The notes under the pieces: generated by a model
What the model was told of the DNA's origin: nothing
What the model saw: only the letters and a program-made list of their open reading frames with translations
Databases searched by the model: none
Origin: an uncultured Rhodobiaceae bacterium
Lineage (GTDB): Bacteria > Pseudomonadota > Alphaproteobacteria > RS24
DNA length: 64,000 nucleotides
NCBI GenBank assembly: GCA_937907245.1
Contig: CALCUM010000003.1
Coordinates: 745,501-809,500 of the forward strand
Reading direction: 5' to 3'
Program-made: the position numbers and the translations under genes
Shown here: positions 1-64,000 of the stretch, piece by piece
How the letters are laid out: every line of letters starts with the position of its first letter
Numbering within the stretch: position 1 is the first letter of the stretch

Positions 1-1291
1 CTTGCAACTCACTCGCCTCTACCGAAGCCTCCAGCAAAAGCGCGCGTAATTCGTGTGCGCCAGCCAGACCTTTGGCCAAGGCCAAAACATCGCGCGGGCC
101 TCCACGCTGCATGGCGAGGCGAGACAAAGCACGCGCCATATCGGGCACGGGCTTTAGCGCGGCACGAATATCGGCGCGTAAATTATGCGCCCCTGCCAGC
201 TCATTTACGCCCGCCAACCGCTGCTCAATCGCAGCTCGTTCGGTCAATGGCGCGGCCAAACGCGAGCTTAGCAAGCGCGCACCAGGCGCCGTTACCGTCT
301 CATCAATACTGGCCAAAAGGCTGCCTTTGGTCTCGCCCGTCAGCGTGCGAGTAAGTTCTAAATTTGTGCGCGTGGCCGCATCAATGCCCATCAAATGGGT
401 TTCGCGTTCAAGGCGCGGCGATTGTAAATTCACCTCAAGGCCGAATTGCGTTGCGTCCAGATAGCTGACCAGTGTTGCACAAGCCAAACGCGCGGCACGT
501 GCCGCATTGTCTTCGAGATCGGCAAACATATCCTCTACACGGACGCCAAAACGCTGCGTCAAAACATGTGCCGCCTGGCGCGACCCTAAGTCCTCGACGG
601 GCGAACACATCATCGTATCGCTCAGTAAAGTGGTTTTTTCATCGCCCAAACAGGCGTCCAAATGAGCCGACCAGACCAGCTCCCGCGGGCCGATGCGGGC
701 CAGGCTGGCCGCCAAATCATCTTGGCCCAGCGTCGCCACGCTAAACTCACCCGTCGACATATCTAACCAAGCTATCGACCAATTTGGCGCCACTTTTATC
801 GCCCCGACGCATACGGGTGCCGCCAGAAAATTGTTTTGGCGCGCATCCAGCAGCGCCTCTTCGGACAGGGTTCCGGCCGTGACCAAGCGCACCACTTCGC
901 GCCGCACCACAGACTTAGAGCCCCGTTTCTTCGCTTCCGCTGGGTCTTCTGTCTGCTCGCAAATGGCCACCCGATAGCCCGCCCGAATGAGGCGTTGCAA
1001 ATAACCCTCACTGGCATGATAAGGCACGCCGCACATGGGAATGTTTTTGCCCAAATGCTTACCCCGATGGGTCAGCGTAATGTCTAGGGCTTGCGCGGCC
1101 TCAATGGCATCGTCAAAAAACAGCTCGTAAAAATCGCCCATCCGGTAAAATAAAAGCGCATCTGGATGGCTGGCTTTTATTTCTAAAAACTGCGCCATCA
1201 TAGGCGTGGGCGCCGCACCAGGGGGCGTAGGCGCCGCATCTAGAGATGCAGGCGGAGCCGTATCGGCGGGAGCTTTTGTGCTTGAAGACAT
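1..1291 (-). CDS. mutS: DNA mismatch repair protein MutS (partial, N-terminal 430 residues)
   Basis: MutS recognises base mismatches and small loops behind the replication fork. Only the N-terminal 430 codons are present because the gene runs off the left edge; the ATPase domain lies outside. The mismatch-binding motif [11 protein letters not shown] is clear, with Phe54 and Glu56 matching the Phe-x-Glu that wedges into mispaired DNA. Next come the conserved LTHRGK and MCGVPYHA motifs and the start of the lever region. The protein has about 30 extra residues rich in Ala and Pro before the usual [12 protein letters not shown] start, so translation could also begin at Met31 or Met32. It is divergent from maeB across a 177-base gap. 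Confidence 0.96.
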
Positions 1292-1468
1292 AGAGCCAGT
1301 GTAGCAAAGCCCGCGCGCCAAACCAGCCTAGATATGCGCTCGCCATTAAAAACCTGTTGAGATTCTTGTCTTTTTTGGCCTGCTAGGCGCGACGCAAGCG
1401 GCTTTCGCCTTGTCTTTGCCCCATAGAAGCCCTAAAACGAGCGGAACCACAGCGAAAGTTGATATAAG

Positions 1469-3739
1469 ATGACCGATACAGATAAAACCTTCACCGATGC
1501 GGAAGCTCTGCGCTTTCACTCCAAAGGCAAGCCGGGGAAATTAGAAATTTCGCCGACCAAGCCAATGGCAACGCAGCGCGATTTGTCGCTCGCCTATTCG
1601 CCTGGCGTGGCGGTGCCCGTGCAGGCTATCGCAGACAACCCTGACGCGTCATATGATTATACTTCGCGTGGGAATATGGTTGCGGTTATCTCCAATGGCA
1701 CAGCTATTTTGGGACTGGGTAATTTGGGCGCGCTGGCCTCCAAGCCGGTTATGGAAGGCAAGGCGGTTTTGTTTAAACGCTTTGCTGATGTCGACTCGAT
1801 CGACTTGGAGCTCGATACCGAAGACCCCACCGCTTTCGTCGATGCGGTAAAATATTTGGGCCCAAGCTTTGGTGGCATTAACCTAGAAGACATTAAGGCA
1901 CCCGATTGCTTTATCATCGAGCAGCAATTGCGCGAGCTGATGGACATTCCGGTTTTCCATGATGACCAACACGGCACGGCAATTATTTGCGCCGCTGGTC
2001 TCATTAATGCGCTGCACCTGACGGGGCGCGATATTAAAGATATTAAAGTCTGTGTGAATGGCGCGGGCTCGGCTGGCATTGCTTGCCTTGAGCTCATCAA
2101 GGCCATGGGTCTGCCCCATGAAAATGCTGTTTTATGCGACACCAAAGGCGTTATCTATCAAGGCCGCAAAGAGGGCATGAACCAGTGGAAGTCGGCACAT
2201 GCGGTGAATACGAAATCACGCTCGTTGGAAGACGCCATGACCGATGTCGATGTTTTCCTCGGTCTGTCCGTTAAAGGCGCTGTGACCAAAGAGATGGTGG
2301 CCAGAATGGCGCCAAATCCGATTATTTTTGCGATGGCCAATCCGGACCCAGAAATTACGCCAGAAGAAGTCGCCGCCGTGCGTGATGACGCCATTATGGC
2401 AACCGGTCGTTCGGATTACCCGAACCAAGTAAACAATGTTTTGGGCTTCCCGTATATTTTCCGAGGGGCGCTGGATGTGCGCGCCAAAACCATCAATGAT
2501 GAGATGAAAATTGCCTGCGCCGAAGCCTTGGCCATGTTGGCGCGCGAAGATGTGCCCGACGAAGTGGCCGCCGCCTATCAAGGCGAGCGTCCTCGTTTTG
2601 GCCCACGTTACATTATTCCGGTGCCGTTTGACCCCCGCCTCATCAGCGTTATTCCGCCCGCCGTCGCGCGCGCCGCAATGGATAGCGGCGTCGCTCGGGC
2701 GCCGATTGTAGACTTGGAAAATTATCAGGAACGCTTGAAAGCGCGCCTTGACCCCGCAGCCAGCTCGCTGCAAATCATCATGAATAAGTCCAAGCAAAAT
2801 GCCAAACGGATGATTTTTGCCGAAGGCGAGCAAGAACAAGTTATTCGTGCTGCCGTTGCTTATAAAGACAGCGGCTTGGGCGAGCCTATTCTGGTTGGCA
2901 CACAAGAAATTGTGCGCGCCAATATGGCTCAACTGGGCCTGGAGGCCCGCGACGACATTGAAATTCGCGACACGCGAACGTCTGGCAAAATAAATGCCTA
3001 TGCAGACTTCTTATATTCGCGCCTGCAACGCCATGGCAAATTGTATAATGACTGCCAACGCATGGTTGCCAATGACCGCAATATTTTTGGCGCCTGTGCC
3101 CTCGCCCAAGGCGATGGCGATGCCATGGTAACCGGTGTAACGCGGTCTTATTCTTCTATCTTGGAAGAGATTAGCCAAGTTATCGAGCCACGTGCCAACC
3201 AGCGCGTGATGGGCATTTCTATGCTCATTGCCCGCGGCGGGCGCACCGTCTTGGTGTCCGATACCAATGTTATCGATATGCCGAGCAGCGAAGAGCTGGC
3301 CGATATCGCAACCCAAACCGCTGCCACCGCCCGCGCGCTGGGCCATGAGCCTCGCGTGGCTATGCTGGCTTATTCCACCTTCGGACATCCTGAAGGCGAT
3401 CGCTCGGTCTATGTTCGTGAGGCGGTTCGCCTGCTGGATGAGCGCAAAGTAGATTTCGAATATGAAGGCGAAATGGCGGCTGATGTTGCCTTGAACCGCG
3501 AAGCCATGAGGCGCTATCCGTTTAACCGCCTGAGCGAGCCAGCCAATGTTTTGGTTATGCCTGCCATTCACTCGGCTTCCATCTCGACCAAAATGTTGGA
3601 AGAGCTGGGCGGTGCCACTTTGATTGGCCCGATTTTGGTCGGCTTAGAACATCCGGTACAAATCGCGCGTATCGGCGCGACCTCAACGGAAGTGCTGAAC
3701 ATGGCGGCTATTGCAGGTTACGGCTTAGAAAAAATATAA
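1469..3739 (+). CDS. maeB: NADP-dependent malic enzyme, MaeB type (malic enzyme-phosphotransacetylase fusion)
   Basis: Oxidative decarboxylation of malate to pyruvate with reduction of NADP, linking the TCA cycle to gluconeogenesis and lipid precursors. At 756 residues it has the length of the two-domain MaeB class. Residues about 12-430 form the malic enzyme part, with SPGVAVP at 44-50, FHDDQHGT at 163-170 and a nucleotide-binding GAGSAG at 198-203. Residues about 440-756 resemble phosphate acetyltransferase, which in this family is thought to be regulatory rather than catalytic. It is monocistronic, converging on comM with a 31-base gap. The ribosome-binding site is weak. Confidence 0.97.
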   Translation: MTDTDKTFTDAEALRFHSKGKPGKLEISPTKPMATQRDLSLAYSPGVAVPVQAIADNPDASYDYTSRGNMVAVISNGTAILGLGNLGALASKPVMEGKAVLFKRFADVDSIDLELDTEDPTAFVDAVKYLGPSFGGINLEDIKAPDCFIIEQQLRELMDIPVFHDDQHGTAIICAAGLINALHLTGRDIKDIKVCVNGAGSAGIACLELIKAMGLPHENAVLCDTKGVIYQGRKEGMNQWKSAHAVNTKSRSLEDAMTDVDVFLGLSVKGAVTKEMVARMAPNPIIFAMANPDPEITPEEVAAVRDDAIMATGRSDYPNQVNNVLGFPYIFRGALDVRAKTINDEMKIACAEALAMLAREDVPDEVAAAYQGERPRFGPRYIIPVPFDPRLISVIPPAVARAAMDSGVARAPIVDLENYQERLKARLDPAASSLQIIMNKSKQNAKRMIFAEGEQEQVIRAAVAYKDSGLGEPILVGTQEIVRANMAQLGLEARDDIEIRDTRTSGKINAYADFLYSRLQRHGKLYNDCQRMVANDRNIFGACALAQGDGDAMVTGVTRSYSSILEEISQVIEPRANQRVMGISMLIARGGRTVLVSDTNVIDMPSSEELADIATQTAATARALGHEPRVAMLAYSTFGHPEGDRSVYVREAVRLLDERKVDFEYEGEMAADVALNREAMRRYPFNRLSEPANVLVMPAIHSASISTKMLEELGGATLIGPILVGLEHPVQIARIGATSTEVLNMAAIAGYGLEKI

Positions 3740-3770
3740 CTGAAATAGTGCGTAAAAATATAGCTCGGTT

Positions 3771-5279
3771 TCACGAAAGCGACACACCGCGCCACGTCAG
3801 CGCGGTGGCAATGTCGGCCGCGGAGGATAACTCACGCGCTTGCAAATCTGCCAGCGTGCGGGCAACGCGCAACACTCGGTTGAAGCCGCGCGCCGTCATG
3901 CGTCCATCTTCAATAATTGCATCGAGCAGTTTTTGACCGGCCGTATCTGGACTGGCCAACTCGCGCAGTCGGTCTCCATCTAGGCGAACATTTAAACAAT
4001 CTTGGCGCTGGTATTGCCGCTTTTGTGCGGCCGCCACACGCTCCATAATAGCTGAGCTGGGCTCGCCCTTCTCCTCCGACAGCATGCTAGACAAAGCAAC
4101 CGGCGGCACATCGATACGAATATCAAACCTATCAAACAGCGGCCCCGAGACTTTACTCAGATACTCCTGCCGACATATCGGTAAGCGATGGCAGGCCAAA
4201 TCTGGATCGCCCGCATGGCCACATCGGCACGGGTTCATGGCGGCAATCAATTGAAAGTCAGCATTATAAGCAACATGGGCTTCTGCCCGCGCCACCTCCA
4301 CCCGACCCGTTTCAATAGGTTGGCGCAGAGCATCTAGGGCTTGGCGCGAAAACTCCGGCAGCTCGTCGAGAAATAAAACGCCACAGTGAGCCAAAGAAAT
4401 TTCTCCCGGTTTGGCTTGGCGTCCTCCGCCAATAAGGGCCGCCATACTGGCCGAATGATGCGGCGCGCGGAACGGGCGTTGGTCGGCCAAGCGAATGCCG
4501 CCGCGCGGGCTAGATAGGCTTTCGATTACCGATATCTCGAGGCGCTCTTGTGATTGTAATTCGGGTAGCAGCCCCGGCAAGCGCGCCGCCAACATAGACT
4601 TACCAGCCCCGGGTGGCCCGTTCATCAGCAAGTTATGACCGCCAGAAGCCGCCACCTCCAAAGCCAAGCGGGCTTGGGGCTGGCCGCGCACGTCAGCCAT
4701 GTCGGGATGCTGCGCGATGCCGGTCTGGCGTTGCGTTTTGGGAGGCAACAAAAGCTTTGTGCCCCGCAAATGATTGAGCACATCTAACAAATGCCCTGCC
4801 GCCAAAATGCCTGGTTTATCTGGTGCAGCCAAGCCAGACCACGCCGCTTCCGGCCCGCATTGTTCGGGACAAATGAGCCCAAGGCCCAACTCCAAGGCGG
4901 CCATAGCCGTGGGTAAGGCGCCAGGCACTCCAATGCAGGCGCCATCCAGCCCAAGTTCACCCATGACATAAAAATCGCTCACGTGGTCTTGCGGCAACAC
5001 CCCCATGGCCACCAATAATCCGAGCGCTATCGGCATATCGTAATGGCTGCCTTCTTTGGGCAAATCGGCGGGCGATAGATTAATTGTGATGCGGTCATAG
5101 GGCAGCGCCAGCCCCATGGCGCTGAGGGCAGCCCGCACGCGCTCGCGGCTTTCCGCCACAGATTTGTCGGGAAGCCCAACCACCGTAAAAGCATTTTGCC
5201 CCGGCGCTAAATGCACCTGCACATCAATTGGCAAAGCCTCGACGCCTTGAAAGGCAATTGTTTTTATATGAGCAACCAT
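3771..5279 (-). CDS. comM: YifB/ComM family Mg-chelatase-like AAA+ ATPase
   Basis: A hexameric AAA+ helicase-like protein; in naturally competent bacteria ComM promotes branch migration during integration of transformed DNA. The 502-residue length is typical. The N-terminal Lon-protease-like fold (residues 1-170) is followed by Walker A GPPGAGKS at 221-228 and Walker B LFLDE at 302-306. The sensor region has a Cys cluster (CRCGHAGDPDLAC, then C near 369) and the C-terminal Mg-chelatase-like domain ends the protein. No other competence gene is visible, so a role in transformation is only inferred from the family. Confidence 0.95.
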   Translation of the reverse strand: MVAHIKTIAFQGVEALPIDVQVHLAPGQNAFTVVGLPDKSVAESRERVRAALSAMGLALPYDRITINLSPADLPKEGSHYDMPIALGLLVAMGVLPQDHVSDFYVMGELGLDGACIGVPGALPTAMAALELGLGLICPEQCGPEAAWSGLAAPDKPGILAAGHLLDVLNHLRGTKLLLPPKTQRQTGIAQHPDMADVRGQPQARLALEVAASGGHNLLMNGPPGAGKSMLAARLPGLLPELQSQERLEISVIESLSSPRGGIRLADQRPFRAPHHSASMAALIGGGRQAKPGEISLAHCGVLFLDELPEFSRQALDALRQPIETGRVEVARAEAHVAYNADFQLIAAMNPCRCGHAGDPDLACHRLPICRQEYLSKVSGPLFDRFDIRIDVPPVALSSMLSEEKGEPSSAIMERVAAAQKRQYQRQDCLNVRLDGDRLRELASPDTAGQKLLDAIIEDGRMTARGFNRVLRVARTLADLQARELSSAADIATALTWRGVSLS

Positions 5280-5403
5280 GATTTTTCTTTTTTTGATTGG
5301 CGAAAGAGTTTGAAAAGCTTACGGGCTAAACTTAGCCATCACAAGCCAAGCCTTGCATGGAGACACTCGCAAGTGTAAACAAAAGAGGTTGCAAAGGTGT
5401 GTT

Positions 5404-5664
5404 ATGTTTAGAGCTAAACGGGTAAGTGTAGAGATTGGGGATGTTTTCTTTGAATCTCCTAAAAGCAAAGCGCGAATTTCCATTTCTTTGGGGAAACTTC
5501 ATAGCGCCAGCCAAGAGCCCGAACACGGCAAATGGGCTGTGACGGCTCTAACCACCTTTAATGACTTGCCCCATGCCCGCCTGACCAATGAAGCCACCGG
5601 ACGTGTGCGCACGATTTCTACCGCCTCGTTAGAGCGCCAAGATATTTATACAAAATTGCGCTAG
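5404..5664 (+). CDS. Small protein of unknown function (86 aa)
   Basis: I do not recognise this family. The 86-residue product begins [18 protein letters not shown] and ends QDIYTKLR, with no signal peptide, membrane segment or Cys residues. It looks like a small soluble beta-rich protein. The start at 5404 is preferred over an in-frame ATG at 5353 because an AAAGG ribosome-binding site sits about 5-8 bases before it. It is divergent from comM and its last 4 bases overlap the convergent end of gshB. Base use and compactness resemble the neighbours, so it is probably a real gene. Confidence 0.72.
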
Positions 5665-6614
5665 CGCGAAATCCGCGCCTCGATAGCATCCAAAATCATC
5701 GCTGCAATATCCGGCCCGCCGAAGGCTTTAATCTCGCGCACGCAAGTCGGCGAGGTAACATTAATCTCGGTCAAATAATTGCCGATAATATCAATGCCCG
5801 CAAAAATAATGCCCATTTGCTTTAGCCGTGGGCCGATTTGTGCGGCAATCTCATAATCGCGCTCGCTCAGGCCCGCTGCTTCTGGTGTGCCGCCCACATG
5901 CACATTGGCGCGCGCATCGCCCGGTGCCGGCACGCGGTTGAGCGCCCCGACTGCCTCGCCCTCTACCAAAATCACGCGCTTATCCCCGGCGCGCACATCT
6001 GGCAAATATTGTTGCGCGATAATCGGTTCGCGCTCGGCCATAAACATATCGACCATCGAGCCGAAATTTTCATCTTCTTTGCGCAAACGAAACACGCCCG
6101 CGCCACCATTGCCAAATAAAGGCTTTAAAATAACGTCCCCAAACTCTGCCCGAAACGCTTCCAAAGCGGCGCGGTCGCGGGTCATTAGCGTGGGCGGCAA
6201 AAGCCCATCAAATTCAACGGGGAAAATTTTCTCCGGCGCATTGCGAACCGAAGCCGGGTCATTGACCACTAAAACATCTGGCTGCAAACGCTCCAGAAAA
6301 TGCGTCGCGGAAATATATTGCATATCGAACGGTGGATCTTGGCGCATCAAAATAACGTCCATCTCCCGCAAGTCGGTGACGATAGGCTCGCCAAGCTCAA
6401 AATGCGCGCCTTTGACATCGGCCAGTTTTAAACTCTGGATAGCGGCCGTGACTAGACCGTCGCGCAGGCTTAAGCGATCGGGCTCATAATAAAACAGCGA
6501 ATGACCGCGGCTTTGTGCTTCTAAGGCCAGCGCAAAGCTGGTATCGCCGACAATATCAATGTCGCCAATCGGATCCATTTGAACCGCAATTTTCAACGCT
6601 TTTCCATGTGCCAT
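5661..6614 (-). CDS. gshB: Glutathione synthetase
   Basis: Second step of glutathione synthesis: ATP-dependent ligation of glycine to gamma-glutamylcysteine. The product is about 317 residues from the chosen start, matching the GshB family. It has the N-terminal motif [13 protein letters not shown], the central [16 protein letters not shown] motif and the ATP-grasp signature [15 protein letters not shown], ending with the [12 protein letters not shown] motif. The open frame extends 51 codons upstream, but ATG at 6614 has a GGGAG ribosome-binding site and fits family starts. yraN lies 43 bases upstream on the same strand, so rsmI-yraN-gshB probably form one transcript. Confidence 0.96.
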
Positions 6615-6657
6615 AAGAGGCTCCCAAACCAGACGCGCGTACGCGAACGACCTATGT

Positions 6658-7047
6658 TTAGCGCGGGCGCCACGCATCTTCAATATGTTTGGGCCACGCC
6701 CGCGGCGCACAGGCCATAACATCAAACCGCCACAGTTTATCTTGCAGCGATCTATGTCTGCCAACAAATGTACTGGCGGCGCGTTCTATACGTTGCCACT
6801 GCTGGTTGCGAGCCGCGGTTTGTGCCGCGCTCGTCTGCGCTCGATACTTAACCTCGACAAAGGCAAGAACCTTGCCGCGGCGGGCAATCAGGTCAATTTC
6901 GCCGACGGGCACACGGTAATTGCGCCTTAAAATTTGATAGCCTTTGAGACGCAGCACAACCGACGCCCAAAACTCGGCGCGGCTTCCCCGCTTATCTGCC
7001 TTGTATTTGGCAGTTGCGCTATTTGGGCTTTTGCGGAATTGGGTCAT
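6658..7047 (-). CDS. yraN: YraN family endonuclease-like protein (UPF0102)
   Basis: A 129-residue YraN family member with a predicted endonuclease-like fold; its cellular role is not established. The signature [21 protein letters not shown] contains the acidic and Lys residues (E-x-D, then E-V-K) of the nuclease-like core. The N terminus overlaps the 3' end of rsmI by 29 bases, which suggests translational coupling. The rsmI-yraN-gshB order is common in Proteobacteria. Confidence 0.93.
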
Positions 7048-7954
7048 TCTCTAGCTCATGGCTCTCTGGCTCATCATTATTATTGTTCTTGTTCGTCTGG
7101 CCGGAAACAGGCGCCCCAAGGGCTAAAGCTCGGGCATATATTTCTTTGCGTTTTAGGCCGGTCATTTCTGCAACCGCCTGCACGGCATCTCGACGGCTCA
7201 TGCTGGCCAAAGCGTCATCCAACATAGCGTCCACATCCTCGGCCTGCATTTGAGGTTTTAGGCCCGGCCCTATAAGCACCACTAATTCTCCGCGCGGGGG
7301 CATCTCAGCGAATTTTTCACGCAAAATTTCTGGCGTGCCAAAAATTAATTCTTCGAACTTTTTGGTCAGCTCGCGCGCCACACAAATATCGCGCGGGCCC
7401 AGCTCAGCCTCAATATCATCGATGAGGGCGCCCACTCGCTTGGCGCTCTCAAATAAAGCCAATGTGCCAGGTTGGCTGCCCAGCTCGGCCAAGGCCCGAC
7501 GCCGCGCGCCCTGTTTGACGGGCAAGAAGCCGGCAAAGGTAAAGCGGTCGGTGGCCATGCCAGAAATCGATAAAGCGGCAATCGGCGCCGAAGCCCCAGG
7601 TACGGTGAAAACATTATATCCGGCCTCGCGCGCCGCGCGCACCAAGGGCATACCAGGGTCGGAGATAAGCGGCGTGCCCGCATCTGAAATAAGGGCCAAG
7701 GCTTCGCCTTTTTCGAGCCGCGCCAGAATTTTTGGACGCATGGCTTCGGCATTATGTTCGTGATAGGCAATCCGTCGGGTAGCAATTTGGTAGCGGGTGG
7801 TCAATTTGCCCGACACGCGGGTGTCCTCGCATAAAATAGCTTCGGCGGAGGCCAGCACATCTAGCGCGCGCAAAGTAATGTCGCGCGCATTGCCCAAAGG
7901 CGTTGCAACAATATAAAGCCCGGGGGCCAAGGTTACGGGTTGAATTTGTGTCAT
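7019..7954 (-). CDS. rsmI: 16S rRNA (cytidine-1402-2'-O)-methyltransferase RsmI
   Basis: RsmI adds the 2'-O-methyl group to C1402 of 16S rRNA in the ribosomal P site, using S-adenosylmethionine. From ATG 7954 the product is 311 residues. It contains the tetrapyrrole-methylase-fold motifs GLYIVATPLGN, DITLRALDVL, EDTRVSGKL, ISDAGTPLISDPG and PGASAPIAALSISG. The frame is open for 76 codons further upstream, but those residues do not look like the family and the 7954 start gives the canonical N terminus. It is divergent from the LpoA-like lipoprotein, an arrangement common in Proteobacteria. Confidence 0.96.
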   Translation of the reverse strand: MTQIQPVTLAPGLYIVATPLGNARDITLRALDVLASAEAILCEDTRVSGKLTTRYQIATRRIAYHEHNAEAMRPKILARLEKGEALALISDAGTPLISDPGMPLVRAAREAGYNVFTVPGASAPIAALSISGMATDRFTFAGFLPVKQGARRRALAELGSQPGTLALFESAKRVGALIDDIEAELGPRDICVARELTKKFEELIFGTPEILREKFAEMPPRGELVVLIGPGLKPQMQAEDVDAMLDDALASMSRRDAVQAVAEMTGLKRKEIYARALALGAPVSGQTNKNNNNDEPESHELENDPIPQKPK

Positions 7955-8126
7955 ATGCCTAGAAACCGCAGGCCACGCGCAAAGGCAAGAAAAATCCACT
8001 CGAGATCGCGCGCGCCAGTCCGCATTGCTGCCACATTTGCGTGTTGCATTAAGAGGCGCAAATAGGCGCGCGTTCGCTTTACTTAAGCGCGCGAGGCAGA
8101 TAGGTTTTGCCTCAGGTTCGGAAAAG

Positions 8127-8222
8127 TAGGTTTGAAAAAATAGGTTTAGAAAAAGTTTTGAAATGGATTTGCGGCCCCGCAAAACCCCAGCAACGAAACG
8201 AAAGCAAAAACGAAAGCAAAAC
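8127..8222. repeat. A-rich short tandem repeats in the leader of the LpoA-like gene
   Basis: Two short tandem duplications lie just before the LpoA-like start. Units of 14 bases begin TAGGTTT and run into an A tract at 8127-8140 and 8141-8154. Units of 12 bases, CGAAAGCAAAA plus one base, sit at 8199-8210 and 8211-8222, the last ending two bases before the ATG at 8225. The whole 270-base gap to rsmI is A-rich on this strand and holds no further gene that I can support. Confidence 0.6.
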
Positions 8223-8224
8223 GT

Positions 8225-9907
8225 ATGACGCGCAAAACCCCCCAGTATACGGCTTGGAGCCTAGCCAGTGCGCTATTGCTAGCGGCCTGCGGCGGCGAGC
8301 CCCCAACGCCCGCGTCTGCGACCGCGACCCATTTAATCGAATATGCTCCCAAGGCCGCGCCAAATCCCTTTCGCGAAAAAATAGATTTCGACACAAGTCT
8401 CTATCCCGCCGCGCCCAAACGGGCCAGCAATGCCGTAGTCGTTTCGGTTTTATTGCCTGTTGGCGATGCGCGTGACAATATTCGCAAGCTCAGCAGCCAT
8501 CTGTATAACGCGGCCCAGCTCGCCCTTTTCGATGCCGGCCAAACCGGTAAAGCCCACCAAAGCCTAACCGCATCTGCAAGCCAAACGGGCAGCCTTGTTT
8601 TGCGACTGCACGACACCAAGGGCACGCCCGCTGGCGCGGTAAACGCTGCCAAGGCCGCCATCGCCGCCGACACAGACATTATTATTGGCCCGCTTTTTGC
8701 TTCTTCCGTAAAAGCCATCGCGCCGCTTTTGGCAGGGCGCGACATACCTGCTTTAGCTTTTTCCAATGACAGCAGCGCAGCCACCAATAATCTTTGGTTG
8801 CTCGGCTTTTTGCCCGAGCAAAACATTAGCCGCATCGTCTCGCAAGCGATCGCGCAAGGCCTTACCCGGTTCGGCGCCCTAGTGCCTGAGGGGCCCTATG
8901 GGGAGCGCATTCACCAGAGCTTTATGCGAGAGGTAGCGCGCTTTGGCGGCACGGTCGTGCAAACCGAAACCTACCCGCCAGATGCCAAAGACATGTTCGA
9001 TCCGGTTCGGCGCTTGGCTCATTTCGATACTCGTACGGCCGCTCATAAACTAGAGATAGCCCGCCTAATTGAAGAGGGGCGGGCGCTGGCGCCGCCAGAT
9101 GTGCTAGCTCGTGCCATCTCGGGCGGCGGCGCAGATGAAACGCCAGAAGAGTTAAACGTCGATGCTCTGTTTAGAGGGCTAGGCAATATTGCGCCGGAAT
9201 TGGTTTCGGCCTATGAGGCGCTAAAGCTGACCGAAACCTTGGGAGAAATTCCCTATGATGCGGTGTTCATGCCCGAGGGCGGCTTGGCTTTGCGCAATCT
9301 GGCGCCACTTCTGCCGTATTTTGATATTGACCCGCGACGGGTAAAATTCATCGGCACGGCGTTGTGGAATGACCCAAGCCTGTCGCAAGAGCCGCCGCTC
9401 CATGGCGGTTGGTATGCAGCCCCTAATCCGAAAAACTGGGCCGGCTTTGCCGCTCGCTACGACCGCGTATATGGCGCCGCGCCGCCGCGATTGGCACCCA
9501 TGGCCTATGACGGCGTCAGCCTCGCGGCTCGCTTGGCGGCCATCACTCCCGAACAACCCTTTCGCACCGAAATGCTGACCAATGCCAATGGCTTTCAGGG
9601 CATTGATGGAATTGTTCGATTGCGCCAAGGCGGCCTCAATGAGCGCGGCCTTGCGGTGCAAGAAATTACTGCACGGGCGCCCAATATTGTAAGTCGCGAA
9701 CCTTCTAGTTTCGTAGAGCATGACCGGCGCATAGGGTCTGCCTTATCTTTGGCGGCGACCTTGAAACGAGACAACCCAGATATTGCTTTGGCCGCCCTGC
9801 AAGCGGAGCTGGAAGCCGAACGACAAGGCGCCTTGCAAGAGACGGGATTGGATGAGGCGCTAGAGCGCTCGCTCGCGACCCAGGCTAAGCCAAGAGCCGC
9901 CCAATAA
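8225..9907 (+). CDS. Penicillin-binding protein activator-like lipoprotein (LpoA family, type 1 periplasmic-binding fold)
   Basis: A predicted outer-membrane lipoprotein of 560 residues. The signal peptide ends in the lipobox LAAC with Cys22. A periplasmic-binding-protein type 1 fold follows, with recognisable segments such as VSVLLPVGDARDNIR near residue 75, IIIGPLFASSVKAIAPLL, PALAFSNDSSAATNN and the C-terminal YDGVSLAARLA. In gammaproteobacteria LpoA activates the peptidoglycan synthase PBP1A; here that role is inferred from family and from the neighbouring rsmI-yraN. The 3' end overlaps the convergent hemW by 23 bases. Confidence 0.85.
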   Translation: MTRKTPQYTAWSLASALLLAACGGEPPTPASATATHLIEYAPKAAPNPFREKIDFDTSLYPAAPKRASNAVVVSVLLPVGDARDNIRKLSSHLYNAAQLALFDAGQTGKAHQSLTASASQTGSLVLRLHDTKGTPAGAVNAAKAAIAADTDIIIGPLFASSVKAIAPLLAGRDIPALAFSNDSSAATNNLWLLGFLPEQNISRIVSQAIAQGLTRFGALVPEGPYGERIHQSFMREVARFGGTVVQTETYPPDAKDMFDPVRRLAHFDTRTAAHKLEIARLIEEGRALAPPDVLARAISGGGADETPEELNVDALFRGLGNIAPELVSAYEALKLTETLGEIPYDAVFMPEGGLALRNLAPLLPYFDIDPRRVKFIGTALWNDPSLSQEPPLHGGWYAAPNPKNWAGFAARYDRVYGAAPPRLAPMAYDGVSLAARLAAITPEQPFRTEMLTNANGFQGIDGIVRLRQGGLNERGLAVQEITARAPNIVSREPSSFVEHDRRIGSALSLAATLKRDNPDIALAALQAELEAERQGALQETGLDEALERSLATQAKPRAAQ

Positions 9908-11105
9908 GATGGTCCAAAATCAGGCGCCCCGCCGGGCTGGCCTGCAGCCGTGTGGTGTCTGAAGACAATAGGCCCGCCTCGCGCAAACTCGTTACCCGCG
10001 CGGGCTCCAAATGAACCCCGCGGTCAGCCAGCGCCTCTAGGCCAACTCCCTCGACTAAGCGCAAGCCCAAAAGCACCGCTTCCATTTCAACACTCTCGCC
10101 ATCCAACACTTGTTCCTCGGCCCAGCCGTGACCGTCTTTCTCGACTTGCGCCAGCCATTGCGTCGGCGAGCGATGCGCTACACTCGACAAGCGCGCCGCT
10201 TTTTCAAGGCTGCTAACGCGGCCATGAGCACCCGGCCCAATGCCCAAATAATCGCCGCCTTGCCAGCTCGCCACATTGTGCCGACAGGCGTGGCCCTGTG
10301 CCGCGTGATTGGAAATCTCATAGGCGGGCAAGCCCGCGCGGGTGCATAGGCTTTGGGTAATCTCATACATATCGGCGGCGGCATCTTCGTCGGGCAAAGT
10401 TAATTTGCCGGCCGCTTGGTGCTTATAAAACAACGTATCTGGCTCAATGGTTAGCTGATACAGCGACATGTGTTGGGGCGCCAGCTCCAAAGCCGCCGAC
10501 AGCTCGCGGGCCCAAGCATCGGGTGTTTGGTTTGGGCGCGCATAGATAAGATCAAACGAAGCGCGCGGGAAAATACGCTGCGCCGCCTCGAAAGCAACGC
10601 GGGCATCTTGCGATGAATGGGTGCGGCCGAGAAACTTCAAGGCGGTGTCATCAAAAGCCTGCACCCCCAACGACAGTCGGGTGACGCCGGCCGCCCGCAA
10701 CGCTTTCAAATGCGGTTCGGGCGCGCTCATTGGATTGGCCTCTAGGGTTATTTCCGCGTCAGGCGCCAAACCCCACATCTCATCCATGGCCGATAAAATG
10801 CCCGCAACCAAATCCGGCGACATAAGCGACGGCGTGCCGCCCCCAAAAAACACTGTCTCGACAGGGCCTTGCGGACGCAAGCCTTGCGCATAAGCCAGCT
10901 CTTGGCGATACGCGCTTAGCCAGTCGGCAGGGCTGCCTTTGGCTTTATGCATAAGATGCACATTGAAATCGCAATAGGGGCAAATGGCGGCGCAAAACGG
11001 CCAATGCACATAGACCCCCAATGGCGGAAGATCGGCCTTGGTAGACAGAGGGCTAGCGGGCAATGTGGTCGACAAAACAAGCCTCAACCAATTGCGTGAA
11101 CGCAT
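9885..11105 (-). CDS. hemW: Heme chaperone HemW (radical SAM protein, formerly coproporphyrinogen III oxidase-like)
   Basis: A radical SAM protein related to HemN that binds heme and delivers it to respiratory enzymes. The 406-residue frame has the radical SAM cluster CAAICPYC (Cys38, Cys42, Cys45), the [10 protein letters not shown] glycine motif, and the C-terminal HemN domain. The ATG at 11105 overlaps rdgB by 53 bases and has no clear ribosome-binding site. A start closer to the rdgB stop codon, such as a TTG near residue 15, is also possible because the conserved part begins only at GVYVHWPF. The rph-rdgB-hemW order is common in alphaproteobacteria. Confidence 0.93.
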
Positions 11106-11691
11106 CGGCGCGATGGGACATGGCGTGTTTGGCCTCTGGCGCCATTTCGCCGAAGGTTAAATCGCCGCCCAAGGGCAAAAATATCGGGTCATAGCCAAAG
11201 CCGTTTTTGCCGCGCATGGGCCAAACCAATGTGCCTTCGACCGTGCCTTCAAAGCTTTCGACATGGCCATCTGGCCAAGCCAAGGATAAGGCGCAAACAA
11301 ACCGCGCCGTGCGTGGCACCGGAGAGGTTTCGCCGCTCTGTTTTTGAGATATCGCCATTTCAATTTTATGCATGCCGAAATCAAAGTCTCGCCCCGTGGG
11401 GGTTTGTGCCCAACGCGCCGAATAAATGCCCGGCGCGCCGTCCAGCGCGTCGACCGCCAAACCACTGTCATCGGCCAAGGCGGGCAGACCCGCTTTCGTG
11501 GCCGAGGCCAGCGCCTTAAGCTCTGCATTGGCGATAAAGGTTTTGCCGGTTTCTTCTGGTTCAGGCAGACCCAATTCGTCGGCCCCCACTGTTTCCACAT
11601 CGAAACGCGTCAGCAGCTCGGCTATCTCAACCAGCTTGCCTTTATTGTGGCTTGCGACAATGAGCTTGTCTTCGCTGAAACGTCTCGCCAT
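11053..11691 (-). CDS. rdgB: Non-canonical purine NTP pyrophosphatase (RdgB/HAM1)
   Basis: Hydrolyses dITP, dXTP and ITP to monophosphates, clearing deaminated purines from the nucleotide pool. At 212 residues it matches the family. It has the substrate-binding SHNKGK at 14-19, the [13 protein letters not shown]-like segment [39 protein letters not shown] and the C-terminal SHRADAF. It starts 5 bases after the rph stop codon and is surely cotranscribed with it. Confidence 0.96.
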
Positions 11692-11696
11692 GGGGA

Positions 11697-12455
11697 CTAC
11701 AGACCTACGGTTTTTTTCTGCAAGGCAACCAATTCGGCAATGCCGTTTTTGGCAAGGCTCATGATTTGCGCAAACTCATTTTCGTCAAAGGCTGCGCCTT
11801 CGGCGGTGGCTTGAATTTCCACCATTTTACCGGCGCCCGTCATCACGAAATTACCATCCGTGTCGGCCACGCTATCTTCATCATAATCGAGGTCCGCGAC
11901 AGGCAGACCCTCATAGATACCGCAAGAAAGGGCCGCCACTTGATCTAGCAAGACATCCCCCATAATCTCACCCGAGATAAGACCGTCGGTTTTCATTTTT
12001 TCGATGCAAACATAAAGCGCGACCCATGCGCCCGTAATCGACGCCGTGCGCGTGCCGCCATCGGCTTGGATAACATCGCAGTCGAGGCTTATCTGATTTT
12101 CGCCCAAGGCTTCGAGGTTAACAACGGCGCGCAGGCTGCGACCAATCAAACGCTGAATTTCTTGCGTGCGGCCCGATTGCTTACCCGCATTGGCTTCGCG
12201 GCGCATGCGCGACCCAGTTGAGCGAGGCAACATGCCGTATTCCGCCGTCACCCAACCACGACCCTGACCGCGCAACCAAGGCGGCACGCGGGTTTCTAGG
12301 GAAGCGGTGCACAACACATGCGTATCGCCAAACTTCACGAGGCACGAACCTTCCGCATGTTTGGATACATTGGTTTCAAGGCTGACGGCGCGCAGCTGGT
12401 TGGCGGAGCGGCCAGAAGGACGCTTTGTATCGCCGGAAGAAGAAGTCTGGGTCAT
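11697..12455 (-). CDS. rph: Ribonuclease PH
   Basis: A phosphate-dependent 3'-to-5' exoribonuclease that trims tRNA 3' ends. The 252-residue product carries an N-terminal GRSANQLR motif (usually GR-x3-Q-LR), [20 protein letters not shown], the RNA-binding [29 protein letters not shown] and the catalytic-site segment [16 protein letters not shown]. It is the first gene of rph-rdgB-hemW and is divergent from grpE. In many alphaproteobacteria hrcA sits between these two; here it does not. Confidence 0.97.
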
Positions 12456-12572
12456 GCGAGTTCCTTTATAAAGACGGCTGGAATTTATAGCTTCGTTTTA
12501 TCTAGCCTGTCGGACTTAAGGAAACAAGCCGCCATCTTATAGAACATACGCATAGAATTAACGCGAGACCCC

Positions 12573-12601
12573 TTGACCTCGGCTCGCAGGACGCCTACCT
12601 A
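12573..12601 (+). promoter_or_regulatory. Candidate vegetative promoter for grpE
   Basis: TTGACC (12573-12578) and TACCTA (12596-12601) are separated by 17 bases and lie about 75 bases before the grpE start, in the 211-base gap shared with rph. The -35 box is good and the -10 box moderate. It is a by-eye match and other promoters, including a heat-shock one, may exist in the same gap. No CIRCE inverted repeat is visible. Confidence 0.35.
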
Positions 12602-12678
12602 AGCCCCAATAGGTTGGCCGCCTTTAACCTTGAGCGACCTTAGACTCTTAATCTTTAAACCGAACCGTGAGTGAAAAT

Positions 12679-13335
12679 ATGAGCGACGATAAAGACATAA
12701 ACGAAACGGACACGCCGACTGAAAATGAGGCGGAGCAGGATATCCAAGAAACAGAACAAGATACGGGCGCGCTAGATACGAGCCCAGAAGAGGGCATCGC
12801 CCCAGCAGACGAGGGGGCCGCTCCAGCAGAAGAAGGTGCCGCACCCGCAGAAGAGGCGCCGGCCCCACCTACACCCGAAGAGCAAATTGCAACCCTAAAC
12901 GATCAGGTTTTGCGCACTCTGGCTGAACTGGAAAACACCCGCCGCCGCGCCGAGCGCGATCGCAGCGAAGCGTTGAAATATGGCGCTGTGAGTTTTGCCC
13001 GTGACATGGTTGGCGTCGCCGATAATCTGCAACGAGCCTTAAAGGCCGCCAGCGAAATGGACGAAGCCAGCAAAACCGCGCTGCCAGAAACTGTACAAGC
13101 TGTGCTCGAAGGCGTGGCCGCCACCGAGCGAGACCTATTGGCTGCCTTGGGGCGCCATAAAGTAAAAGTATTATCGCCAATGGGCGAGAAATTTGATCCC
13201 AATTTGCACGAGGCTCTGTTTGAAGCCCCAGGCACGGGGCAAGATGCAGGCACAATTATCGATGTGATTGAGACCGGCTACCAAATGGAAGAGCGCCTTT
13301 TGCGCCCAGCCAAGGTAGGGATTGCAAAAGACTAA
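12679..13335 (+). CDS. grpE: Nucleotide exchange factor GrpE
   Basis: GrpE releases ADP from DnaK to reset the chaperone cycle. The product is 218 residues from ATG 12679, or 222 from an in-frame GTG at 12667. The first 75 residues are an acidic low-complexity tail with repeated APAEEGA-like units. The coiled coil follows (EEQIATLNDQVLRTLAELENTRRRAERDR), then the beta domain ending VIETGYQMEERLLRPAKVGIAK, which is the family signature. It lies 169 bases before dnaK. The expected partner hrcA is missing upstream. Confidence 0.96.
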   Translation: MSDDKDINETDTPTENEAEQDIQETEQDTGALDTSPEEGIAPADEGAAPAEEGAAPAEEAPAPPTPEEQIATLNDQVLRTLAELENTRRRAERDRSEALKYGAVSFARDMVGVADNLQRALKAASEMDEASKTALPETVQAVLEGVAATERDLLAALGRHKVKVLSPMGEKFDPNLHEALFEAPGTGQDAGTIIDVIETGYQMEERLLRPAKVGIAKD

Positions 13336-13422
13336 ACCGCATATAGATAGCAAGCCAAGGGGCCCCATCCTTAGGGTCTGGGCCAGAAAATAGCGCTTTT
13401 CTCGTCTAAATGACGATGAGGC

Positions 13423-13451
13423 CTTGTAGCCCAACCTTTGGCTACCTATAT
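13423..13451 (+). promoter_or_regulatory. Candidate RpoH (heat-shock sigma-32) promoter for dnaK
   Basis: CTTGTAG at 13423-13429 and CCTATAT at 13445-13451 are spaced 15 bases apart in the grpE-dnaK gap, 53 bases before the dnaK start. This resembles the sigma-32 pattern CTTGAAA, 11-16 bases, CCCATNT, and the looser alphaproteobacterial form with CTTG and a CTAT-type -10. With hrcA not seen upstream, RpoH would be the natural heat-shock input. The match is by eye. Confidence 0.45.
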
Positions 13452-13504
13452 AAACTCCAGATGAAACAAACCCGCCGCATGCGGGCAAAACAACGAGGCT
13501 TATT

Positions 13505-15427
13505 ATGGGCAAAGTAATTGGTATTGATTTAGGAACCACCAACTCATGTGTTGCCGTTATGGATGGCAGCACTCCCCGAGTGATTGAAAACGCCGAAGGC
13601 GCGCGCACGACCCCTTCCGTCGTGGCTTTTACCGAAGACGGCGAACGCCTGACCGGTCAACCCGCCAAACGCCAAGCGGTGACGAACCCTATCAACACAT
13701 TGTTCGCGATTAAGCGTCTGATTGGCCGTCGGTTTAACGACCCATCGACCAAGAAAGACATCGATATGGTGCCTTATAACATCGTCGCTTCCGACAGCGG
13801 AGATGCTTGGGTAGAGGCTGCCGGCGACACATATTCGCCATCGCAAGTCTCGGCTTTTATTTTGCAGAAAATGAAAGAAACCGCAGAAGGCTATCTCGGT
13901 GAGAGCGTCGACCAAGCGGTGATTACCGTTCCGGCTTACTTTAATGACGCGCAGCGCCAAGCCACCAAAGATGCGGGTAAAATTGCAGGCCTCGAAGTCT
14001 TGCGCATTATCAACGAGCCAACCGCGGCCGCTCTAGCCTATGGGTTGGATAAAAACGACGGCCAAACCATTGCGGTCTATGACCTGGGTGGCGGCACGTT
14101 TGATGTATCTATTTTGGAAATCGGCGACGGCGTATTCGAGGTGAAGTCCACCAATGGGGATACGTTCCTCGGCGGCGAAGATTTCGATATGGCTTTGGTT
14201 GAACATCTGGCTGACGAGTTTCACAAAGAAAACGGCATTGATTTGCGCGGCGATAAGTTAGCCCTGCAACGCCTGAAAGAAGCTGCGGAGAAGGCCAAAA
14301 TTGAGCTGTCCTCTTCGGCCCAAACCGAAGTGAACCTGCCGTTTATTACAGCCGATGCGTCGGGCCCGAAACATTTGAACTTGAAGCTGACGCGTTCCGC
14401 CTTTGAATCGCTGGTCGATGCTTTGGTGCAACGCACGCGTGGCCCATGCGAGGCGGCCATTAAAGACGCGGGCATTAACATTAAAGATATCGACGAAGTT
14501 GTGCTCGTGGGCGGTCAAACCCGCATGCCGCGCATTCGTGATTTTGTTAAAGATGTGTTCGGCAAAGAACCAAACATGAGCGTGAACCCAGATGAAGTGG
14601 TTGCCATGGGCGCCACCATTCAAGCGGGCGTTTTGCAAGGCGATGTGAAAGACGTGCTTCTGCTAGACGTGACACCTTTGTCTTTGGGTATCGAAACTTT
14701 GGGCGGCGTGTTTACCCGTCTCATCGATCGCAATACCACCATCCCAACCAAAAAGAGCCAAGTGTTCTCGACTGCCGATGACAATCAATCGGCCGTGACC
14801 ATCGCCGTCTATCAAGGCGAGCGCGAGATGGCAGCCGACAATAAGGCTCTGGGTCAATTTAACCTGGAAGGCATTCCGCCATCGCCGCGCGGCGTGCCGC
14901 AGATCGAAGTGACTTTCGATATTGATGCCAATGGTTTGGTTAACGTTTCGGCCGCCGATAAAGCGACGGGCAAAGAGCAAAACATTCGTATCGAAGCCTC
15001 AGGCGGCTTGTCGGATGATGACATCGAACAAATGGTCAAAGATGCGGAAGCCAACGCTGCGGAAGATAAAGACCGCCGCGAACAAGTGGAAGCGCGCAAT
15101 AACGCGGAAGGCCTTATTCATGCGACCGAGAAATCGATTGTTGAAAATGAGAGCCTAATCGAAGCTGGCGACAAAGAAGCAACCGAAGCGGCGATTGCCG
15201 ATTTGAAGGAAGCTCTGGAAGGCGACGACAGCGACGCGATTAGCGAAAAAGCTCAGGCACTCAGCGAAGCTGCGATGAAAATCGGGGAAGCTGTCTATAA
15301 AGCCCAGCAAGCCGAAAGCGATGCGGCGGCGGCACAAGACGCCAATGAAGATGGCGCCAATGTTGTGGATGCTGATTTCGAAGATGTTACAGAGCCAAAA
15401 GACGACGACGAAACAAAAGCGTCTTAA
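13505..15427 (+). CDS. dnaK: Molecular chaperone DnaK (Hsp70)
   Basis: ATP-dependent Hsp70 chaperone that folds new proteins and rescues aggregated ones with DnaJ and GrpE. The 640-residue protein begins with the nucleotide-binding [10 protein letters not shown] (6-15). It has [19 protein letters not shown], the adenosine motif [13 protein letters not shown], the linker [19 protein letters not shown] and the substrate-binding domain. The C-terminal lid ends in an acidic tail, DDDETKAS. Its strong codon bias fits a highly expressed gene. It is followed 60 bases later by dnaJ on the same strand. Confidence 0.99.
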
Positions 15428-15487
15428 TCTTTTCGAACTCATCTTCACCCGTCTGGGGGCTTTGCCCGCGAATAGAGGAAGCCTGTT

Positions 15488-16606
15488 ATGGCCAAGGCCG
15501 ATTATTACGAGCTATTGGGCGTCGACCGTTCTGCGGATGCGGCCGGGCTGAAGTCTGCCTATCGCAAGATGGCCAAACAATATCATCCGGATCTCAATCC
15601 GGGGGATGCGGTAGCCGAGCAGAAGTTTAAAGAAGTCTCGGAAGCCTATGAGATTCTAAAAGACGACCAAAACCGCGCCGCTTATGACCAATATGGCCAT
15701 GCCGCTTTTGAAAATGGCGGTGGCCGTGGCGGGCCAGGCGGGGGCCAGGGTGGCGGCTTTGGCAGCGACTTTGGCGGCATGGGCGATATCTTCGAAGAGT
15801 TTTTTGGGGGGGGCCGCGGTGGCGGTGGCCGACGCCAACAAGCGGGGCGCGGCGATGATTTACGCGCCGAAGTCGAAATAACCCTGCAAGAGGCATTTGA
15901 CGGCACCGAACGCCAATTGAAATTAAACCGTGCGGCCGCTTGTGGAACTTGCTCGGGTTCGGGCGCCAAGGCAGGCAGCAAACCGACAACTTGTTCGGTC
16001 TGTCAGGGGCACGGTAAAGTGCGGGCGCAACAAGGCTTCTTCATGGTCGAGCGCACCTGCCACCAATGCCATGGCGCGGGCCAAACCATAAGTGACCCAT
16101 GCCGCGATTGCAGCGGCCGTGGGCAAGTTTCAGAAACGCGCAATCTATCTGTTTCCATCCCAGCCGGTGTCGAAGATGGCACGCGCATTCGCCTGTCCGG
16201 CGAAGGCAATGCCGGGCCGCAAGGTGCCAGCAATGGCGACCTCTATGTGTTTGTAAATCTGCGTCCGCACGCGTTTTTGCAACGCGATGGCGCCGATTTA
16301 TTTTGCGCCATGCCGGTTCCCTTCCATCTGGCCATTCGGGGTGGCGCCATTGAGGTGCCCCTTTTGGGTGGTAAAAAAGTAAAACTCACCCTGCCCGAGG
16401 GCGCCCAAGCGGGACAACAATTCCGCCTGCGTGGCAAAGGCATGCCGGTTTTGCGGTCGCGCAGCAGCGGCGATCTGTACGTGCAAATTGATATCGAAAC
16501 CCCCACAGGTCTCAGTCGCGCGCAGAAAAAACTACTGGATGCCTTCAGCGATAAATTGGACGATAGCAATTATCCCGACACCCAAGCCTTTCGCGATTTG
16601 AAGTAA
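15488..16606 (+). CDS. dnaJ: Chaperone protein DnaJ (Hsp40)
   Basis: Delivers substrates to DnaK and stimulates its ATPase. The 372-residue protein has a J domain with HPD at 33-35, a Gly/Phe-rich linker, four zinc-finger repeats ([32 protein letters not shown]) and the C-terminal peptide-binding domain with LRGKGMP. The start is preceded by AGAGGAAG. The linker contains a run of eight G bases at 15806-15813, which could be prone to replication slippage. Confidence 0.98.
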
Positions 16607-16688
16607 CCTCGACAAGGCGACAAGATAAGTTTCCTCTCTCGACGATTATCGGAGCGCCTGCTATCATGCGGATAGATAGGAATTTGGC

Positions 16689-17498
16689 ATGAAACTAATT
16701 GTAAATGGATGTGCTGGCCGCATGGGTCAGGCGCTTACAAAATTAATTCTAGCAGACGAAACGCTCGAGCTGGTCGGCGGCCTTGAGCCCACGGGCAGTG
16801 AAGCCCTGGGGCAAGACTTAGGCACGCTAGCTGGCCAAGCTGCGTGTGGTATTATCGCCACAGACGACGCCCTAGACGCCATGCGCCAAGCCGATGGTGT
16901 GATTGATTTCACCGTGCCAGAGGCCAGCGTGCAGCTAGCAAGCCTCGCGGCACAAGCCCGCAATGTTCATATTATTGGCACAACAGGATTTAACCCCGAG
17001 CAAGAGGCGCAGATCGAAGCGGCTGCACGGCATGCAAAAATTGTAAAATCCGGCAATATGAGCCTTGGCGTTAATTTGCTCGCTGGCTTGGTAAGACAAG
17101 CGGCCGCCGCTTTGGACGAGGATTGGGATATCGAAGTGCTGGACATGCACCATCGCCACAAAATCGATGCGCCTTCTGGAACCGCGCTGCTATTGGCGGG
17201 CGCGGCTGCCGAGGGGCGTGAGGTGGCGCTCGACAAAGTGATTCAAAGCGGGCGCGACGGCATAACTGGCGCCAGAAACCCCGGGGACATTGGCATTGCC
17301 GCCTTGCGCGGAGGCTCTGTGGTGGGCGACCATGAGATTATTTTGGCTGGCGAGAACGAACAACTCCGCCTTGGCCACCGCGCCGAGACGCGCGATATTT
17401 TTGCTCGTGGCGCGCTAAAAGCCGCTATTTGGGCACACTCACAAGCGGAAGGCCTATACGACATGCAACATGTTTTAGGTCTCAAAGACCCCAAGTAA
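16689..17498 (+). CDS. dapB: 4-hydroxy-tetrahydrodipicolinate reductase
   Basis: NAD(P)H-dependent reductase in lysine and diaminopimelate synthesis, feeding peptidoglycan. The 269-residue product has the nucleotide-binding NGCAGRMGQ at 6-14, TTGFNPEQ, SGNMSLGVN and the catalytic motif HHRHKIDAPSGTA. It lies 82 bases after dnaJ and 39 bases before gpmA, the usual neighbourhood in several alphaproteobacteria. A DapC-type aminotransferase for the same pathway occurs at 58414. Confidence 0.97.
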   Translation: MKLIVNGCAGRMGQALTKLILADETLELVGGLEPTGSEALGQDLGTLAGQAACGIIATDDALDAMRQADGVIDFTVPEASVQLASLAAQARNVHIIGTTGFNPEQEAQIEAAARHAKIVKSGNMSLGVNLLAGLVRQAAAALDEDWDIEVLDMHHRHKIDAPSGTALLLAGAAAEGREVALDKVIQSGRDGITGARNPGDIGIAALRGGSVVGDHEIILAGENEQLRLGHRAETRDIFARGALKAAIWAHSQAEGLYDMQHVLGLKDPK

Positions 17499-17537
17499 CC
17501 CAAGAGATTTTTACCAAAAAGTGAAGAGGATTAGAGT

Positions 17538-18158
17538 ATGAGCCGCCTTGTTTTAGTGCGTCACGGCCAAAGTGAATGGAATGAAAAGAACCTATTTACG
17601 GGCTGGCGCGACCCCGGCCTTACCGCCCAAGGCGTCGATGAAGCGCATGCGGCGGGTCGGGCTTTGAAGGCCGCGGGCGCTAAATTTGATTTGGCTTTCA
17701 CCTCTAATTTACAGCGCGCACAAAAAACACTGGCCCTTTTGTTAGAAGACCTTCTGCCAGGCGGTGACTTGCCTACCACTCGCCATGAAGCTTTGAACGA
17801 GCGAGACTATGGCGATCTGGCTGGCCTCAATAAAGATGACGCGCGCGAAAAATGGGGCGAAGACCAAGTGCATATTTGGCGTCGTTCTTTCGATATACCG
17901 CCCCCGGGTGGGGAGAGCCTAAAAGACACAGCCGACCGAGTATTGCCTTATTTCGATGCCGAAATTATGCCGCTTCTCAAACAAGGCAAAGACATTCTCA
18001 TTGCCGCGCATGGCAATAGTTTGCGCGCGCTGGTGATGCAATTGGATGGCTTAAGCTCTGAAGAGATTATCGATGTGAACATTGGCACGGGTGTGCCCTA
18101 CTGCTATGAGCTAGACGCGCAAGGCGGTGTGACGTCGAAAGAAATTCTCGAGCGGTAA
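17538..18158 (+). CDS. gpmA: 2,3-bisphosphoglycerate-dependent phosphoglycerate mutase
   Basis: Interconverts 3- and 2-phosphoglycerate in glycolysis and gluconeogenesis. The 206-residue protein has the phosphohistidine motif RHGQSEWN at 8-15, [10 protein letters not shown], the segment [26 protein letters not shown] and the second catalytic His in [10 protein letters not shown]. It is shorter than the approximately 250-residue E. coli enzyme, as is usual for alphaproteobacterial forms. It is convergent with the DUF2244 gene 7 bases downstream. Confidence 0.95.
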
Positions 18159-18165
18159 ATGCCTT

Positions 18166-18705
18166 CTAGGCACGCTGTCCATAATCTGGGCTGGCATCCT
18201 CGCCTTGATGGGCGGGGCCAGCATTGAGCATTTGTTTGAGGCTGAGCTGTAGACGAGCTGCCAATTCAGCTCGCTCGTCTGGCGGCAAAAAGGCCCCAAC
18301 AGAAACATATTTACCGTGGCTCGACAAAATCAGATTGCCAATATCTTCGCCATCTTGGCCTAAGCGTTCTAGCTTCAGGCGCACCCAATAGGGGTCGAAC
18401 GACCATTCACGCGATAGGCCTGTAGCCGATACCTGCCCAAAAATTAACTTCCCGTCTCGCATCGCCAAAGTTTCATAGCGGCGCGCATATCGGTAATTTA
18501 GACGAAAAAAGAAATATAAAAGCACCACGTCCAGACCAAAGAAGCCAAACACGGGCCAAGCGCCCAACGACCAAAAGTAACCGCCAAGGGCAAATGAGGC
18601 GCCGCCAAAAATTGCCATCAACCATAAAAACCCGCGCTGCGACAACGAGCGGTTGGGGCGCAAGGTGAGGCTGAAATTGGACGGTAAGGCAGTAAATGTT
18701 TCCAT
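18166..18705 (-). CDS. DUF2244 domain-containing integral membrane protein
   Basis: A 179-residue protein of the DUF2244 family, whose role is unknown. The N-terminal FSLTLRPNRSLSQRGFLWLM motif is characteristic of the family. Two adjacent membrane segments follow, at about residues 25-45 and 50-70, then an RYARRYETL junction and a C-terminal soluble part with the motifs EWSFDPYWVRL and LSSHGKYVSVGAFLPPDER. In many alphaproteobacteria this gene neighbours nth, as here, where it is divergent from it. Confidence 0.85.
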   Translation of the reverse strand: METFTALPSNFSLTLRPNRSLSQRGFLWLMAIFGGASFALGGYFWSLGAWPVFGFFGLDVVLLYFFFRLNYRYARRYETLAMRDGKLIFGQVSATGLSREWSFDPYWVRLKLERLGQDGEDIGNLILSSHGKYVSVGAFLPPDERAELAARLQLSLKQMLNAGPAHQGEDASPDYGQRA

Positions 18706-18777
18706 GCTGAGTTAAATAAGTCGCCCGCGCCCAGAAGCAAGTCTGGCGTCCGATTTATGATTTCGCTATGATAGGGC

Positions 18778-19416
18778 ATGAAAGTTGCCCAAATCCCCGA
18801 GTTTTTCGAACGCTTATCGCGCGACGACCCCGCGCCGCGAACCGAGCTTGATTTCTCTAATCATTTTACACTGTTGGTGGCCGTTGTGCTGTCTGCTCAA
18901 GCCACCGATATTGGCGTCAATAAAGCCACCAAAACGCTATTCGCCCGCGCCGATACGCCCGAGAAAATGGTCGCCTTAGGGGAAGATGCCATTCGCGACG
19001 AAGTAAAAACCATCGGCCTGTACCGCAATAAAGCGAAAAATGTTTTCGCTCTTTCGCAACAATTGGTGGCCCAGCATAACAGCACCGTTCCCGACGATAT
19101 GGAAACCCTCTTGAGCCTGCCGGGGGTGGGCCGCAAAACAGCCAATGTAGTGATGAATGAAGCCTTTGGCGTCGCCACTTTTGCCGTCGACACACATGTG
19201 TTTCGGGTCTCCAATCGCACAGGTTTAGCGCCAGGCAAAACAGAGTTGGCGGTAGAGAAAAAACTCGACCGACGCATCCAAGACCCCTATCGACGCCACG
19301 CCCATCATTGGTTGATTTTGCACGGTCGCTATGTTTGTTTGGCCCGCAAACCCAAATGTTATAATTGCTTGGTGCACGACTTATGTCGGTTCAAGCCAAA
19401 AACCGAAACTGCTTAA
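18778..19416 (+). CDS. nth: Endonuclease III
   Basis: Bifunctional DNA glycosylase and AP lyase that removes oxidised pyrimidines in base-excision repair. The 212-residue protein closely follows the E. coli enzyme. It has LSAQATDIGVNKAT, the helix-hairpin-helix LPGVGRKTANVV with the catalytic Lys, and VDTHVFRVSNR with the catalytic Asp. The [4Fe-4S] ligands are intact in the C-x6-C-x2-C-x5-C pattern at the C terminus. It is followed 25 bases later by the PfkB kinase gene. Confidence 0.98.
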   Translation: MKVAQIPEFFERLSRDDPAPRTELDFSNHFTLLVAVVLSAQATDIGVNKATKTLFARADTPEKMVALGEDAIRDEVKTIGLYRNKAKNVFALSQQLVAQHNSTVPDDMETLLSLPGVGRKTANVVMNEAFGVATFAVDTHVFRVSNRTGLAPGKTELAVEKKLDRRIQDPYRRHAHHWLILHGRYVCLARKPKCYNCLVHDLCRFKPKTETA

Positions 19417-19441
19417 TCCCCGATACGAAAGAGAATAGCTC

Positions 19442-20449
19442 ATGACAGATACCGCCCCTGACGCCCGCCGCCTAATTACCGGTATGGGCGCTGCCTTGGT
19501 CGATCTTTTTGCCGATGTTCAAGACACCGAGCTGGAGGCGCTTGGTAGCCCTAAGGCATCCATGTCTTTAATCGAGCCAGACCAATCTGCGGCCCTGCAA
19601 ACGTCTGTCTCTGTGCATACCCATCAGCCTGGCGGTTCGGCCGCCAATAGCGTGGCGGGCATCGCAAGCCTTGGTCTCGCAACGGGGTTTATCGGTAAGG
19701 TTTCCGATGACGCTTTGGGGCAGGTTTTTTGCCAAGCGTTTCAACAGCTAAACGTCGCTTTCCCAAGCCGTCCCGAAACCGACCTGCCGACCGGGCATTG
19801 TCTTGTGTTGGTCACCCCCGATGCTGAGCGCACCATGCACACCGTATTGGGCGCCTCTGTTACCACCTCAAGCAAAGACTTAGACGAGGCCGTTTTGGCA
19901 CAAACCGGCTTGTTTTTTGCCGAGGGTTATATTTGGGATAGCCCCAGCGCGCGCCAAGCCTTTTTAGACGCTGCCGAACGGGTGCGCGCCCAAGGCGGTA
20001 AGGTTGGGTTTTCCTTGGCCGATGGGTTTTGCGTCACCCGCCATCACGCTGATTTTATGAGCCTCTTAGACAGCCACATCGACATTTTGCTGGCCAATGA
20101 AACTGAAATTGCCGCTCTCTTTGGTAGCCAAGACCCGGTTGGGTTGGCGCCACATTTTGCCGCGCATAACCTGCTGGGCGCTGTAACCTATGGCGCCGAT
20201 GGCGCGGTCGTTTTCGAGGGCGCCACGACCCACAAAATCGCTGCGCAAAAAGTCGAAGACATCGTCGATCTTACCGGCGCGGGCGACCAATTCGCGGCTG
20301 GCTTTTTAGCTGGCCTACATCGCGGGCATGCGCCAGAAATTGCGGGTAAAATGGGCATCATCGCGGCCAGTCAGGTAATCCAACAGTTCGGGCCGCGTCC
20401 GCAAACCGATGTGGGTGCCCAGCTTAAAGCCCAAGGCCTGGCGCTTTAA
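19442..20449 (+). CDS. PfkB family carbohydrate/adenosine kinase
   Basis: An ATP-dependent kinase of the ribokinase/PfkB family, 335 residues. The N-terminal ALVDLFADVQD and HTHQPGGSAANSVAGIASLGL contain the substrate-binding glycines. The C-terminal signature DLTGAGDQFAAGFLAGL includes the catalytic Asp. In alphaproteobacteria, genes of this type are often annotated as adenosine kinase, but the substrate cannot be decided from sequence alone. Its 3' end nearly touches the convergent coaA. Confidence 0.88.
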   Translation: MTDTAPDARRLITGMGAALVDLFADVQDTELEALGSPKASMSLIEPDQSAALQTSVSVHTHQPGGSAANSVAGIASLGLATGFIGKVSDDALGQVFCQAFQQLNVAFPSRPETDLPTGHCLVLVTPDAERTMHTVLGASVTTSSKDLDEAVLAQTGLFFAEGYIWDSPSARQAFLDAAERVRAQGGKVGFSLADGFCVTRHHADFMSLLDSHIDILLANETEIAALFGSQDPVGLAPHFAAHNLLGAVTYGADGAVVFEGATTHKIAAQKVEDIVDLTGAGDQFAAGFLAGLHRGHAPEIAGKMGIIAASQVIQQFGPRPQTDVGAQLKAQGLAL

Positions 20450-20452
20450 AAA

Positions 20453-21409
20453 TCAGATTTTGCGCAATAGCACACGGTCAATTCTATGGTCGTCGCTTTT
20501 GTGTAAAATCAAATCGGCTCGGGCTCGGGTTGGCAGAATATTCTCTTCTAAGTTTTTCAAATTAATCCGCGTCCAGATGTCTACGGCCATGTCGCGCGCT
20601 TGCTGCACGTTAAGCTCTGCGTAGCGCTGAAAATAAGCGCCGGGTTTTCGAAAGGCGGTTTTTTGCAACGACATGAAGCGCTCCACATACCAACGCTCTA
20701 TCACCGCATCCTCGGCGTCGATATAAATCGAGAAATCAAAATAATCGGAGACGAAAGGAATTTCCGTGCCTTCTTTGGCCAAAAGCGCTGGCTGTAAAAC
20801 ATTCAGCCCTTCAACGATAAGAATGTCCGGCTGCGAGACCGTAATTTTGTCATCCGGCAAAATATCATAAGCCACATGCGAATAGACCGGCGCCTCTACG
20901 TGCGGTCGACCGGATTTAACTTCGGCCAAAAACCGGCGCATGCGGCGCAAGTCAAAGCTCTCTGGAAACCCTTTGCGCTGCATCAAATCGCGCTCTTCTA
21001 AAACCGCATTGGGAAATAAAAACCCATCCGTCGTCACCAGATCCACTTTCGGGTGCGACGGCCAGCGGGCCAGCATCTCTCGCAAAATCCGCGAGGTCGT
21101 GCTTTTGCCAACAGCCACCGAACCGGCCACGCCAATAATAAAGGGCACTTTAACTTCACGGCCTAGAAACGCATTGGTGGCCCCATAGAGGCCTTGGCTG
21201 GCCTCGACATAAAAATTAAGCAGGCGCGACAATGGCAAATAAATTTCTTCGACTTCGGCCAGAGACACCGTCTCGCCGAGCCCGCGCAGCTTTTCCAGAT
21301 CGCTTTCGACCAAAGTTAATTTGGCGTCTTTTCGCAACTCTCCCCATTCGTCCGCATTGAACGAGCGGTAAGGCGATATCTCGCGACTATCATTAATCAT
21401 ATCGGTCAT
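20453..21409 (-). CDS. coaA: Type I pantothenate kinase
   Basis: ATP-dependent phosphorylation of pantothenate, the committed step of coenzyme A synthesis. The 318-residue product has [12 protein letters not shown] near the N terminus, the P-loop [43 protein letters not shown] and the [10 protein letters not shown] strand, all typical of the CoaA family. It is the last gene of the his cluster and follows hisE by 17 bases. The hisE-coaA pairing is conserved in alphaproteobacteria. Confidence 0.97.
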
Positions 21410-21426
21410 AGACTGGCTTCTTTACC

Positions 21427-21744
21427 TTATCCGCGAGAGGCTTTTTCGGTGAGGCCGGAGACGCCTTGGCGTTTTTTCAGCTCATCTACCACTTGCTCTG
21501 GCGTCAATCCGCGCGCGGCCAAAACCACCAATAGGTGATACGTGAGGTCGGCCAACTCGCCCAGCAGTTCATCATCGCTACCCGAAAGCGCCGCCACCAC
21601 AGCCTCAACCCCCTCTTCGCCGAGCTTTCGCGCGGCGCGAGGTAGGTCGGCCATTAATTGCGCCGAATAGCTTTCTTCAGGCGCGGCGCCACGGCGTTTT
21701 TCAATCTCGCCGAATAGCTCATCTAAAAAGCTAAAATCGCTCAT
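21427..21744 (-). CDS. hisE: Phosphoribosyl-ATP pyrophosphatase
   Basis: Second step of histidine synthesis, hydrolysing phosphoribosyl-ATP to phosphoribosyl-AMP. The 105-residue protein has the MazG-like all-alpha fold. It has the motifs SYSAQL, RKLGEEGVEAVVAAL and ELADLTYHLLVVLAARGL, which contain the metal-binding Glu and Asp residues. It stands alone rather than fused to HisI. It follows hisF by 64 bases; hisI, hisG and hisD are not in the window. Confidence 0.96.
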   Translation of the reverse strand: MSDFSFLDELFGEIEKRRGAAPEESYSAQLMADLPRAARKLGEEGVEAVVAALSGSDDELLGELADLTYHLLVVLAARGLTPEQVVDELKKRQGVSGLTEKASRG

Positions 21745-21808
21745 CGTCCGTCTCCTCTTCCCGTCAGGCCTGTGATATCAGGGTTGCGAGTTTTTTCCAA
21801 GAAAGCAA

Positions 21809-22585
21809 TCAAGGGTTGCTGTGCAAAGGCGCGCGAACCTGAAGCCCAGCTTTGGCCATGGCCGCTTTTGCTTCGCCAATCGTAAAAGTGCCAAAATGAA
21901 AGATAGACGCCGCCAAAACCGCACTCGCGTGCCCTTGACGAACCCCTTCGACCAAATGCTCTAGCGTGCCAACGCCGCCAGACGCGATGACGGGAACTGG
22001 CACGGCATCTGCGATAGCACGGGTCAGGGTTAAATCAAAACCTGATTTTGTGCCGTCGCGATCCATCGAGGTCAGCAAAATCTCTCCCGCCCCGCGTGCC
22101 GCCATTTCCCTGGCAAAGCCCACGGCCTCAAGGCCCGTCGCCTCGCGGCCCCCATGGGTGAAAATTTCCCATCTGCCTTCGTCCACCTGCTTGGCATCCA
22201 TCGCCACCACAATGCATTGCGCGCCAAATTTTTCCGATGCCGCATTGACCACATCCGGATCACGCACAGCGGCCGTATTGAAAGAAACTTTATCCGCGCC
22301 TGCCAATAAAAGATTGCGCACGTCTTCGACCTTGCGCACGCCGCCGCCTACCGTGAGTGGCATGAAGCATTGCTCGGCCGTGCGTCGAACCACATCGATG
22401 AGGGTATCGCGCCCTTCGTGGCTGGCTGAAATGTCTAGAAAACACAGCTCATCCGCACCCGCCGCATCATAGGCACGGGCTGCTTCTACGGGGTCGCCCG
22501 CATCTATCAAATCGACAAAATTGACGCCTTTGACAACGCGGCCCTCATGCACATCAAGGCACGGGATGATGCGCGTCTTTAGCAT
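21809..22585 (-). CDS. hisF: Imidazole glycerol phosphate synthase, cyclase subunit HisF
   Basis: Uses ammonia from HisH to close the imidazole ring, giving imidazole glycerol phosphate and AICAR. The 258-residue (beta/alpha)8 barrel begins [20 protein letters not shown] with catalytic Asp11. It has the phosphate-binding PLTVGGGVR and [13 protein letters not shown] motifs. Its start codon overlaps the hisA stop by one base in a TAATG arrangement, a sign of translational coupling. Confidence 0.98.
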
Positions 22586-23322
22586 TACAAGACCCCTTCA
22601 AGGGCCAAAACTTCGGCCGCGTTCAAGCGACCATCGTAAAGCGCGCGGCCCGAAATGGCGCCAATGATGCCGCTGCTCTCATGCGCCAAAAGCTGGTTTA
22701 CATCCTCGATACCTGCAAGACCGCCTGAGGCGATAACGGGAATCGACGTGGCGCGAGCCAGCTCGGCGGTGGCGTCCAAGTTCACGCCTTTCAGCAATCC
22801 ATCGCGGTCGATATCTGTATAAATAAGCGCCGCCACGCCGACATCTTCGAACACAGCTGCCAAGTCATGGACTTTCATTTGCGTGTCTTCGGCCCAGCCC
22901 TCGACGGCCACAAACCCGCCGCGCGCATCAATGCCCACGGCCACTTGGTTTGGAAAAGCCGCACAAGCCTGTTTGACCAATTGCGGATCGCGCAAAGCGG
23001 CAGTGCCAAGAATGACGCGGCCAATGCCAGCCTCTAGCCAAGCTTCGATGGTGGCCATAGTCCGAATGCCGCCGCCCAATTGGGTTTTGGCTGGCGTCGC
23101 TTTAACAATCGCTTCTACGGCCGCGCGGTTAACCGGCTCGCCGGCAAAAGCACCATCCAAATCGATAATGTGCAAATGCGAAAACCCTTGTTCAGAAAAC
23201 GAACGGGCTTGGTCGGCCGGATCCTCATTGAAGATAGTGGCGCGGTCCATGTCGCCCTGCTCGAGGCGCACACAGCGCCCTTGCTTTAAATCAATCGCTG
23301 GGAAAATAATCACGGCCGCCAC
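22585..23322 (-). CDS. hisA: ProFAR isomerase HisA
   Basis: Amadori rearrangement of the aminoimidazole carboxamide ribotide intermediate in histidine synthesis. The 245-residue barrel is a paralogue of HisF. It has [16 protein letters not shown] with catalytic Asp11, [10 protein letters not shown], and [14 protein letters not shown] with the second acid, followed by [12 protein letters not shown]. Its start overlaps the hisH end by 13 bases. Confidence 0.97.
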
Positions 23323-23936
23323 TCCAAAAAGTTTTCAATTAATTGCAGGCCCGCTTGCTGACTTTTTTCAGGGTGAAATTGCGTGCCAATAAAACTGTCG
23401 CGCGCGACAGCGGCTACCACTGGGCCGCCATAGTCTACGTGAGCTGCGATGTCGCGTGCCTCGCCAGAAAACGTGGCGGCAAAACCATGCACAAAATAAA
23501 CATCTTTGCCATCCAGCCCGTCCAAGACTTTATGGGAGCCCGAAAGTTGCAAATTATTCCAGCCCATATGCGGCACCTTGAACTCGGGCGGCACATCCAG
23601 CGGATGCACTTCGGCGTCGAGCCAGCCGAGCCCCTCATGGAGCCCGCGTTCATGGCCTTTAGCACACAGCAATTGCATACCCACACAAATCCCCAAAAAC
23701 GGGCGGGCGTGGTTTAGCACGCGCTCGTTCAAGGCCTCAACCATGCCATCGATACCGCGCAAGCCCGCAGCGCAATCGCCAAAAGCGCCGACCCCTGGCA
23801 ATACAATATGGTCGGCTTTGGCGACAACATCTGGGTTTGCGGTGAGCGTGACCTCGCGGCCTTTGGCCATGCGCGCGAAAGACTTTTCTGCCGAGCGCAG
23901 ATTGCCAGAGCCGTAGTCAATAATAGCGATGCTCAC
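23310..23936 (-). CDS. hisH: Imidazole glycerol phosphate synthase, glutaminase subunit HisH
   Basis: Class I glutamine amidotransferase that supplies ammonia to HisF. The 208-residue protein has the oxyanion strand [10 protein letters not shown], nucleophile Cys in [11 protein letters not shown], and catalytic His and Glu in [10 protein letters not shown]. The segment PHMGWNNL is also typical. It lies 14 bases after hisB. Confidence 0.97.
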
Positions 23937-23950
23937 AATTTAGGCGCCTA

Positions 23951-24562
23951 TCAGCTGCCGAGCACACCCTTGGTAGAGGGCACCTCATCGGCTTTGCGGG
24001 GGTCGATTTCAATGGCTTGGCGCAGAGCGCGCGCCAGAGCTTTAAAGCAGCTTTCCACAATATGGTGATTATTCTCGCCATACATATTTTCAACATGCAG
24101 CGTAATGCCCGCACTTTGCGCGAAGGCCTGGAACCATTCTTTGAACAATTCCGTGTCCATATCGCCAAGCTTCGGTTTGGTAAAATTAACGTCCCAAATT
24201 AAGTACGGCCGTTGCGAAACATCTAGCGAGACACGCGAGCAAGTTTCATCCATCGGGATGATGGCGCTGCCATAGCGCGTCAGGCCTTTGAAATCGCCCA
24301 GCGCATCGCGAACCGCCTCGCCCAGAACAATGCCTGTGTCTTCTGTGGTGTGGTGAAAATCAATATGCAAATCGCCTTTGGCTTGCACATCAATGTCGAT
24401 GAGAGAATGGCGCGAAAGCTGCTCGAGCATGTGGTCTAAAAACCCAATGCCCGTGCTGACATTATATTCGCCACTGCCGTCGAGGTTAACCGCAACAGAG
24501 ATGGAAGTTTCTTTGGTCGCGCGCGATGCTTTAGCTTTGCGTGACTGAGGGGCTTGAGACAT
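23951..24562 (-). CDS. hisB: Imidazoleglycerol-phosphate dehydratase
   Basis: Manganese-dependent dehydration of imidazole glycerol phosphate. The 203-residue protein is the monofunctional form without the phosphatase domain seen in enterics. It has [16 protein letters not shown], the metal ligands in [11 protein letters not shown], and the second HH cluster in [17 protein letters not shown]. It is the first gene of hisB-H-A-F-E-coaA. The start has an AAGGA ribosome-binding site, and two 20-base direct repeats sit about 100-140 bases upstream. Confidence 0.97.
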
Positions 24563-24661
24563 AAAGCCATCCTTTTCAAATTAACTGACTGCCATAGACC
24601 CTTACCGCGGCTTGGGTCGCTTAAGTAAGCTCTTTGTAGCAAAGTGGCAGGGATATGCATA

Positions 24662-24701
24662 GCGTAAGCGCGGGATAAAATGCGTAAGCGCCAGATAAAG
24701 G
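24662..24701. repeat. Two 20-base tandem repeats upstream of hisB
   Basis: Units at 24662-24681 and 24682-24701 both begin GCGTAAGCGC and continue with a GATAAA segment; about 16 of 20 bases agree. They fill part of the 162-base gap between the end of the Smr gene and hisB. Their position and near-helical-repeat spacing would suit an operator or a promoter-side duplication. No function is shown by the sequence. Confidence 0.7.
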
Positions 24702-24724
24702 TGCTGGCGCGAGGCCCGTGATAT

Positions 24725-25297
24725 TTACTCTGGCTGGCGCTTTGCTTTGCGCAACCGCAAATAATAAGCGCCGTCACCGCCATGCGAAGGGGCTGCGGCA
24801 TCAAAGGCTACCACGCGGTTGGACAGCGGCGGGCTCGATAGCCATTGCGGCAGGCCTTTTCGTAAAACCCCTTCACCGCGCACACCTTTTCCCGTGATAA
24901 CCAAAACCCACGTAAACCGCTGCACAAAACAATGCTCGATAAATCGGGTCAGCGCCGCTTGCGCCTCTCCAGCGGTAAACCCATGCAAATCAAGCCGCGC
25001 CTCTATATCTACCGAGCCGCGACCCAAACGGCGGCGTGATTTTTGTTCAATCTGCGGCAAAGGAGGTGGCTTATCGGCCTCAAAAGGAGCTCTTGGCACA
25101 CCTTTCGGGGCCGGTTTTACAGATACTGGCGACCCTGATAATGGTTCTGGAACAGCCGCTTTCTTGGGTTTTTTCTCTAGTTTCGAGGCGGTTTTCTCGA
25201 TATGCCGATTTTGTTTCTTTGGGTCAAGCGGCGTTGCTTGCTCGGTAACCTTATCCCAAGCCTGCTTACCATCATCTTTTGGGGGCCGCGGCGCCAC
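24725..25297 (-). CDS. Smr/MutS2 domain protein
   Basis: A 190-residue protein with a C-terminal Smr domain, a fold found in nucleases and nucleic-acid-binding proteins. The hallmark motifs are DLHGFTAGEAQAALTRFI and VITGKGVRGEGVLRKGLPQWL, corresponding to the DLHG and TGxG elements. The N-terminal 80 residues are Lys- and Pro-rich and probably disordered. It starts 2 bases after the Tim44-like gene. In most alphaproteobacteria an mltA gene stands between these two; here it is absent. Confidence 0.9.
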   Translation of the reverse strand: MAPRPPKDDGKQAWDKVTEQATPLDPKKQNRHIEKTASKLEKKPKKAAVPEPLSGSPVSVKPAPKGVPRAPFEADKPPPLPQIEQKSRRRLGRGSVDIEARLDLHGFTAGEAQAALTRFIEHCFVQRFTWVLVITGKGVRGEGVLRKGLPQWLSSPPLSNRVVAFDAAAPSHGGDGAYYLRLRKAKRQPE

Positions 25298-25299
25298 AA

Positions 25300-26043
25300 T
25301 TACGCGCTTTGGGTTGCGACCAAAGCCCAGCTTGGATCTGCGGCGCCTTGGGCTCGCTCAAACGTCCAGACATCTAAAGTCGTATTGGGAGCCGGCAAGG
25401 CGGCCTCGTCAATTGTATCTTCAATGCCTGCGGTGAACGAAATAAGCTCGGCGCGGAAGCGAACGTCTAATTGCACTTTTTCATTTTCAAAACGAGCGTC
25501 ATCGAGAACTGGGCGGTCGAGCCGCAATATCCGCGTGACCAATTGCTGGCCTTGCGCTTGTCGGCCGTCAATCGCGGCCTCAAAGCCGGCCGCCACATCG
25601 GCGCCCAAAAAGCCTTTCACATTAGAAATATCGCCATCGGCAAAGGCCGTTAAAATCATTTCATAGGCGCGCGCGGCGCCATCCACAAAACCAGCTTCAT
25701 CGAAGCCTGGGTCCACCGTGCGCAAATAAGCCAGCCCGCGGCCATTAATCTCTTCCGCCTCTGGAAGCGCTTCTGCTTCGCCCGCCACAGGCTCAGAAAT
25801 CGGCTGGCCCTGCAAGGGAACCGTGGCCTCTTCTAGGCCTTCTTCAAGATCTTGCGGTTCCTTATCGGATGGCTGTTTAAGGCTTGGCGCATCCGGCTTG
25901 TTTTCGAAAGCATCCCGATTGAGCCGATAGGCATCGGCGCGCGAGCTGGGTTTTTCATCATCATTGCGAAAGCCCAAAATCGAGCGCAGCTTCATACCAA
26001 TTAGCACCACAACAATAAGAAGAATTAAATTAAGCGGATCCAT
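25300..26043 (-). CDS. Tim44/TimA family membrane-anchored adaptor protein
   Basis: A 247-residue protein with an N-terminal membrane anchor (residues about 3-20, LNLILLIVVVLIGMKLRSILG). A charged, Pro- and Glu-rich linker is followed by a Tim44-like domain from about residue 105. That domain holds GFDEAGFVDGAARAYEMILTAFADGD and the beta-rich C terminus. Tim44 is the mitochondrial import-motor adaptor; the bacterial relatives are conserved next to secB and fxsA in alphaproteobacteria, but their task is not settled. It is divergent from fxsA. Confidence 0.9.
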   Translation of the reverse strand: MDPLNLILLIVVVLIGMKLRSILGFRNDDEKPSSRADAYRLNRDAFENKPDAPSLKQPSDKEPQDLEEGLEEATVPLQGQPISEPVAGEAEALPEAEEINGRGLAYLRTVDPGFDEAGFVDGAARAYEMILTAFADGDISNVKGFLGADVAAGFEAAIDGRQAQGQQLVTRILRLDRPVLDDARFENEKVQLDVRFRAELISFTAGIEDTIDEAALPAPNTTLDVWTFERAQGAADPSWALVATQSA

Positions 26044-26185
26044 AGCGGGTCTCTTTTCAAAATAAGGGTTCGTACCTATCTACAATAGAGGCGCGAGTGC
26101 ACTTAATATGGTGATTTTTCGCACAATTGCAAAGCTCTGGCCATATATCAGAACTGCGCTATGCTGGCGCAGCAAAGGAGACCCT

Positions 26186-26683
26186 ATGATTGGCCCATTT
26201 CTCACGATGCTCATCCTCACCCTCGGGTTGGAGATTTATTTGTTCATCGAAGTCGGCAGCGCTATTGGCGCGGGCTGGACACTTGTCTTGGTATTCGCCA
26301 CTGCCTTTTGGGGCATGAGCCGAATGCGCAGCCAAGGCATGAGCGTTCTGGCCGAAGCCCAAGCCGCCCAAAAGCAAGGCCGCCCGCCACTGGCCGCTGT
26401 TGGGCACGGCGTCTTGATTATTCTAGGTGGCGTTTTATTGGTGCTACCTGGGTTTTTCACCGATAGCCTAGGGCTGCTGCTGATGCTGCGCTGGACGCGC
26501 CTTTTGGTTTTGGAAACCGTTTTGGCCGCGCTAATGCCGCATGTGATGCGTGGCTTTCAAGCCCGCCAATCTCCAAATGCAAACGCGGGCCCCGCCACAA
26601 GCGGCCCCCTATCCAATAGCCCAGACATTATTGAGGGTGATTTTCGGGTCGAAGAAAATGACCGCGATCCAGACAATAAATAA
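26186..26683 (+). CDS. fxsA: FxsA family membrane protein
   Basis: A 165-residue FxsA homologue; in E. coli, FxsA overproduction relieves phage T7 exclusion by the F plasmid, but its normal job is unclear. It has MIGPFLTMLILTLGLEIYLFIEVGSAIGAGWTL covering membrane segments 1 and 2, and VLIILGGVLLVLPGFFTDSLGLLLM near residue 80. The C-terminal tail is hydrophilic. The start at 26186 is chosen over one 26 codons upstream because AAAGGAG lies 8 bases before it and the protein then begins as other FxsA proteins do. Confidence 0.93.
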   Translation: MIGPFLTMLILTLGLEIYLFIEVGSAIGAGWTLVLVFATAFWGMSRMRSQGMSVLAEAQAAQKQGRPPLAAVGHGVLIILGGVLLVLPGFFTDSLGLLLMLRWTRLLVLETVLAALMPHVMRGFQARQSPNANAGPATSGPLSNSPDIIEGDFRVEENDRDPDNK

Positions 26684-26759
26684 GTTTTGTCGAGCCCCAA
26701 AATATGGCAAATATCAAAGCCATTAAAACGCAATTGAAATTCCGCGATAGGAGAGCCCC

Positions 26760-27254
26760 ATGGCCGAAGAAACCCCCAATACACAAACCCAACCCGGCCT
26801 GCAAATTATGGTTCAATATGTCCGTGACCTATCGTTTGAAAATCCTGGCGCGCCAAATTTTGCAGCTGGCCAAAACCCAGAGATTGGTGTGAACGCCAAC
26901 GTCGGCGCCCGCAAGTTATCGGACACAGATTATGAAGTCGGCCTAAAATTTCGCATCGAAGCCAAAAGCCCTGCAGACAGCTCAACAGACACTGAAGAGG
27001 GCGTGCAATTTATTGCCGAGTTGGAATATTGCGGGGTCTTTCGCTTGGTCAACATCGCCGAAGAAGACATCAAGCCAGTGCTGCTAATTGAAGCGCCGCG
27101 CCAATTATTTCCTTTCGCCCGCCGCGTATTGGCAGACGCCACGCGCGATGGTGGCTATCCGCCAATCATGCTAGACCCCATCGACTTCATGGCCCTATAT
27201 CAGCAAAGCGAAGGCGGCGCAGACGATGGCGCTACGGATGAGACGTTAAACTAA
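26760..27254 (+). CDS. secB: Protein-export chaperone SecB
   Basis: Tetrameric chaperone that keeps precursors unfolded and hands them to SecA. The 164-residue protein has IMVQYVRDLSFENPGAPNF, the conserved beta-sheet EVGLKFRIEA, and LLIEAPRQLFPFARRVLADATRDGGYPPIMLDPIDF. The start has GGAGAG 6 bases upstream. It converges on dnaQ with a 30-base gap. The dnaQ-secB-fxsA-tim44 order is a standard alphaproteobacterial block. Confidence 0.98.
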   Translation: MAEETPNTQTQPGLQIMVQYVRDLSFENPGAPNFAAGQNPEIGVNANVGARKLSDTDYEVGLKFRIEAKSPADSSTDTEEGVQFIAELEYCGVFRLVNIAEEDIKPVLLIEAPRQLFPFARRVLADATRDGGYPPIMLDPIDFMALYQQSEGGADDGATDETLN

Positions 27255-27284
27255 AGACAGGATGAGCTTAATGGCTTTTAGAGC

Positions 27285-27998
27285 CTAGCGCTTGCTCTCC
27301 AGGCCCTCTTCCTCGCCAAGCCAAAGGGCTCGCCTTGGAAATTTTTCTAAGAAATCCGCATGCGCGTCTTTCTCTTCTTGGCTGAGGCGAGAGGGTAGCG
27401 GATTGAGGCGTCGCTTTTTAGGCTGGCGTGGAGACAGACCGCCCGCTTGGTCTTGCTGCTGCTTCTTCTCAAATATCATGCCGGTCTGGCGCCCGCCCAT
27501 TAGCTCCAAATAGACGCCAGCCAATAACTCACTATCGATGAGCGCGCCGTGCAACTCGCGGCTAGATGTATCGACATTAAAGCGTTTGCACAAAGCATCG
27601 AGACTGGCTGGCGAGCCGGGGAATTTTTTCCGCGCCATCGCCAAAGTGTCAATCACCTCATGGTCGCTCAAATCCGGTCGCCCGCAAGCCTTCAGCTCGG
27701 CGCTGATAAACCGCATATCAAAACTTGCATTATGAGCAATCAAAGCCGCATCGCCCACAAAAGCCAAAAAGTCATCCGCCACATCGGCGAATAAAGGTTT
27801 GTCGGCCAGAAAAGCTTCGGAAAGACCGTGCACCGCCTCAGCCTCCGCCGGCATGTCGCGCTCAGGGTTTAAATAAACATGAAACGTCTCGCCAGTTGGC
27901 AGCCGGTTGAACAACTCCAAACAACCTATCTCTACAACGCGGTCGCCGTTTTTGGGGCTAAGGCCCGTCGTCTCCGTATCAAAAACAATTTCGCGCAT
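27285..27998 (-). CDS. dnaQ: DNA polymerase III epsilon subunit (3'-5' proofreading exonuclease)
   Basis: Proofreading subunit of the replicase. The 237-residue protein has the three DEDDh exonuclease motifs: FDTETTGL at 5-12, the Asp in [11 protein letters not shown], and [22 protein letters not shown]. The Lys/Arg-rich tail after residue 185 would bind the alpha subunit in known homologues. It starts 14 bases after coaE, in the leftward run of genes from the origin. Confidence 0.96.
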
Positions 27999-28012
27999 GG
28001 CAGGTTGTATCC

Positions 28013-28654
28013 TTATGGGTTGCGGGCTTCAAAGCGACTTTTGCGCGCCTCATAGGCTGTCCCTTGACGGCCCTTTATCTGCTCTAGAATAGCACGCACT
28101 TGGGCGCGGGCGTCTTCTACCGATATCGAGCTGTCCACAATAAAGTCAGCCCGCTCGCGCTTGTCTTCGTCGGGGACTTGTTTGGCGAGAATATCCATAA
28201 AGCGCTCTTCGCTCATGCCGGGGCGCGCAAGCACGCGCTCGCGTTGCAGCTCAAACGGGGCCGAAACCACAACCACGCAGTCGACATAATCTTGCCCGCC
28301 AGTTTCAAACAACAAGGGAATATCCAACAATACAGCCGGCTGATTGGCAGCTATTTGCTCAGCCAGAAACTGCATCTGAGACTGGCCGGCCAAAGGATGA
28401 ACCAGAGCCTCCAGCGCCTTTAACTTATCGCCATCTTTTAAAACCACTTGCCCCAAAACGCCGCGGTCTACCGCACCATCGATAATGGCTTCGGGCACTA
28501 ACTCTCCGATGGGGCCGACAGCGGCACCGCCTTTTTGATAGAGCGCATGCACAGCCGCATCGGCGTCATAGCGCGGCACGCCCTCTGCCTCAAACAAAGC
28601 CGCGGTTTGTGTTTTGCCCATTCCGATAGAGCCCGTCAGTCCAATTAAATACAA
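28013..28654 (-). CDS. coaE: Dephospho-CoA kinase
   Basis: Last step of coenzyme A synthesis, phosphorylating dephospho-CoA. It has the P-loop [15 protein letters not shown] at the very N terminus, [18 protein letters not shown] and [14 protein letters not shown] chose the TTG at 28654, which gives a [14 protein letters not shown] terminus as in related proteins, and has GGGAGAGG about 5 bases before it. Upstream alternatives are GTG at 28660 and TTG at 28672. The protein is 213 residues from the chosen start. Confidence 0.93.
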
Positions 28655-28685
28655 AGTCACCTCTCCCAACAAATGGCGGATTATT

Positions 28686-29525
28686 TTAGGCCAAGTCTTT
28701 TACCAAAAGCGCGTGCAGAGCTTCATCCACTTCAGGCCGCACGCCAAACCACATCTCAAACGAAAGCGCCGCCTGGTGCATCAACATCCCCAACCCATCG
28801 ATAGCGCGAAACCCCGAGGCCCGCGCGCGCGCCAATAGATCTGTCTCCAACGGCGTATAAACAATATCGGTAACCAGCGCGCCGGCGGCCAAATTATCTA
28901 ACCCCATCTCTAACGGGGCCGCGCCTTGCATGCCCAAACTCGACGTATTGACCAATAGGCCACAATCTTGCGCCATGTCTTCGCGCGCCTCCCAATCGCC
29001 AATCGATAGGCCTTTGGCACACAAAGGCGCCAGCGCCTCGGCCCTTGCGCGAGTGCGGTTCACTAGACGGATATCGCGAACACCCGCTTGTTCGAGGGCC
29101 ACCAAAATAGCCCGGGCCGCGCCGCCTGCGCCCAGCACGAGGGCGGGTTGTTCGCGCCATTTTTGGTTTTGCGAGCCAGCCTCTAGGCTGGCAATAAAGC
29201 CAGCGCCATCCGTGTTTGCCCCCAAGAAGCGCCCGTTTTGGAAAACGATTGTATTCACCGCGCCCAATTTCTCTGCCGCTTCTGTGCGCGAGTCCACGGC
29301 GGCAAAAGCATTTTCTTTATGCGGAATGGTAACATTCGCGCCCATATAGCCATCTTGCGCCATGGCCTCCAAGGCTTGGCGAAAATCATCGGCAGGGTTT
29401 ATGGGGCAGCGCTCATAACTAGCTTGAATGTCGTGTTTTTGCATCCAATACGTATGAATAAGGGGCGAGCGCGAATGGCTAACTGGCCAACCGATGATGC
29501 CCGCTTTTTGCGATGCGCCCGTCAT
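28686..29525 (-). CDS. aroE: Shikimate dehydrogenase
   Basis: NADPH-dependent reduction of 3-dehydroshikimate in the aromatic amino acid pathway. The 279-residue protein has the substrate motif GWPVSHSRSPLIH, GANVTIPHKE with the catalytic Lys, the nucleotide-binding VLGAGGAARAILVALEQAG, and the NRT motif that marks NADP preference. Its start codon overlaps the maf stop by one base (TAATG), so translation is probably coupled. Confidence 0.97.
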   Translation of the reverse strand: MTGASQKAGIIGWPVSHSRSPLIHTYWMQKHDIQASYERCPINPADDFRQALEAMAQDGYMGANVTIPHKENAFAAVDSRTEAAEKLGAVNTIVFQNGRFLGANTDGAGFIASLEAGSQNQKWREQPALVLGAGGAARAILVALEQAGVRDIRLVNRTRARAEALAPLCAKGLSIGDWEAREDMAQDCGLLVNTSSLGMQGAAPLEMGLDNLAAGALVTDIVYTPLETDLLARARASGFRAIDGLGMLMHQAALSFEMWFGVRPEVDEALHALLVKDLA

Positions 29526-30112
29526 TAAGCGACCAAGCCGCCATGTTCGCGCAACGCCTGTAAAAGCGGCAAAAGCGGCAAGCCGAGCGTCGAGAAATAA
29601 TCGCCATCAATACTGTCAAATAAATGAGAGCCAAGGCCTTCGAGCTGATAACAGCCAACCGAGGCTAATATTTTGTCGCCCGCCTCTTCTATATAGGCGT
29701 CGAGAAAACTGTCTGAAAAGTCTCGCACGGCCAGCGATACTTTTTGGTGATGAGACCAAACGGTTTGTCCGTCTTCTACCAAAACCACGCCGCCGATAAG
29801 ATAATGCGTGCGTCCACGAAACTTTTGCAAGTTGGCTCGCGCCTCGGCCCTGTCGCGCGGCTTATCATATAAAACGCCCTCGCATTGTAATATTTGATCG
29901 GCGCCGATAATCAACCCGTCAGCAGCAACGGCTTTCGCTTTGGCCTGTGCCAACCCGACCGCTAAGCCCGCCGCATCTCCAGAGTGTATGGCTTTCAAAG
30001 CGTCTTCGTCGACACCAGATGGAGCCACATCAAAAGCCAGGCCGGCGCCGGCTAAGACTTGCGCCCGAATTTGGCTTTTAGACGCCAGGGTTAGTTTTTT
30101 CGTTAACTGCAT
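29525..30112 (-). CDS. maf: Maf family nucleoside triphosphate pyrophosphatase
   Basis: A Maf-type house-cleaning enzyme, hydrolysing dTTP, UTP or modified nucleotides to monophosphates. The 195-residue protein has the N-terminal LTLASKSQIRAQVLAGAGL motif, with the usual S-x-S-x-x-R slightly altered to SKSQIR. The catalytic GLIIGADQI follows, then KPRDRAEARANLQKFRGRTHYLIGGV and a Y-x2-EAGDKILASVGCYQLEGLG segment. ppsR lies upstream 33 bases away; this gene and aroE are cotranscribed. Confidence 0.94.
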   Translation of the reverse strand: MQLTKKLTLASKSQIRAQVLAGAGLAFDVAPSGVDEDALKAIHSGDAAGLAVGLAQAKAKAVAADGLIIGADQILQCEGVLYDKPRDRAEARANLQKFRGRTHYLIGGVVLVEDGQTVWSHHQKVSLAVRDFSDSFLDAYIEEAGDKILASVGCYQLEGLGSHLFDSIDGDYFSTLGLPLLPLLQALREHGGLVA

Positions 30113-30145
30113 GGTTTCCTCATATCCGCACCCTAAGTAGCTCGC

Positions 30146-30973
30146 CTAAGGGCGGGCATCGCGGGCTTTCTCATGGTCTTGATATAGGTTTAAAACAGCG
30201 CTGGCGATTTCTTCTACCGAGCGGCGGGTTACATCGATGACTGGCCAGCGCTGACGGGCAAACAATCGTCGCGCATCGGCAATTTCAGCGCGGATCAGCT
30301 CTGGGTCGATATATTCTGTTTCGCTCTCTTCATTAAGCGATAAAAGCCGATTGCGACGGATGGCGCGCAACCGTTCAGGACTATTCAAAAGGCCAACAAT
30401 CAATGGGTTCTTAGCCTCCAATAATTCGCTTGGGGGGTCGAGGCCTGGCACCAAAGGCACATTGGCAGATTTATATCCGCGGTTGGCCAAGTAAATGCAG
30501 GTCGGTGTTTTCGATGTGCGGCTCACGCCCGTTAAAATAATATCTGCCGTGTCTAAATCATTCTGGCTCTGCCCGTCGTCGTGCTGAATGGTATAATTGA
30601 GAGCATTGATGCGGCGAAAATAATCTGTGTCCATGGCGTGCTGGCCGCCCGGCTTGCCGCTGGCTTCTACATTTAGATAAGGCGCCAATTGATTCACGAA
30701 AGGCTCCAACACAGAGAGACAAGGCACGGCTAGTTTTTCGCACACACTGTGCAAATTGGCGCGAAGGGCGTCGTCCAAAATAGAATACATAACGGGGCCG
30801 GGGTTCTCGGCCAGCTCGGCTAAGGCCCGGTCGAGCGCTTTTTTTCCGCGCACCAAGCCGTAAATATGTTCTACGGGCTGGGCCTCCACGAATTGTGCGC
30901 ATACGGCGCGCGCCACCGCTTGGATGGTTTCGCCTGTGCTATCCGAGATTAAATGCAGGTGAAAATACTTCAC
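30146..30973 (-). CDS. ppsR: Pyruvate, phosphate dikinase regulatory protein PpsR (DUF299; kinase/pyrophosphorylase)
   Basis: A bifunctional ADP-dependent kinase and phosphorylase that controls phosphoenolpyruvate synthase or pyruvate phosphate dikinase. The product is 275 residues from GTG 30973, which has AAAGGA about 10 bases upstream; the frame opens 8 codons earlier at a TTG. It has HLHLISDSTGETIQAVARA, the phosphate-binding GVSRTSKTPTCIYLANRGYKSANVPLVPG, and the C-terminal RRSVEEIASAVL. It is the first gene left of the origin, the place it holds in Caulobacter. Confidence 0.96.
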   Translation of the reverse strand: MKYFHLHLISDSTGETIQAVARAVCAQFVEAQPVEHIYGLVRGKKALDRALAELAENPGPVMYSILDDALRANLHSVCEKLAVPCLSVLEPFVNQLAPYLNVEASGKPGGQHAMDTDYFRRINALNYTIQHDDGQSQNDLDTADIILTGVSRTSKTPTCIYLANRGYKSANVPLVPGLDPPSELLEAKNPLIVGLLNSPERLRAIRRNRLLSLNEESETEYIDPELIRAEIADARRLFARQRWPVIDVTRRSVEEIASAVLNLYQDHEKARDARP

Positions 30974-31420
30974 AAATGCATATCCTTTTCTGCCCAATTT
31001 AAAAGCCGCTAGAGGCTGCTTTCAAATTGTGGATTATGTGAATAGTGAGGATAAGTCGCACCGCGCGGCAAGCCAAGAAATTTCGTCCCCATTGTTGTTT
31101 TTTCATGCCTTGAGTTTCAGGCCATTTATTAAATCACCTATACCGATTGTGGATTATGGGGATACTAATCCCCGTGGCACCTGCGCTAGCTTATCCCCAT
31201 TATGCGGGTTATTCACATGCTTTTTAAAAGCGCAGAAATACGGCTTAAAACAAGTTTATTCACACTCTCTTTGGTTTATCCCCATTGTTCACAGATATTT
31301 GTGGCGGGTTTTTGCCTGTGTGTCTTTTGGCCAAAAACGAATAATCCACAGCTAGACTGCGACACTACTACAACTACTTCTTTAGTATATTAATAAGTCA
31401 AAGGAAGTTAAGAAGGTGGC
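30974..31420. other. Chromosomal replication origin (oriC), between ppsR and hemE
   Basis: A 447-base gene-free stretch between divergent ppsR and hemE. It holds ten DnaA-box-like 9-mers. Perfect TTATTCACA occurs at 31209-31217 and 31256-31264. One-mismatch forms occur at 31028-31036, 31037-31045, 31046-31054, 31148-31156, 31191-31199, 31276-31284, 31285-31293 and 31342-31350. The first four lie on the minus strand and the other six on the plus strand. AT-rich stretches near 31085-31143 and 31366-31400 are candidate unwinding sites. The same ppsR-hemE interval carries the Caulobacter origin, and genes on both sides run mostly outward. dnaA itself is not in the window. Confidence 0.87.
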
Positions 31421-32479
31421 ATGAGCATGAAACCATTTTTGAAAACTCTATCTGGCGCAGCCGCCAGTAAAGAGACAGGCAAACAAAATCGCCCGCAGGT
31501 AAATCCAGTGCCGCCTATTTGGCTTATGCGCCAAGCGGGACGTTATTTACCTGAGTATAGAGCCTTGCGCGAAACAGCCGGCGGTTTTTTAGACCTTTGC
31601 TATAATCCGGCCTTTGCCGAAGAAGTGACCTTGCAGCCCATTCGGCGCTATGGATTTGATGCCGCGATTTTATTCGCAGATATTTTGCTTATCCCAGACG
31701 CTTTGGGTCAAAAGGTTTGGTTTGAAACAGGAGAGGGCCCGCGCCTAGATCCGGTGGTCTCGGCCCAAAGCTTATCGTTGGATAAAGTAACCGAACATTT
31801 AGAGCCGATTATTGAAACCGTCTCCAGACTATCTCACTCTTTACCCAAAGAAACAGCGCTTATCGGTTTTGCGGGCGCGCCTTGGACTGTGGCTACTTAT
31901 ATGGTCGCCGGGCGGGGAACCCCAGATCAGGCGCCGGCTCGTGAATTAGCTCAAAAAGACCCAGAAGCCTTTCAAGGTCTGATGGATATCATTGTGGCCG
32001 CCACCATTGATTATCTGGCTGCGCAAGTGGAGGCTGGTGCCGAAGTGTTGCAACTGTTTGAAAGTTGGGCGGCTTCTTTGCACGGCGAAGAGTTTGAGCT
32101 GTGGTGTGTGGCCCCCGTTGCAGCCATTGTGCAAGGCCTGCGCGCGCGCGGCGTGCAGGTTCCGATTATTGGGTTTCCCCGCGCCGCCAGTTGTAATATG
32201 GCAGACTATGTCGCGCGCACAGGCATCCAAGTTCTAGGACTGGACACAAGCGCGGACCGAAAGGCGATGGTTGAAACCGTACCTGAAAACATTGTGTTAC
32301 AAGGCAATCTCGACCCTATGGTTTTAGTGGCCGGGGGAGACGCGTTAGAACAAGCGGTGGCCGACATTAAAAAAGATTTTGAAGGTCGTCATTATATTTT
32401 CAATTTAGGGCATGGCATTGTGCCGCAAACGCCACCTGAGCACGTAGAAAAATTGATGCAATTGGTTCGACAAGGATAA
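31421..32479 (+). CDS. hemE: Uroporphyrinogen decarboxylase
   Basis: Decarboxylates the four acetate side chains of uroporphyrinogen III to give coproporphyrinogen III in heme synthesis. The 352-residue protein has the signature PPIWLMRQAGRYLPEYRALR near residue 30, the catalytic Asp in DAAILFADILLIPDALG, GFAGAPWTVATYMVAG and the C-terminal FNLGHGIVPQTPPEHVEKLM. The start is preceded by AAGGTGG. It is the first gene right of the origin and is followed 5 bases later by hemJ. Confidence 0.98.
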   Translation: MSMKPFLKTLSGAAASKETGKQNRPQVNPVPPIWLMRQAGRYLPEYRALRETAGGFLDLCYNPAFAEEVTLQPIRRYGFDAAILFADILLIPDALGQKVWFETGEGPRLDPVVSAQSLSLDKVTEHLEPIIETVSRLSHSLPKETALIGFAGAPWTVATYMVAGRGTPDQAPARELAQKDPEAFQGLMDIIVAATIDYLAAQVEAGAEVLQLFESWAASLHGEEFELWCVAPVAAIVQGLRARGVQVPIIGFPRAASCNMADYVARTGIQVLGLDTSADRKAMVETVPENIVLQGNLDPMVLVAGGDALEQAVADIKKDFEGRHYIFNLGHGIVPQTPPEHVEKLMQLVRQG

Positions 32480-32484
32480 GTTAC

Positions 32485-32934
32485 ATGCGAGACTTTTTAG
32501 CCGATATATATCCATGGATTTTGGCGTTTCATATTATCGCTGTGATGTTTTGGATGGCAGGCATGTATTATTTGCCACGGCTTTTTGTCTACCACGCAGA
32601 AGCGATGGAGGCTGGCGAGCCTTTTGCGATATTTGAAACCATGGAAGAAAACCTGCTGCGCATCATCATGACGCCAGCCATGCTAGTCGCTTGGGTTTTG
32701 GGACTAAGTTTGATCCTACGCTCAGGCTTTTTAGATAGTGCCGGCATCTGGCTGCACGTGAAGATAACCTTGGTGCTTATCTTAACTGGTTATCACGGGT
32801 TTCTCGCCTCTACGCGGAAAAAGTTTTTGACGCATAGCCTGCCTCGGTCTCCTCGGTTCTATCGGATGATCAATGAAATTCCACCAGTACTCACGGTTTT
32901 CATCGTTATTCTGGTCGTTGTTCAACCGTTCTAG
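32485..32934 (+). CDS. hemJ: Protoporphyrinogen IX oxidase HemJ
   Basis: Membrane enzyme that oxidises protoporphyrinogen IX to protoporphyrin IX. The 149-residue protein has four predicted membrane helices. It has the conserved early His in WILAFHIIAVMFWMAGMYYLPRLFVYH and a Lys in WLHVKITLVLILTGYHG; both are thought important in HemJ. It overlaps in function with its neighbour hemE. The ferrochelatase hemH that usually sits between them in alphaproteobacteria is missing here. Confidence 0.95.
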   Translation: MRDFLADIYPWILAFHIIAVMFWMAGMYYLPRLFVYHAEAMEAGEPFAIFETMEENLLRIIMTPAMLVAWVLGLSLILRSGFLDSAGIWLHVKITLVLILTGYHGFLASTRKKFLTHSLPRSPRFYRMINEIPPVLTVFIVILVVVQPF

Positions 32935-33080
32935 AGATGATTTTTAAGGGAGCTTGTGAAACCCGTGGGTTTTGACTATACTCAAGGTCTTCACTTTTAA
33001 AGTTTCGGCGTCTATTTAGGTACTTCGAGCTTATTCCCATTTTAAAAATCAATTCAGCCGCAGTTTCGCGCGCGCCTTCT

Positions 33081-34370
33081 ATGGATAAATTTATGGACGA
33101 CATGACAGATCAAATCAAACTCGAGCACCTGAAAAGCAAATCGCCAACTGAGCTATTGGCCTTTGCCGAGGAACATGAGATCGAAAATGCGTCAACCATG
33201 TTGAAGCAAGATATGTTGTTCGCCATTTTGAAAAAACTGGCGGAAGATAACATCACCATTATCGGGGAAGGCGTGATGGAAGTGTTGCAAGATGGCTTTG
33301 GCTTTTTGCGCTCTCCAGACGCCAATTATTTGCCAGGCCCGGATGATATTTATGTAAGCCCGAGCCAAATTCGTCGGTTTTCGCTGCGCACAGGCGACAC
33401 GGTAGAAGGTGAAATTCGCGGGCCTAAAGACGGCGAACGCTATTTTGCTTTGCTGAAGCTAAACGGCATTAATTTTGAAGATCCAGAAAAAGCACGCCAA
33501 AAAGTGCATTTTGATAATCTGACACCGCTCTATCCAGACAGCGCGTTTGCGATGGAAGTAGAAGACCCAACAAGCAAAGATTTATCTTCGCGCATTATTG
33601 ACATTGTCGCACCGCTTGGCAAAGGCCAGCGCGCTCTCATTGTGGCGCCGCCGCGCACAGGTAAAACCGTCCTGATGCAAAACATTGCGAAGTCCATCGC
33701 TGCCAATCATCCGGAATGCTATCTCATTGTGTTGCTTATTGACGAGCGCCCAGAAGAAGTAACGGACATGCAACGCTCGGTGCAAGGCGAGGTGGTTTCT
33801 TCCACCTTTGATGAGCCAGCAACGCGACACGTGCAAGTTGCCGAAATGGTAATTGAGAAAGCCAAGCGTCTGGTAGAACATGGCCGCGACGTGGTTATTT
33901 TGCTCGATAGTATTACCCGCTTGGGCCGTGCCTATAACACCGTGGTGCCAAGCTCTGGTAAAGTGCTGACTGGGGGTGTGGATGCCAATGCGCTGCAACG
34001 CCCGAAACGCTTTTTCGGGGCAGCGCGGAATATCGAAGAAGGTGGCTCTCTGACAATTATCTCGACCGCGCTGATTGAAACCGGATCGCGCATGGATGAG
34101 GTTATCTTCGAAGAGTTTAAAGGGACGGGTAACTCCGAAATCGTGTTGGATCGCAAGATTTCCGACAAGCGGGTTTTCCCGGCCATCGACATTATGAAGT
34201 CGGGCACGCGGAAAGAAGAGTTGCTGGTAGAAGCTGGCGATTTATCGAAAATTTATGTGCTGCGTCGTATCCTCAACCCAATGGGTGCGGTAGACGCGAC
34301 CGAGTTTCTGCTCGATAAATTGAAGAACACTAAAAACAATGGTGAATTCTTCGACTCGATGAACACTTAA
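33081..34370 (+). CDS. rho: Transcription termination factor Rho
   Basis: Hexameric RNA-dependent ATPase that ends transcription at Rho-dependent sites. The 429-residue protein has the N-terminal helix bundle ([36 protein letters not shown]), the RNA-binding cold-shock-like domain with [29 protein letters not shown], and Walker [13 protein letters not shown]. The Q-loop and R-loop segments near [13 protein letters not shown] and SGKVLTGG are intact. The start is uncertain: an in-frame ATG at 33102 is equally plausible, and neither has a strong ribosome-binding site. Confidence 0.97.
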
Positions 34371-34391
34371 ACAAACAACCACGAGCTTTGG

Positions 34392-36458
34392 TTAGCCTTG
34401 CGGCCGCCGCGACCTGACGATTGTGTCCAGCTGGTCGCACAAAGCCTTGGCATCGGTTACCGGAGCCAGACAAGTCTGACCCGGACACACATAGGCCGTT
34501 GGCTTGCCGTCTATTTGCGCCTTGGTATAAGCTGGATGCTCGGGCGCCAATTCGGCCTCTGGTGACAGGACTAGAATATGGGCGTTGAACACATGATGTT
34601 GGTGCGCCGCCACATGCAGGGCTTTTAGCGCCGCATCGGTTTTTTCCCCAATCAAGATTATCGATAAGGCCTGTGCATCGATCTGGCGGCTGGCGAGCAG
34701 CGCGGTCATGGAGGTATATTGGCTAGCCAAATGGCCTGCCAAGGCGGTGAATAGGTTTTGCCCATAAGTGCGATAGGCCGTCTCGCCCGTAAGGGTGGCG
34801 AGAGAAGCAAATAATCGGTAGATGGCGGCATTGCCAGATGGCATGGCATTGTCTTGTACGGGACGATTGTTCACCAGTATATCGTCGGCTTCGGCCTGGC
34901 GATTGGCTAGATAACCGCCGCGCCCCCCGGCTAACGGATCATCATAAAAATCGGCCTGCAGCGTGTCGGCGCAAAGCTTGGCATAGTCTAAATAGGGCGC
35001 CTCACTGCTGGCCTGATAAAGCGCTAGGGCGGCTTGTCCCATAAAGGCGTAGTCGCTGGATAGAGAAACTGGCAAGAGGCGGCCATCGCGCGCGCTGTGG
35101 CGCAAATTGCCTTTTGCATCAGTGAGGGATTTGCGCGCTGCCGCAAAGGCGGACTTGGCTTGGGTTAGCCAATCGTCGCGCTCGAAAACCATCGCGGCTT
35201 GCGCCATCGCCGCAATCATCATGCCATTCCAATCGGCGAGAAGCTTATCATCGCGCCCGGGCAATGTGCGCTGATTGCGAGCTTGCAAAAGCGTGTTGCG
35301 GGCCTGTGCGAAACCATCTTGTACGCGGTCTCCTTGGGCGAGCAGATTGGCAATATTGTGGCCTTCAAAATTGCCCGCATCGGTAAGGTTGTAGGTTTGG
35401 CAGAAGAGCGTCGCCGTTTTTTCCCCCGCCAAAAGGGTTTCAACCTCGGCCTTAGACCACACATAAAATTTGCCTTCTTCGCCATCCGTGTCGGCGTCTA
35501 GGCTGGCGGCGAAACTCGTATCGTCTAGGGTCATCTCGCGCGCGACCCAGTCTAGGGTCTCGCCAATGCGAGCTGCTAAAAGAGGGCTTCGGGTGTCGCG
35601 CCAGACTTGTGTCATTAGCTGCACGAGAAGGGCGTTGTCGTATAGCATTTTTTCAAAATGCGGCACCAGCCAGTCTGCATCCACGCTATAGCGAGCAAAG
35701 CCTCCGCCGATATGGTCATAAAGGCCGCCCTGACAAATTTTTTCGAGCGTTACAATCACCGCATGCCGAGCTTCTGCATTGTCGTCGAGTTGGGCTTGCT
35801 GCCAAAGGAACTGGTATAAAAAAGGCTGCGGGAATTTTGGCGCGCCCTGCAGGCCGCCTTTTTGCAAATCAATATGGTCGCTCAGCGTTGTGGCGGCGCG
35901 CGTCGGCAGGTCTTCTGGCATGTCGCCGCGCGCATCGGCCTTGGCGCGGGCTTGCAAACCTTCTGTCAGCGTGCGCGTATTGTTTTCTATTTTGTCGGGG
36001 GCCTCGTGCCAGATACGCGAAATCTCGTTGAGAATTTGCATAAAGCCTGGGCGCCCGTGATTAGGCAACTTGGGGAAATATGTGCCGCCCCAAAACGGTT
36101 TGGCGTCCGCATCCAGACACATGGTAAGCGGCCAACCGCCTTGCTCTCCCATCATCGAGACGGCGGTCATGTAGATATCATCTAAATCGGGGCGCTCTTC
36201 GCGGTCGAGTTTGATGCAGACAAAGTTTTCATTCATCAGCTTGGCGACGTCTTCGTCTTCAAAACTTTCATGCGCCATCACGTGGCACCAGTGGCAGGCC
36301 GCATAGCCGATGGACAAAAGAACCGGCACGTTTCGCGCGCGAGCTTGGGCAAAAACCTCTGGCTCCCAAGGTTGCCAATGCACGGGGTTGTCTTTGTGTT
36401 GCAAAAGATAGGGGCTGGTTGCGTCGGCCAACCTGTTTCGCTTGAATGGATCTGTCAT
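34392..36458 (-). CDS. Thioredoxin domain-containing protein, YyaL/SSP411 family (DUF255)
   Basis: A 688-residue cytosolic protein with an N-terminal thioredoxin-like domain and a large six-hairpin-glycosidase-like (alpha/alpha) domain. The family signature NPVHWQPWEPEVFAQAR is near residue 23. The redox motif CHWC is in GYAACHWCHVMAHESFEDEDVAKLMN, and the LDREERPDLDDIYM segment follows. The catalytic activity of this family is not established; human SPATA20 is a relative. It converges on rho and is divergent from mnmE. Confidence 0.92.
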   Translation of the reverse strand: MTDPFKRNRLADATSPYLLQHKDNPVHWQPWEPEVFAQARARNVPVLLSIGYAACHWCHVMAHESFEDEDVAKLMNENFVCIKLDREERPDLDDIYMTAVSMMGEQGGWPLTMCLDADAKPFWGGTYFPKLPNHGRPGFMQILNEISRIWHEAPDKIENNTRTLTEGLQARAKADARGDMPEDLPTRAATTLSDHIDLQKGGLQGAPKFPQPFLYQFLWQQAQLDDNAEARHAVIVTLEKICQGGLYDHIGGGFARYSVDADWLVPHFEKMLYDNALLVQLMTQVWRDTRSPLLAARIGETLDWVAREMTLDDTSFAASLDADTDGEEGKFYVWSKAEVETLLAGEKTATLFCQTYNLTDAGNFEGHNIANLLAQGDRVQDGFAQARNTLLQARNQRTLPGRDDKLLADWNGMMIAAMAQAAMVFERDDWLTQAKSAFAAARKSLTDAKGNLRHSARDGRLLPVSLSSDYAFMGQAALALYQASSEAPYLDYAKLCADTLQADFYDDPLAGGRGGYLANRQAEADDILVNNRPVQDNAMPSGNAAIYRLFASLATLTGETAYRTYGQNLFTALAGHLASQYTSMTALLASRQIDAQALSIILIGEKTDAALKALHVAAHQHHVFNAHILVLSPEAELAPEHPAYTKAQIDGKPTAYVCPGQTCLAPVTDAKALCDQLDTIVRSRRPQG

Positions 36459-36505
36459 CTCGTGCAGTTTAGCGATGATTTGTTTTGCCGCTAGAGGAGA
36501 TATCC

Positions 36506-37855
36506 GTGAGCCGAGTTGGGGCCCCTGAAACTGTTTTTGCCTTATCGACTGGCGCCGGACGTGCAGCGCTGGCGGTCATTCGCCTAAGTGGGCCGGATGT
36601 GGAGCTTGCGTTAACGCGCTTGGGGCTGAAATATTTGCCACCTCCGCGCATGGCGGCCTTGCGAAAACTTTATGACCCGATTAGCGGCGCGTTGCTGGAC
36701 GAAGCGCTGGTTTTTCGGTTTGTCGCGCCACATAGTTTTACGGGCGAAGACATGGCCGAGCTGCATGTGCATGGAGGGCTGGCGGTTACGCAGTCTATTT
36801 TGGCAGCTTTGGCCAGCTTAGATATTTGCTCGCCGGCCGAAGCTGGAGACTTTACGCGTCGCGCAGTTTTGCATGGCAAGATGGATTTGACAGGCGCTGA
36901 GGCGATTGCCGATTTGATTGACGCGGAAGGTGGGGCGCAACAAGCCCAAGCGCTTCGGCAAATGAATGGCAGCCTGCGCCAAGTGATGGAAGGGTGGCGT
37001 GAGGCGCTGAAAACCACTTTGGCGCATGTAGAGGCCGACATTGAATTTGCCGATGAGGACTTGCCTGGCGGTCTTGGACAGCGCGCGCTAGAGGGCGTGC
37101 CAGAAATCGCAACCGCCATGGAAAAGCACTTGCAAGATAGACGCGGGGTGGCTTTGCGCGATGGCTTGCGAGTGGCCTTGCTGGGCGCGCCAAATGCAGG
37201 AAAGTCAAGCATTCTCAATATGTTAGCGGGAAAAGACGCGGCCATTGTCTCGGCCCGCGCGGGCACCACGCGAGATGTCATTGAAGTGGCGATGGTGCTG
37301 GACGGCGTGCCGGTTACTTTGGTCGATACAGCTGGTTTACGCGAGGCTGGCGACGACATTGAGCGCGAAGGTGTGCGCCGCGCCAAGGTGCAAGCCGAGG
37401 CAGCAGACATTCGCCTATTGGTTCTCTCGCCAGATACGCAAAGCCCGCGCCTCAAGGGAGCCTCTCTCGAGGATGCGGACTTGCTGATTTGCAATAAGGC
37501 CGACCTTGGGCCCGTACCGGAAGCGGAGCTAAGGACGCTAGGCGAGATAAAAGCCCTGTCTCTGTCTGCGACGGCAGGGGACGGAGAGGCGGTTTTGCTC
37601 GAGGCCCTGCAAGAGCTGGTGAACGAGCGGGCTGGCGCGAAAGAAGCGCCGATTTTAACCCGCGAACGGCACCGAGAAGCCTTGGAAGAAGCCTGCATTG
37701 CCTTGCAGCGGGCTTTGGAAATTGCCGATACGGGCCTTGAATTAGCGGCGGAAGATTTGCGTCTCGCGCAACGCGCTTTGGGCCGAATAACCGGAGCGGT
37801 GGATATCGAGCAATTGCTAGATATTGTTTTCGCTGATTTCTGCATCGGCAAATAG
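36506..37855 (+). CDS. mnmE: tRNA uridine-5-carboxymethylaminomethyl modification GTPase MnmE (TrmE)
   Basis: With MnmG it makes the cmnm5 modification on wobble U34 of several tRNAs. The product is 450 residues from GTG 36506, chosen over a TTG at 36485 because AGAGGAG lies 6 bases before it. The folate-binding N domain ends near residue 120. The G domain has GAPNAGKSSILN, DTAGLREAGD and NKAD, and the protein ends exactly in the conserved catalytic CIGK. A parS site lies 16 bases downstream, before mnmG. Confidence 0.98.
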   Translation: MSRVGAPETVFALSTGAGRAALAVIRLSGPDVELALTRLGLKYLPPPRMAALRKLYDPISGALLDEALVFRFVAPHSFTGEDMAELHVHGGLAVTQSILAALASLDICSPAEAGDFTRRAVLHGKMDLTGAEAIADLIDAEGGAQQAQALRQMNGSLRQVMEGWREALKTTLAHVEADIEFADEDLPGGLGQRALEGVPEIATAMEKHLQDRRGVALRDGLRVALLGAPNAGKSSILNMLAGKDAAIVSARAGTTRDVIEVAMVLDGVPVTLVDTAGLREAGDDIEREGVRRAKVQAEAADIRLLVLSPDTQSPRLKGASLEDADLLICNKADLGPVPEAELRTLGEIKALSLSATAGDGEAVLLEALQELVNERAGAKEAPILTRERHREALEEACIALQRALEIADTGLELAAEDLRLAQRALGRITGAVDIEQLLDIVFADFCIGK

Positions 37856-37871
37856 CCTGCTTCAGTGATAA

Positions 37872-37887
37872 TGTTTCACGTGAAACA
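37872..37887. other. parS centromere site 1 (ParB-binding)
   Basis: A perfect 16-base palindrome, TGTTTCACGTGAAACA, which is the canonical parS that ParB loads on. It lies in the 98-base gap between mnmE and mnmG, about 6.5 kb from the origin and 2.7 kb before parA. Confidence 0.95.
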
Positions 37888-37953
37888 CTTGCTTAGACCT
37901 TGTCGCCACGGTACAACGCGGCCTCACACCTTTTTCATTTGGGAGTGCAGAAA

Positions 37954-39849
37954 ATGCACGAGAAGAACTGGGATGTTATTATTATTGGCGGCGGCCATGC
38001 AGGCTGCGAGGCGGCTGCGGCGGCTGCGCGCTTTGGTGCGCGCACGCTTTTGGTTACCCATAAGCTAGAGACCATCGGCGAGATGTCTTGCAATCCTGCT
38101 ATTGGCGGGGTCGGCAAAGGTCATTTGGTGCGCGAAATCGATGCGCTCGATGGGCTGATGGGGCGAGTGGCCGATCAGGCTGGCATTCAATTTCGCTTGC
38201 TCAATCGGCGCAAGGGGCCAGCCGTGCATGGGCCGCGGACACAAGCCGACCGTAAATTATATCGCGAAGCCATGCGGGCCGCGATTGAGCAGACCGAAAA
38301 CCTTAGTCTGCTTGGACAGCCTGTTGACGATGTATTGGTGGAAGACGGGCGCGCTTGTGGGGTGATTACCGAAGATGGCCAAACCCATCGCGGGGCGGCC
38401 GTGGTTTTGACGACAGGCACATTTTTAGATGGCATCATTCACATTGGCACAGAGCGAGTGCCGGCTGGGCGCCATGGGGAGGCGCCCGCGATTACGCTTT
38501 CCAAACGACTTTATGGATTGGCCGAAAAAACTGGCGCCCTAACGATGGGGCGTATGAAAACGGGCACGCCCGCTCGTCTGGATGGGTGCACCATTGCGAC
38601 AGAAAAACTGGAAGCCCAGCCGGCTGACGAAGAGCCGGTACCCTTTTCGTTTTTAACCGAGAAAATTATCGTGCCACAAACGGTTTGCTATATCACGCAC
38701 ACCAATCAGGCGACGTTTGATATTATTGAAGAGAACATTCTGCAATCTCCGGTCTATTCGGGCCAGATTGCTGGCGTGGGGCCACGGTATTGCCCCGCCA
38801 TTGAAGACAAAGTGGCGCGCTTTCCAGACCGCAAGAGCCACCAGATTTTTCTAGAGCCGGAGGGGCTAGATGACCCGACGGTCTATCCAAATGGCATCTC
38901 TACTTCGCTGCCAGCCGAGCTGCAAGACCGGTTTATCCGCACGATTGTTGGCCTAGAGAACGTAAAAATTATTCGTCCTGGCTATGCCATTGAGTATGAC
39001 TATGTGGATCCAAAGGCGCTATTGCCAAGCCTCGAGCTGAAGGCTTTGCCGGGGTTATATTTGGCCGGACAAATTAATGGCACCACGGGCTACGAAGAGG
39101 CGGCGGGCCAAGGGCTGGTGGCGGGCCTAAATGCAGCGCGCGCAGCAGCGGGCCAAGATGCGGTTTATTTTGACCGGGCCGAAGCTTATCTCGGCGTGAT
39201 GATTGATGATTTGGTTACCAAGGGGGTTTCCGAGCCGTATCGCATGTTTACCGCGCGGGCGGAATATCGCCTTACTTTGCGGGCCGATAATGCCGATCAG
39301 CGGTTAACGGAAAAAGGTATAGCGGCCGGTATCGTTGGCCCAAAGCGCGCCAAAGCCTTTCGCGCTAAAATGGCGGAGTTGACGCAAGCCCGCACAAAGG
39401 CGGCCAGCTGGACGATGACCCCGAATGAGGCGGGCACAAAGGGCATGCACATTCGCGCCGATGGCACGCGCCGCACGATGACCGAGCTGTTGGCTTACCC
39501 GTCGATTGACTGGATGGACCTGCAGGCCGTTTGGCCAGAGATGGGAGAGTGGTCGCGCGATATTCGCAATCAAATCGAAACCGATGCACTATATGCGGGC
39601 TATCTAGATCGCCAGCAAGCGGACATCGACGCGTTTCGCCGCGATGAAGCTCTAAGCCTCCCGACGGATATGGACTATTTGGCGCTCGAAGGCATGGCGA
39701 CAGAAGTGCGCCAGAAATTAGCAGCTGCGCGACCTGTAACCCTTGGACAAGCGGCGCGAATGGACGGAATGACTCCGGCGGCTTTGACCCTTTTGTTGCA
39801 CCATGCGCGCAAAAACCAGCGCAGCGTTGCCAAATCGGCAGAGAAATAA
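37954..39849 (+). CDS. mnmG: tRNA uridine-5-carboxymethylaminomethyl modification enzyme MnmG (GidA)
   Basis: FAD-dependent partner of MnmE in wobble uridine modification. The 631-residue protein begins [21 protein letters not shown], the FAD-binding motif, followed by [26 protein letters not shown]. It also has the MKTGTPARL segment, YCPAIEDKV, and [24 protein letters not shown]. The start at 37954 has GGGAG 8 bases before it; an upstream in-frame start at 37900 is unlikely. The C-terminal helical domain ends with a basic tail. Confidence 0.98.
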
Positions 39850-39890
39850 GCGGTGCGCGATACGCCCAAAATATGCACATGGAGGCGCAG

Positions 39891-40556
39891 ATGACTGCGG
39901 GTGCGGATATGGACGCTCAGGATTTTGCCCGCCAGTTCAATGTTTCACGTGAAACAATGATGCATCTGACCACCTACCAAGCCTTATTGGGCAAGTGGCA
40001 GAAGTCCGTTAATCTGGTTGGGCCCTCTACTTTGGCGCAATACTGGCACCGTCACGTGGCGGACTGCGCACAGATTTTGACCTTGGCCCCAAATTCAGCA
40101 CGAACGTGGCTAGATATTGGCAGCGGCGCGGGGTTTCCAGGTTTGGTTCTGGCCATTCTATTGGCTGGTAAGCCGCAAGAGGTGCCGCTCAGCCACGTGC
40201 ATTTGGTGGAAAGTGATCGCAAAAAAGTGAGCTTTCTGCGCGCGGTTTTGCGCGATACGGGCGCACCGGCGACCGTTCACCATATGCGCATTGAGGCGCT
40301 GAGCGATAATTTGCCAGCGGAATTGGCGCAAGTTGATGTGATTACAGCTCGGGCTTTGGCCTCAATGGAGGGTTTGGCTGGGCTGATGGCGCCGTTTTTC
40401 AATCCATCCACAATTGCGCTCCTGCATAAGGGACGAGATTGGCAAGAAGAATTGACGCAAGCCGCACAATATTGGACACTTGAGACCATTGCGCATGAAA
40501 GCCGTACCGATGCGCAAGCGCGATTGATTGAAGTAAAAGCCTTGGCGGCGCGTTAG
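39891..40556 (+). CDS. rsmG: 16S rRNA (guanine-527-N7)-methyltransferase RsmG (GidB)
   Basis: SAM-dependent methylation of G527 in 16S rRNA; loss gives low-level streptomycin resistance in several bacteria. The product is 221 residues from ATG 39891, which has GGAGG 6 bases upstream; a further start exists at 39873. It has KWQKSVNLVGPSTLAQYWHRHVADCAQ, the SAM motif LDIGSGAGFPGLVLAIL, and VITARALASMEGL. Codons 17-22 (NVSRET) are spelled by a perfect parS site. Confidence 0.97.
   Translation: MTAGADMDAQDFARQFNVSRETMMHLTTYQALLGKWQKSVNLVGPSTLAQYWHRHVADCAQILTLAPNSARTWLDIGSGAGFPGLVLAILLAGKPQEVPLSHVHLVESDRKKVSFLRAVLRDTGAPATVHHMRIEALSDNLPAELAQVDVITARALASMEGLAGLMAPFFNPSTIALLHKGRDWQEELTQAAQYWTLETIAHESRTDAQARLIEVKALAAR
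39941..39956. other. parS centromere site 2, inside the rsmG coding sequence
   Basis: A second perfect 16-base TGTTTCACGTGAAACA palindrome, 8.6 kb from the origin and about 640 bases before parA. It is read in frame as part of FNVSRETM of RsmG, so the DNA must satisfy ParB and the protein at once. Confidence 0.95.
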
Positions 40557-40599
40557 GCGAAACAGCCAAAGCAGCCGCTTTTTGGAGAAAAACACCCTG

Positions 40600-41427
40600 A
40601 TGAATTCGCAAAACGACATGCCTCGGTTTATTTGTTTGGCCAACCAAAAGGGCGGCGTTGGTAAAACAACCACCGCGATAAACCTAAGTACGGCTTTGGC
40701 CGCCATAGGAAAAAAAGTGCTTTTGGTCGATCTCGACCCGCAGGGCAATGCCTCGACGGGCTTGGGGGTCGACCGGGAAACCCGCAAGACCACCAGCTTT
40801 GAAGTTTTGCTTGGGGAGGTGCCACTTGGCGATGCCATTATGCCGAGTGTGGTTCCGGGGTTAGATTTGGTGCCAGCCAGTATGGATCTTTTAGGTGTTG
40901 AAGTAGAGCTTGCGGAAAACCCGCGCCGCTTGCATCGCCTCAAAGATGAGCTGGAAACTTTTGCAGCTGGGGTGGGCAAAGATTACGCCTATGTTTTCAT
41001 CGATTGCCCGCCGTCGCTCAATATGCTGACTTTGAACGCCATGGTGGCCGCGCAATCTGTTTTAGTGCCGCTGCAATGCGAGTTCTTTGCGCTTGAGGGC
41101 TTAAGCCAATTGTTGCACACGATTGAGCAAGTGAAAGATAGTCTGAATGCTTCGCTGGATATCCAAGGCATTGTGCTGACCATGTATGACGCGCGCAATA
41201 ACCTGTCGACCCAAGTGGAAGATGACGTGCGCGGGCATTTTGAAAGCTTGGTTTATGAGACAATTATTCCGCGCAATGTGCGCGTATCCGAAGCGCCAAG
41301 CTTTGGCAAGCCAGCCTTGCTATACGACCACAAGTGCAGCGGGTCGCAGGCCTATATGAAATTAGCGTCGGAACTTATTCAAAGAGAGCGCAGCTATGTG
41401 CACGCGCCAAGGGGATCGCATGAGTGA
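40600..41427 (+). CDS. parA: Chromosome partitioning ATPase ParA
   Basis: A Walker-type ATPase that moves ParB-parS complexes and so separates replicated origins. The 275-residue protein has the deviant Walker A NQKGGVGKTTTAINL, VLLVDLDPQGNASTGLG (A-prime), and Walker B YVFIDCPPSLNMLTLNAM. From ATG 40600 it has GGAG about 14 bases upstream; a TTG at 40582 is an alternative. Its end overlaps parB by 8 bases. Confidence 0.97.
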   Translation: MNSQNDMPRFICLANQKGGVGKTTTAINLSTALAAIGKKVLLVDLDPQGNASTGLGVDRETRKTTSFEVLLGEVPLGDAIMPSVVPGLDLVPASMDLLGVEVELAENPRRLHRLKDELETFAAGVGKDYAYVFIDCPPSLNMLTLNAMVAAQSVLVPLQCEFFALEGLSQLLHTIEQVKDSLNASLDIQGIVLTMYDARNNLSTQVEDDVRGHFESLVYETIIPRNVRVSEAPSFGKPALLYDHKCSGSQAYMKLASELIQRERSYVHAPRGSHE

Positions 41428-42364
41428 TAAAAAACGCGGGCTAGGCCGGGGCCTATCGGCTCTTATTGGGGAAACAGCAAAACAGGCAGTGGTGGAGCAA
41501 GCGCCCCAAACGCCATCTGCTTCATCGGGTCTTGCCAAGCCAGTGGGGGCCAAGCAAACGCAAACCGGGGATGGCTTGAGCTACCTCGGTGTCGACCAAT
41601 TGCAGCCGGGCAAGTTTCAACCCCGCAAAAATTTCGACGAAGCCGAGCTGGCCACGCTGGTCGCATCGGTCGAAAAGTCTGGCATTTTGCAACCTCTCTT
41701 GGTGCGCCCTGTCGCGGGAGACGACGGACAATTTGAAATTATCGCCGGCGAAAGACGCTGGCGTGCTGCCCAGAAAGCAAAGCTGCATCAAGTGCCCGTT
41801 ATCGTGCAAGACATCAATGATGTGACCGCGCTTGAGATTGGTATCATTGAGAATGTGCAGCGCTCGGACTTAAACCCAATCGAAGAAGCTGAGGGATATC
41901 AACGGCTTATAGATGATTTTGCCTATACCCAAGCAGAGCTAGCAGAGACGATTGGTAAAAGCCGTAGCCATATTGCCAACTTATTGCGCCTCACAGGCGC
42001 CCCAGACGCCGTACGCAAAGCCTTGGTGGAGGGCACGATTTCCATGGGCCATGCCCGCGCCCTTTTGGGCGTTTCCAATGCCGCGGCTTTGGTGAAAAAG
42101 ATACAGGCAGAAGGCTTAAGCGTACGCGCTGTTGAGGCTCTGGCGAATTCGGATAAAGATGGCTCGCGCCCTCGTGCCAAAGGGGCGCCTGCGGCGGAGC
42201 CTAAAAATGCCGATACGCGCGCGTTAGAAAAAACCATCACAGATAATCTGGGTCTGCGCGTTTCAATAGAAGATAAGGGCGATAATAAAGGCGGCTTTGT
42301 TCGGGTGGACTATAAATCTCTCGACCAGCTAGACGCTTTGGTGACCAAACTCATTGGTTCTTAA
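41420..42364 (+). CDS. parB: Chromosome partitioning protein ParB
   Basis: A CTP-dependent DNA clamp that loads at parS and spreads along the DNA. The 314-residue protein has an N-terminal KRGLGRGLSALIG ParA-stimulating motif, and QPGKFQPRKNFDE. The CTP-binding AGERRWRAAQKA follows, then IIENVQRSDLNPIEEAEGY, the HTH region (ETIGKSRSHIANLLRL) and a C-terminal dimer domain. The ATG at 41420 lies inside the parA end (ATGAGTGA), so translation is coupled. It converges on holA with 3 bases between stops. Confidence 0.98.
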   Translation: MSDKKRGLGRGLSALIGETAKQAVVEQAPQTPSASSGLAKPVGAKQTQTGDGLSYLGVDQLQPGKFQPRKNFDEAELATLVASVEKSGILQPLLVRPVAGDDGQFEIIAGERRWRAAQKAKLHQVPVIVQDINDVTALEIGIIENVQRSDLNPIEEAEGYQRLIDDFAYTQAELAETIGKSRSHIANLLRLTGAPDAVRKALVEGTISMGHARALLGVSNAAALVKKIQAEGLSVRAVEALANSDKDGSRPRAKGAPAAEPKNADTRALEKTITDNLGLRVSIEDKGDNKGGFVRVDYKSLDQLDALVTKLIGS

Positions 42365-42367
42365 TAT

Positions 42368-43426
42368 CTAAAGTTTGGCTGCGCGGGTAATGCGCAAGAG
42401 AGCTTGGCCCGCTTGTGCCTGCGATAGTCCAGGCGCCGCGCCGCGACACGCGGTTTCGGCTTCGTTTAAAATGGACAGGGCTCGGGCGCATTTTCTGGCC
42501 GACCACATTTGCAATTGCTGCTCGACCTTGGGCTTACGACGAAAATGCAACGGCGGTTTGAAAGCGCTTAACGCTTGAGCTTGCGGCGTGCCTTTTTCAA
42601 TCATGGCGAGCGCCAAATGCAAAGTTTGAAAATGGGTTCGCACTGGCCCCAAGGCGACGGCAGTCGGCGTTCCAGCCTCGCTTAAGCGAGCAACGGCGCG
42701 ATCAGCGGCATCCAAATGCCCCAGCGCAACGTTATCAATCAGCTTGTCAAAACCCGCCTGCGTCTGATCGCCCAGAGCCAGATCCACATCCTCAGCGGTT
42801 ATTATGCCCGTGGGGTCATTCTTCTTTAGCGGGCCTTTGAACAAAACCAAACGCTCGAGCTCGCGTTGAATAATTCCGCGATCGGTGGCCAGTCGTGCCG
42901 TCAGCATGTCGAGCGCTTGGGCTTCTATGCGGTAGTTTTCTTTTTCCATGAAACCCCGTGCCAGCTGAGAGATATCGCGCGCCTCTAATTCATAGCAAGG
43001 AAGCGCCATGGCGCGGTCGTCTTTCTCGGCCAATTTACGAAGCGGAGAAGATGGCTTTAGATTGCCAGCCTCAATAACCACAAGGCTCGCCTGTGTGGCG
43101 GTCTTCTTTAGGGTTTCTAAATATAGCCGTGCCGCCTCTGGAGTTGCGCCTCCGCCGCCGCGAACGACGATGATTTTTTCATCCCCAAACATGGGCATGG
43201 CGGCCGCTTCATCTGCCAGCAAACCAGCTTGGCCAGCTAATTGAGTGTCTGGCAGGGAAACATATTGAAGCGGATCATAGTCTTTGCCCAAAAACCGCTT
43301 CAGAACTGTTTTTGAGGTTTCGCGCACCCCACCCTGATCGGTCCCATAAATTAAAATCAGTGCCGGCGCCGAGTTGGCTTTAAGGGCTGCCACATAGGCA
43401 TCAACTTTATAGGCCTGTAATTTCAT
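42368..43426 (-). CDS. holA: DNA polymerase III delta subunit
   Basis: The clamp-loader subunit that opens the beta clamp. The 352-residue protein matches HolA in length and domain order. It begins MKLQAYKVDAYVAALKANSAPALILIYGTDQGGVRETSKT, with a degenerate ATPase-like fold. The segment PMFGDEKIIVVRGG and the LAEKDDRAMALPCYE region follow, then the C-terminal collar domain. Its ATG overlaps the lptE stop by 4 bases (ATGA). The leuS-lptE-holA-parB order is typical of alphaproteobacteria. Confidence 0.95.
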   Translation of the reverse strand: MKLQAYKVDAYVAALKANSAPALILIYGTDQGGVRETSKTVLKRFLGKDYDPLQYVSLPDTQLAGQAGLLADEAAAMPMFGDEKIIVVRGGGGATPEAARLYLETLKKTATQASLVVIEAGNLKPSSPLRKLAEKDDRAMALPCYELEARDISQLARGFMEKENYRIEAQALDMLTARLATDRGIIQRELERLVLFKGPLKKNDPTGIITAEDVDLALGDQTQAGFDKLIDNVALGHLDAADRAVARLSEAGTPTAVALGPVRTHFQTLHLALAMIEKGTPQAQALSAFKPPLHFRRKPKVEQQLQMWSARKCARALSILNEAETACRGAAPGLSQAQAGQALLRITRAAKL

Positions 43427-43920
43427 CGGCCTATCTCGGCGGCTGACTTGGTTTCGGTTGGCGCCAGTGTTTGTAAAAAATTCGCTAGCTTGTCGGTCAA
43501 GCCCTGAATGGCAAGCGTGCGCAAGGCTCTTACGCGAGCCACCTCATCGGCCCCGCTTTCGCTGCGGGTTAGAAATTGCTCTTCTTCAAAAACCACACGG
43601 CGGGTTTTGCCATCGCTGCGCGCGCGCAGGGTAAGGTTTAGTTTATGGGTTAGGCGCGCGCGTTGGGCCACGCCTTGACTGTCGAGCTGCATATTCTCGC
43701 GGGTTTCGATTAGCTCCACGCTGGCAGACCAGGGTGCATTGGGCGTGGTGCTCATGCGACCGCGCAAGGCGCGTTTGAGCTGACGGCCCAACCGACTGTC
43801 TGGAACGTCTAGGCTGGATAGAATATCTGCGCGTAAATTGTCGAACCGGTAGACAGGCTCAAACCCGCAAGCCCCGAGCAAGACGCTGGCCATCGAGACG
43901 ACCAAAACAGCTCGGCTCAC
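43423..43920 (-). CDS. lptE: LPS assembly lipoprotein LptE
   Basis: The outer-membrane lipoprotein that plugs the LptD barrel for lipopolysaccharide export. From GTG 43920, 4 bases after the leuS stop, the product is 165 residues. It has a short signal peptide and the lipobox LGAC with Cys18, followed by GFEPVYRF as in LptE proteins. An ATG 24 codons upstream inside leuS is also open, but would bury the signal peptide. The body has SVELIETRENMQLDSQG and the C-terminal helix expected of the family. Confidence 0.9.
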   Translation of the reverse strand: MSRAVLVVSMASVLLGACGFEPVYRFDNLRADILSSLDVPDSRLGRQLKRALRGRMSTTPNAPWSASVELIETRENMQLDSQGVAQRARLTHKLNLTLRARSDGKTRRVVFEEEQFLTRSESGADEVARVRALRTLAIQGLTDKLANFLQTLAPTETKSAAEIGR

Positions 43921-43924
43921 TCGG

Positions 43925-46513
43925 TTAGATAACAAGGTTAATAATCCGGCCAGGGACAATGATGGTTTTCTTAATCGGCTTGCCATCGACAAATTTCTCC
44001 ACCTGCGGCTCTTTCAGAACCAAGGCTTCAATCATAGCGTTATCGGCGTCTTTCGGAACCATAATTTCCGCCCGTCGCTTGCCATTAATCTGGATGGGCA
44101 TCAAAATCTCATCTCTGGCCAGCACACTCATATCGGCCTTCGGCCAAGCGGCCTGCGCCAAAAGACCTTTGCCGCCAACAATCTTCCAGCCGCTTTCTGC
44201 CAAATGCGGCATCATCGGGCCGATCAATTGCGCCAATCTGGCGAGCCCATAAAGATAGGTATTTGTATCCTCTGGCGTCTTGGCCTCAAAAGCAGACAGC
44301 GCATTGGTCAGCTCATAGGCGCGTGCGACGGCGCGGTTAAAGCCCAGCCCCGCCAAGTCTTGGGTCATTTTGTCGATGGCGGTTTGGGTTGCACGATAAA
44401 TGTCTAGCGCCGCTTCACCCGTCGGCACAGCCAGTGCTTCTTCGGCTTGTCCCAGTCCACGCGCCTCGTCAAACAAGCGCCATACACGTTGGACATATCG
44501 CCATGCGCCTTCGATGCCGTCTTGTGTCCACTGCACATCTCGTTCGGGCGGGCTGTCCGACAACATAAACCAACGCGCTGTGTCGGCGCCATAACGCGCA
44601 ATAATATCGTCGGGGTCGACGACATTCTTTTTCGACTTGGACATTTTTTCAATGCTGCCAACGCTCACCTCAACCGAAGGATCACTGGCTAAAACGGCGC
44701 CTGTCTCGCTGCGCGTAACTTCTTGTGGCGAAAGCCAAGGCGCCTGTTTGTCGCCCTTAACCCGATAGGTCTCGTGGCACACCATGCCTTGGGTAAACAG
44801 CCCGTCGAAGGGCTCCTTAACACCTAGGTGGCCGGTCTTCTCCATAGCGCGCGAATAAAAGCGCGCATAAAGTAGGTGCAAAATCGCGTGCTCAATACCA
44901 CCAATATATTGGTCGACGGGCAGCCAATGATCGACGGCCTTGCGGTCGGTCGGGCTGTCGTCGCTCAGGCCAGCAAAGCGCGCGAAATACCAACTGCTGT
45001 CCATAAATGTGTCAAATGTATCGGTCTCGCGTGTTGCCGCTTGGCCACAAGACGGACACGCCACATGCTTCCAGCTCGGGTGATGGTCGAGCGGATTGCC
45101 GGGTTTGTCGAAGCTAATATCGTCAGGCAGCACCACGGGCAATTGCTCGCGCGGGACGGGCACAGTTCCGCAAGCCTCACAAATCACCATAGGTATCGGG
45201 CAACCCCAATAGCGTTGGCGCGAAATACCCCAGTCCCGAAGCCGGAAATTGACTTTGCGATGGCCTTTGTTCTCGGCCTCAAATTGAGCGATGATTTTAT
45301 CACTCGCCGCCTTGGGGCTCATGCCATCTAGCGGGCCGGAGCCTACCATGACACCGTCTTGGGCGGTTACGCCGGCAAAGGCCGTATTGGTCACTTCGAA
45401 ATCGGGCTGATCTTTTGGCCGCACGACTGTGCGCACAGGCAGCCCGTATTTTAGGGCGAAATCTAAATCGCGCTGGTCATGCGCGGGGCAAGCAAAAATA
45501 GCGCCCGTGCCATAGCCCATCAGCACAAAATTCGCTACATAGACGGGCAAAAGCCAGGTTTCGTCTAGTGGGTGTTTTACCCGCAGCCCCGTATCGTGGC
45601 CTAGCTTTTCGCCGGCCTCAATATCGACTTCCGAGGTCCCGCGACTGGCGCATTCGGCGCGAAAGGCGGCTAACTCAGAATTGTTTTCCGCCAATTCAAT
45701 CGACAATGGGTGGTCGGGCGAAATGGCACAAAAGCTTGCGCCATACAGCGTGTCGGGTCGGGTGGTGTAAACTTCCAAGGTTTCGAAACCAGCGGTCGGC
45801 GTGTCGAGTTCAAAAGGGAACGACAAGCCTTCTGAGCGACCAATCCAATTGGCCTGCATGGTGCGCACTTTTTCGGGCCAACGGTCTAGGCCATCTAATG
45901 CGTCCAATAAGTCTCCGGCGTGCTCGGAGATTTTCAAAAACCATTGGGTTAGTTTTCTTTGTTCCACGGCCGCACCGGAGCGCCAGCCTTTGCCATCAAT
46001 GACTTGCTCATTGGCCAAAACCGTTTGGTCTACCGGATCCCAATTGACCAAGCTTTCGCGACGGTCAACAAGGTCGGCATCGAGGAAATCAAGAAACATG
46101 GCTTGTTCATGGGCATAATAGGTTGGGTCACATGTTGCAAATTCACGCGCCCAGTCAATCGATAGGCCAAGCTTTTTAAGCTGGGCGCGCATGGCATCAA
46201 TATTTTCATAGGTCCAAGTGCCGGGATGGGTGTTCTTTTCCATCGCCGCATTTTCAGCCGGCATACCAAACGCGTCCCAACCCATCGGGTGCAACACATT
46301 AAAGCCTTGGGCTTTTTTAAACCGTGCCACGACATCGCCCATCGCATAATTGCGCACATGGCCCATATGAATGCGCCCCGAAGGATAGGGAAACATTTCT
46401 AGGACATAATATTTGGGTTTCCCGCCATCAATATCTTCCGCAGCAAAACAATCGGCTGCCTCCCAAGCGGATTGCCAATCGGCCTCATGCTCGGATGGGT
46501 CGTAACGCGACAT
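43925..46513 (-). CDS. leuS: Leucyl-tRNA synthetase
   Basis: Class I aminoacyl-tRNA synthetase charging tRNA-Leu. The 862-residue protein has [15 protein letters not shown], the HIGH motif as HMGH near residue 50, the editing domain inserted from about residue 225 with [12 protein letters not shown], and the KMSKSKKN motif near residue 630. The anticodon-binding helical domain and the C-terminal domain complete it. The ATG at 46513 has AGGAG 5 bases upstream. It is followed by lptE and holA in one transcript. Confidence 0.98.
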
Positions 46514-46521
46514 CAAGACTC

Positions 46522-47097
46522 CTAAGGATTTAAGCGGCGCGCGATTTTAAAGTCGCGGGCGCGGGTCAAAATAATATTTTCCATTTGGGTGGCCGAGCGA
46601 CTGGAGACGGCGGTGGAGGTCCAACGCCCAGAGACGTTTTGCTCGCGAAAAATCGAAACTCGCAAGGCATCCGCGCGCAGCTCGAGGCCACTAATCACGA
46701 CATTTATTTTGAGGCGCTCGCCATTGGTGCCCGGGTCATTATACCAATCGGTAATAATCGTACCCCCAATCGGGTCGGCGCTGGCGATCGGCATAAAGCG
46801 CAAGGTGTCGAGAGAAGCGCGCCATAAATCTGTGTTCACGGCTATGCCCAAAGCGGGATTTTTCGGGTTCGGTAGCGTTTTTTCCGAGCCATCCGCTTTG
46901 GCTTTGGCGCTAGCCCCAAAGCTAAAGAAATCTAGAAAAGAGCCGCTATCTTCCATCTCGTCTGTGTCGCCGCTCGGGTAGGTAGCCTCGATGTTGGTGC
47001 CGCAGGCGCTGACCATGGCGGCCAGAAAAAGGACGCCCAAATAGGTGCGCGTCGATTTGAGGGAGCGGGCGAGCCGGAGGCTAATTTTTGCCTGCAT
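46522..47097 (-). CDS. DUF3576 domain-containing lipoprotein
   Basis: A predicted lipoprotein of 191 residues in the DUF3576 family, which is found mainly in alphaproteobacteria next to leuS and lptE. The signal peptide has a basic N region, a hydrophobic [10 protein letters not shown] core and the lipobox VSAC with Cys32. The mature part has [40 protein letters not shown], the family signature. An ATG at 47139 with a weak ribosome-binding site would add 14 residues. A role in outer-membrane assembly is a guess from its neighbours. Confidence 0.88.
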
Positions 47098-47224
47098 GAA
47101 AGATGTCCAAGTTAAGTGAGCGGTGCGAGGTTCGGCCATGTTTTTATCCGTCAAAAAGCCCAAGCGGGCGGGGGTTATTCGTGTCTTAACTATTATGGCG
47201 ATGGCGGCCAAATGTAAAGGGACG

Positions 47225-47818
47225 TCAGCCCTTAGAAGCCAGCTTTGGCACAAAGGCATCAATTGCCGCATACCCTTGAAACAGGAGGCGCTGGGCATTT
47301 AGTCGGCGCCATGAGGTCTCATTCATGCCGCCAAGGGCAAAAACATGCAGGCCTTTTTCCCGCCCAAGCTGCGCCAAGGCACGGGCGCGCAGGCTGCCAA
47401 GGGGGCGTGCGTTGGGGTGACTTTTTGTTGCAAAAACCGGAGACAATAAAACACTACCAAAGCCCGCTTTGGCGGCTTGGTGCATTTGTGTCTCATTATG
47501 CACGGCGGCCAAATCACACGCCAGCGCGCGGCCCAATCGGGCGGCGGGGCTGGCCAGCAAGTGAGAGGGACAATGAAACGCGGCGCCATATTTGGCTGCC
47601 AACCGAGCGTCACCCGCGACAGCGAAAAAAATATTTTCGCGCGCACAATGGGCCGCCATGTCTCGTGCCAACTCGGCGCGCTGGGGCAGCCCATAGTCTC
47701 GCAAAATAAGGCCAACGGTTTGCGAAGACCCCCGTCTGGCCATGGCTAAAGCGGCGCGCCAATTCGGGCAACGCTCTTGGTCACTTAGCACCAGTCGAGA
47801 CAGGTTTTGGGCGCGCAT
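47225..47818 (-). CDS. Divergent ThiE/TenI-like protein
   Basis: A 197-residue relative of thiamine phosphate synthase and its TenI paralogues. The barrel motifs are only partly kept: LRD at 39-41, SPVFATKS at 126-133 and GGMN at 163-166. The NDR motif of true ThiE is replaced by AGD near 68-70, and the GVHLGQ strand by AAFHCPS. The sequence therefore does not support catalysis of thiamine phosphate synthesis. Genes of this kind often lie near leuS and DUF3576 in alphaproteobacteria. It is divergent from the yggS gene across 182 bases. Confidence 0.75.
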   Translation of the reverse strand: MRAQNLSRLVLSDQERCPNWRAALAMARRGSSQTVGLILRDYGLPQRAELARDMAAHCARENIFFAVAGDARLAAKYGAAFHCPSHLLASPAARLGRALACDLAAVHNETQMHQAAKAGFGSVLLSPVFATKSHPNARPLGSLRARALAQLGREKGLHVFALGGMNETSWRRLNAQRLLFQGYAAIDAFVPKLASKG

Positions 47819-48000
47819 GGTTTGGCTCCTTTACGGCACAGGCCGCGAGTGGCATTGGTTAGACTTGTCACCAGGGCCGCCAAATTGTAGCTTCAGGGTC
47901 GGCGCTTCGTCCTTAGCGCCAGCTTCGCCGCTTCGCCGCTCGCTGGCAAGACACGAAGCGCTTACGCCACAGGAAAACTAGAGATAAAGAGGCCGCCCAA

Positions 48001-48714
48001 ATGCCAGACCCTTCAGGTGAGAAACCAGACCCTTCAGTTGAGAAACCAGACAGGCAGGCCTGCGAAACGCGGCTGCGCAAAGTGCAAGCTGAGGTAGATG
48101 CGGCCGCCCAAGCGGCGGGGCGCTCGCCAGAGGAGGTAACTTTACTGGCTATCTCTAAAACCAAGCCAGCGGCCTTAATCCAGATTTTCCTCGATTTGGG
48201 CGTGCGCCATTTTGGCGAGAACCGCGTTCAAGAAGCGGCCGAGAAATGGCCTGCTTTGCGGGTCGGAAAGCAAGTTGACCTGCACCTTGTGGGCCCTTTG
48301 CAGACCAATAAGGTTCGCCAAGCCATCGATGTTTTTGATGTCATACAAACGTTAGATCGAGAGAAATTGGCGCGCGCGTTGGCGAAACACAAAGACGCAG
48401 ACGGATTTCCCAAGCTCTATATTCAAGTCAATAGTGGCGCGGAACCCCAAAAATCGGGAGTTTTGGTGCAAGATTTGCCCGAATTTTACGCTCTTTGTAT
48501 GGAGCTGGGCCTAACCATAGACGGTTTGATGTCCATTCCTCCGCTTGACGAGGCGGCTGGCCCCCATTTTGAGCTTTTGGCCGAGCTGGCGGCCCAATAT
48601 GGCTTGCCAAACGTGTCGATGGGCATGTCGAATGATTTTCCGACGGCCATTGCGCTTGGGGCGACGCATGTGCGGGTGGGCACCGCCCTTTTTGGCCAAC
48701 GCGATACGCCCTAA
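48001..48714 (+). CDS. YggS family pyridoxal phosphate homeostasis protein
   Basis: A PLP-binding protein of the YggS/PROSC family that buffers intracellular pyridoxal phosphate. The 237-residue barrel has the PLP lysine in LLAISKTKP (Lys53), GENRVQEAAEKW, HLVGPLQTNKVRQAI, and the phosphate-binding MSNDFPTAIALGATHVRVGTALFG. Before the conserved part, the first 16 codons encode a tandem duplication, PDPSGEK then PDPSVEK. Family members normally start near residue 20, so this lead-in is recent and probably dispensable. Confidence 0.93.
   Translation: MPDPSGEKPDPSVEKPDRQACETRLRKVQAEVDAAAQAAGRSPEEVTLLAISKTKPAALIQIFLDLGVRHFGENRVQEAAEKWPALRVGKQVDLHLVGPLQTNKVRQAIDVFDVIQTLDREKLARALAKHKDADGFPKLYIQVNSGAEPQKSGVLVQDLPEFYALCMELGLTIDGLMSIPPLDEAAGPHFELLAELAAQYGLPNVSMGMSNDFPTAIALGATHVRVGTALFGQRDTP
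48004..48045 (+). repeat. 21-base tandem duplication at the start of yggS
   Basis: Units at 48004-48024 and 48025-48045 differ at one position. A 6-base fragment of a third copy follows. Being a multiple of three, it leaves the reading frame open. Confidence 0.85.
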
Positions 48715-48743
48715 GCCTCTTTTATGTGAGGATAAGCGGCTAG

Positions 48744-49274
48744 TTAGGCGCTTTGCTCAATGGCAATCTGACACCCTGGATTGGCGTGGTTTAAGATGAA
48801 ATCCATACTTCGCCAGCTCACAGCAACGCAGCCGAGGGTCGGATTAAAGTTGTTTTTCTGTAAATGCAAAAAAATGGCACTGCCTTTTTGCGGCTCTGGC
48901 GTAACATCATTGTAACCAAGCTCGAAAAAGACATCATAAAGGCCATCTCGGCGCCATAAAGCTTCATGCGAAGGCACGAAAGGCCGCTCGATAGGCCGGT
49001 TGTAAAACGGGCTCTCGGCATCGTCACACCAGCCGCTTTTTGGGGCTATATAGTGAATTGCAAACTGTGTTTGCGGGATTCTTACGCGGTCGGACCTTAG
49101 CCAAAGGCGGCGTAATTCAAATTGGCCGAGGGGCGTTTTTTTGTCGCCTTCGGTTTTTTGCAAACAAACGCCGCCTGCCCCCAAAGCGCATCTCGCGCGA
49201 TGGGGCCCGAAAGTCAGCTCTCCCATAGAATTTTTACCCGGGCGCTGGGTTACGTTAATCATTTGTTTAAACAT
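48744..49274 (-). CDS. YkuD-like L,D-transpeptidase family protein
   Basis: About 176 residues from ATG 49274. The catalytic signature HLQKNNFNPTLGCVAVS has the His and Cys of the L,D-transpeptidase active site. GDKKTPLGQFELRRLW and the PIERPFVPSHEALWRRDGLYDVFFELGYN segment match the domain of unknown specificity often found in Proteobacteria. Such proteins cross-link or modify peptidoglycan, but no signal peptide is visible here, so export is unclear. The start could also be Met at 49262. It is divergent from the response regulator. Confidence 0.85.
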   Translation of the reverse strand: MFKQMINVTQRPGKNSMGELTFGPHRARCALGAGGVCLQKTEGDKKTPLGQFELRRLWLRSDRVRIPQTQFAIHYIAPKSGWCDDAESPFYNRPIERPFVPSHEALWRRDGLYDVFFELGYNDVTPEPQKGSAIFLHLQKNNFNPTLGCVAVSWRSMDFILNHANPGCQIAIEQSA

Positions 49275-49389
49275 TGTCTCTAGGCTGACGAAATTCGCTC
49301 CATATCGCAAGCGAAAGCCGACTTGCGTAGGCTTGCAAATCTGGGCACATTATAAATCTAAATGGTTTCGACCGAGGAAGGGTTATCGG

Positions 49390-50079
49390 ATGTCTGCTAC
49401 CCAACGAATTTTACTCGTTGAAGATGACGACACGCTTGCAGAAACTCTGGTCGAACAACTTGCTTTGCACCCTGAGTTTTCGCTGACACGAGCCGAGACA
49501 GCTAAGCAGGCGCTGGATATTACGCAAAAAACTAGCTTTGACCTCATTCTTTTAGATGTTGGCCTTCCAGACCAAGATGGTCGCGAAACCTGCAAAATCA
49601 TCCGCCAAAAAGGGATCAAAACACCCGTTGTTATGTTAACGGGGGCATCTACCGATGCAGATACAATTTTGGGGCTAGATGCAGGCGCCAATGATTACAT
49701 CACCAAGCCGTTTCGGTTCGGCATCTTATTGGCGCGAATGCGGGCACATCTGCGTAGCCAGCAAAATTCGGAGAGTGCCGTTTTGGCCATTGGGCCTTAT
49801 GACCTGCGCGCGGCTGTCAAGGTTTTGGAAGTGCGCGAGAGCGGTGAGAAAATTCGACTGACTGAAAAAGAAACCAATATTTTAAAATTCCTGCATCGCG
49901 CGCAAGGGGCGGCCGTGCCACGCGAAGTTTTGCTGCACGAGGTGTGGGGGTATAACGCCGAGGTTTCGACGCATACGCTGGAGACGCATATTTATCGGTT
50001 GCGCCAGAAAATTGAAACCGACCCTTCAGATGCGCAAATTTTACGCACGGTCGATGGCGGTTACTGCTTAAATTTATAG
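49390..50079 (+). CDS. OmpR/PhoB family response regulator
   Basis: A 229-residue two-component regulator. The receiver has the acidic pocket EDDD (11-14), phosphoacceptor Asp56 in LILLDVGLPD, the Thr in MLTGAST and Lys in ITKPF. The winged-helix output domain follows, with LTEKETNILKFLHRAQG and the HTLETHIYRLRQKIE recognition segment, ending DGGYCLNL. The start at 49390 is chosen because the first residues match the receiver fold and the longer frame is junk. No histidine kinase gene is adjacent, so it is an orphan in this window. Confidence 0.94.
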   Translation: MSATQRILLVEDDDTLAETLVEQLALHPEFSLTRAETAKQALDITQKTSFDLILLDVGLPDQDGRETCKIIRQKGIKTPVVMLTGASTDADTILGLDAGANDYITKPFRFGILLARMRAHLRSQQNSESAVLAIGPYDLRAAVKVLEVRESGEKIRLTEKETNILKFLHRAQGAAVPREVLLHEVWGYNAEVSTHTLETHIYRLRQKIETDPSDAQILRTVDGGYCLNL

Positions 50080-50589
50080 AGGTGCGTCTGATTTGAAAAA
50101 ATCGGCTGCGGCGGCATCTACCGGATAACCGGCTGCATAGGCCGGTGGCATACGACAGGCCTTGGCGGTCGATAGTTTCATCGCTGCAAACTGGCTCATG
50201 CCAAGGGCTAGCGTTTTCCCGGAAGCTTTGCTTATCATTTGAAAGCGGCGGGTCAACTTTAACCGCGCATCATTTTGGGTAATCCAAGTGCCGATATAAA
50301 CAGTGTCGCCAGCGAGTGCCGCGGCGCGATAGTCTATTTCATGGCGAGTAACCACGAAGCCGCAATCATTAGCTTCATAGGCGGCAAAATCAAACCCAAG
50401 GTCTTGCGAATGTGACCAAGCGCAGCGCGCCATCCAGCCCACGTAAACGACATTATTGACGTGTTGGAAGGCGTCGATGTCTTCGTTTCGCACGGCCACA
50501 TCCAAAATATGTTGTGGCGGCACAGCCCAAGCCAAGTCATCGGCGGCGCTAAGGCTAGGTTGCGATGTGGCGTCTGGAGGATGGTTCAT
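50074..50589 (-). CDS. Hotdog-fold acyl-CoA thioesterase (4HBT/YbgC-like)
   Basis: A 171-residue protein of the 4-hydroxybenzoyl-CoA thioesterase superfamily. The key motif NEDIDAFQHVNNVVYVGWMARCAW contains the D-x2-QHVNN signature with catalytic Asp. VTRHEIDYRAAALAGDTVYIGTWI follows. Substrate is not predictable. Its 3' end overlaps the response regulator by 6 bases, convergent. A second hotdog gene of the PaaI type lies 105 bases from its start in the opposite direction. Confidence 0.9.
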   Translation of the reverse strand: MNHPPDATSQPSLSAADDLAWAVPPQHILDVAVRNEDIDAFQHVNNVVYVGWMARCAWSHSQDLGFDFAAYEANDCGFVVTRHEIDYRAAALAGDTVYIGTWITQNDARLKLTRRFQMISKASGKTLALGMSQFAAMKLSTAKACRMPPAYAAGYPVDAAAADFFKSDAPL

Positions 50590-50694
50590 GGCGCCACTGT
50601 AGCAAAACGGGCCTGCCTCGGCCACTTGTGTTTATGGGCTGGCCTGTCTACTTTGGACACAATAGAGTTTTCTTGGGCGTTCTGGAGCGGCATC

Positions 50695-51183
50695 ATGGAT
50701 CATACGAAAATCGACACCAACCAATTCGGCACAGCTCGTGATGGCTTCGTTACCAGCGCCGAAGATTGGCCACCGAATGTGAAAGCGGCTCGTGATAAGC
50801 CGTCGCCAAGTTCGGCGCATTTGGGCCTCGAGCTTTTGGCGGTCGACCGCGAGCGCGGCATTGTCGAGATGGCGTTTCAGGCCTCAGACGCTTTGTGCAA
50901 TAAATGGGGCGGCATTCAAGGTGGCAATGTGGCCGCCATGCTAGATGACGCGATGGCTTTTGCCATTGGTTTGAATTTGGATTGGGGGCAAATTTCGCCA
51001 ACCCTAGAGTTAAAGGTCTCGATGATGGCGCCCGCGCGCCCAGGCCGACTTTATGCCACAGGGCGCGTGGTTCGCCGCGGCCGCTCGGTCGGCTTTGTGG
51101 AGGGCGAGCTCTATAATGAAGAGGGCCAACTGCTGGCCGCTGGCTCTTCAACCGCTAATTTTGTGACGCTGAAAAAGCGGTAA
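50695..51183 (+). CDS. PaaI-like hotdog thioesterase
   Basis: A 162-residue thioesterase of the PaaI type, probably hydrolysing aryl- or acyl-CoA esters. It has GGIQGGNVAAMLDDAMAFA, with the HGG-like motif altered to IQGG and the catalytic Asp of the family in LDDAM, and TLELKVSMMAPARPGRL. The ATG at 50695 with GGAG 8 bases before it is preferred over the much longer open frame. It is followed 22 bases later by an AhpD-like gene. Confidence 0.88.
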   Translation: MDHTKIDTNQFGTARDGFVTSAEDWPPNVKAARDKPSPSSAHLGLELLAVDRERGIVEMAFQASDALCNKWGGIQGGNVAAMLDDAMAFAIGLNLDWGQISPTLELKVSMMAPARPGRLYATGRVVRRGRSVGFVEGELYNEEGQLLAAGSSTANFVTLKKR

Positions 51184-51205
51184 ACACGAAAAGAGGAGAC
51201 GGCTT

Positions 51206-51796
51206 ATGGCGCACCTACCGATTGCCCCCCAAGACAAGCTAGACGACGTAGCGGATGAGCTGGCGTTTGCTGCCGCGGTTATGGGCTTTGAGGCTAATTC
51301 TTTAAAAATTATGGCGCATCGTCCAGAAATTCTGCGCGGCTTTTTAGCCCTGAGCGCGAGCGTGCTGGGGCCTCATGCCAAATTAGATCCGGGCCTACGC
51401 CAGATGGTGGCTTACATCGCGAGTGCGGCGGCTGGCTGTAATTATTGTCAGGCGCATACGTCTCATGGCGCCCATGCGCGAGGTGTCTCGAGTGAAAAAA
51501 TCGAGGCCCTCTGGTCGTATGAAACCAGTCCGCTGTTCTCGCAGGCCGAACGAGCTGCGCTGCAATTGGCGCAAAGCTCGGCCAGCGTGCCGAACCAAGC
51601 CACGCAAGCCCATTTTGATGCCGCCAGAGCCCACTTCGAGGAAGCGCAAATCGCAGAGATTATTGCTGTGGTGGCGACATTCGGTTTTTTGAATCGCTGG
51701 AACGATAGCCTTGCGACCGATTTGGAGGACAGTCCGCTGGCTTTCGCCGAAACGCATTTGACGGCCACAGAGTGGGCGCCGCCAAAGAACAAGTAA
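51206..51796 (+). CDS. Carboxymuconolactone decarboxylase/AhpD-like protein
   Basis: A 196-residue protein of the AhpD/CMD superfamily, which includes alkylhydroperoxidases that use a CxxC pair. It has VAYIASAAAGCNYCQAHTSHGA, with Cys78, Cys81 and His84. The ERAALQLAQSSAS and IAEIIAVVATFGFLNRWNDSLATDLED segments are typical. The start has AGAGGAG 8 bases upstream. It may protect against peroxides, but substrate and partners are unknown. Confidence 0.9.
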   Translation: MAHLPIAPQDKLDDVADELAFAAAVMGFEANSLKIMAHRPEILRGFLALSASVLGPHAKLDPGLRQMVAYIASAAAGCNYCQAHTSHGAHARGVSSEKIEALWSYETSPLFSQAERAALQLAQSSASVPNQATQAHFDAARAHFEEAQIAEIIAVVATFGFLNRWNDSLATDLEDSPLAFAETHLTATEWAPPKNK

Positions 51797-51854
51797 CCGA
51801 TAAATTGTGTAAGAGTTTGTGTAAGGATTTGAGTAACCCCTATGAGCCAAGATT

Positions 51855-53102
51855 ATGAACCAAGATAGTTCTTCGCGCCCGATGCATAAATCGGAATGGC
51901 GACTTAACCAGGTCACCGACGAGCTGAACGCGCGCCCGTTTCCGCGTTTTGGTTTGCCCACCGCAATTTTTAGACTTTGTCTTTCGGGCGCCAATAGTTT
52001 TGCTTCTTTGCGGGCCGCTTTGGCAGACCAGCTGCCGCAAATAGATTGGGATGCAGAAGCGCCAGCTCGCTTGATGCGCGCTAGCCACAATAATATCCAA
52101 TTTAATATCGAGCGGCATACCGAGTTTATCTCGCTCACAATCATTGATGAAAAAGGCGATGGCGGGTCGCCCGCGCAATATTTACCGGAAGACTGGTTGT
52201 CTAAAATTGATGCCAATATTGTCGTGGCAGTAGATTGCTATTGCGCGCCTCGGGGCCAGCCCAGAGAGAGCTGGACCTGTGCCAGCCAGTTAGAACAAGG
52301 CCGCGCTGATTTGTTTTTTGATTTTAAAGTGGCCGAAGACGGACACACAAAAATCGCGCTAGATTTTGACCCGCAAGCCGATGTTCGTGACATTGGCCGC
52401 ATTGCTTTACAAGTCGTTGAAATTGAGACCTATCGCTCGTTTGCCGCCATTGGCTTGCGCCGCGCGCGCCAAACGCAAGCTCGTCTAGCCGATATTGCAG
52501 ACCGCGTGCCAGCGGATATGATGTCGACCGAAGACGAAGGCGAGGACGGCAATCGCTTCATGGAGCTGAGCCGATTGGCTGGCGAGTTAGGCGAGATTTG
52601 GCGCAAGACGTCGTTCCGCTTTTCGGCCTGCGAGGCCTATTGGGCCTTGGTGGAGGCGCGCTTAGATTCTTTGAATGAAGCGCCTTATGACAATCGCATT
52701 ACGGTGGGCGGGTTTTTGGAGCGGCGCCTTTTGCCGGCCATCGCGACTTATCAGTCGACAGAACGGCGGCGGCAAGATTTGGCCAAACAAATTGGCAGCC
52801 GAACCACGCTTTTGCAGACCCGGATTGAGCTTGGTTTGCAGCGACAAAATGCCGACCTTCTGGCCTCGCTCAATAATTCGGCGGCCCGCCAATTGCGCCT
52901 GCAACATACGGTAGAGGGGGTGTCTACTGTGGCGATTTCTTACTATCTGGTAAGCTTGCTGAGCTATCCGGCCGACTGGCTGCTAGCCCAAGTGCCTTCG
53001 CTAGACCCGGATATGTTGCGTGCCAGTCTGGTGTTAATCACGGTGCCTTTGGTATGGCTAGCTATCCGTCGCTTGTTGCGCGCCAGTATTCACCGCAGAT
53101 AG
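51855..53102 (+). CDS. DUF3422 family membrane protein
   Basis: A 415-residue protein of the DUF3422 family, of unknown role. It has the family opening LNARPFPRF and a long alpha-helical middle with coiled-coil character (about residues 270-360). One or two C-terminal membrane segments follow, with LLSYPADWLLAQV and ASLVLITVPLVWLAIRRLL. The closest ribosome-binding signal is weak, so the exact start is uncertain. tRNA-Gly lies downstream on the other strand. Confidence 0.9.
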   Translation: MNQDSSSRPMHKSEWRLNQVTDELNARPFPRFGLPTAIFRLCLSGANSFASLRAALADQLPQIDWDAEAPARLMRASHNNIQFNIERHTEFISLTIIDEKGDGGSPAQYLPEDWLSKIDANIVVAVDCYCAPRGQPRESWTCASQLEQGRADLFFDFKVAEDGHTKIALDFDPQADVRDIGRIALQVVEIETYRSFAAIGLRRARQTQARLADIADRVPADMMSTEDEGEDGNRFMELSRLAGELGEIWRKTSFRFSACEAYWALVEARLDSLNEAPYDNRITVGGFLERRLLPAIATYQSTERRRQDLAKQIGSRTTLLQTRIELGLQRQNADLLASLNNSAARQLRLQHTVEGVSTVAISYYLVSLLSYPADWLLAQVPSLDPDMLRASLVLITVPLVWLAIRRLLRASIHRR

Positions 53103-53150
53103 ACCTGTAACAGGCTGTGTTTATAGGACACTGATTTTGAGAGAATTTTC

Positions 53151-53225
53151 TGGAGCGGGCGATGAGATTCGAACTCACGACCCCAACCTTGGCAAGGTTG
53201 TGCTCTACCCCTGAGCTACGCCCGC
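53151..53225 (-). tRNA. tRNA-Gly (anticodon GCC)
   Basis: A 75-base tRNA with encoded CCA. The acceptor strands GCGGGCG and CGCCCGC pair fully, the discriminator is U, and the anticodon arm CAACC-TTGCCAA-GGTTG gives anticodon GCC. D and T arms (GTTCGAATC loop) are standard. Confidence 0.97.
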
Positions 53226-53423
53226 GTCACAGAAATGTCGTTGGCACGACGAAGGCGTTATGCACCAATGGGCGGGTTTTGACAAGACGCTTTTTCGGGC
53301 TTAGAGATTTTATCGGCTTCGCCCTATTTATCGCCAAATTATACTCTATATATATGTGTGATATGCCCTTGGCAGAGCCACGCCAAACCCCCATGTAAGG
53401 GGAAGACCAAAATAGGAAACATT

Positions 53424-54374
53424 ATGGACAATCCCGTTCCCGACCCAAGCCCCCTTCCGGCCGCTGATACGAGCGCCATTGTAGAGGTAACCACCCAAAG
53501 CTTTATGGCGGAGGTTATCGAAGCCAGTCAAAGCCAATTGGTTTTGCTCGACTTATGGGCGCCATGGTGTGGGCCGTGCAAGCAGTTGACGCCCGTGCTA
53601 GAGGCGCTGGCTGAAAATTCCGATGGCCAAGTGCGCCTCGCCAAAATGAATATTGATGAGCACCCAGAGGTTGCCCAGCAATTAAAAGTACAATCTATTC
53701 CCGCCGTCTTTGCGTTTAAAGATGGCCAGCCCGTCGACGGGTTTATGGGCGCGCTGCCAGAGAGCGACGTCAAAAAATTCATCGAGAAAAACCTCGGTGG
53801 AGAGCTGGGCCCCTCGCCGGCCGAAGCCTTGATGGAGACCGCCGCCGACGCTTTGTCCCAAGGCCAGTTAGAAGATGCGATCGAATGTTATGCAGCCGCT
53901 CTTGAGCAAGAGCCTGAAAATGTGAAAGCCATGGCTGGTTTGGCGCAAGCACATTTAGCCTCGGATGAAGAAGCGAGGGTAAAAATTGAAGCCGCGAGCG
54001 CCGCCTTGTCAAATGCGCCGGCGCATGACAATGACCCTGAGCTAAGTACTGCCCGAGCCGCCTTGGCGCTAGAAATTAAAATGGCCGACAAGCAAACCGA
54101 TGTGGGCGAGGATGACGCGCTTGCGCCGCTGCTCGCGGCGGTGGCCGAGGATGCGAATAATCATCAGGCGCGGTTTGATTTGGCTTTGGCGTATCATGGA
54201 GCCGGTCAGCGTGAGCTGGCCTTAGATAGTTTGCTCGATAGCATTGCCCTTAATCGGGCCTGGAACGAGGAGGCCGCGCGCAAGCAATTGGTCGAATTGT
54301 TTGACGCCTATGGCGCCACGGACGCTTTGGTTGTTGCGGCACGGCGTCGCTTATCTTCTATTTTGTTTAGCTAA
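53424..54374 (+). CDS. Thioredoxin/TPR co-chaperone-like protein (CnoX/YbbN type)
   Basis: A 316-residue protein with an N-terminal thioredoxin domain (active site WCGPC, Cys49 and Cys52) followed by tetratricopeptide-like helices in the second half. This matches the CnoX/YbbN family, a redox chaperone that protects DnaK and GroEL substrates. YbbN itself often lacks one active-site Cys; here both are present, as in several alphaproteobacterial members. AGGAAACATT precedes the ATG at 53424. It is followed by a LON-domain protein and a Trm112-like protein, a conserved trio. Confidence 0.92.
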   Translation: MDNPVPDPSPLPAADTSAIVEVTTQSFMAEVIEASQSQLVLLDLWAPWCGPCKQLTPVLEALAENSDGQVRLAKMNIDEHPEVAQQLKVQSIPAVFAFKDGQPVDGFMGALPESDVKKFIEKNLGGELGPSPAEALMETAADALSQGQLEDAIECYAAALEQEPENVKAMAGLAQAHLASDEEARVKIEAASAALSNAPAHDNDPELSTARAALALEIKMADKQTDVGEDDALAPLLAAVAEDANNHQARFDLALAYHGAGQRELALDSLLDSIALNRAWNEEAARKQLVELFDAYGATDALVVAARRRLSSILFS

Positions 54375-54419
54375 AATTTTGGGCGCGTGCGATATCGCTC
54401 GCGAGAAAGGCCGACGGTA

Positions 54420-55091
54420 ATGTCGCAATTTTATAAAACCACTGACGAGCTGCCAGATACCCTTCCGGTGTTTCCACTAGAAGGCGTGTTGCTTTTGCCG
54501 CGCGGACAATTGCCGCTTAATATTTTTGAGCCGCGATATTTAAAAATGTTTGAAGATTCGCTCGGCAAAGGTCGCCTTATCGGTATTCTACAACCGCTAG
54601 AGCCGCAGGATGACGAGACGCCCCCGCCCTTAACCCAGGTCGGGTGCCTAGGGCGCATTACGTCTTTTAGCGAGACCGATGAGGGGCGCATTATTGTTTC
54701 CCTGACCGGCGTAAGCCGCTTCCGCGTCGCCCAAGAGCTAGACGTGCTTACGCCCTACCGCCAAATCAAAGCAGACTATAAACCCTATGAAAGCGATTTG
54801 GTTTCGGAAGTCGGCAGCTTTGACGTCAATCGTGACGGCGTATTAGATGTTTTGCGTCGCTATCTCGACTTAAACGGTATGCAGGCCGATTGGGAAGCGA
54901 TTGAAAGCTCGGGAAATGAAGCTTTGGTCAATAGTCTGTGCATCATCAGCCCCTATGGGCCGCAAGAAAAACAGGCCATGTTGGAAGCCGTTACCTTGGG
55001 CGAGCGGGCAGAAATATTAATCGCGCTGACCGAAATGGTGCTGGCGCAATTGAGCCAATCAGGCGGCTCGAATGATAATTCGGTTCAATAG
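54420..55091 (+). CDS. LON peptidase substrate-binding domain protein
   Basis: A 223-residue protein consisting of the Lon N-terminal (substrate-binding) domain without ATPase or protease parts. The motif LPVFPLEGVLLLPRGQLPLNIFEPRYLKMFEDSL near residue 20 is typical, and GCLGRITSFSETDEGR and ISLTG-like SLTGVSRFRV follow. Family function is unclear. It lies 45 bases after the CnoX-like gene and 24 bases before the Trm112-like gene, so they are likely cotranscribed. Confidence 0.9.
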   Translation: MSQFYKTTDELPDTLPVFPLEGVLLLPRGQLPLNIFEPRYLKMFEDSLGKGRLIGILQPLEPQDDETPPPLTQVGCLGRITSFSETDEGRIIVSLTGVSRFRVAQELDVLTPYRQIKADYKPYESDLVSEVGSFDVNRDGVLDVLRRYLDLNGMQADWEAIESSGNEALVNSLCIISPYGPQEKQAMLEAVTLGERAEILIALTEMVLAQLSQSGGSNDNSVQ

Positions 55092-55115
55092 AAAAAGCCA
55101 AAGAAGGAATACATC

Positions 55116-55313
55116 ATGAGGGATGAAACCAAGCCACAAGCGACATTAGACCCAAGCCTTCTAGAGCTGCTGGTCTGCCCAATAAGCCATGGGCCTTTGA
55201 CTTATGATGCGAAAGCCAATGAGTTGATCTCGAAAGAGGCGGGCCTTGCCTACCCTGTTCGCGACGGCATTCCCATTATGTTGCCAGAAGATGCGCGCAA
55301 GCTGTCGTCTTAG
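55116..55313 (+). CDS. Trm112 family protein (YcaR-like)
   Basis: A 65-residue protein of the Trm112/YcaR family. The core motif [17 protein letters not shown] and the [19 protein letters not shown] tail are typical. Eukaryotic Trm112 activates several methyltransferases; the bacterial role is undefined. AAGGA is 8 bases upstream. It ends the CnoX-LON-Trm112 set. Confidence 0.94.
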
Positions 55314-55336
55314 AGCTATCGTCTTAAAGCTGGCGC

Positions 55337-56746
55337 CTAATCGCCAAACAGCTCTCCGCGCATAAGTCTGGCGAGGGGGCGCCCCTGAGAGGTTACGCTC
55401 AAACCACTATTGGCCTGTGCGTTCACCTGTTCGCGAAAGCTGTTGTTTCTTTGCAAGCCCTGTTGGGTTATTGCCATGCCCAGGCGGGCTAGCCTCGCCA
55501 TGCGACCACCGAATAAATAGGCCAACCCGTGGGTTGTCGCGGCGATTGCTTTGGCATCTGCGCGGCGTGCGTTTTCATAAGTGGCCAACATAGCACCATC
55601 CCCCAAAACGAGCCCGAGCTGGCGCGTCTCGAACAAGACATCGGCCAATAGGCTGGCATCGCGCAGGGTTAAATTGAAGCCCTGTCCAGCCAAAGGGTGG
55701 ATGACATGCGCCGCCTCTCCTAGCAGCACAACCGAGCCATCGACGAAATTTTCTGCCAATTGTAAGTGCAGGTCTTGCACTGCCAAAGGGCCATCGACGC
55801 TTAGCGCGCCAAAGCGCCCTTGGGTTGCTTTGTGCAATTCATGGGCCACAACCGATGGCTCTACTTTGGCCAAAGCCTCGGCGCGCTCTTTTGGCAGAGA
55901 CCAAACCATGGCATAGGCCGCCGCAGACGAAGGGCCCGCTTTCGGGACAGGAAGCGGCAGCAAGGCAAGCGGCCCGCTGGGCAAAAAGATTTGTTGTGCC
56001 ATGCCGCCATGGGCTCGGTCGCGGTGCAGGGTCCCAACTAAGGCGGCGGCCGCATAGTCATGGCGCAGCGGACGAGCCGCCGCTTTTTGCCGCCAAGGGG
56101 TAGGCGTCTTTTGTGTATCGATGAGAAGCTGGCTTGGCACTTGTGTGCCATCGGCCAAGGTTGCGCGATTTTCTTTGGCTGAAAAATCGACAATCGGCGC
56201 AGCCAAACGCTGGATGCGCCCCTCTAGAATTTGCCTGTCCAGAGCCGCTGACATTGCTCGCCCTAAACTGGCAAGACTGACGATATGCGCCAGAACCTCT
56301 ACGTCGTCATGGTTGTTGCCAGTCTGGGGCGCGCCGAAGCCGAGACTGGCTGGAAACAAAGCCTCGGATTTTTTGCCGTCCCCGTCTGAACTGGAAGTAG
56401 CCGGCGAGATATCGCTGGCGCTGGCATAAACTTGCATGTCGGTTATCGGCGCGGAAGGCTGGTCTAATTTTTGCCAGATGCCAAGGGTCTCCAACATCAG
56501 GCGCGCTGAGGGGCTAAGCGCCAAAACGCTTTGCCAATCTGGCAGCGCGGGCGCGGGCGCGTCGTGCAAGGCGACGCGAAACCCAGCGGCGCTTAAACAT
56601 AAAGCGGTTATTTTTGCGCTATTCCCTCCGCCATGAACCAGAATGTCCGGCCCCAGAGGAGACGACGAACGAGCTTCTTTTGCCCCCGTTTGTTTGGCGG
56701 CTTGTTTGGCGGTTTGTTTTGGGTTTCGTTTGGTGGGCTTTTTCAT
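55337..56746 (-). CDS. UbiH/COQ6-like FAD monooxygenase with eroded cofactor motifs
   Basis: A 469-residue relative of the ubiquinone-pathway hydroxylases (UbiH/UbiF/COQ6). The C-terminal flavin motif LLGEAAHVIHPLAGQGFN (341-358) is well kept, but the first ADP-binding motif reads HGGGNSA (38-44), so the third Gly of GxGxxG is Ala. The usual GADG motif is not visible; LLIDTQK stands at that place (207-213). The first 25 residues are Lys- and Gln-rich and come from a 12-base tandem repeat. It may be a specialised or partly inactive hydroxylase. It is isolated on the minus strand. Confidence 0.8.
   Translation of the reverse strand: MKKPTKRNPKQTAKQAAKQTGAKEARSSSPLGPDILVHGGGNSAKITALCLSAAGFRVALHDAPAPALPDWQSVLALSPSARLMLETLGIWQKLDQPSAPITDMQVYASASDISPATSSSDGDGKKSEALFPASLGFGAPQTGNNHDDVEVLAHIVSLASLGRAMSAALDRQILEGRIQRLAAPIVDFSAKENRATLADGTQVPSQLLIDTQKTPTPWRQKAAARPLRHDYAAAALVGTLHRDRAHGGMAQQIFLPSGPLALLPLPVPKAGPSSAAAYAMVWSLPKERAEALAKVEPSVVAHELHKATQGRFGALSVDGPLAVQDLHLQLAENFVDGSVVLLGEAAHVIHPLAGQGFNLTLRDASLLADVLFETRQLGLVLGDGAMLATYENARRADAKAIAATTHGLAYLFGGRMARLARLGMAITQQGLQRNNSFREQVNAQANSGLSVTSQGRPLARLMRGELFGD
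56690..56713. repeat. 12-base tandem repeat in the 5' coding part of the UbiH-like gene
   Basis: Two units of TTGTTTGGCGG plus one base (56690-56701, 56702-56713) with a degenerate third copy after them. On the minus strand they encode the KQTAKQAAKQT tail. Confidence 0.75.
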
Positions 56747-56995
56747 CGGGCGACAGTGCCAAAAAACCGCTCACGCGTCCAGCCTTATGGGCGACACCGC
56801 CGAAGCTTAAGCGAACAGCTTGCCGGAAAGCGCCTGCCTAAATAATGAGCATCGAAAAATATAGCGCCCAGAATTAAGGCAAAAAATTGAGGCAAAAACC
56901 GAAGTGTCAGCTATGGGGTCGGGCTGGATGTCGGTTTGGAGCTCGATTTGGGAGGCACGCTAGCAACCACCTTCGATTCCCGCGCGAAAAGGCAC

Positions 56996-57012
56996 TTGGC
57001 ACGTTTATTGCA
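56996..57012 (+). promoter_or_regulatory. Sigma-54 (RpoN) promoter of the ammonium transporter gene
   Basis: TTGGCACGTTTATTGCA matches the sigma-54 consensus YTGGCACG-N4-TTGCW at every fixed position, with GG at 56998-56999 and GC at 57010-57011. It lies 33 bases before the ATG, so transcription would begin near 57023. The 298-base gap between the UbiH-like gene and amt has no other gene. It holds a direct repeat of AGGCAAAAA near 56876-56900, and no NtrC site that I can recognise. Confidence 0.85.
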
Positions 57013-57044
57013 TAAACCCGTTAGATTTACCTTGGGGGTTACTA

Positions 57045-58265
57045 ATGGAAAATAATTTGATCGGCGGCGACGTCTTTTTTATTCTTATGGGCGCTATTCT
57101 TGTGTTCGCTATGCATGCAGGATTTGCTTTCTTAGAAGTGGGCACGGTGCGCAGCAAAAATCAGGTTAATGCGATGGTCAAAATCTTGTCGGATTTTGGC
57201 GTTTCAACTTTAGCTTATTTCTTCATCGGCTATTCGGTCGCTTATGGCGTCGACTTTTTGTCTTCCGCAGCTACCATTAGTGGCGGCGCAGATAATGAGA
57301 GCTATGGCCCACAAGGCCTATCGCTGATTAAGTTTTTCTTCCTGCTAACTTTTGCGGCAGCCATCCCAGCGATTATTTCTGGCGGCATTGCAGAGCGGGC
57401 GAAATTTGGACCGCAACTATTTGCCTCAGCTGCCATTGTTGGGCTTGTTTATCCGTTTTTTGAAGGCGTGATTTGGAACGGAAATTATGGTTTTCAAGAT
57501 TGGCTTGAAACCAGTTTCGGCGCCTCTTTCCATGACTTTGCAGGCTCGGTGGTTGTGCACGGGGTTGGCGGATGGCTGGCTTTCTCCGCGGTTATTTTGC
57601 TCGGTGCGCGCATCGGTCGATATGGGCCGAAGGGTCGCGCGTTTCCACCAAGCTCCATTCCTTGGTTGGCATTGGGTAGCTGGTTGTTGTGCATTGGCTG
57701 GTTTGGTTTCAACGTGGTCTCCGCTCAATCGCTAGAAGGCGTCTCGGGCCTTGTTGCGGTCAATTCTCTTATGGCCATGGTTGGCGGACTGCTAGCCGCG
57801 CTTTGGTTCGGCAAAAGTGACCCGGGCTTTGTCCACAATGGGGCACTTGCGGGCCTCGTCGCGGTATGTGCGGGTTCCGATATCATGCATCCGGCGGGCG
57901 CTTTGCTAACGGGCGCCATTGCGGGTGTCTTGTTTGTCTATGCCTTCACATTCTGCCAGGAAAAATTGAAAATCGATGATGTTCTTGGTGTCTGGCCTTT
58001 GCACGGTTTGGCCGGCGCATGGGGCGGCATCGCTTGCGGTATTTTCGGACAAGCCGCTTTCGGCGGCCTAGGGGGCGTAAGCCTTGCTTCGCAAATCATC
58101 GGCACGGTTGTTGGCTGTGCGTTTGCCGCCATTTGCGGCGCCATTATCTATGGCCTTTTGAAGCGCACCATCGGCATTCGCCTTACCGAAGAAGAAGAAC
58201 GCCAAGGCGCGGACTTGTCTATTCATAAGGTAGCCGCCAGCCCAGATGTTGGTATTGGCGGATAA
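57045..58265 (+). CDS. amtB: Ammonium transporter (Amt family)
   Basis: A membrane channel for ammonium uptake, 406 residues with about 11 predicted helices. It has the twin His of the pore in HDFAGSVVVHGVGG and PLHGLAGAWGG, plus GFAFLEVGTVRSKNQVN and WFGFNVVSAQ typical of the family. Unlike the E. coli protein, it shows no cleavable signal peptide. A strong sigma-54 promoter precedes it, pointing to NtrC-type nitrogen control. The usual partner glnK is not next to it. Confidence 0.96.
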   Translation: MENNLIGGDVFFILMGAILVFAMHAGFAFLEVGTVRSKNQVNAMVKILSDFGVSTLAYFFIGYSVAYGVDFLSSAATISGGADNESYGPQGLSLIKFFFLLTFAAAIPAIISGGIAERAKFGPQLFASAAIVGLVYPFFEGVIWNGNYGFQDWLETSFGASFHDFAGSVVVHGVGGWLAFSAVILLGARIGRYGPKGRAFPPSSIPWLALGSWLLCIGWFGFNVVSAQSLEGVSGLVAVNSLMAMVGGLLAALWFGKSDPGFVHNGALAGLVAVCAGSDIMHPAGALLTGAIAGVLFVYAFTFCQEKLKIDDVLGVWPLHGLAGAWGGIACGIFGQAAFGGLGGVSLASQIIGTVVGCAFAAICGAIIYGLLKRTIGIRLTEEEERQGADLSIHKVAASPDVGIGG

Positions 58266-58361
58266 GCCAACCATCAGAGCCTTGGCTCTTTGGCTGCCTT
58301 AATTTATGCCCTTTGACCCGCGTGAGTGGGCTGGGTTAGTGTAGGGCTAGCTGATTCGAAC

Positions 58362-58402
58362 AAACCCGAGTGGGGCGAAAAGCGCCGCTCGGGTTTCTTT
58401 TT
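58362..58402 (+). terminator. Rho-independent terminator (or attenuator) before the dapC-like gene
   Basis: A perfect 9-base stem, AAACCCGAG at 58362-58370 and CTCGGGTTT at 58388-58396, encloses an inner GGCG/CGCC stem. TCTTTTT-like U-rich tract follows. It probably ends amtB transcription. It stops 11 bases before the ATG of the aminotransferase gene, whose ribosome-binding site GGAGAG begins right after the T run. Confidence 0.85.
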
Positions 58403-58413
58403 GGAGAGACGAC

Positions 58414-59646
58414 ATGTCCCATGGGCCCTTTGATGCCCTCCCTGCTTCCCCTTTCGCGCGCCTGCGGGCGCTGCTGGACGGGTGCGAGCCGGGCGCTGCG
58501 CCGCGCTCTATGGCCATCGGCGAGCCCCAACACGCGCCCCCAAGTTTTGTGCTGGAAGCCCTGCAAAGCCAAGTGTCCGACTATGGTCGCTACCCGCCAA
58601 TTGGTGGCACGTCGGAATGGCGCTCAGCCGTGGAAGGCTGGCTAACGCGCCGTTTTTCGCTAGACCTAAATCTGGGGCCATCGAAGGGCCTTTTGGCCGA
58701 GGCCTACCAAATTTTGCCACTTAATGGGACGCGCGAAGGGCTATTCCTCGCCGCCCAAATTGCTCCCCCTAAAGCCAACGGCTGGATGGCCATGCCCAAT
58801 CCGTTTTATCAGGTCTATGCCAGTGCCGCTTTGGCCGCCGGCGCGACCCCCCGCTACCTCGACGCTCCCGCACAGACAGGTTTCATGCCCGACTTGGAAA
58901 GCCTGAGCCCAGAAACTTTAGCGGATCTGCGCGCGCTTTATTTATGCTCCCCCGCCAACCCGCAAGGCGCCATTGCCGATAAAGCCTATTTGCGTCGGGC
59001 TTATGAGCTGGCCAAACAACACGACTTTTTATTATTGGTAGACGAGTGCTACAGCGAAATTTATGACACGCGTTTCGACGCCTCCCCGCCGCCCTCCATG
59101 TTAGAGATAATGGCCGAGGCGCAAGAGGATGACGCGCCGGTGATGGTATTTCATTCTTTGTCCAAACGCTCGAACTTGCCTGGCTTACGATCGGGTTTTG
59201 TTGCGGGTGGCAAAAGCGTCATGGCGCGGTTCCATAAATTGCGCATGGTCGCGGGCCCACAATCGCCTTTGCCGACCCTGCATGCGGCCGCGCTAGCTTG
59301 GGCCGACGACGCCCATGTGAAAGAAAACCGCGCCGCCTATCGTGCCAAACTAGATATCGCCGAACAGATATTCGGTTCCGATTATGGCTTCTATCGTCCC
59401 GAAGGCGGGTTCTTTTTATGGCTCAATGTGGGCGATGGCGAGGTGGCTACCCAAACACTATGGCGCGAAGCGGGGTTGCGCGTTTTGCCGGGGGCCTATC
59501 TGACCCAGCCAAGTGAAGCGGGAGAAAACATCGGCGAGCCTTATTTACGGGTAGCTTTAGTCGCGTCTTTGGACGAGACTCGGGAAGCTTTGCTGACCTT
59601 GAAAACATGCTTGGATGCGCACCCGATAGAAGAGAGGGCGAAATGA
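58414..59646 (+). CDS. dapC: DapC-type succinyldiaminopimelate aminotransferase
   Basis: PLP-dependent class I/II aminotransferase, 410 residues. The best family fit is the DapC group that makes N-succinyl-L,L-diaminopimelate in the lysine/peptidoglycan pathway. It has NGTREGLFLAAQ, the PLP-binding Asp in LLLVDECYSEIYD and Lys251 in FHSLSKRSNLPGLRSGF, and Arg in EPYLRVALV. A terminator hairpin sits just before it. Its stop overlaps the ftsK start (ATGA). Substrate is inferred, not proven. Confidence 0.88.
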   Translation: MSHGPFDALPASPFARLRALLDGCEPGAAPRSMAIGEPQHAPPSFVLEALQSQVSDYGRYPPIGGTSEWRSAVEGWLTRRFSLDLNLGPSKGLLAEAYQILPLNGTREGLFLAAQIAPPKANGWMAMPNPFYQVYASAALAAGATPRYLDAPAQTGFMPDLESLSPETLADLRALYLCSPANPQGAIADKAYLRRAYELAKQHDFLLLVDECYSEIYDTRFDASPPPSMLEIMAEAQEDDAPVMVFHSLSKRSNLPGLRSGFVAGGKSVMARFHKLRMVAGPQSPLPTLHAAALAWADDAHVKENRAAYRAKLDIAEQIFGSDYGFYRPEGGFFLWLNVGDGEVATQTLWREAGLRVLPGAYLTQPSEAGENIGEPYLRVALVASLDETREALLTLKTCLDAHPIEERAK

Positions 59647-62042
59647 GCCGACTGCAAGATATTCGCCGACGTATCGGCCCGTTTTTGCGCCAACTCTTGG
59701 CTGTTCTATGGCTCCGCGTTTCGGCCAGCCTCACGCTTTTGGCGGTGGTCTATATCGCCATTGCGCTTTTAGGCTTCGATGCTCAGGACGCGAGCCTAAA
59801 TACCAGCAACACCCAAAGCCCTAATAATTGGCTCGGCACGTCTGGCGCCTATTTGGCTGACTTAATTATGCAAAGCGTTGGCCATGCCGCTTGGCTTATT
59901 TTGCTTCCTGTTGGCGCTCGGGCGGCACGCCAATTGCGCGGCGCAGATATCTCATACCCTAATTGGCGCTTCCTTGCTGCTTGCGCGGCCCCTTTGTTCA
60001 TGGCGTTAACTTTCGCTTTGGTAGGGCGCGAAGCTTCTCCCTACGACCCTTTTCATGGCGGTGCTTTTGGCCAGTTAATGGGCGCTTGGGTGGAGATGCT
60101 TTTGGCTGCCATCCATTATTACCCGGGTCGAACAATGGAATTGGCTCTGGCCAGCGGCTTTGGGTTGATGGCCTGTCTTTTGGCTCTTTTCGCCAGCGGA
60201 CTGATGCGTACTGTCGCGACATGGGGCGTGCTCTGTGCCCAAACGAGCTTGCGTCTGGGCCGTATTTTGCTTCGCCCTAAGCCCCAGCCAAGCCAAATAT
60301 TTGCCAAGCTTAGTGGTTTGAGAACGCGCCTATCTAAACCCTTACTTGGCTCACGCCAGAGAATCTTCAAACGCCCTCAACAGGCACCTGCCCCGCAAGA
60401 TTATGATGCCTCGACGGAAGAGAAAGAAGCTATCTCAAGTGCGGCAGAAGATATAGCGGCGGGCCCGAGCGTGGAAGTGACGGATAAGAGCCCGGCGCCC
60501 AAAAAAGGGCGACGCGCGACGCGCGAGCAGCAGCCCCGCCTGGCGTTTGAAAAAACCAGCAAGTATCAATTGCCACCTTTGCGCTTGTTGACCGAGCATA
60601 AGCCACCGCGCCAAACCACCGCGCTTAGCAAAGACGCGCTAGAGGCCAACGCCCGCATGTTGGAAACCGTGCTGGAAGATTTCGGCGTCCGCGGCACGAT
60701 TGGCAAGGTTCGCCCTGGCCCCGTGGTAACCTTGTATGAATTGGAACCAGCGGCCGGCGTTCGGTCGTCGCGCGTGGTTGGCCTATCAGACGACATCGCT
60801 CGCTCGATGAGTGCCGTGTCGGCCCGAGTGGCGCCTGTGCCAGGGGCCAATGTAATCGGGATTGAATTGCCAAATCAAACGCGCGAGCTCGTGTCTTTGC
60901 GCGAGTTGCTGTCGAGCAGTGACTTTGAAAACGGCAAAAGTAAACTAACCATGGCGCTGGGCAAAGATATCGGCGGCGCGCCAGTTATGGCAGACCTGAC
61001 TAAAATGCCCCACCTTTTGGTGGCGGGCACCACGGGCTCGGGCAAGTCGGTTGGCATCAACACAATGATTTTGTCGATACTTTACAAAATGTCCCCCGCC
61101 GAGTGTCGGCTTATTTTGGTCGACCCCAAAATGCTGGAGCTCTCGGTCTATGATGGCATTCCGCATTTGCTAGCCCCTGTGGTCACAGAACCAAAGAAGG
61201 CGGTCGTCGCGCTCAAATGGGTGGTCCAGGAAATGGAAAATCGCTATCGCAAGATGGCTAAAATCGGCGTACGCAATATCGAAGGGTTTAACGATAAAAT
61301 GCGCGAAGCCCAAAAGACCGGTGAGCTTCTCTCGCGCCGTGTGCAAACTGGTTTCGACCCAGAGAGCGGCGAAGCCATGTTTGAAGAAGAGGTAATTGAA
61401 GCCGAAGTATTGCCGTTCATTGTGGTGGTCATCGATGAGATGGCTGACTTGATGATGGTGGCTGGCAAAGATATTGAGGGCGCAGTGCAGCGCTTGGCGC
61501 AAATGGCGCGCGCCGCTGGTGTGCATCTAATTACCGCCACACAGCGCCCATCGGTGGATGTGATTACGGGCACCATTAAAGCCAATTTCCCAAGCCGCAT
61601 CTCGTTCCAAGTTACCTCCAAAATTGACAGTCGCACCGTCCTTGGCGAGCAAGGCGGCGAGCAGCTTTTGGGCCAAGGCGATATGCTGTTCATGGGCGGC
61701 GGGGGTCGTGTGCAGCGTGTGCATGGGCCTTTTGTGTCTGATGATGAAGTCGAACAGGTGGTGAGCTATCTAAAAAAACAGGGCGAACCTTTATACCTCG
61801 AAGAAGTGACCAAAGAGCCTGAGGAAGAGACGGATTTGGAGGTCAGCGTCAGCGAAAGCTTATATGATCAAGCGGTTGCCATTGTCACCCGCGATGGGCG
61901 CGCCTCTACATCTTACGTGCAGCGGCGCTTGCAAATTGGCTATAATCGAGCCGCCGGATTGATCGAACAAATGGAAGAACAAGGGGTCATTAGTCCGCCG
62001 AACGGATCTGGCAAACGCGAAATTTTGGTGGATAAACACTGA
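59643..62042 (+). CDS. ftsK: DNA translocase FtsK
   Basis: Septum-anchored hexameric motor that moves chromosome ends to XerCD-dif during division. From ATG 59643, 4 bases overlapping the dapC stop, it is 799 residues. About four N-terminal membrane helices (residues 20-190) are followed by a Lys/Pro-rich linker. The ATPase domain has Walker A GTTGSGKSVGIN near residue 463 and Walker B FIVVVIDEMADLMM. The C-terminal gamma winged helix (TRDGRASTSYVQRRLQIGYNRAAGLIEQME) reads KOPS sequences. Confidence 0.98.
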   Translation: MSRLQDIRRRIGPFLRQLLAVLWLRVSASLTLLAVVYIAIALLGFDAQDASLNTSNTQSPNNWLGTSGAYLADLIMQSVGHAAWLILLPVGARAARQLRGADISYPNWRFLAACAAPLFMALTFALVGREASPYDPFHGGAFGQLMGAWVEMLLAAIHYYPGRTMELALASGFGLMACLLALFASGLMRTVATWGVLCAQTSLRLGRILLRPKPQPSQIFAKLSGLRTRLSKPLLGSRQRIFKRPQQAPAPQDYDASTEEKEAISSAAEDIAAGPSVEVTDKSPAPKKGRRATREQQPRLAFEKTSKYQLPPLRLLTEHKPPRQTTALSKDALEANARMLETVLEDFGVRGTIGKVRPGPVVTLYELEPAAGVRSSRVVGLSDDIARSMSAVSARVAPVPGANVIGIELPNQTRELVSLRELLSSSDFENGKSKLTMALGKDIGGAPVMADLTKMPHLLVAGTTGSGKSVGINTMILSILYKMSPAECRLILVDPKMLELSVYDGIPHLLAPVVTEPKKAVVALKWVVQEMENRYRKMAKIGVRNIEGFNDKMREAQKTGELLSRRVQTGFDPESGEAMFEEEVIEAEVLPFIVVVIDEMADLMMVAGKDIEGAVQRLAQMARAAGVHLITATQRPSVDVITGTIKANFPSRISFQVTSKIDSRTVLGEQGGEQLLGQGDMLFMGGGGRVQRVHGPFVSDDEVEQVVSYLKKQGEPLYLEEVTKEPEEETDLEVSVSESLYDQAVAIVTRDGRASTSYVQRRLQIGYNRAAGLIEQMEEQGVISPPNGSGKREILVDKH

Positions 62043-62671
62043 TGGTTTTTTTCTCTTCTTTACATAAAACCTTTTGGTTGGCGCTTGCTCTTTTTGGGCT
62101 GACGGGGGCTCCTAGTTTCGCACAAGAGACACGAGCACTTGTGCCATTAAGCGAAATTAATCAGGCCCTTAAAAACATCCCGCCACAAAGCGGGCGTTTT
62201 GTTCAAAGCCAACCCAATGGCACAACCGCCAGCGGCACCTATCATATGCAATGGCCAGCGCGCTTGCGCTTTGCCTATCATGGCACGGGCGACAGCGGCT
62301 CCATTGTAACGGTCAAAGGTAAATTTGTGGCCGTGCAAGAAAAACCGGGCGGCGAACCCAATTGGTTTCCGGTAAGCCTCACGCCTTTGGCGGTTCTACG
62401 CCAAGCCGTGCGCGATGGCATAAGCCAAGCCATGCTCACCAAGCGAACCGATAGCGAGGGCGTGATTGCCTTAACGCTGCAGGACCCGACCGGTGAATTG
62501 CCCGGCGAGGTAACGCTTTATTTTACCCGCCCCGATTTAACCCTTTACGCTTGGCGCCTGGTCGATGTGCAAAACCTAGTGACGCAAGTTCGCCTAACCC
62601 AAATTGTACCGACGGACAAATTAGACGAGGCGGTTTTCGCTATCGACTATGATGAGCCAGACGAGGAATAA
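62042..62671 (+). CDS. lolA: Outer-membrane lipoprotein carrier protein LolA
   Basis: Periplasmic chaperone that ferries lipoproteins from the inner to the outer membrane. The 209-residue protein has an N-terminal signal peptide ending near SFA-QE and the LolA fold motifs SGRFVQSQPNGTTASGTYHMQWPARLRFAYHG. Its start overlaps the ftsK stop by one base (TGATG). The ftsK-lolA order is common in alphaproteobacteria. Confidence 0.94.
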   Translation: MVFFSSLHKTFWLALALFGLTGAPSFAQETRALVPLSEINQALKNIPPQSGRFVQSQPNGTTASGTYHMQWPARLRFAYHGTGDSGSIVTVKGKFVAVQEKPGGEPNWFPVSLTPLAVLRQAVRDGISQAMLTKRTDSEGVIALTLQDPTGELPGEVTLYFTRPDLTLYAWRLVDVQNLVTQVRLTQIVPTDKLDEAVFAIDYDEPDEE

Positions 62672-62679
62672 ATATCCCT

Positions 62680-63327
62680 ATGAATGACACCGATGAGTGG
62701 CAGCCGGATGCCGAAAACCTTATGGCGCTGGAAAGTGAAATTCCAGTTCTCTCGGCGGTGCGCGAATTTGCCGAACGCGCCGTGCGGGCCAATTGGTTCT
62801 CGGAGTTGGGTGACCCGATAGATGAAAAAACCGCCTATTTGGCGCGCAGCTATCTCGACATGTTGGGCTTTCCAGACGCCGATGCAATTGGCGTGATGAG
62901 TTGGGATGACGCGCTGGACGCCTCTGCCAGTCTCGACCTCAACACCGAGGCGTGGGAGGTCGAAGAGCAATTGCGCGCCGGCCTGATGGAAGAGGCCTTA
63001 GCGGGCGTTAGCGAAGAAGGTTTGGGTGTCATGCTGGCGCATTTATCGGCTCAATTGGCAGAGGTTCTGCCCGAGCTCATCGATGAAGCCCTGATGATGG
63101 CCGATGAATTGCCAGATGCTATTCGCGATTTGGCCGTGGGGGCCGCGCAACAAGCGGCGCATGGTGGCGCTTTGGCCTTGGTAGCGGCGGCTGTGAAAGC
63201 GACGCATTTAGATGATATGGAAGCCGGCGAAGAAGCCCTTAACCACCCGCTTATGCTGCGTTACAGACTGTTTGAGCTGGGCCGCTGGCCGCTGGCATTG
63301 ACCGGCCGCACCCTCAATTTATTTTAA
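62680..63327 (+). CDS. Unassigned acidic helical protein (215 aa)
   Basis: I do not recognise this family. The 215-residue product begins MNDTDEWQPDAENLMALESEIPVLSAVREFAERAVRANW. It is rich in Glu, Asp and Ala and almost wholly helical, with a few hydrophobic stretches (for example AAHGGALALVAAAVKA) too short or polar to be clear membrane segments. There is no signal peptide. It lies 9 bases after lolA and 17 bases before xth, so it is likely cotranscribed. No function can be assigned. Confidence 0.75.
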   Translation: MNDTDEWQPDAENLMALESEIPVLSAVREFAERAVRANWFSELGDPIDEKTAYLARSYLDMLGFPDADAIGVMSWDDALDASASLDLNTEAWEVEEQLRAGLMEEALAGVSEEGLGVMLAHLSAQLAEVLPELIDEALMMADELPDAIRDLAVGAAQQAAHGGALALVAAAVKATHLDDMEAGEEALNHPLMLRYRLFELGRWPLALTGRTLNLF

Positions 63328-63343
63328 GCTAGGATTTAGAAAA

Positions 63344-64000
63344 ATGCGGATTGTTTCATGGAACATTAATTCGGTGCGCTTGCGCGAACCGCTCGTGTTG
63401 GATTTGATAAAAAAACTAAAGCCGGATGTTATTTGTCTCCAAGAGACCAAATGCCCGAACGATAGCTTTCCTGAAAAAGCTTTCGCCAAAGCGGGGTTTC
63501 CCCATGTCGCCAAAAACGGCATTAAGGGCTATCACGGCGTCGCTACGCTTTCGCGGCTGCCGTTTGTTGAGCAAAGCTATATTAATTATTGTGGTAAAGA
63601 AGATGGTCGCCATATGCATACGAGCGTGGAGCATAAAGGGCGCCCCATCGCCATTCATAATTTTTATGTTCCCGCAGGCGGCGATGAGCCGGACCGCGAA
63701 ATAAATGAAAAATTTGGGCACAAGCAAGATTTTCTGGCCGAAATGACGAAAAATTTTAAACGCCAATCCAAACAAAAAGACGCGCCCGCTTCGGTTCTAT
63801 TGGGAGACTTAAACATCGCCCCTGGCGAGCACGATGTGTGGTCTTCGAAAAAGTTACAAAAAGTCGTGAGCCATACCCCGATTGAGATTGAGACTTTGGC
63901 AAAGCTACAAAACACTCTGGATTGGGAAGACGTCTCGCGGCGTTTTGTGCCGGCAGAAGAAAAATTATATAGCTGGTGGAGCTATCGTGCCAAAGACTGG
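63344..64000 (+). CDS. xth: Exodeoxyribonuclease III (partial, first 219 codons)
   Basis: AP endonuclease and 3'-5' exonuclease of base-excision repair, cut by the right edge after 219 codons. It has MRIVSWNINSVRLR, ICLQETKC with the metal-binding Glu, the GYHGVATLSR segment and LLGDLNIAPGEHDVW. The ATG has AGGA about 8 bases upstream. The C-terminal catalytic residues lie outside the window. Confidence 0.94.
   Translation, partial: MRIVSWNINSVRLREPLVLDLIKKLKPDVICLQETKCPNDSFPEKAFAKAGFPHVAKNGIKGYHGVATLSRLPFVEQSYINYCGKEDGRHMHTSVEHKGRPIAIHNFYVPAGGDEPDREINEKFGHKQDFLAEMTKNFKRQSKQKDAPASVLLGDLNIAPGEHDVWSSKKLQKVVSHTPIEIETLAKLQNTLDWEDVSRRFVPAEEKLYSWWSYRAKDW

Follow-up and report, generated by a model that had tools for sequence, protein, structure and literature searches.

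Zero-spacer DnaA-box arrays in the chromosomal origin of an uncultured Rhodobiaceae bacterium

Is the intergenic gap of 447 bases between ppsR and hemE (30974-31420) the chromosomal origin of replication of this uncultured Rhodobiaceae bacterium, and what could DnaA boxes that touch each other mean for initiation there? A sequence-only reading of the 64,000 nucleotides analysed here (the window, C3:745,501-809,500) had claimed that the gap is the origin and that its abutting boxes may fix the phase of the DnaA filament. We examined the genome as a whole, which comprises 1,804,735 bases in three contigs of 3,085, 759,859 and 1,041,791 bases. The spacing of DnaA boxes is thought to govern DnaA loading and the time at which an origin fires, and this knowledge comes mostly from the 2-bp arrays of E. 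coli. In contrast to them, a family whose boxes have a spacing of exactly zero provides a natural test case for whether spacing fixes the filament.

The chromosomal origin between ppsR and hemE

The left neighbour of the gap is ppsR (COG1806; Kinase-PPPase, PF03618; 30146-30997, minus strand) and its right neighbour is hemE (URO-D, PF01208; 31421-32479, plus strand). Profile matches beyond hemE identify a UPF0093 gene, which we take to be hemJ, followed by rho. The frames past rho are presumably mnmE, mnmG, rsmG, parA and parB, in that order, and a ParB domain was detected in the last of these by a profile match. Two perfect parS sites (TGTTTCACGTGAAACA) are found 6.5 and 8.5 kb downstream of the gap, at 37872-37887 (C3:783372) and 39941-39956 (C3:785441), such that the parAB genes and both sites all lie within 6.5-11 kb of it. 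The first parS site is located directly past the mnmE frame and the second within the rsmG frame. The claimed agreement with the Caulobacter origin is borne out by the Pfam assignments of COG1806 and hemE; that origin was experimentally mapped between hemE and COG1806, and the arrangement in Rickettsia is alike (PMC1914354). A 108-aa frame with a GTG start inside the gap (31029-31355) was rejected as coding, as it contains many indels among the aligned relatives.

The cumulative GC skew of contig C3 showed a single minimum at 775,646, which is position 30,146 of the window, and rose afterwards. This is also the minimum of the whole genome, 0.8 kb from the gap. GC skew had been named as a check on the origin claim, and the global minimum indeed falls near 31 kb, not far off. 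On contig C2 the cumulative skew climbs until 616,078, where it peaks. The arm lengths depend on an assumed end-to-end join of C3 with C2; under this assumption, the two arms from minimum to maximum measure ~882 and ~919 kb and the two points are nearly opposite.

The genome encodes one full-length DnaA (TIGR00362, 576 bits). The segment by which it contacts DNA, GGRDHTTVIHA, is the same as in the DnaA of the solved structure 8btg, and hence the box consensus TTATNCACA should apply here. When boxes are counted at no more than one mismatch to this consensus, the gap holds ten of them, four on the minus strand and six on the plus strand, most with one mismatch. Shuffled versions of the gap (n=2000) contained a mean of 0.29 boxes and never more than 3. 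The genome holds ~540 boxes, and every other stretch of 447 bases has at most four.

Dense clusters of DnaA boxes are also known outside origins. The cluster might in principle be a site of DnaA titration or recycling, similar to datA or DARS, with the true origin elsewhere. We consider this extremely unlikely, because the genome has a single global skew minimum and it lies at the gap. Furthermore, there is no second cluster of more than four boxes, the next best one being situated within an elongation-factor G-like gene, while the gene neighbourhood, the DnaA-trios and the AT-rich element of our gap are all of the origin type. Box cluster, skew minimum and conserved neighbours agree, and the original claim is upheld: 30974-31420 is an ordinary alphaproteobacterial chromosomal origin, in the place expected for the group.

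Abutting boxes and their conservation

On the ppsR side of the gap the boxes lie on the minus strand. Three of them, TAATCCACA (31028-31036), CTATTCACA (31037-31045) and TTATCCTCA (31046-31054), follow each other without a spacer. The third is off consensus at position 7, yet very conserved in the family alignment; DnaA may bind it weakly or not at all. A fourth box, TAATCCACA (31148-31156), is abutted by the weak box GTATCCCCA (31157-31165), whose GGGA core is conserved in the family alignment.

Towards hemE the boxes lie on the plus strand. They comprise TTATCCCCA (31191-31199), two exact boxes TTATTCACA (31209-31217 and 31256-31264), a second TTATCCCCA (31276-31284) with TTGTTCACA (31285-31293) abutting it, and TAATCCACA (31342-31350). 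This last box stands beside the putative unwinding element and reads TAATC(C/A)ACA or TTATCCACA in most relatives. The space between the boxes at 31191 and 31209 is filled by the degenerate 9-mer TTATGCGGG (31200-31208), which makes 31191-31217 a zero-spacer triple as well; this middle member is better in relatives (e.g., TTATTCACC, TTATTAACA). With the weak members included, this gives five minus-strand sites towards ppsR and about seven plus-strand sites towards hemE. The ten 9-mers of the sequence-only reading are all present with the positions and orientations claimed, the first four on the minus strand and the last six on the plus strand, and the triple at 31028-31054 and the pair at 31276-31293 both abut exactly. 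Its list was nevertheless incomplete, since the weaker members at 31157-31165 and 31200-31208 had been overlooked. Only three abutting same-strand box pairs occur in the whole genome, all of them within this gap.

Is the zero spacing conserved? The gaps of relatives were fetched via HemE, which yielded a family set of 21 genomes, the present one included. A minus-strand triple at spacer 0, with at most 4 mismatches in total over the three boxes, was found in 16 of these 21 genomes, whereas none of the 21 reached this level at spacers of -2, -1 or 1 to 6. The plus-strand array (31191-31217; TTATCCCCA TTATGCGGG TTATTCACA) is kept in a weaker version by many relatives. At spacer 0 its family median was 6 mismatches per three boxes, compared with 10-11 for the remaining spacers and 12 for shuffled sequence. 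None of the control spacers, compared from -2 to 6, resembled spacer 0. At the level of sequence, the zero-spacer abutment is thus real and conserved in the family, and it is the noteworthy feature of an otherwise ordinary origin. Because exactly zero spacing has been conserved, it appears reasonable to suppose that the DnaA filament is held in a fixed phase by abutting boxes.

The left triple extends beyond this family. In a second family, whose ppsR is ~50% identical, four genomes have it next to this gene (e.g., as TGTGGATTA TGTGGATAA CAGGGATAA). The automatic three-box test is unreliable for the left triple in these four gaps, as three of the four were cut inside it. A Sneathiella locus (L072) has abutting box pairs at both array places. 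Among other alphaproteobacteria, a zero-spacer triple was present in one of 47 gaps. The triple pattern matched in 11 of 385 genomes of the class and its reversed control in 0 of 385; these 11 matches include one outside any ppsR-hemE gap (L206) and one that was not among the gaps fetched (G322). Zero-spacer triples are therefore no general feature of the class. We did not find such arrays described in the literature on abutting or contiguous DnaA boxes, which is a weak indication given our limited coverage of subscription papers.

An alternative explanation might be that the gap is the origin, but that the triple at its ppsR end acts for the ppsR promoter or for a DNA-binding protein other than DnaA, with the zero spacing as an inherited leftover of tandem duplication. 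The triple lies ~30-80 bp upstream of possible ppsR starts, TTATCCTCA is conserved beyond what its resemblance to the DnaA consensus would call for, and the family relatives are non-independent samples. Yet, the arrays can be aligned across the family, while the DNA directly bordering the triple on its left and some of the middle (~31,220-31,270) cannot. Moreover, the members of the triple vary mostly within the DnaA consensus, with for instance TAATCCACA, TTATTCACA and TGATTCACA at one and the same place. A promoter function or duplication also sits uneasily with the second zero-spacer array in opposite orientation, and with the persistence of the triple beside the divergent ppsR of the second family. 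On balance, we regard this alternative as unlikely and favour the arrays as binding sites for DnaA.

A candidate opening site at the hemE end

The sequence-only reading ended at the boxes and overlooked what lies past 31350. Starting 14 bases beyond the box at 31342-31350, the plus strand carries a DnaA-trio-like run, CTA CTA CAA CTA CTT CTT (31365-31382), which reads 3'-GAT GAT GTT GAT GAA GAA-5' on the opposite strand and is directly followed by TAGTATATTAATAAG. This box has the highest trio score among 541 boxes of the genome. The run falls within an AT-rich, putative duplex-unwinding region of low computed stability (31363-31414), and the least stable 40-mers between window positions 28,000 and 34,000 begin at 31363-31375. 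According to the automatic score, box, spacer and triplets stand in one phase in 20 of the 21 family gaps. In relative L189 this score picked the wrong box; its aligned sequence shows a CAA-type run.

A survey of basal unwinding systems (BUS) requires three or more 3'-NAN-5' triplets no further than 16 bp from a box, with 3'-GAT-5' as the commonest triplet and tandem boxes in 57% of cases (PMC8287927). Our gap resembles the BUS of Bacillus subtilis and other bacteria in having a box, a short spacer, trinucleotides on the expected strand and AT-rich DNA, and its trios start within the 16-bp limit. It differs in having a single conserved box with a 14-base spacer, and in the replacement of the central adenine in one of the six triplets. 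The five triplets with a central adenine include the final three in a row, whereas the third triplet (GTT) would break a run that must be uninterrupted from the first. Replacement goes further in relatives. In L182-L185, L187, L189 and L194 the run is CAA CAA CAA CAA/CTA CAT CCT, which keeps the 3-base rhythm without keeping the adenine, and in many relatives the first three or four triplets lack it. Because CTA is replaced by CAA (3'-GTT-5') in several relatives, conservation of the central adenine within the family is not strict. The run thereby adds an alphaproteobacterial example of an opening element proposed as widespread, and the relatives with a replaced adenine bear on a trio position that was supposed to be conserved.

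Judged from these sequence features, the likely opening site is the hemE end, with the box at 31342-31350, the trios and the AT-rich DNA. Opening could alternatively take place at the ppsR end beside the abutting triple, where the outermost minus-strand box faces outward to ppsR. This seems very improbable, however, because the family alignment shows neither conserved sequence nor a trio run to the left of 31028, and because the trios and the least stable DNA are at 31363-31414. Given the position of this element at the hemE end, the triple at 31028-31054 is probably not the place where the DNA is opened.

From these features we infer that DnaA binds, that a filament grows over the arrays, that the duplex opens at the hemE end and that the origin fires. 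DnaA would bind two opposed sets of boxes, the minus-strand boxes on the ppsR side and the plus-strand boxes on the hemE side, each with zero-spacer arrays in which the distance from one site start to the next is exactly 9 bp. DnaA-ATP would occupy the arrays cooperatively, and the filament would then extend across the final box (31342-31350) to the repeated triplets (31365-31382). The AT-rich stretch would be opened to about 31,414, leading to helicase loading. With a 9-bp pitch and 10.5 bp per turn, each DnaA is predicted to be turned ~50 degrees relative to the preceding one. We are highly confident of the explanation as a whole, in which the gap is the origin and DnaA, bound to two opposed box sets with zero-spacer arrays, opens the AT-rich hemE end.

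Comparison with known origins and cell-cycle control

In E. coli oriC, the sites of an array are exactly 2 bp apart and share one helical face (PMC4451416). Its two halves carry oppositely oriented arrays, and the two DnaA-ATP oligomers that form on them face each other (PMC10316083; PMC4451416). The gap studied here shares with oriC (R1, R4 and two low-affinity arrays) the two opposed sets of sites, each running in one direction, and an unwinding element beyond one end box. It differs in its spacing, with spacer 0 and a 9-bp pitch instead of a 2-bp spacer and an 11-bp pitch. In the family, spacer 2 had no advantage over the remaining non-zero spacers, so that these are not arrays of the E. 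coli type. The box layout thus represents, as far as its sequence goes, a variant relative to the 2-bp arrays, and the zero-spacer pitch would imply a distinct filament. Possibly, the origins of this family and of at least one other alphaproteobacterial family are based on two opposed zero-spacer arrays with a 9-bp pitch, on which DnaA steps by ~50 degrees in a geometry unlike the one-face stacking of E. coli. We put this broader view forward tentatively, at somewhat less than an even chance.

The origins of Caulobacter crescentus (Cori) and Rickettsia prowazekii resemble our gap in their hemE-COG1806 flanks, DnaA boxes and AT-rich stretch; the zero-spacer triple arrays set our gap apart from both. 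The TTATCCCCA sites contain the core TCCCCA of the Caulobacter W-box (PMC4285127). Yet, Caulobacter has two G-boxes and weak W-boxes, in contrast to the ten boxes near the general consensus found here. The two also differ in regulatory sites. The full CtrA site (TTAA-N7-TTAA) had no exact match in the gap, and the E. coli-type IHF consensus had none either, in a consensus search that leaves degenerate sites outside its reach. With no exact sites in the gap, a Caulobacter-type layout controlled by CtrA was rejected, as was, at the level of consensus matches, one controlled by IHF.

Two box-free parts of the gap are among its best-conserved in the 21 relatives and matched no known site. One is the block CCAAGAAATTTCGTCCCC (31073-31090) and the other the near-palindrome TTTATTAAAT (31125-31134), a possible site for another protein. 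Elsewhere in the genome, outside the window, C3:330231-330653 encodes a protein of ~135 aa that includes a region resembling DnaA domain IV (PF08299, 41.5 bits) but lacks the AAA+ domain; NCBIfam models related to it (PRK06030) carry the name hypothetical protein.

As in Caulobacter, the genome encodes GcrA and a CtrA-like regulator, the latter with NF045991 as its best NCBIfam match at 295 bits, under the model cut-off of 350. The bacterium therefore probably possesses the cell-cycle circuit of its class. The motif GANTC, which is its own complement, is absent from the gap and occurs 916 times in the genome, versus ~7,000 expected under even base use, and is thus 7- to 8-fold rarer. This depletion resembles that of genomes with CcrM-type methylation.
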